Positions 1 to 18,935 of a stretch of DNA of 18,935 nt are shown here, piece by piece. The notes beneath the pieces were generated by a model. The model worked only from the letters and a program-made list of their open reading frames with translations. It was not told where the DNA came from and did no database searches. The DNA is from Sphingobium sp. (lineage in GTDB: Bacteria > Pseudomonadota > Alphaproteobacteria > Sphingomonadales > Sphingomonadaceae). Numbering within the stretch: the first letter of the stretch is position 1; each line of letters opens with the position of its first letter. Position numbers and translations under genes: made by a program. The stretch spans positions 1 to 18,935 of the forward strand of contig JASBTC010000079.1 of the NCBI GenBank assembly GCA_030148625.1, in the 5' to 3' direction.

Positions 1-517
1 CCCGACAGCGCGAGCGGATCGTCGGCAGCAATCGCCCGGGAGCATGGCTGACCAGCAGGAACACGGTGTCGGCGGGCGGTTCCTCCAGATTCTTGAGCAA
101 TGCATTGGCGGCGGCGCGTTCGAGATCGTCGATCGCGTCGATCACGATCACGCGGCGCGGCGAGAGTGACGGTGTCGTGACGAACAGGCTCTGGAGCGCA
201 CGGACCTGTGCGATCGGGATATTGCGCGCCAGATCGCCGGTGCGATCATTGGGCAATCGCTGCAGGCGGCGGAAATCGGGATGGCTGCCGGCCTCGATCA
301 ATCGCGCAACCGGATGTTCCGGCGAAACCGCCAATCCTGCTTCGCCCGGCGGAGGGCCGGCGGCCTCGGCCAGCATGCGGAGCGCCGCCATTTCGGCGAA
401 AAGCCCCTTTCCGACACCCTGGGGCCCCGTGAGCAACCAGGCGTGATGCAACCTGCCGCTGCCTATCGCCTCAATAAATGCCGCAATCTCATGCTGATGA
501 CCGACAAGCGACGTCAT
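1..517 (-). CDS. holB: DNA polymerase III delta' subunit, partial (3' end beyond window)
   Basis: Clamp-loader subunit that helps open the sliding clamp during replication. Only the first 172 codons are present because the gene runs off the left edge. Visible features are a P-loop-like GPQGVGKG at residues 31-38, a degenerate Walker B region (VIDAIDD, about 125-131), the NALLKNLEEPP segment (about 138-148), and the SRC motif at 169-171, which carries the arginine finger in this family. The P-loop Lys is followed by Gly instead of Ser/Thr, in keeping with delta' being a non-hydrolysing subunit. No Cys4 zinc module is seen between the P-loop and the Walker B region, unlike in the E. coli protein. 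The ATG at 517-515 overlaps the tmk stop in an ATGA junction, so the two are probably translationally coupled. The family assignment is firm, and the pairing tmk-holB is classical. Confidence 0.93.
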   Translation of the reverse strand, partial: MTSLVGHQHEIAAFIEAIGSGRLHHAWLLTGPQGVGKGLFAEMAALRMLAEAAGPPPGEAGLAVSPEHPVARLIEAGSHPDFRRLQRLPNDRTGDLARNIPIAQVRALQSLFVTTPSLSPRRVIVIDAIDDLERAAANALLKNLEEPPADTVFLLVSHAPGRLLPTIRSRCR

Positions 518-1155
518 GACATCAGATCCGCCAGCGCATCGAGTAGACGCGTCGTGACATGGTCGGCAGCACCACTGGCATCGATGACGCGAAAGCGCCG
601 GGGATCTTCTTCGGCATGATGCGCAAAGCTTTGCGCCACCCGTGCGTGATAGATCGCGTCGCGGCCGCCGATCCGGTCGGCGCCGCCGCGGTCGCGCGCC
701 GCGGCACGCTCGGCCGCGACCGATTCGGGCAAGGTCAGCAGCAAAGTCCGATCGGGCAGCCGCCCCTGGCTGCCGATGCGGTGAAGCGTGAGGATATCGG
801 CGTCCGCCAGTCCCCCTGCTCCGGCCTGATAGGCGCGCGAACTATCGAGGAAGCGGTCGCTCAGCACCCATTGCCCCGCCGTCAGCGCGGGAAGGATCGT
901 CTTTTCGAGATGGTCCGCGCGCGCCGCCGCGAAGAGCAAGGCTTCCGCACGCGGGCTCCAGCGGCCGGCATCCCCCTCCAGCAGCAGGCGGCGAATCGCT
1001 TCCGCGCCTTCGCTGCCGCCGGGTTCGCGCGTGACGAGCACGGCAATGCCCCGCGCGCGCAATGCATCGGCAAGCGCCGCGATCTGGGTCGACTTGCCGA
1101 CCCCTTCCCCGCCTTCGAGCGTGATGAAGCGACCCGTGGCCGCGGCGGCGGTCAC
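514..1155 (-). CDS. tmk: Thymidylate kinase (dTMP kinase)
   Basis: Phosphorylates dTMP to dTDP with ATP in the cytoplasm, an essential step of dTTP synthesis. The 213 residues match the usual family length. Walker A GGEGVGKS lies at residues 15-22, the nucleotide-binding TREPGG at 42-47, the DR(F)xxSSxAYQ signature at 100-110, and an Arg-rich lid around 148-162. The start codon is GTG. It overlaps the stop of the upstream carboxypeptidase gene (GTGA), and the stop overlaps the holB start (ATGA), so the gene is embedded in a tightly packed operon. Nothing looks degraded. Confidence 0.96.
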   Translation of the reverse strand: MTAAAATGRFITLEGGEGVGKSTQIAALADALRARGIAVLVTREPGGSEGAEAIRRLLLEGDAGRWSPRAEALLFAAARADHLEKTILPALTAGQWVLSDRFLDSSRAYQAGAGGLADADILTLHRIGSQGRLPDRTLLLTLPESVAAERAAARDRGGADRIGGRDAIYHARVAQSFAHHAEEDPRRFRVIDASGAADHVTTRLLDALADLMS

Positions 1156-2315
1156 CCGCCGAAGATCGACATCAATCCGGCCCAGGCGCGGCCGAAGAAC
1201 CCGGCTTCGCCGACATCGCTCTCGGCGACGAGCGGCATGGTCTGCGGCGGCGTGTCCGGCGTGGTGACGATCAGGTCGGCGATATGCTGTCCGGCCTTGA
1301 TCGGGGCCTTGATCGGGCCGTTATACGCCACTTTCACCTGCATCGTGCCGGCTATGCCGTTCGGCAGCGTGACCGCCAGGTTGCGCGGCGCGACCAGCCC
1401 GACTTCGCTTTCGTCGCCAAGCTGGACTTCCGCCGTCTCGACCTTCTTGCCCTTCGAGAATAGCGGCTTGGTGGTCCACGCCTTGAAACCCCAGTCGATG
1501 AAACGCACCGATTCCTCGATGCGGCCGTTGAAGGAGTCGAGACCGGCGACCACCATCACCAGACGGCGGCCATTCTGTTCGGCGGATCCGGTGAAACCAT
1601 AGCCGGCTTCCTCGGTATGACCGGTCTTGAGGCCATCGGCGCCGGAGACGCGGCCAAGCAGCGGATCGCGATTCTCCTGGTTGATCGTCTTGCCGTCGCT
1701 CAGCGTGCGGCTGTAATCCTTGCGCGCGTAGAAGTCCTTGTAGAGCTGCGGAAAATCCTCGATCGTCGCGCGCGCCAGGCCCGCAAGATCGCGCGCGGTG
1801 ACATAGGTCACGCCTTCGTCGGGCCAGCCGTTCGAATTGCCGAAATGGCTGTTGGCGAGACCGAGTTCCTTCGCCTTGGCATTCATCAGCGCGACGAATG
1901 CGGCTTCGGTGCCCGAAATCCCTTCTGCCAGCACGACACAGGCATCATTGCCCGAAAGCGTGACGATGCCATGAAGCAGATCGCGCACGCTGACCTGTTC
2001 GCCGGTTTCGAGGAACATCGTCGATCCGGCCGCCGGACCGTGCCACTGGCGCCAGGTTTCCGGGCGCACCGCGAATTTCGTGTCGAGGTTGAGCTTGCCC
2101 TGCTTGATCAGGTCGAACGCGACATAGACCGTCATCATCTTCGCCATCGACGCAGGCGGCATGCGGACATCCGCCCCCTTGTCGTACAGCACCGCGCCCG
2201 ACGAAAGATCCTGGAGGAAAGCGACCTTGGCCGCGCTTTCATAGGGCGGCGCCGCGGCAGTGACCGGAACGGCGGCGACCAGGGTGGCGAAGGAGACGAA
2301 CAGGACGGGTTTCAT
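1152..2315 (-). CDS. dacC: D-alanyl-D-alanine carboxypeptidase (PBP5/6 type, peptidase S11)
   Basis: Periplasmic low-molecular-weight penicillin-binding protein that removes the terminal D-Ala from peptidoglycan stem peptides. The 387-residue protein begins with a Sec signal peptide (about 1-22). The three catalytic motifs are present: SMAK (nucleophile Ser56, Lys59), SGN (121-123) and KTG (230-232). A C-terminal beta domain follows, and the last 15 residues form an amphipathic-looking, aromatic-rich tail as in membrane-anchoring PBP5 proteins. It sits 30 bases downstream of the RlpA gene and overlaps tmk by four bases, making it part of a murein-remodelling operon. The choice between dacA, dacC and dacD naming is not settled by sequence; the enzyme class is. 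Confidence 0.93.
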   Translation of the reverse strand: MKPVLFVSFATLVAAVPVTAAAPPYESAAKVAFLQDLSSGAVLYDKGADVRMPPASMAKMMTVYVAFDLIKQGKLNLDTKFAVRPETWRQWHGPAAGSTMFLETGEQVSVRDLLHGIVTLSGNDACVVLAEGISGTEAAFVALMNAKAKELGLANSHFGNSNGWPDEGVTYVTARDLAGLARATIEDFPQLYKDFYARKDYSRTLSDGKTINQENRDPLLGRVSGADGLKTGHTEEAGYGFTGSAEQNGRRLVMVVAGLDSFNGRIEESVRFIDWGFKAWTTKPLFSKGKKVETAEVQLGDESEVGLVAPRNLAVTLPNGIAGTMQVKVAYNGPIKAPIKAGQHIADLIVTTPDTPPQTMPLVAESDVGEAGFFGRAWAGLMSIFGG

Positions 2316-2345
2316 CGGCTACTCTCGTGACGGACGCAGCGGGTG

Positions 2346-3404
2346 TCAGCCGCCGCTCAGGATACGCGCCTCCGGATAGCCCTTCGCCCGGATGCTTCGC
2401 AATGACTCATTCGCCGCAGCCTGGCTGCCAAAGGGCCCGAAGCGGACGCGATAGAGCGGGCCGACGGCATCGACGCGCGCGCCGGCCCGTTTCGCCAACG
2501 CTTCGGCGCGCGGCTTGCTGGAGAAAGCGGCGAGCTGGACGTACCAATTGCCGGCTACGGATGCCCGTGCGGCCGTCACAGGCCGAGGCGTCGCGGCTGC
2601 AGCCGGGCGTGCGGGTGCGTTCGTTCCCTCGACGATGAACCGGTCGTCGCGCGAGGCGGGCACGGGCACAGCCTTGGGGGGCGGCGCGATCGTTGCCGGC
2701 GCAGGCGCAGGCGCAGGCGCAGGCAGAGGTGCCGGCGCAACAGCGTCCGGACGCGGCGTAGCGGCCGCAACCGCTATGGGTGGAGTCGGTGTGATGCCGA
2801 GCTTACGGCGCAATGCCGTCAGCATCATCGCGGGGCTTTCGAGCCGTTCCGCGGCCGCATTGCCCCTGCGCAGCGCCGCGCGCTCCTGTTGGGGCGGATT
2901 GACGCGGCGCACGCGAACCGGAGCGCGTCCTTCCTCCGCGATGCCGAGCTGGCGCGCCGCACCGTCCGAAAGAGCGATCAAGCGATCGTTGGAGAAGGGT
3001 CCGCGATCGTTGACGCGTACCAGGATCGTCCGCCCGGTATCGAGTGACGTCACTTCGACATAGCTGGGCAGCGGCAATGTGCGGTGCGCCGCGGTGATCG
3101 CGTTCGGGTTGAACGGCTCGCCATTGGCGGTGGTATTGCCCCGCGGTGCCTCGCCATAGCCGCTGGCATAACCGACATCGTCATAATCCGCCCGGTCTTC
3201 GGGACGATAGGTGACGTCGCCGACCTTATAGGGTTCGCCGAGCCTGACCGGTACGTCGCTTACGCCCGGAGCATCCGCGGCGGGCAAAGGCTGCTTGTCG
3301 ACGAGCGCACGATTGCTCCGCCCCTCGGCAACGCTCCAGCCCGAGAGTATCAGCGCCAGGGCGCCGGCGGTCACCGCCCGTTCAACGTTCCACTTCATCC
3401 GCAA
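2346..3404 (-). CDS. rlpA: RlpA-family septal ring lytic transglycosylase with SPOR domain
   Basis: Cleaves denuded glycan strands at the division site. The 352-residue protein has an N-terminal hydrophobic export segment (about 10-27) and a double-psi beta-barrel RlpA domain (about 75-170) with the TANGEPF and VRVNDRGPF motifs, putting the likely catalytic pair at Glu96 and Asp133. A Pro/Ala-rich linker (about 205-250) leads to a C-terminal SPOR domain (about 283-350) that should bind septal peptidoglycan. RlpA proteins are usually lipoproteins; here the lipobox position reads LSGW, not LSGC, so lipidation is not expected if this start is right. The start overlaps the end of the transglycosylase gene upstream by 23 bases; a second ATG two codons in (3398) is an alternative. 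Confidence 0.92.
   Translation of the reverse strand: MRMKWNVERAVTAGALALILSGWSVAEGRSNRALVDKQPLPAADAPGVSDVPVRLGEPYKVGDVTYRPEDRADYDDVGYASGYGEAPRGNTTANGEPFNPNAITAAHRTLPLPSYVEVTSLDTGRTILVRVNDRGPFSNDRLIALSDGAARQLGIAEEGRAPVRVRRVNPPQQERAALRRGNAAAERLESPAMMLTALRRKLGITPTPPIAVAAATPRPDAVAPAPLPAPAPAPAPATIAPPPKAVPVPASRDDRFIVEGTNAPARPAAAATPRPVTAARASVAGNWYVQLAAFSSKPRAEALAKRAGARVDAVGPLYRVRFGPFGSQAAANESLRSIRAKGYPEARILSGG
2698..2721. repeat. Hexanucleotide tandem repeat (GGCGCA)x4 inside rlpA
   Basis: Four perfect consecutive copies of GGCGCA on the plus strand, followed by a diverged fifth unit. On the coding strand this encodes the Ala-Pro run in the linker between the RlpA and SPOR domains. Slippage would change linker length by two residues per unit without shifting the frame. 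Confidence 0.9.
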
Positions 3405-4428
3405 GCAACCCCACTGATAGCGCGTAGAAATTCGAACAATTGTAATCGAGGATGACCCGATAATTTCCGGTTAGCAGATAGGCGGTTTTTCCAGGACCGT
3501 CGGGTTCGAGCAGTGACGCCATCTCGGTATCGCGGATGCGTGGCCCCGATGTCTGGACAATGCCCAGGCGGCGCCACTCGGCCATGCTGAGATAGCGGCT
3601 GTGGCGATCATGCACGCGTGGGCAACGCGGCGAATTGATCCTGCTGCGCAACGCCGCGCGATCGAGCCCGGCGGGCACGTTGACCGCAACGCCCCAGGGC
3701 ACATTGGGCCGCCAGCCGGCATTGACGAAATAATTGGCGATGGAGGCGAGCGCGTCGGCCTCGCTGGTCCAGATGTCCTTGCGCCCGTCGCCGTCGCCGT
3801 CGCGCGCCATGCGAAGATAGACCGAGGGCAGGAATTGCGGATATCCGGTCGCCCCTGCCCAGCTTCCGACCAGGCGGCTGCGCGGCACACCCTGATCGAT
3901 CATCTTGAGCCCGGCAATGAACTCGCCCGCGAAGAGATCGCGGCGGCGCCCTTCATAGGCCAGGGTCGCGAGCGCGCGCAGCAGGTCGAAACTGCCCATG
4001 ACCGAGCCATAACCCGTCTCATGACCATAGATTGCGACCATGATCGATTCGGGCACACCGGTTTCGCGCTCGATTCGCGCGAGATGGTGGCGCAGCGCCT
4101 GATATTTGGAACGCCCGCGATTGATCCGCGGCGCATCGACATGCTTGATCCGATATGGCGCGAAGTTCGGGATCGGCGCATTGACCGAACCGCCGGGCTG
4201 ATCGCGGTCGAGTTCGACCACGCGGGCGTTGAAGGTCAGTGTCGGCATCACCGAATCGAGCGTGGCGCGGCTGACGCCCTGGCGTTCGGCCTGGGCGCGC
4301 AGCGCGGGAAGGTAGGCCTGAAACGCCGCCTCCTCGCTTTGCGCGGCCGCGGGTGCCGGCGCGAGCAGGCCGGTGACAGGCAGCGCAACCGCCGCCAGAG
4401 ACATCGAAATCGGGATCAAAAGACGCAT
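3382..4428 (-). CDS. mltB: Lytic murein transglycosylase, MltB/Slt35 family
   Basis: Periplasmic enzyme that cleaves the MurNAc-GlcNAc bond to give 1,6-anhydro products. The protein is 348 residues from the chosen start, with a Sec signal peptide (about 1-30). The catalytic Glu is Glu137 in the motif GHETGYG. ATGYPQFLPS follows, then an Asp/Gly-rich EF-hand-like loop (DGDGDGRKDIW) typical of the MltB group, and the C-terminal YNCSNFYALSVGLLAD. The reading frame extends upstream to 4503, but the ATG at 4428 is preferred because GGGGAG lies four bases upstream of it and it begins a clean signal peptide. It is the first gene of the minus-strand operon. No lipobox Cys is visible, so it should be a soluble form. 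Confidence 0.92.
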   Translation of the reverse strand: MRLLIPISMSLAAVALPVTGLLAPAPAAAQSEEAAFQAYLPALRAQAERQGVSRATLDSVMPTLTFNARVVELDRDQPGGSVNAPIPNFAPYRIKHVDAPRINRGRSKYQALRHHLARIERETGVPESIMVAIYGHETGYGSVMGSFDLLRALATLAYEGRRRDLFAGEFIAGLKMIDQGVPRSRLVGSWAGATGYPQFLPSVYLRMARDGDGDGRKDIWTSEADALASIANYFVNAGWRPNVPWGVAVNVPAGLDRAALRSRINSPRCPRVHDRHSRYLSMAEWRRLGIVQTSGPRIRDTEMASLLEPDGPGKTAYLLTGNYRVILDYNCSNFYALSVGLLADEVER

Positions 4429-4515
4429 ACAACTCCCCAATGGGCCGGCAGACTGCCACAGGCATCGCCCTGCGTGAATCCCCTTTCGACCCGCATCCCG
4501 CACATCGGGGCGTTG

Positions 4516-4521
4516 ATTATA
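4516..4521 (-). promoter_or_regulatory. -10 element (TATAAT) upstream of the mltB-rlpA-dacC-tmk-holB operon
   Basis: A perfect TATAAT on the minus strand in the divergent space between mltB and tRNA-Ser. It would place transcription start near 4509 and give a leader of about 80 bases. No good -35 is seen at 17 bases, so strength is uncertain. TATGCG occurs 26 bases upstream, a partial match to the motif found before the peptide genes. Confidence 0.5.
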
Positions 4522-4566
4522 GGCCCCCTTCCCCTTTTCGCATCGAACGCATATGCCGCGCGAGCC

Positions 4567-4656
4567 GGACGGGTGGCCGAGTGGTTTAAGGCAGCGGTCT
4601 TGAAAACCGCCGTGGGTGCAAGCTCACCGTGGGTTCGAATCCCACCCCGTCCGCCA
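4567..4656 (+). tRNA. tRNA-Ser (anticodon UGA)
   Basis: Complete class II tRNA of 90 bases. The acceptor stem pairs GGACGGG (4567-4573) with CCCGTCC (4646-4652), followed by discriminator G and an encoded CCA. The anticodon stem is GCGGT/ACCGC around the loop CTTGAAA, with TGA at 4601-4603. A long variable arm (about 4611-4628) identifies serine. The T stem GTGGG/CCCAC encloses TTCGAAT. It reads UCA and, by wobble, other UCN codons. It diverges from the murein operon and borders the accessory patch on its right. Confidence 0.98.
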
Positions 4657-4658
4657 AA

Positions 4659-4721
4659 GGCCGCCTATTGCCCTCTATGGCGCGATATCGCCACCGATCA
4701 CCGCATCGCCACTAGGCGGCC
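4659..4721. repeat. Inverted repeat just downstream of tRNA-Ser
   Basis: GGCCGCCTA (4659-4667) and TAGGCGGCC (4713-4721) form a perfect 9-base inverted repeat. Inside it is a second one, TGGCG/CGCCA (4678-4682 and 4689-4693), around CGATAT. It could be a processing or termination structure for the tRNA. No T tract follows. The rest of the space to the arr start shows no gene. Confidence 0.55.
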
Positions 4722-4851
4722 AATAACCGCCATTTCTACGCTACAGTCTGATATGCCTTGAAGATGAGCGACGACAGCTATCGACCTCATCGCGGACGTT
4801 GGCGCCTAGCTCACTGACTAAAAGCAGACTCATAAGATGAGGACGATGACG

Positions 4852-5274
4852 ATGACCGAAGTGCTGGACGAGGGACCGTTCTTTCACGGCACAATCGCGG
4901 ATTTGCGCGTGGGTGATTTTCTCACCGCAGGGTACCGGTCGAACTATCGTCCTGAAGTGGTGATGAACCACATCTACTTCACGGCCATTATGGACGGTGC
5001 CGGACTTGCCGCTGAAATCGCGGCGGAACTCACCGAAGGCGGCGCAGCCCCGCGTGTTTATGCCGTAGAGCCGACCGGGGCATTCGAGAACGACCCGAAC
5101 GTGACCGACAAGAAATTTCCCGGCAACCCAACGCGGTCGTATCGCAGCAGCGCACCGCTCAAGGTCACTGGCGAAATCACGCATTGGACCAGATTGACGC
5201 CCGAGGCACTACAGATGTGGAGAGAACGACTGACCGCACTGCGCTCAGACGAACGAGGCGAAATCATCAACTGA
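4852..5274 (+). CDS. arr: Rifamycin (rifampin) ADP-ribosyltransferase Arr
   Basis: Transfers ADP-ribose from NAD+ to a hydroxyl of rifamycins and so inactivates them in the cytoplasm. The small single-domain protein shows family landmarks throughout: FFHGT near the N-terminus (NAD-binding His), NHIYFTA (Tyr), VEPTG, and DPNVTDKKFPGNPTRSYR (Asp and the long conserved block), ending with a GEIT(H/D)W-like segment. It looks full length and intact. In-frame ATGs exist at 4837, 4846 and 4852; AGGA at 4840-4843 sits eight bases before 4852, so that start (140 residues) is preferred. It is the first gene of a short accessory patch beside tRNA-Ser. Whether it confers resistance here depends on expression, which the sequence does not show. 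Confidence 0.93.
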   Translation: MTEVLDEGPFFHGTIADLRVGDFLTAGYRSNYRPEVVMNHIYFTAIMDGAGLAAEIAAELTEGGAAPRVYAVEPTGAFENDPNVTDKKFPGNPTRSYRSSAPLKVTGEITHWTRLTPEALQMWRERLTALRSDERGEIIN

Positions 5275-5606
5275 TGCGCGGCGACTCGCATCTTGTGCTC
5301 ATTACGCGATCGAATCGCTAAAGGGAGATAGTCGGTGAAGCGGGCACGACGGCAGCTATCGCCACCTAGATCCCTGAGATCCGCCAGTCCGCAATCCACC
5401 AGATCCAGCCGATCGAAAGCGGATGTCGATCAGGCTTCAGCGCCCCTCAGAATCTCGGCGGTCAAATCGATCGGACAGCCCGAACGTCGGGCGTTCATGC
5501 GCACCCCAAAACCAATTGCAATACAAGATCAGTCTGGCTAGCTTCAAAACCGGTTGCATGACACAATCAGAGTTCGCGGATCGCGGCATCAGAAGAGGGA
5601 ATGGGC
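5275..5606. other. 332-base space between arr and the reductase gene; no convincing gene
   Basis: A small hairpin GCGAT-CGA-ATCGC lies at 5306-5318 shortly after arr. A GTG at 5335 preceded by AGGGAGA opens a 68-codon frame to 5541, but the product is an Arg/Ser-rich string with no recognisable domain, so I do not call it a gene. The remainder looks non-coding and may be the remnant of an older insertion. AGAGGGA at 5594-5600 is the ribosome-binding site of the next gene. Confidence 0.6.
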
Positions 5607-6137
5607 ATGGCCAAGCTTGTGTTCGGAATGAACCAGTCCCTCGACGGCTATGTCGACCATATGGAGTTTGGGCCAAGCCCCACGCTCTTCCGCCACTTCA
5701 TCGACGAGGCCCGCGGACAGGCGGGCAGTGTCTATGGTCGCCAGATGTACGAGATCATGCGCTACTGGGACGACGATCATCCCGAGTGGGATGCAGAGCG
5801 GCGGGCCTTCGCGACGGCGTGGCGGAACCAGCCGAAATGGGTCGTCTCGCGCTCGTTGAAGTCGGTCGGCCCCAACGCCACGCTTGTCGGGGATGATCTA
5901 CAAGGCGCGATCCGCGCGTTGAAAGCCGGGCGCGACGGCGAGATCGAAGTTGCCGGCCCAACCCTGGCGCAAAGCCTGACCGAACTGGGCCTGATCGACG
6001 AATATCGGATCTACCTGCACCCTGTCGTACTGGGTCGTGGCACACCATATTTCGCCGGTCCCCGACCGCCGCTCCGCCTTGTGGCTCATGATCGGATCGA
6101 CGAGGACGTGATCAGGCTGACCTACGTTCCTGCCTGA
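5607..6137 (+). CDS. Dihydrofolate reductase family protein (RibD C-terminal-like)
   Basis: Member of the DHFR/RibD reductase superfamily, predicted to be a soluble NADPH-dependent reductase; the substrate is unknown. The 176-residue protein has the N-terminal strand plus SLDGYV motif (about 11-16), the mid-protein YGRQMYE segment, and the C-terminal EVAGPTLAQSLTELGLIDEYRIYLHP-type region, with LIDE(Y) and VVLGRGTPYF as in YyaP/YwjB-like proteins. It appears complete. ATGs occur at 5601 and 5607; the purine-rich AGAGGGA abuts 5601 but is six bases from 5607, so the latter is preferred. The neighbours are arr and a decayed paralogue of the same superfamily. It is not a classical FolA, and a role in antifolate resistance should not be assumed. 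Confidence 0.85.
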   Translation: MAKLVFGMNQSLDGYVDHMEFGPSPTLFRHFIDEARGQAGSVYGRQMYEIMRYWDDDHPEWDAERRAFATAWRNQPKWVVSRSLKSVGPNATLVGDDLQGAIRALKAGRDGEIEVAGPTLAQSLTELGLIDEYRIYLHPVVLGRGTPYFAGPRPPLRLVAHDRIDEDVIRLTYVPA

Positions 6138-6146
6138 TCCCGCAAT

Positions 6147-6167
6147 GCTGCCGGGAGTTATGGCAGC
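6147..6167 (+). terminator. Weak hairpin after the reductase gene
   Basis: GCTGCC and GGCAGC form a 6-base stem with a 9-base loop, ten bases after the reductase stop codon. No T run follows, so it is at best a weak terminator. Confidence 0.3.
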
Positions 6168-6285
6168 GCTACCGCGAAGAAGCTTGTAACGGGACTTCCC
6201 ATCGCGGTCCTTTCGGATTGTGCGATCATGACGCCGCGTCCCGACGCCCCCTTCGAACCTCATCTCACGGGAACCTCAAGCCAGC

Positions 6286-6784
6286 ATGATCACCGGGCAT
6301 GTCTTCATCGCCACCGGCCTGGATGGCTTCATCCAGGAAGGACGGGAATATCGACTGGCTGCTCAGCCGCGACGACCCGGATGAAGACCATGGCTATCGG
6401 GATTTCATCAAGGATATCGACGGCCTGGTAATGGGGCGCGGCAGCTTCGAAGGCGTATTGGCTTTCGATCCCTGGCCCTATGACAAGCCAGTCGTCGTGC
6501 TCTCGAAAACCCTGGCTTCATCGCCGGTTCCGGACCACCTTATTGGCCGCGTCCGCTTCGTGGACATGGCGCCCAGCGCCGCAATGGAGATGCTCGCGGC
6601 GGAAGGTTGGCGCCGCGTCTATGTGGATGGCGGCCAGATCGTGCAATCCTTCCTTCGTGAAGGCCTGATCGGCGAAGGACGCCAACTCTTCGGCCCCGTC
6701 GACAGCGACATCCCGCTGACCCATGTGATGACGAAAGCCTTTCCGTCCGGGCTGGTACAATCCCTCTACAGGCTGGAATCCTGA
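6286..6784 (+). pseudogene. Dihydrofolate reductase/RibD-like protein, broken by frameshift and internal deletion
   Basis: The natural start appears to be the ATG at 6286. It reads MITGHVFIATGLDGFI, the normal N-terminus of this subfamily, and then goes out of frame. The rest of the protein (from AGG at 6335: RKDGNIDWLLSRDD and onward) continues in the next frame. A single extra base, or loss of two, at about 6334 explains this; restoring GC would give the usual GFIARxDG. Later motifs are LVMGRGSFE, WPYDKPVVVLS, YVDGGQIVQSFL and AFPSGLVQSLYRL. Between GLI and GEGRQLFG at about 6669-6672 the normal DExTITRIPVL strand is missing, which looks like an in-frame deletion of about 36 bases. With two lesions it is probably non-functional. 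The frame from 6299 alone could make a 161-residue product lacking the normal N-terminus. Confidence 0.82.
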
Positions 6785-6802
6785 CCGGGATGTCTTCCGG
6801 TC
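6783..6802. terminator. Candidate bidirectional hairpin between converging genes
   Basis: GACCGG (6783-6788) and CCGGTC (6797-6802) enclose an 8-base loop in the 28-base space between the ends of the plus-strand pseudogene and the minus-strand peptidase. There is no T tract on either strand, so the call is tentative. Confidence 0.35.
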
Positions 6803-6812
6803 GCAGACGGCG

Positions 6813-8561
6813 TCAACGGGCACAGCCCTGCGCGTCGGCGCCGGGAACGCGTTCCCATTGATAGGCATCGACCGTTTCGCCGCGCGGCAGATATGTGACC
6901 GGGAAGATCCTGTCCGCGCGCCGCACGCGCAGCGTCAACCGCTCAGCCTGCTCGCCCTGGATACCGTCCTGCGGCACCGGGTCGACGATTTCGTCGCCGT
7001 CCCTGAGACCTGCCTGCGCCGCCGCGGATCCCGGTACCAGGCCGCGCACCACGCGCTTGGGCTCGGCCAGCACATCGGTCAGGAAACCGAGCTCGTAGCG
7101 GCGCAGCTTCTTCGTGATCCGGCGAAAGCAGGATCCGAAAGCGTCGGAGGCCGGAACCGGCATCCGTCCATCCAGAAAGGCCCGGAATTCGTCGACCGCC
7201 CCGGCCCCCAGATGCCTGGCAAGCAGCATCTCCCAATCGGCATTGGTCGTCGCCTTGCCCGATTTCTCGGTCGCCAGCATGGCGAGCATGAGATCGTCGA
7301 GACTGGTCTTGCCGCCGGAGGCCTTGCGCAGTGCATCGTCGACGGTGACGAAATAGAGCATGCCGCGATCATAGGGCAGCGTTCGCACACGCGTATCGGC
7401 CCAGAAACGCAGCGGCACCCGGCTGTTGGGGGCATGCGCCATGCTGCTGGTATAATAGCGCGCGGCCGTCCAGTTAACGTCCGCAATGAACTCTTCCGCG
7501 CTCAGCATGTCGAAGCGGAATGGCAGGCGCGCCTGGTAGAAGGTCGCCAGTCCTTCGCCGAACCATGAGGATTCGAGCCCCGCCGGCTGGGTGATGAACG
7601 GCTGGAAGGTATGGAACATCTCGTGTGCCAAGGTCAGCCGGATCTTCGCGACGTCGGATCCGCGCCCCTTGCCGAAAGTGGTGACGAAGGACCGGTGGAG
7701 GCCGACGCCGCCACCCGCATTGATCGGATTATAGCGCAGGAACACCCCGTAAGGCGGCGCACCGGTCTGGCCGAAGAAGCGTGCATAATGGCTGTAGAGC
7801 TTGCCCGTCCAGGCGAGCAGCGCGTTGGCGTCGAAGCCGGGATCGCCCTGCCACGCGCCGAAAAAGCCGGTCCCCGACGGATCGGACGGCCAGGTGCCGA
7901 TCCGTCCGCCCATGAAGAAGCTCATGCGCAGTTCGGTGCCGTCGAGCGGCTCTGCGGCGGTGATAATCCCCTCCCCCAGCGAACTGACGCCCCGGCTGCC
8001 CTTGGGCGCGCGCGACAAATCCCAGCCGAAAGTGGTGCGATAGCGGTGCTCGCCGGGCGGCAGCAACAGGAAGACATGACCGGTCGCCGAGACCCCACCG
8101 CCATCGGCGGAAAAGGCGAAGGGCGGTGCCGGGCCGCGCGGTGGCAATGTCGCCTGGGCGGGCACGCTGTATGCCACGGTCACCGGCCCGCGCACCGCAC
8201 GATCGACGATCCATTCGCGCGAGGGACCACCGCCCACCGCGTCGCGCATGCCGGTTTCGGGCAGGTCGACATCGCGGGCGCTCAACCGCAAGGGGCCGGC
8301 ATCGTCACGCGCGGAAATGCCGGCGATCACCGTGGCGACGGTATCGACATTGCTGGCGACCTTGGGCAGGCGTAGCAGCACCTCGCCTGGTCCGGCCGCA
8401 ATGCCGTCCAGGCGCAGCGTCACCCGGACGGTCTCGATCCGCGCCGGGGCCGTGCGCGACGCAATTGGGGCCAGCGTCAGCGAAAGCGCGGGCTCGGCAT
8501 GTGCCGGCGCGGTGAGAAGCGGGGCCGAAGCGAGCCCGGTGATGATCAATGCCAGCCGCAT
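6813..8561 (-). CDS. Exported M61-like zinc peptidase with PDZ domain
   Basis: Predicted periplasmic gluzincin aminopeptidase/endopeptidase of the M61 (glycyl aminopeptidase) type. The 582-residue protein has a Sec signal peptide (about 1-22) and a beta-rich N-terminal domain (about 25-220). The catalytic domain carries HEMFH at 313-317 and the third ligand Glu336 in WFGEG, exactly 18 residues after the second His, giving HExxH-X18-E. A PDZ-like domain lies near the C-terminus (about 498-550, with GLVPGSAAAQAGLRDGDEIV). The ATG at 8561 has GGAG about eight bases upstream. It follows the TonB-dependent receptor gene by 70 bases, separated by a strong hairpin. Its place at the end of the locus suggests it trims imported peptides. 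Substrate specificity cannot be read from the sequence. Confidence 0.85.
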   Translation of the reverse strand: MRLALIITGLASAPLLTAPAHAEPALSLTLAPIASRTAPARIETVRVTLRLDGIAAGPGEVLLRLPKVASNVDTVATVIAGISARDDAGPLRLSARDVDLPETGMRDAVGGGPSREWIVDRAVRGPVTVAYSVPAQATLPPRGPAPPFAFSADGGGVSATGHVFLLLPPGEHRYRTTFGWDLSRAPKGSRGVSSLGEGIITAAEPLDGTELRMSFFMGGRIGTWPSDPSGTGFFGAWQGDPGFDANALLAWTGKLYSHYARFFGQTGAPPYGVFLRYNPINAGGGVGLHRSFVTTFGKGRGSDVAKIRLTLAHEMFHTFQPFITQPAGLESSWFGEGLATFYQARLPFRFDMLSAEEFIADVNWTAARYYTSSMAHAPNSRVPLRFWADTRVRTLPYDRGMLYFVTVDDALRKASGGKTSLDDLMLAMLATEKSGKATTNADWEMLLARHLGAGAVDEFRAFLDGRMPVPASDAFGSCFRRITKKLRRYELGFLTDVLAEPKRVVRGLVPGSAAAQAGLRDGDEIVDPVPQDGIQGEQAERLTLRVRRADRIFPVTYLPRGETVDAYQWERVPGADAQGCAR

Positions 8562-8599
8562 CGCGCCGCTCCGATACCGTGTTCGATTTCGCGGAGGAA

Positions 8600-8624
8600 G
8601 CGCGGGGCTGCAATCGCCCCGCGC
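8600..8624 (-). terminator. Strong GC hairpin between receptor and M61-like gene
   Basis: GCGCGGGGC and GCCCCGCGC form a perfect 9-base stem with a 7-base loop, eight bases after the receptor stop codon. The minus-strand sequence that follows (TTCCTCC) is pyrimidine-rich without a clear T run. It may terminate, attenuate, or protect the 3' end of the receptor message, setting different levels for the two genes. Confidence 0.55.
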
Positions 8625-8631
8625 CCATCCG

Positions 8632-10917
8632 TCAGAACGACCGCGCCAGCGTCACGCCGACGGTCCGCGGTTGAGTGAACAAGGCGGTCGGCACATTCAC
8701 GCCGTTGCGGTTGTCCGCCGCGGTCACGCCGCGCTTGTCGAACAGGTTGCGGACGAACAGATTGACGCTCCAGTCCCGATCATAGGTCAGGCCGCCGCGA
8801 ATATCGACGCTGGTATATTCGGGCAGCAGGATGCGTGGGCGCGTCGCATTCGCGGCATTGGTCACGAAGGTGCCCGCACGATCGCCGACATAGATCACCG
8901 TGAAGCCCAGATTGCCCTCCAACGTGTCGCTCAGCGTGAAGCTTTGCTGCGCGGTGACATTGGCAGTGACCTTCGCCGCGAACGGTAAGCGATCGCCCGC
9001 CAGTCCCCTCAGACCCGTGGCGCCCGCCAATGTCGGCAGGTCCTGGGTCAGCGTCGCATCGGTGAAGGTCAGGTTGGTGTCGATGCTCATCCCCGCCCAG
9101 GGCGTCAGGTTCGCAGCGAATTCCAGGCCGCGGCTGCGCGCCTTGCCGCCGTTCGTCAGAAAGGTGAGCGAGCTGACCGAATCCGTGCCCTGGAGCTGGA
9201 TGTTCTTCCAGTCGATCTGGAACAGCGACGCGTCGATGGTCAGCAGGCCGGGAACGACCTTGCCCTTGAAGCCCAGTTCATAGTTGAGCACGCGATCCGG
9301 GCCGAACGAACCATCCACCGAGGGCGGCGCCGCGATGTTCGGGCCGCCGGGGCGATAGCCGGTGGCGATGCGCGCATAGGCGATGATGTCACGCGAGAAA
9401 TGATAGTTGGGCGAAATCAGCCAAGTGAAGGCGCTGTCCTTCGAATCGCCGATCGTTGTGCCCGATCCGAACACCGGAGCCACCGTCGCCGATGTGTTGA
9501 GCGTCGATTCATTGTGCTGCTTGTTGCGCGAATAGCGGCCGCCCACCTGGATATCGAGCTTGTCGGTGGCGTGCCAGGTCAGATCGGCAAAACCCGCATA
9601 TTCGCGATAGCTGCCCGGACCTTCACCGATATAGGGCCTGGCGTCGAGGCTGCCCGAGGCGATCAGCGTCTGATCGGTCGCGGCATGCTCGATGGTGTAG
9701 AAGCCGCCGGCGAGCCAGCTGAAGCTGGTGCCGATATCGCCGCTGAAGCGCACTTCCTGCGAGAATTTATGCGTGCGATCGGCGTTGGCGATCTGCACCG
9801 TCGGCGCCGTCGCTAGCCCGTAGAGCGAGCGCAGCAGTCCGCCGAACACGGCGCTGACATCGCTGGTGATGACATTGTCCGCGCGGCTCCACGCGCTGAT
9901 CGAGGTGATGTTGACGCCGCCCAGGTCGAGCTCGGCGCGCGCCGTATAGAGCTGGAACTTCGCCTTGTTGATCGAATCGAGCGCATTGAGCGTCAGATCG
10001 CCATAGACCGGATCGAAGGTGGTGACTGCCGTCGCGCGGTTGGGCGAGGTGGTGAGCGTGCAGGCCGCGCAGATCGGCACGCCGCCCGAAGTGATGGCAA
10101 GATCGCTGTTCATCGCGTCCTGCTTCTGACGGAGCGCCGAAAGCACGATGCGAAGATTGTCGGACGGCTTGATCAGCGCCGCGCCACGGAAACCCCAGAC
10201 TTCGCGGGTGTTGACGTTCTTCGCCTTCAGCGCCTTGGGATTGATGTTGTCGAGCCATGCCGCATCATCGCGCTTGAAACCGCTGCCGGCGACGGCCAGC
10301 CAGTCGGTGATCGGCACATTGACCGATCCGCGCACCGCATAGCCGGTGTCGCCGTGCGAGACGGCGGTGCCGCCCAGTTCGATCCGGCCGGAGAATTCGC
10401 GCGTATCGGGTTCCTTCAGCACATATTTGATCAGGCCGCCCAGGCTCGACGCGCCATAGAGCGTGCCCTGCGGGCCGCGCAGCACTTCGACCCGGCTGAC
10501 CGCGCTGGCATCGAAATCGGGGAGCGGCGGCTGGCCGGTGCCGGTGGTGCCGCCGAACTGGACGTCATCGACCAGCAGCGCGACGGTGGGCGAGGTCGCC
10601 CCACCGGTGGTGACGCCGCGCAGTGCGATCGAGGACACGCGCTGGCCCGAATATTGGAGGCCGGGCACGCGATCGAAGAATTCCGAGAGGCGGTTGATGT
10701 TCTGCGTCGTCAGCGTCTCAGCCGAAATCGCGCTGATCGCGACCGGCACGTCGAGCAGGCGCTCGGCGCGCTTCTGCGCAGTGACGATGATTTCGCCGGC
10801 ATCGTTACCGCTTTCGACGCCTTCGGCGCTCTGCGGGTCCTGCGCCATCGCAGGCATCGATACCGTGAGGGCGAGGATCGCCGCCGACATGGAAATAGCA
10901 AGTTTCTGGTTCTTCAT
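8632..10917 (-). CDS. TonB-dependent outer-membrane receptor
   Basis: Ligand-gated outer-membrane barrel that imports a substrate using the TonB-ExbBD system. The protein is 761 residues from the chosen start, with a signal peptide (about 1-26), a TonB-box-like GEIIVTAQKR (about 41-50), a plug domain containing VEVLRGPQGTLYGASSLGG, then a long barrel ending in Phe (VTLARSF), as expected for outer-membrane assembly. The frame runs upstream to 11016, but the ATG at 10917 is chosen because GGAGG at 10926-10930 sits eight bases away and the signal peptide starts there. It has its own leader of roughly 160 bases and a putative activator-type promoter. Neighbouring peptidases, permease and aminotransferase suggest a peptide ligand; this is inference, as siderophore or sugar uptake use the same fold. 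Confidence 0.94.
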   Translation of the reverse strand: MKNQKLAISMSAAILALTVSMPAMAQDPQSAEGVESGNDAGEIIVTAQKRAERLLDVPVAISAISAETLTTQNINRLSEFFDRVPGLQYSGQRVSSIALRGVTTGGATSPTVALLVDDVQFGGTTGTGQPPLPDFDASAVSRVEVLRGPQGTLYGASSLGGLIKYVLKEPDTREFSGRIELGGTAVSHGDTGYAVRGSVNVPITDWLAVAGSGFKRDDAAWLDNINPKALKAKNVNTREVWGFRGAALIKPSDNLRIVLSALRQKQDAMNSDLAITSGGVPICAACTLTTSPNRATAVTTFDPVYGDLTLNALDSINKAKFQLYTARAELDLGGVNITSISAWSRADNVITSDVSAVFGGLLRSLYGLATAPTVQIANADRTHKFSQEVRFSGDIGTSFSWLAGGFYTIEHAATDQTLIASGSLDARPYIGEGPGSYREYAGFADLTWHATDKLDIQVGGRYSRNKQHNESTLNTSATVAPVFGSGTTIGDSKDSAFTWLISPNYHFSRDIIAYARIATGYRPGGPNIAAPPSVDGSFGPDRVLNYELGFKGKVVPGLLTIDASLFQIDWKNIQLQGTDSVSSLTFLTNGGKARSRGLEFAANLTPWAGMSIDTNLTFTDATLTQDLPTLAGATGLRGLAGDRLPFAAKVTANVTAQQSFTLSDTLEGNLGFTVIYVGDRAGTFVTNAANATRPRILLPEYTSVDIRGGLTYDRDWSVNLFVRNLFDKRGVTAADNRNGVNVPTALFTQPRTVGVTLARSF

Positions 10918-11168
10918 TTTTCTGGCCTCCACTGAATCTATTCGGGCGTCCGATCCGCATGGCGGGGATCGTCCATCCTTGGCCTCTCTCTCCAGCTCGG
11001 CAGGAACCACGACCATGTCGCCTTCCCGATGAGCCTCCCCTGGTTCGAGGCCAGGCGAATTTTACGCGTGCGCCACCGCCATATTTATTCGGAATTGGGG
11101 TTCCCGACCCGCTTCGCGCATAAGTTTTCGCGGATCGCGTGCCTGATCGATCAAGATTGCCCGCCCCT
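10918..11168 (-). other. Leader and promoter region of the receptor gene
   Basis: A 251-base space between the aminotransferase stop and the receptor start. It holds the motif/-10 pair at 11085-11129 and the receptor Shine-Dalgarno GGAGG at 10926-10930. If transcription starts near 11078, the untranslated leader is about 160 bases. The part of the receptor frame that extends upstream (10918-11016) looks non-coding and is not counted as protein. No riboswitch or small RNA is recognised. Confidence 0.6.
11085..11129 (-). promoter_or_regulatory. Putative activator site and -10 element upstream of the receptor gene (copy A)
   Basis: On the minus strand: GAAAAC, then TTATGCGCG (11123-11115), 23 bases, then CGAATAA (11091-11085). 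The last reads as a -10-like element. No -35 hexamer is visible 17 bases upstream of it. The TATGCGC block would fall at about -36 to -44, the usual place for a class II activator. Copies B and C share this layout. Confidence 0.5.
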
Positions 11169-12338
11169 TCATCGGCCCAGTGCCGGCTGCGGCATGCGGG
11201 CATAGGCGCGCAGCCCCTCTTCCAGCCCGGCCAGGCCAGCATCGAGCCGGTCGTCTTCCTGGCAGAAACCGATGCGGATGCGGCCGGGCGCCCCGAAATA
11301 TTCTCCGGGCGCGACGATTACGCCCGAACGCGCGATCAGCCATTCGGAAAAGGCGCGGCTATCGGCGATGCCGGGCAATGACGGAAAACAGATGCAGCCA
11401 TCGTCGGGCAGTTCGCCGCCCATCAACCCTTCGGCCACCATCATGTCGAACCAGGCCTGGAAACGCGGCCGGCAGCGCGCGACGACGCGGCGCGAATTCT
11501 CTTCGAACGATGCGGCATTGGCCATGACATGCGCGGCGACGGCGTGCGACAATGTCGAGATGCCGAACTCGATCTGGCCGTTGAGCCGGCTCAGCCGCTC
11601 CACCACCGCCGGCGCACCGACGATCCAGCCGCAGCGCAGCACGCCCAGCCCGTAGATCTTGGTCAGGCTCGACAGGCTGACCACCGCCGGGGACAGCGCA
11701 GCGGCGGCACCGGGGCGCCGATCCTTCGACGCATAATCGCCATAGACCTCGTCGACGACGAGCAGGAAACCGCGCCGTTCGGCGAGATCGGCCAGCGCGC
11801 GCAATACTGGCTGCGGCGTCGCCATGCCCGACGGATTATGCAGGTCCGACAGCACCACCAACCGCGTATTCGGACGCAGCCGTGCTTCCACGTCCGCGAC
11901 GTCGATGAGGAAGCGGTCGCCATGGCGGCGAAAGCTCTCGACCGAGGCGCCCGATGCTTCGGCAAGATAGGCGAACAGGTCGAAACCGGGCGTTTCGATC
12001 AGGACATGATCGCCGGGACGGACGAATGTGCGATAGATCAACGACAGGCCGCCGGTGGCACCGGTGGTGCAGAGCAACTGGTCACGGCCGACGCCATAGC
12101 GTTCGGCCAGCATATCGAGGACGAACGGATTGCCGTCACCAAAGGCGCTGACATAGTAGCTTGAGAAATGCGGCTCGGCGGTTTCGAGAACCATCTGGCG
12201 CAGCAATTCACGCGGCTCGGGCACGGAGCTTTCGAACAGGCTGACCGCCTGCCCGTCCCTTGCGCGGGCCACGGCAAGCGCGCCGCGCACCCATCGCGCA
12301 TAGCTTTCACCCTCAAGCGTCGGCGGTGTGGCCGGCAT
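11169..12338 (-). CDS. PLP-dependent aminotransferase, class I/II fold
   Basis: Cytoplasmic fold-type I PLP enzyme, expected to transaminate an amino acid. The protein is 389 residues from the chosen start. Motifs: phosphate-binding TGATGG (92-97), HNPSG with Asn168, VVDEVYGDY with Asp196 and Tyr199, Schiff-base Lys227 in SSLTKIYG, Arg235 nearby, and a C-terminal RIRIGF Arg for substrate carboxylate. An ATG at 12356 also exists; 12338 is preferred because AAGGA lies seven bases upstream. It is separated from the permease by 98 bases containing its own putative promoter, so it can be expressed apart from the operon above. Some relatives in this fold are amino-acid cyclases such as capreomycidine synthase, so an aminotransferase reaction is likely but not proven. 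Confidence 0.88.
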   Translation of the reverse strand: MPATPPTLEGESYARWVRGALAVARARDGQAVSLFESSVPEPRELLRQMVLETAEPHFSSYYVSAFGDGNPFVLDMLAERYGVGRDQLLCTTGATGGLSLIYRTFVRPGDHVLIETPGFDLFAYLAEASGASVESFRRHGDRFLIDVADVEARLRPNTRLVVLSDLHNPSGMATPQPVLRALADLAERRGFLLVVDEVYGDYASKDRRPGAAAALSPAVVSLSSLTKIYGLGVLRCGWIVGAPAVVERLSRLNGQIEFGISTLSHAVAAHVMANAASFEENSRRVVARCRPRFQAWFDMMVAEGLMGGELPDDGCICFPSLPGIADSRAFSEWLIARSGVIVAPGEYFGAPGRIRIGFCQEDDRLDAGLAGLEEGLRAYARMPQPALGR

Positions 12339-12388
12339 TTCATCTTCCTTGAACATGACGTCTCTCTACCGGCCAGGGCGGGCACTAA

Positions 12389-12435
12389 TTATTCGATCTT
12401 GGGCAAGCCGGCGCCGATTGCGCATAATTTGCGCA
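12389..12435 (-). promoter_or_regulatory. Putative activator site and -10 element upstream of the aminotransferase gene (copy B)
   Basis: On the minus strand: TGCGCA-N5-TGCGCA (12435-12419) is an inverted repeat that includes AAATTATGCGCA. It is followed by 23 bases and CGAATAA (12395-12389). The spacing is identical to copy A. It lies in the 98 bases between the permease stop and the aminotransferase start. No -35 is seen. Confidence 0.5.
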
Positions 12436-12436
12436 G

Positions 12437-13771
12437 CTATTCGCCCAAAGCGCGCTTGGCCTGTTCGGAGGAGTCCCACCGCCCTTTGGCGAACCAGTAG
12501 ATCAGGCCGACGACCAGCCAGCCACCGACCAGCAAATAGGGGCGCGGATCGGCCTCGACCCCGAAGATGCCGACGAGCAGCGCGCAGACCACACCGGCAT
12601 AACCCGCCGCCACAACCACCCTGCGCGACAGCTTCAACTTCGACCGCGCGTGGATCTCGGGATGGCGGCGCGCGACCACGGTCGCCGAATAGGAACAGGC
12701 CATATATTTGAGCATGGTCGGCACGTTGACCGCGAGCAGCAGGAAGATCAGGCTCGGCGGCAGCAACAGGCCCGACATCGCACAGACATAGCCGAACAGG
12801 ATCGCCCGGTGCGGCGTGCCGAAACGCGGATGGATCGCGCCGATGGTGCGCGGCAAAGCGCCGTTGCGCCCCATCGCGAACAGGCTGCGCGAAAAGGTGA
12901 GTGCGGCGGCATTCATCGACTTGACGATCGAGAAGCAGGCGGCACCGACGATCAGCGGCACCGCGAGATCGCCCAGCACGACCTTTGCCGCATCCAGCAA
13001 CGGCGCCTGGCTTTTCGCCAGCGCCGCCGGCCCCACAAGGCCAAGCGCGGTGACCGCGACCAGGCCATAGACCAAAGCGGTCAGCCCGATCGCCAGCGCG
13101 ATGCCCAAAGGCACGTTGCGCTGCGCATCGCGCACCTCTTCGCCGATCTCGACCGCGGATTCGATGCCGAGGAACAGGCTGATCATCAGCGGTACCACCG
13201 CGAGGATGGCGAGCGGCGGCGTATCGAGCGGATTGCCGACCAGCTTTGCATCGAAATGCGGCAGGCCGGTTACGACGAAGATACCAAGGATGATCAACAG
13301 CAGCGCCATCAACTGCGCCTGCACCCGCGCCGCCATCGACACGCCGACATAATTGAGCGCGAAGACCGCGGTGATCGTGACCGCCATGCCGAGCTTGAGC
13401 GGCACCGGAAACACCATGCCGAGATAGCTGATCATCACCTGCGACAAGATGGTGAGCGCGCCGACATTGGAGATGATCCGCAGCCAGGCGATGATGAAGC
13501 CGACACCCGGATGGATGAAGCGCTTGGGCCATTCATAGGACGCACCCGACACCGGCAGCGCCGATCCGAGATAGGCATAGACCAGCGCAAAGACGAGCAT
13601 CGGCAGTGCCGCGACACCGATCGCGGCGAGCAGCCCCGATCCCGCCACCTGTGCGGTGGGCTGGAGGATCGAGAAGATCGAGACGCCGATCGCGGTGCCC
13701 GCGCCGAAGGTGACGACGCCAGTCAGCCCGACGCTCTTGTGCAGCACTCCCTCTTGAGCGACGGCCGTCAT
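12437..13771 (-). CDS. APC-superfamily amino-acid permease
   Basis: Inner-membrane secondary transporter, predicted to import amino acids or small derivatives. The 444-residue protein is almost entirely hydrophobic, with about 12 membrane segments. The first segment has the unwound glycine-rich motif FGAGTAIGVSIF (about 22-33), which binds the amino and carboxyl groups of substrate in this family. GxESAVEIGEEVRDAQRNVPLGI (split around 203-225) is the typical loop after segment 6. The start overlaps the S10 gene stop (ATGA at 13768-13771), so translation is probably coupled. Its place directly after exported peptidases fits uptake of the amino acid they release. Substrate is unknown. Confidence 0.9.
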   Translation of the reverse strand: MTAVAQEGVLHKSVGLTGVVTFGAGTAIGVSIFSILQPTAQVAGSGLLAAIGVAALPMLVFALVYAYLGSALPVSGASYEWPKRFIHPGVGFIIAWLRIISNVGALTILSQVMISYLGMVFPVPLKLGMAVTITAVFALNYVGVSMAARVQAQLMALLLIILGIFVVTGLPHFDAKLVGNPLDTPPLAILAVVPLMISLFLGIESAVEIGEEVRDAQRNVPLGIALAIGLTALVYGLVAVTALGLVGPAALAKSQAPLLDAAKVVLGDLAVPLIVGAACFSIVKSMNAAALTFSRSLFAMGRNGALPRTIGAIHPRFGTPHRAILFGYVCAMSGLLLPPSLIFLLLAVNVPTMLKYMACSYSATVVARRHPEIHARSKLKLSRRVVVAAGYAGVVCALLVGIFGVEADPRPYLLVGGWLVVGLIYWFAKGRWDSSEQAKRALGE

Positions 13772-15255
13772 TCGCCGCCGCTCACAAATGCGCGCAGGTC
13801 GCGGATCAGTGCGCCTCGTGCCTCGACACCGACATAGGGCATATGGCCGGACGGATAGGCGTGGAAGCGCGTCGCCGACAGCGGCACGCCGACATGGGTG
13901 AGCGTATATTCCGCGCTGCCGATCGGCGTGACGAGATCGTACCAGCCGGTGCCGACCATCAATCGCATCGCCGGATTGCGGCTCATCGCGGCCGCCAGAT
14001 CGGTGCCGTAATTGCGTCCCACCGGCACGCCGGGGCCGAAGCCGTAATCCCAGCGCCCGTTGACCTCACGGAACGCGATCGGTTCGTAAGGCAGGTCGAG
14101 CGTCACTTTCAGCGTCTTCGCCGCATAATCATTCCACGCAGCGACGAAACCGGGCACATATTGGCCCATCGCCGGATCGTCGGCGACGGGATCGCCGCCC
14201 GCCCCCTGCGACGGCAGCACGAAACGCGCATCGTACATGCCGACGCGCTGGCCGCGATCCGCCAGCAGCAGCCTGGCGAAGGCCGTACCCGAAATCCGGA
14301 GGTCGGCGGCGAGGATATCCTTTTCGCCGATGCCGGTCAGCGCCGACATCTCACGCGCGACCGCCGCCTTGCGATCGGCGGGCAGGCGCGAACCGGCATG
14401 GAGCGCCGACAGATAGCCGCTATCGATGAAGCGGCGCGCGGCCTGTGCCTGCCCTTCCGCCGTGCAGCCGGCGGCGACCTTGCCGAAATGGCAGGCGGTC
14501 GCGGCCAGCGACGGCAGGATGTTCAGATAGGCGCGATCGTCGCCCTCGGCCCCGCGCGCCATGTCGAGCGCCTGGCCGAGCAGGACGACGCCGTTGAGCG
14601 TCAGCCCGTCCATCCCGCCGGTCTGGGTCGGCCCGCCCGCCATCAGCCGCGCCATCACCGCCGCGCGGATCGTGCCATAGCTTTCGGAGACCAGATATTT
14701 GGGCGAATTGCCGCGGCCGTGACGGCGCAACCATTGGCGCATCACCTCCACCATCGCTTTGGCATCCTGTTCGACGCCATAATATTGCTCGACCTTGGTG
14801 CCTGGCAGCACCCGGCTATAACCGGTGCCCGGCGGATCGATCAGCACGATATCGGCCGCGTCGAGCGGACTGTCGGGATTGGCGACGGTGCCGAAGGGCG
14901 CAACGGTGCGCGGGTTCGCGGGATCGTCGAAATCGACACGGCGCGGCGCCATCAGCCCCATATGCAGCCAGATCGAGGCCGAACCCGGCCCGCCATTGAA
15001 CGCGAAGATCACCGGACGCGCGGTAACATCCTTCACATCGCTGCGGAGATAGCTGGTTGCGAAGATACTCGCGCCGGGCAGCAGAAATTCCTCGACCGCC
15101 GCCGAATAGCGCAGCCGCGTTCCGCCGATTTCAGCCTGTCCTTCCGACCGGAAGATGCGTGGCTCCGCCATGGCTTGCGGCGGCGACGGCTGCGCTTGCG
15201 CGACCCCGGCCGCCAGCATCAACGCCAGGGCGGTGATCGCGCGATCAATACGCAT
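13768..15255 (-). CDS. Exported S10-family serine carboxypeptidase (first paralogue)
   Basis: Periplasmic alpha/beta-hydrolase that removes C-terminal residues from peptides. The protein is 495 residues from the chosen start, with a signal peptide (about 1-21). The oxyanion-hole motif NGGPGSAS is at 88-95, the nucleophile Ser192 is in SESYG, Asp440 in GWYD and His471 in PSGHMPY, so the triad is complete. The ATG at 15255 has GGAGAG seven bases upstream and overlaps the amidohydrolase end by 11 bases. ATGs at 15261 and 15270 are in-frame alternatives, the latter with AAGGG upstream. It lies between the amidohydrolase and the permease in an overlapping operon. The nucleophile elbow has SES where most relatives have GES. 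Confidence 0.9.
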   Translation of the reverse strand: MRIDRAITALALMLAAGVAQAQPSPPQAMAEPRIFRSEGQAEIGGTRLRYSAAVEEFLLPGASIFATSYLRSDVKDVTARPVIFAFNGGPGSASIWLHMGLMAPRRVDFDDPANPRTVAPFGTVANPDSPLDAADIVLIDPPGTGYSRVLPGTKVEQYYGVEQDAKAMVEVMRQWLRRHGRGNSPKYLVSESYGTIRAAVMARLMAGGPTQTGGMDGLTLNGVVLLGQALDMARGAEGDDRAYLNILPSLAATACHFGKVAAGCTAEGQAQAARRFIDSGYLSALHAGSRLPADRKAAVAREMSALTGIGEKDILAADLRISGTAFARLLLADRGQRVGMYDARFVLPSQGAGGDPVADDPAMGQYVPGFVAAWNDYAAKTLKVTLDLPYEPIAFREVNGRWDYGFGPGVPVGRNYGTDLAAAMSRNPAMRLMVGTGWYDLVTPIGSAEYTLTHVGVPLSATRFHAYPSGHMPYVGVEARGALIRDLRAFVSGGE

Positions 15256-17332
15256 CGGCATGCTCTCCATGATCGAGCCCTTCCCGTGCGGCCAATTTCT
15301 CTGCCGGCCGGATCGCCGGCGCGGTGGTGAAGGGCTGGATGCCCAGCGCACTGTGGATCTCCGACGGAAAATAGACCACCCCGCCCTTCATCACCATGCG
15401 CGGGCGGCGGATCGCGGTGATGTCACGCGTCGGGTCGCCGGGCACCAGCACGAAATCGGCGAGCTTGCCGCGCACGATGCTGCCCAGCCGATCGGCGCGA
15501 CCCAGAAACTCCTCGGCGCCCAGCGTCGCGGTACGCAACGCCTCGGCCGGGGTCAGGCCAGCCTTCACATAGAGCTCGATCTCACGTTGCACTGAAAAGC
15601 CCGTCGCGTCATCGGTGCCGGGCAACAAGCGGATGCCCGCCTTGTGCAGCATTGCGATCGTTTCGAGCATCTTGTCGAAGCCGGACTGGTAGGCCGCATC
15701 CTCCGCCTTGTTCGCGATCGTCACGAAGGACCGCTTGCGATAGCGCTGGAAGCCGATCGGCATGTGCGACAGGAAATCCTCCTGCCCCGGCGGTACTTGC
15801 CCGGCGCGGCTGAGCATGAGCTGTTCCAGGATGACGGCGGTGGTGTCGAGCGCGGTGCCGCGCGTCTTCATCAGGCCGACGGTACGCTGGACTGTCTCCG
15901 CATTCAGATCGAGCGACCCGGCGCGCGCCATCGCGGTCAGGCGCAGCGGCGTGCGGCTGTCCTCGCCCGGCTTCAGGATCCAGCCGAGCATCAACTGGTT
16001 AATATGCGCGATCGAATCATAGCCATCGGTGATCATCCGGTCGGGCGAGGTGAAGGCGGGCACATGGCCCGTCATCTTCAACCCCAGCCGATGCGCTTCC
16101 GCCGCGATCGGCTTCACCCAATCGGGGTTCATCGAATTGTAGATCTTGATCTCGGCATAGCCGCGATCGGCGTACCAGCGCACATTCGCCAAGGCTTCCT
16201 CCACCGTCGCGGGGATGAAACCGAAGCGCGCCGAATAGGGGCTGCGCCCTTCGATGAAACCGTTGGCCACGATGCGCGGCCAGGCGACCTCGCCCGCGTC
16301 GATCTTCGTCAGCAGCCCCTGGAGGAAGCCATTGTCATTGCCCATGTCGCGCGTCGCGGTAACGCCGGCAGCGAGATACATCAGCCCGGCGGGCAGCGTC
16401 GCGTGCGAATGCATGTCGTGCAGGCCGGGATAGAGCGTGCCGCCCTCGCCATCGATCACCACTTCGTCCGCCGGCACGGGCCGCCCGTCCTCCGCCGTCA
16501 CCTGCGCGATCGTGTCGCGCATGACGACAACGCTCGACAGCGGCGAAAGCGCGCCCGTCACGGGATCGAAGACGCGGACGTTGCGCACGCGCACCGGCGC
16601 GTCGAAACGGTGCGCCAGTTTCTGCTGGAGCTGTAAGGCGCGTTCGGTTTCCAGCTCAGAACCGAGCTTGCCCAGTATCGGCACCGCCGCTTCATAACCC
16701 GCGCGGATCGTCGTCCCTTCTGCCGAAGGGCCGAACAGCGCAAACAGCTTCTGTTCGCCATCGAGCAGCAAATAGCTGGGATTGAGCTGGACGCCGGTCA
16801 GCCGCCACGCGGTCACCTGCGTCGCGGCGGCGCCCTCGCCCAATGTCAGCGTGCGCAGCTTCTCCATCGTGATCCGGCCCGAGGGCAGCACAGCGATGCT
16901 GTGGCCCGGCGCCGCGAGCGCCGCGCGCGCATAGACCCAGATCGCATAGGGGCTGTCGTCATTGGCCACGTAGAGCGGCGGCCGATCCGCCTTGAGGGTG
17001 CCGTGATCGGCCTGGCTCGTCCAGCGCGCGCGGCCACCCGACCAGACGAAGTTTTCGTCGACCGCGCCTCCCATCAGCGACGAGCCCTTGATCGTCCAGG
17101 CGGTCGGGATACCCTGCGCGTCGAAGGTCAGTTCTTCACGATGCTTGGGGCCGCGCCCATTATTGTCGATCCGGTAATCGACGGTGGCGCGGTCGCCCTC
17201 GCTGTCGATGACGAGCGAGCCGACGCTCTCGCCGTTGGACAGGATCGACAGCCGCTCGGTCGCGGCAAAAGCGATGGGCGACGCAGCGAGGAGCAGCGTG
17301 GCGGCAAGCGTGCCTGCGAAAACGCCCCTCAC
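15245..17332 (-). CDS. Exported amidohydrolase with N-terminal beta-rich domain
   Basis: Predicted periplasmic metal-dependent amidohydrolase of the prolidase/imidazolonepropionase-like branch. The 695-residue protein has a signal peptide (about 1-23), then about 220 residues of beta-rich sequence (NGxxVGSL, DNNGRGPKHREEL) unlike the catalytic fold, then the amidohydrolase domain from about 247. Metal ligands visible are His308 and His310 in HDMHSH, Lys396 in EIKIYN (probably carboxylated), His423 in TGHVP, His443 in IAHIN, and Asp574 in GTDD. Start is GTG, overlapping the previous stop (GTGA at 17329-17332). It lies between two S10 peptidases in the same operon. Several enzymes of this branch are Xaa-Pro or Xaa-Lys/Arg dipeptidases, so a peptidase role is plausible but inferred. 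Confidence 0.88.
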   Translation of the reverse strand: MRGVFAGTLAATLLLAASPIAFAATERLSILSNGESVGSLVIDSEGDRATVDYRIDNNGRGPKHREELTFDAQGIPTAWTIKGSSLMGGAVDENFVWSGGRARWTSQADHGTLKADRPPLYVANDDSPYAIWVYARAALAAPGHSIAVLPSGRITMEKLRTLTLGEGAAATQVTAWRLTGVQLNPSYLLLDGEQKLFALFGPSAEGTTIRAGYEAAVPILGKLGSELETERALQLQQKLAHRFDAPVRVRNVRVFDPVTGALSPLSSVVVMRDTIAQVTAEDGRPVPADEVVIDGEGGTLYPGLHDMHSHATLPAGLMYLAAGVTATRDMGNDNGFLQGLLTKIDAGEVAWPRIVANGFIEGRSPYSARFGFIPATVEEALANVRWYADRGYAEIKIYNSMNPDWVKPIAAEAHRLGLKMTGHVPAFTSPDRMITDGYDSIAHINQLMLGWILKPGEDSRTPLRLTAMARAGSLDLNAETVQRTVGLMKTRGTALDTTAVILEQLMLSRAGQVPPGQEDFLSHMPIGFQRYRKRSFVTIANKAEDAAYQSGFDKMLETIAMLHKAGIRLLPGTDDATGFSVQREIELYVKAGLTPAEALRTATLGAEEFLGRADRLGSIVRGKLADFVLVPGDPTRDITAIRRPRMVMKGGVVYFPSEIHSALGIQPFTTAPAIRPAEKLAAREGLDHGEHADAY

Positions 17333-18825
17333 GGCCGGCGTACCAGTGCGCGGATATCGTCGCCGATCGCCTTCGCGGTCGCCGCCACCGAATAGCCGGT
17401 ATGGCCGCCGTCATAATAGCGCAGCGTCACCCGCGCCGGATCCCAGCCCGATTGCGTCGCCAGCAGTTCGGCCGCCCCCATCGTCGTCTGGGTATCGTAG
17501 ATGCCGTTGCCGATCAGCAGACGGAAATCGGGATTTCGCGCCATCATCGCGCTGATTCCCTGATAATAGGGCCAGTCGGCAAAGGGGCTCGTGCCCTCGC
17601 CCCAGCCCCAATCCTCCAGGCTGGTGATGCCGACCGCGGCGACATAGGGATCGCTCCACGTCACCTTCAGATCGTCGCGCAGATAGATGGGTAGGAATTT
17701 CTGGACACCTTGCATCAGCACGTCCGATGGATCGGGCCCATTGCCCTTATCGGTGATCGGCGCGGTGTAGCGCGCATCGGCGCGGCCGAGCAGCAGGCCC
17801 CGATCCTTGAGCAGTTCCGCGCGATAGCGTTCCTTGCTGATCTTCAGCCCGTTGGCGAGATACCAGTCGGCCGGGATGCCGCTAAACTCTGCGAGCCGCG
17901 CGGCAACGCGCCTTTTGTCGGCGTCCGACGCGGCGCTGCCCTGATACAGCACGGTTAAATACTCGCCCTTTGCGAAGGCGCGCGCATCGGCCAGGAACGC
18001 ATTGAGCCCGCGCCCCTTGCGATCGGCGCGGCCGTGATACCAGCCGATCGCGGCGACCGTCGGCAAGGACGCGACATAGCTGGTGATATTGGCCGGGCGC
18101 TGCGAATATTCGATGATATTGGCGGCTTGGCCATAAAGGAAAATGCCGGCCAGCGGCAGCGGATCTGGACCGGCGGCAAGCTGGCCGGCAATCTCCGCCG
18201 CGCGATTGGTGCCATAGCTTTCGCCGGTCAGATACACCGGAGATCCTTCGCGGCCGTGCTGTTTCAGCCAGGCGCGGATATAGGCCGCGAACTGGCGCGC
18301 ATCGGCCTTGACCGAGAAATAGGCCCTGGGATCGGTGCCCGGCGCGACACGGCTGAAACCGGTCGATGCTGGATCGACGAACACCATGTCGACCGCGTCG
18401 AGCGGGGAATAGTCGTTGGCGACCAGGCGGAAGGTCGATGGATCGGCGCGGACATCGTCGGGATAGGCCACGCGCTTGGGTCCGATGCCGCCGATATGCA
18501 GATATTGCGCGGCGACGATCGGCCCGCCGTTGAACAGGAACATCACCGGCCGCTTCGCGACGTCTACGCCATCGCGCGTATAGGCGAAGCTCACGATGCG
18601 CGCGGACTCGTTCTGGCCGGTCGCGATCGAGATCCCCTCCACCGTCGCCGTATAGGCGACCGCCTGCCCGCCAAAGCGGCCCTGATGGCGCGTGACCACG
18701 GCGGGATGATCGACCTGATCGGTGACGGGCCCGGCGCCGGGTTGCTGCGCAACGGCGGGCACTGCCAGGACGAGCGCGAGTGCCGTCCCCAGTGCCAGGG
18801 TAAGCTGTGATCCGATGGCCTTCAT
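17329..18825 (-). CDS. Exported S10-family serine carboxypeptidase (second paralogue)
   Basis: First gene of the peptide operon. The protein is 498 residues with a signal peptide (about 1-26) and the S10 fold. The triad is present: Ser203 in GESYG, Asp444 in GIYD and His475 in DGGHTGY. The oxyanion-hole region reads NGGPIVAA (99-106), where the family and the neighbouring paralogue have NGGPGSxS, so substrate or rate may differ. The frame extends to a GTG at 18852, but the ATG at 18825 is preferred: GGAGGA lies 10 bases upstream and the signal peptide starts there. The two S10 proteins are clearly diverged, so this is an old duplication or separate recruitment. The stop overlaps the amidohydrolase GTG. 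Confidence 0.9.
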   Translation of the reverse strand: MKAIGSQLTLALGTALALVLAVPAVAQQPGAGPVTDQVDHPAVVTRHQGRFGGQAVAYTATVEGISIATGQNESARIVSFAYTRDGVDVAKRPVMFLFNGGPIVAAQYLHIGGIGPKRVAYPDDVRADPSTFRLVANDYSPLDAVDMVFVDPASTGFSRVAPGTDPRAYFSVKADARQFAAYIRAWLKQHGREGSPVYLTGESYGTNRAAEIAGQLAAGPDPLPLAGIFLYGQAANIIEYSQRPANITSYVASLPTVAAIGWYHGRADRKGRGLNAFLADARAFAKGEYLTVLYQGSAASDADKRRVAARLAEFSGIPADWYLANGLKISKERYRAELLKDRGLLLGRADARYTAPITDKGNGPDPSDVLMQGVQKFLPIYLRDDLKVTWSDPYVAAVGITSLEDWGWGEGTSPFADWPYYQGISAMMARNPDFRLLIGNGIYDTQTTMGAAELLATQSGWDPARVTLRYYDGGHTGYSVAATAKAIGDDIRALVRRP

Positions 18826-18875
18826 CTGCGATTGGTCCTCCAATCCCGCCACCTTATGGACGCCGCCGCGAAATG

Positions 18876-18922
18876 GTTATGCGAAGATCGAATGCGTCCT
18901 GCCGAAGCGCGCATAGAATTTT
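18876..18922 (-). promoter_or_regulatory. Putative activator site and -10 element upstream of the S10 operon (copy C)
   Basis: On the minus strand: GGAAAATT, CTATGCGCG (18916-18908), 24 bases, then CGCATAAC (18883-18876). This is one base longer in the spacer than copies A and B, with CGCATAA instead of CGAATAA. No -35 is visible. It would start transcription about 50 bases upstream of the first ATG. Confidence 0.42.
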
Positions 18923-18935
18923 CCCGAACGCCCTC

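Follow-up and report, generated by a model that had tools for sequence, protein, structure and literature searches.

A long-spaced inverted repeat ahead of three transcription units of a sphingomonad peptide and amino-acid uptake cluster as a likely Lrp/AsnC-family operator

The window, the whole 18,935-nucleotide stretch of Sphingobium sp. DNA that we analysed, carries on its minus strand a peptide/amino-acid uptake cluster made up of the following genes:

17329..18852, minus strand: S10a, serine carboxypeptidase family, listed as an open reading frame from GTG (more likely from ATG 18825) and the first gene after site C
15245..17332, minus strand: amidohydrolase family
13768..15351, minus strand: S10b, second serine carboxypeptidase family gene
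12437..13771, minus strand: amino-acid permease family
11169..12356, minus strand: PLP-dependent class I/II aminotransferase family
8632..10917, minus strand: TonB-dependent receptor, from ATG 10917

A further protein of 582 amino acids, encoded at 6813-8561 on the minus strand, gave no Pfam or NCBIfam match at E 0.001. It is kept along with the cluster and has an HEMFH (HExxH-type) stretch, and perhaps represents an undescribed metallopeptidase family. Scanning a species-genome collection with an alignment of the aminotransferase gave 61 loci, in most of which this gene is surrounded by relatives of most of the window's cluster genes in one of two main arrangements; the cluster was not seen in five distant loci (L057-L061). 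The closest relative of the window has an aminotransferase that is 94% identical. In locus L002, an ornithine cyclodeaminase-family gene (OCD) lies between S10a and the amidohydrolase gene (4009-4977). Only a short match to it is left in L003 (4837-4998), and there is none in L001 (position 5010) or the window.

The spaces upstream of the receptor and aminotransferase genes had been described in the first-pass annotation as sharing a motif at equal spacing. Both copies are present, as TTATGCGC-N24-CGAATAA on the minus strand at 11123-11085 (copy A) and 12427-12389 (copy B), and these two matches in the window compare with 0 in 200 shuffles. The spacer is 23 bases long if the G/A that follows TTATGCGC is counted as motif, as it was in that annotation, and 24 otherwise. 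Taken alone, neither half is clearly enriched in the window (TATGCGC, 7 found and 4.4 expected; CGAATAA, 2 found and 1.3 expected). A third copy, C, had been missed; it reads CTATGCG-N26-CGCATAA and lies ahead of the first S10 peptidase gene, at 18916-18877 on the minus strand. CGAATAA is a degenerate CGCATAA, one base off, and CGCATAA is the reverse complement of TTATGCG, so that the repeated feature is a long-spaced inverted repeat, TTATGCG-N25/26-CGCATAA. The inverted nature of the halves had also gone unnoticed, as had a TAnnnT block that follows all three copies at an equal distance. The arms and the proposed -10 elements are:

11117..11123, minus strand: site A (receptor), left arm TTATGCG
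11085..11091, minus strand: site A, right arm CGAATAA, at about -39 to -33, previously read as the -10
11059..11064, minus strand: proposed -10 TAAAAT of the TonB-receptor promoter, with a start near 11052 and a leader of ~135 bases to ATG 10917
12421..12427, minus strand: site B (aminotransferase), left arm TTATGCG
12389..12395, minus strand: site B, right arm CGAATAA, previously read as the -10
12363..12368, minus strand: proposed -10 TAGAGA of the aminotransferase promoter, with a start near 12356, the A of the open reading frame's ATG
18910..18916, minus strand: site C (first S10 peptidase), left arm CTATGCG
18877..18883, minus strand: site C, right arm CGCATAA
18851..18856, minus strand: proposed -10 TAAGGT of the S10 operon promoter, with a start near 18844, followed by GGAGGA at 18841-18836 and ATG 18825

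Both arms and their spacing are conserved. Across the 61 loci and the window, some of which are near-identical, TTATGCG...CGCATAA pairs with a total mismatch of at most 1 occur 9 times at a spacing of 25 and 10 times at a spacing of 26 (19 pairs), and 0-2 times at every other spacing from 0 to 80. A site profile trained on 15 of the spacing-25/26 pairs was then scanned over the loci. Among close-type loci (the window and L001-L011) it found sites ahead of the aminotransferase gene in 12/12, with those of L005 and L006 weak, ahead of the receptor in all 9 that have a receptor there, and ahead of S10a or OCD in all 8 that show that space. Alignment of the orthologous spaces, which had been suggested as a check, thus bears out the site. 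Aminotransferase-side sites could be aligned in 21 of the 61 loci, and in the profile scan most loci of the second cluster type had no recognised site there; their sites are placed elsewhere, for example between the Lrp and 582-amino-acid genes. In a set of 26 sites, which leaves out the near-identical loci L001, L003, L006, L008, L011, L042, and L044 from the full set of 39, the two arms hold 1.7 and 1.5 bits per base. The spacer has a mean of 0.2-0.4 bit per position, and the earlier observation that the spacers of copies A and B are unrelated in sequence therefore extends to the relatives.

The kinship of the two arms was assessed with a profile built from left arms only, with the TTAT core excluded, and with 283 further TTAT sites in the non-coding DNA of these loci as controls. 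With the core set aside, right arms are similar to left ones (p = 2e-8), the median right-arm score being reached by 10% of control sites, and the core itself is present in 22 of 26 right arms. At the aminotransferase and receptor sites, the right arm is more degenerate than the left. Copy B had also been seen to contain an inverted repeat, TGCGCA-N5-TGCGCA, taken as a sign of a dimeric protein. The sequence supports a dyad-symmetric half-site of dimer type. The TGCGCA repeat itself is indeed exact in copy B, and among aligned sites it is exact there alone, its orthologues reading CGCGCAAATTATGCGCA, GATCAAATTATGCGCA or GGGCAAATTATGCGCG; as a conserved element it was rejected.

The TAnnnT block is the third conserved part of the site. 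Counted from the first base of the right arm, TA lies at offset 26 or 27 in 39/39 aligned sites, with TAnnnT there in 29; at other offsets up to 89, the count of TAnnnT in these sites is 0 or 1, except for 7 at offset 4, within ATAA. The block was also at its offset in 15 of 19 hold-out sites, including sites with the right arm TGCACAT or CGCAAAA. These hold-out sites are 17 intergenic matches from the profile scan (spacing 25/26, score of at least 15, absent from the alignment) together with L050 (score 13.6) and L116, and the four that lack TAnnnT are L040 4662, L002 13747, and two of L059, a locus without such a cluster. TAnnnT would therefore be a better -10 than CGAATAA, putting the right arm on the -35 region. 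With the -10 lying 20 bases beyond CGAATAA, TTATGCG would span about -71 to -65 and CGNATAA about -39 to -33. No -35 hexamer at a spacing of 16-18 bases was seen in the window sites.

This geometry bears on the class II activator-dependent promoter proposed in the first-pass annotation, with CGAATAA as the -10 and TATGCGC as an activator site at -36 to -44. CGAATAAT does look like a -10, and the right arm of several relatives has changed by drift to AGAATAAT. Against that layout, the conserved TA and TAnnnT lie further downstream in both aligned and hold-out sites, right arms match left arms outside the core, and 7 of 22 aminotransferase sites (the window, L001, L002, L003, L007, L008, and L011) have an open in-frame ATG at offset 39/40, 7 bases beyond TAnnnT. 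An activator site next to a -10 at CGAATAA was accordingly not what the comparison found, and we regard the layout as highly improbable. In five more aminotransferase sites, the ATG at 38-40 is out of frame. In the window and the six loci with the in-frame ATG, the aminotransferase mRNA is possibly leaderless, starting at the A of that ATG. The window gene has a second ATG at 12338 with AAGGA ahead of it. For S10a, the listed GTG at 18852 lies upstream of the proposed transcription start; ATG 18825 is more likely to be the true start, as GGAGGA precedes it and a signal-peptide-like sequence opens there.

We searched genomes with a three-block pattern, TATGCR-N25/26-NNNATAA-N20/21-TANNNT. In 14 whole genomes it gave 14 matches, which fall in 10 of the genomes, and tblastn of the surrounding stretches placed all 14 within the cluster; the reversed control gave 2 matches, and four of the 14 genomes had none. 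The earlier suggestion to scan genomes for the site thus yields one that, in these 14 genomes, is restricted to this cluster. A stricter search with exact TATGCG-N25/27-CGCATA, superseded by the looser three-block pattern, had found 7 sites in 5 of the 14 genomes, 4 of them in the cluster, with 3 in the reversed control. Across 397 genomes from the family, 56 matches to the three-block pattern were found in 31 genomes, with 32 matches for the reversed control. Ten of the 56 lie in six cluster-bearing genomes (G001, G002, G006, G018, G236, and G304), eight being confirmed by cluster genes with tblastn and the second sites of G236 and G304 being judged by sequence and distance only. The other 46 lie elsewhere, many in AT-rich genomes and repeats. 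Set against the 32 of the reversed control, these 46 show the pattern to be close to chance level outside the cluster, and a wide regulon was rejected on the same figures. Two short motifs might also share a spacing by accident, and either half, taken singly, is about as frequent in the window as chance predicts. The shuffles, the preference for spacings of 25/26, the TAnnnT block, the cluster-only matches in 14 genomes, and the hold-out sites all speak against such a coincidence, which conservation has already refuted and to which we assign a negligible probability.

A candidate for the protein that binds the repeat is encoded next to it. An Lrp/AsnC gene is divergent from S10a in L001, L002, and L003 and from OCD in L009, with the repeat in the intervening space, and an Lrp match lies within the examined flanks of 35 of the 61 loci; Lrp/AsnC was among the regulators that the first-pass annotation had listed for testing. 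The L001 protein matches the NCBIfam model of E. coli Lrp (E 3e-32) and Lrp/AsnC structures in the PDB such as 2gqq. It falls below the cut-off of the E. coli Lrp equivalog in NCBIfam, where scores of 111.6 and 107.7 bits stand against a required 233. Judging from the relatives, the window's own Lrp gene would be just past its right end. A conserved outward -10 for the Lrp gene within site C was considered and rejected, with TA at offset 26/27 in one of seven readable divergent sites (L005) and TAnnnT in none of the seven. Among the nine best Lrp stretches, six (L111-L115 and L117) lack a spacing-25/26 repeat in the neighbourhood of the Lrp gene.

The repeat could instead be the operator of another regulator encoded elsewhere, since sites stand ahead of the aminotransferase gene in L007, L008, and L010, whose examined flanks show no Lrp gene. 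The corresponding genomes (G411, G005, and G016) do carry an Lrp of 74, 75, and 68% identity on the same-numbered contig, from a few to 9 kb past the flank. A genome search for the Lrp protein, which covered nine genomes and left out L011, found in 9/9 one Lrp that is 55-100% identical, with the next best at 34-46%. Furthermore, a survey of 11 loci for other open reading frames of at least 90 residues outside the mapped genes found none common to three or more of them. We therefore consider a different regulator improbable.

The form of the site also points to the linked Lrp. The palindrome GCAT-N5-ATGC occurs in 14/14 spaces where an Lrp gene precedes the 582-amino-acid gene; the TTATGC of the window looks like one half of it, and the window sites are degenerate versions. 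In nine loci of the second cluster type (L015, L018, L021, L023, L025, L027, L029, L030, and L050), this space has the full GCAT-N5-ATGC upstream and TTGCACA instead of CGCATAA, which by its sequence is a related but altered right site. Four other loci (L017, L024, L028, and L056) have in this space an identical palindrome, GCATAGTCTATGC, followed by CTGCGATCATGCGC, which is not the usual right arm. Several marks of the Lrp/AsnC family were thus found, namely a linked regulator of Lrp/AsnC sequence, semi-palindromic dimer sites of 13-15 bp, and multiple sites in helical alignment, the arm spacing being 25/26 only, or 27-28 bases between 13-mers. For this family, a review describes in its available text sites that are aligned by two or three turns of the helix (PMC2995911).

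The repeat, its spacing, the conserved -10-like block, the restriction to the cluster, and the linkage to an Lrp gene can all be read from the DNA, and with good confidence we propose that a pathway-specific regulator of the Lrp/AsnC family uses the repeated motif as its operator, on which one octamer would hold two dimer sites and would probably activate. Most likely, three transcription units of the cluster share a control site bound by the Lrp-family regulator of the adjacent gene. Each operator would consist of two degenerate 13-base palindromes (at best GCAT-N5-ATGC) that face each other, one dimer site centred near -72 and the other near -32 on the -35 region, with the TAnnnT -10 at a fixed distance. 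Both sites are probably gripped by a single octamer around which the DNA wraps; once it has bound an amino acid of the pathway, this octamer would help RNA polymerase onto the promoters of the S10-amidohydrolase-S10-permease operon, the aminotransferase gene, and the TonB receptor gene. The inducer may be an amino acid released from the cluster's peptides. Uptake and breakdown would in this way be switched together, and the comparative data support the shared site, suggested earlier from the window, that would coordinate uptake and catabolism.

The same Lrp operator could act in the opposite sense, with a dimer on the -35 region blocking RNA polymerase until the amino acid loosens the weaker right site. 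The right site does cover the -35 region, and its arm is the more degenerate one in the aminotransferase and receptor sites. BarR, an Lrp-family regulator of Sulfolobales, remains DNA-bound, and a ligand-dependent change of sites has been proposed for it (PMC10201364, available text). However, promoters with no -35 hexamer at a spacing of 16-18 bases, as seen in the window sites, should be weak when unaided, and the alphaproteobacterial PutR, encoded divergently from its target, is described as an activator in the available part of its report (PMC6168545). Because of these two points we lean modestly towards activation, although the direction of control cannot be read from sequence alone, and view repression as a serious but unlikely alternative.

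The activating Lrp-type operator has partial parallels, which we draw from the available text of the respective papers. The barR gene is, like the Lrp gene here, that of an Lrp-family regulator; it is divergent from an aminotransferase gene, and an aminotransferase is its target. BarR has several semipalindromic dimer sites at separations of 17 and 27-29 bp, with 27 and 29 bp both reported and 27-28 here, and an octamer with wrapped DNA, as we infer for our sites (PMC10201364). In contrast to our sites, BarR is archaeal and its 15-bp sites have another sequence (TTG...CAA type); here there are two sites per promoter, at three promoters of a TonB receptor/peptidase cluster with a bacterial -10 (PMC10201364). 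PutR, the Lrp-like activator of putA in Caulobacter and other Alphaproteobacteria, is likewise alphaproteobacterial, Lrp-like, and divergent from the catabolic gene that it controls (PMC6168545). Its target is putA, whereas the divergent neighbour in the loci read here is S10a or OCD, and the available text on PutR names no operator motif. The HypR and HutC regulons of Proteobacteria are amino-acid catabolic and include TonB-dependent transporters, and in the case of HypR also ornithine cyclodeaminase; they belong to another set of regulators, and Lrp/AsnC is named nowhere in the available main text of that paper (PMC5343134). None of the papers listed in searches of a literature collection dealt with this regulon or with control of this cluster. 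What is new is a regulon of a known regulator family with an unusually strict promoter geometry.

This geometry may amount to a promoter class in which an Lrp octamer replaces the -35: one dimer would occupy the -35 position, another would lie upstream with its centre 40-41 bp from that of the first, and the -10 would be a bare TAnnnT at constant distance, an arrangement kept across Sphingomonadales and Caulobacterales loci. We hold this as a tentative proposal, somewhat short of an even chance. PhoB and phage MotA sites take the place of the -35, and if the proposal is true, the class would resemble them in giving an Lrp-type activator a strict positional code. The analysis thus proposes how a conserved cluster for peptide/amino-acid uptake may be controlled, naming the regulator, its operator, and the promoter geometry. 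Lrp sites are generally hard to predict from sequence, being degenerate, as a review states in its available text (PMC2995911). Here the fixed spacing makes them findable, with 14/14 matches in 14 genomes lying within the cluster, and therefore the regulon, as well as whether an Lrp can replace the -35, becomes directly testable.
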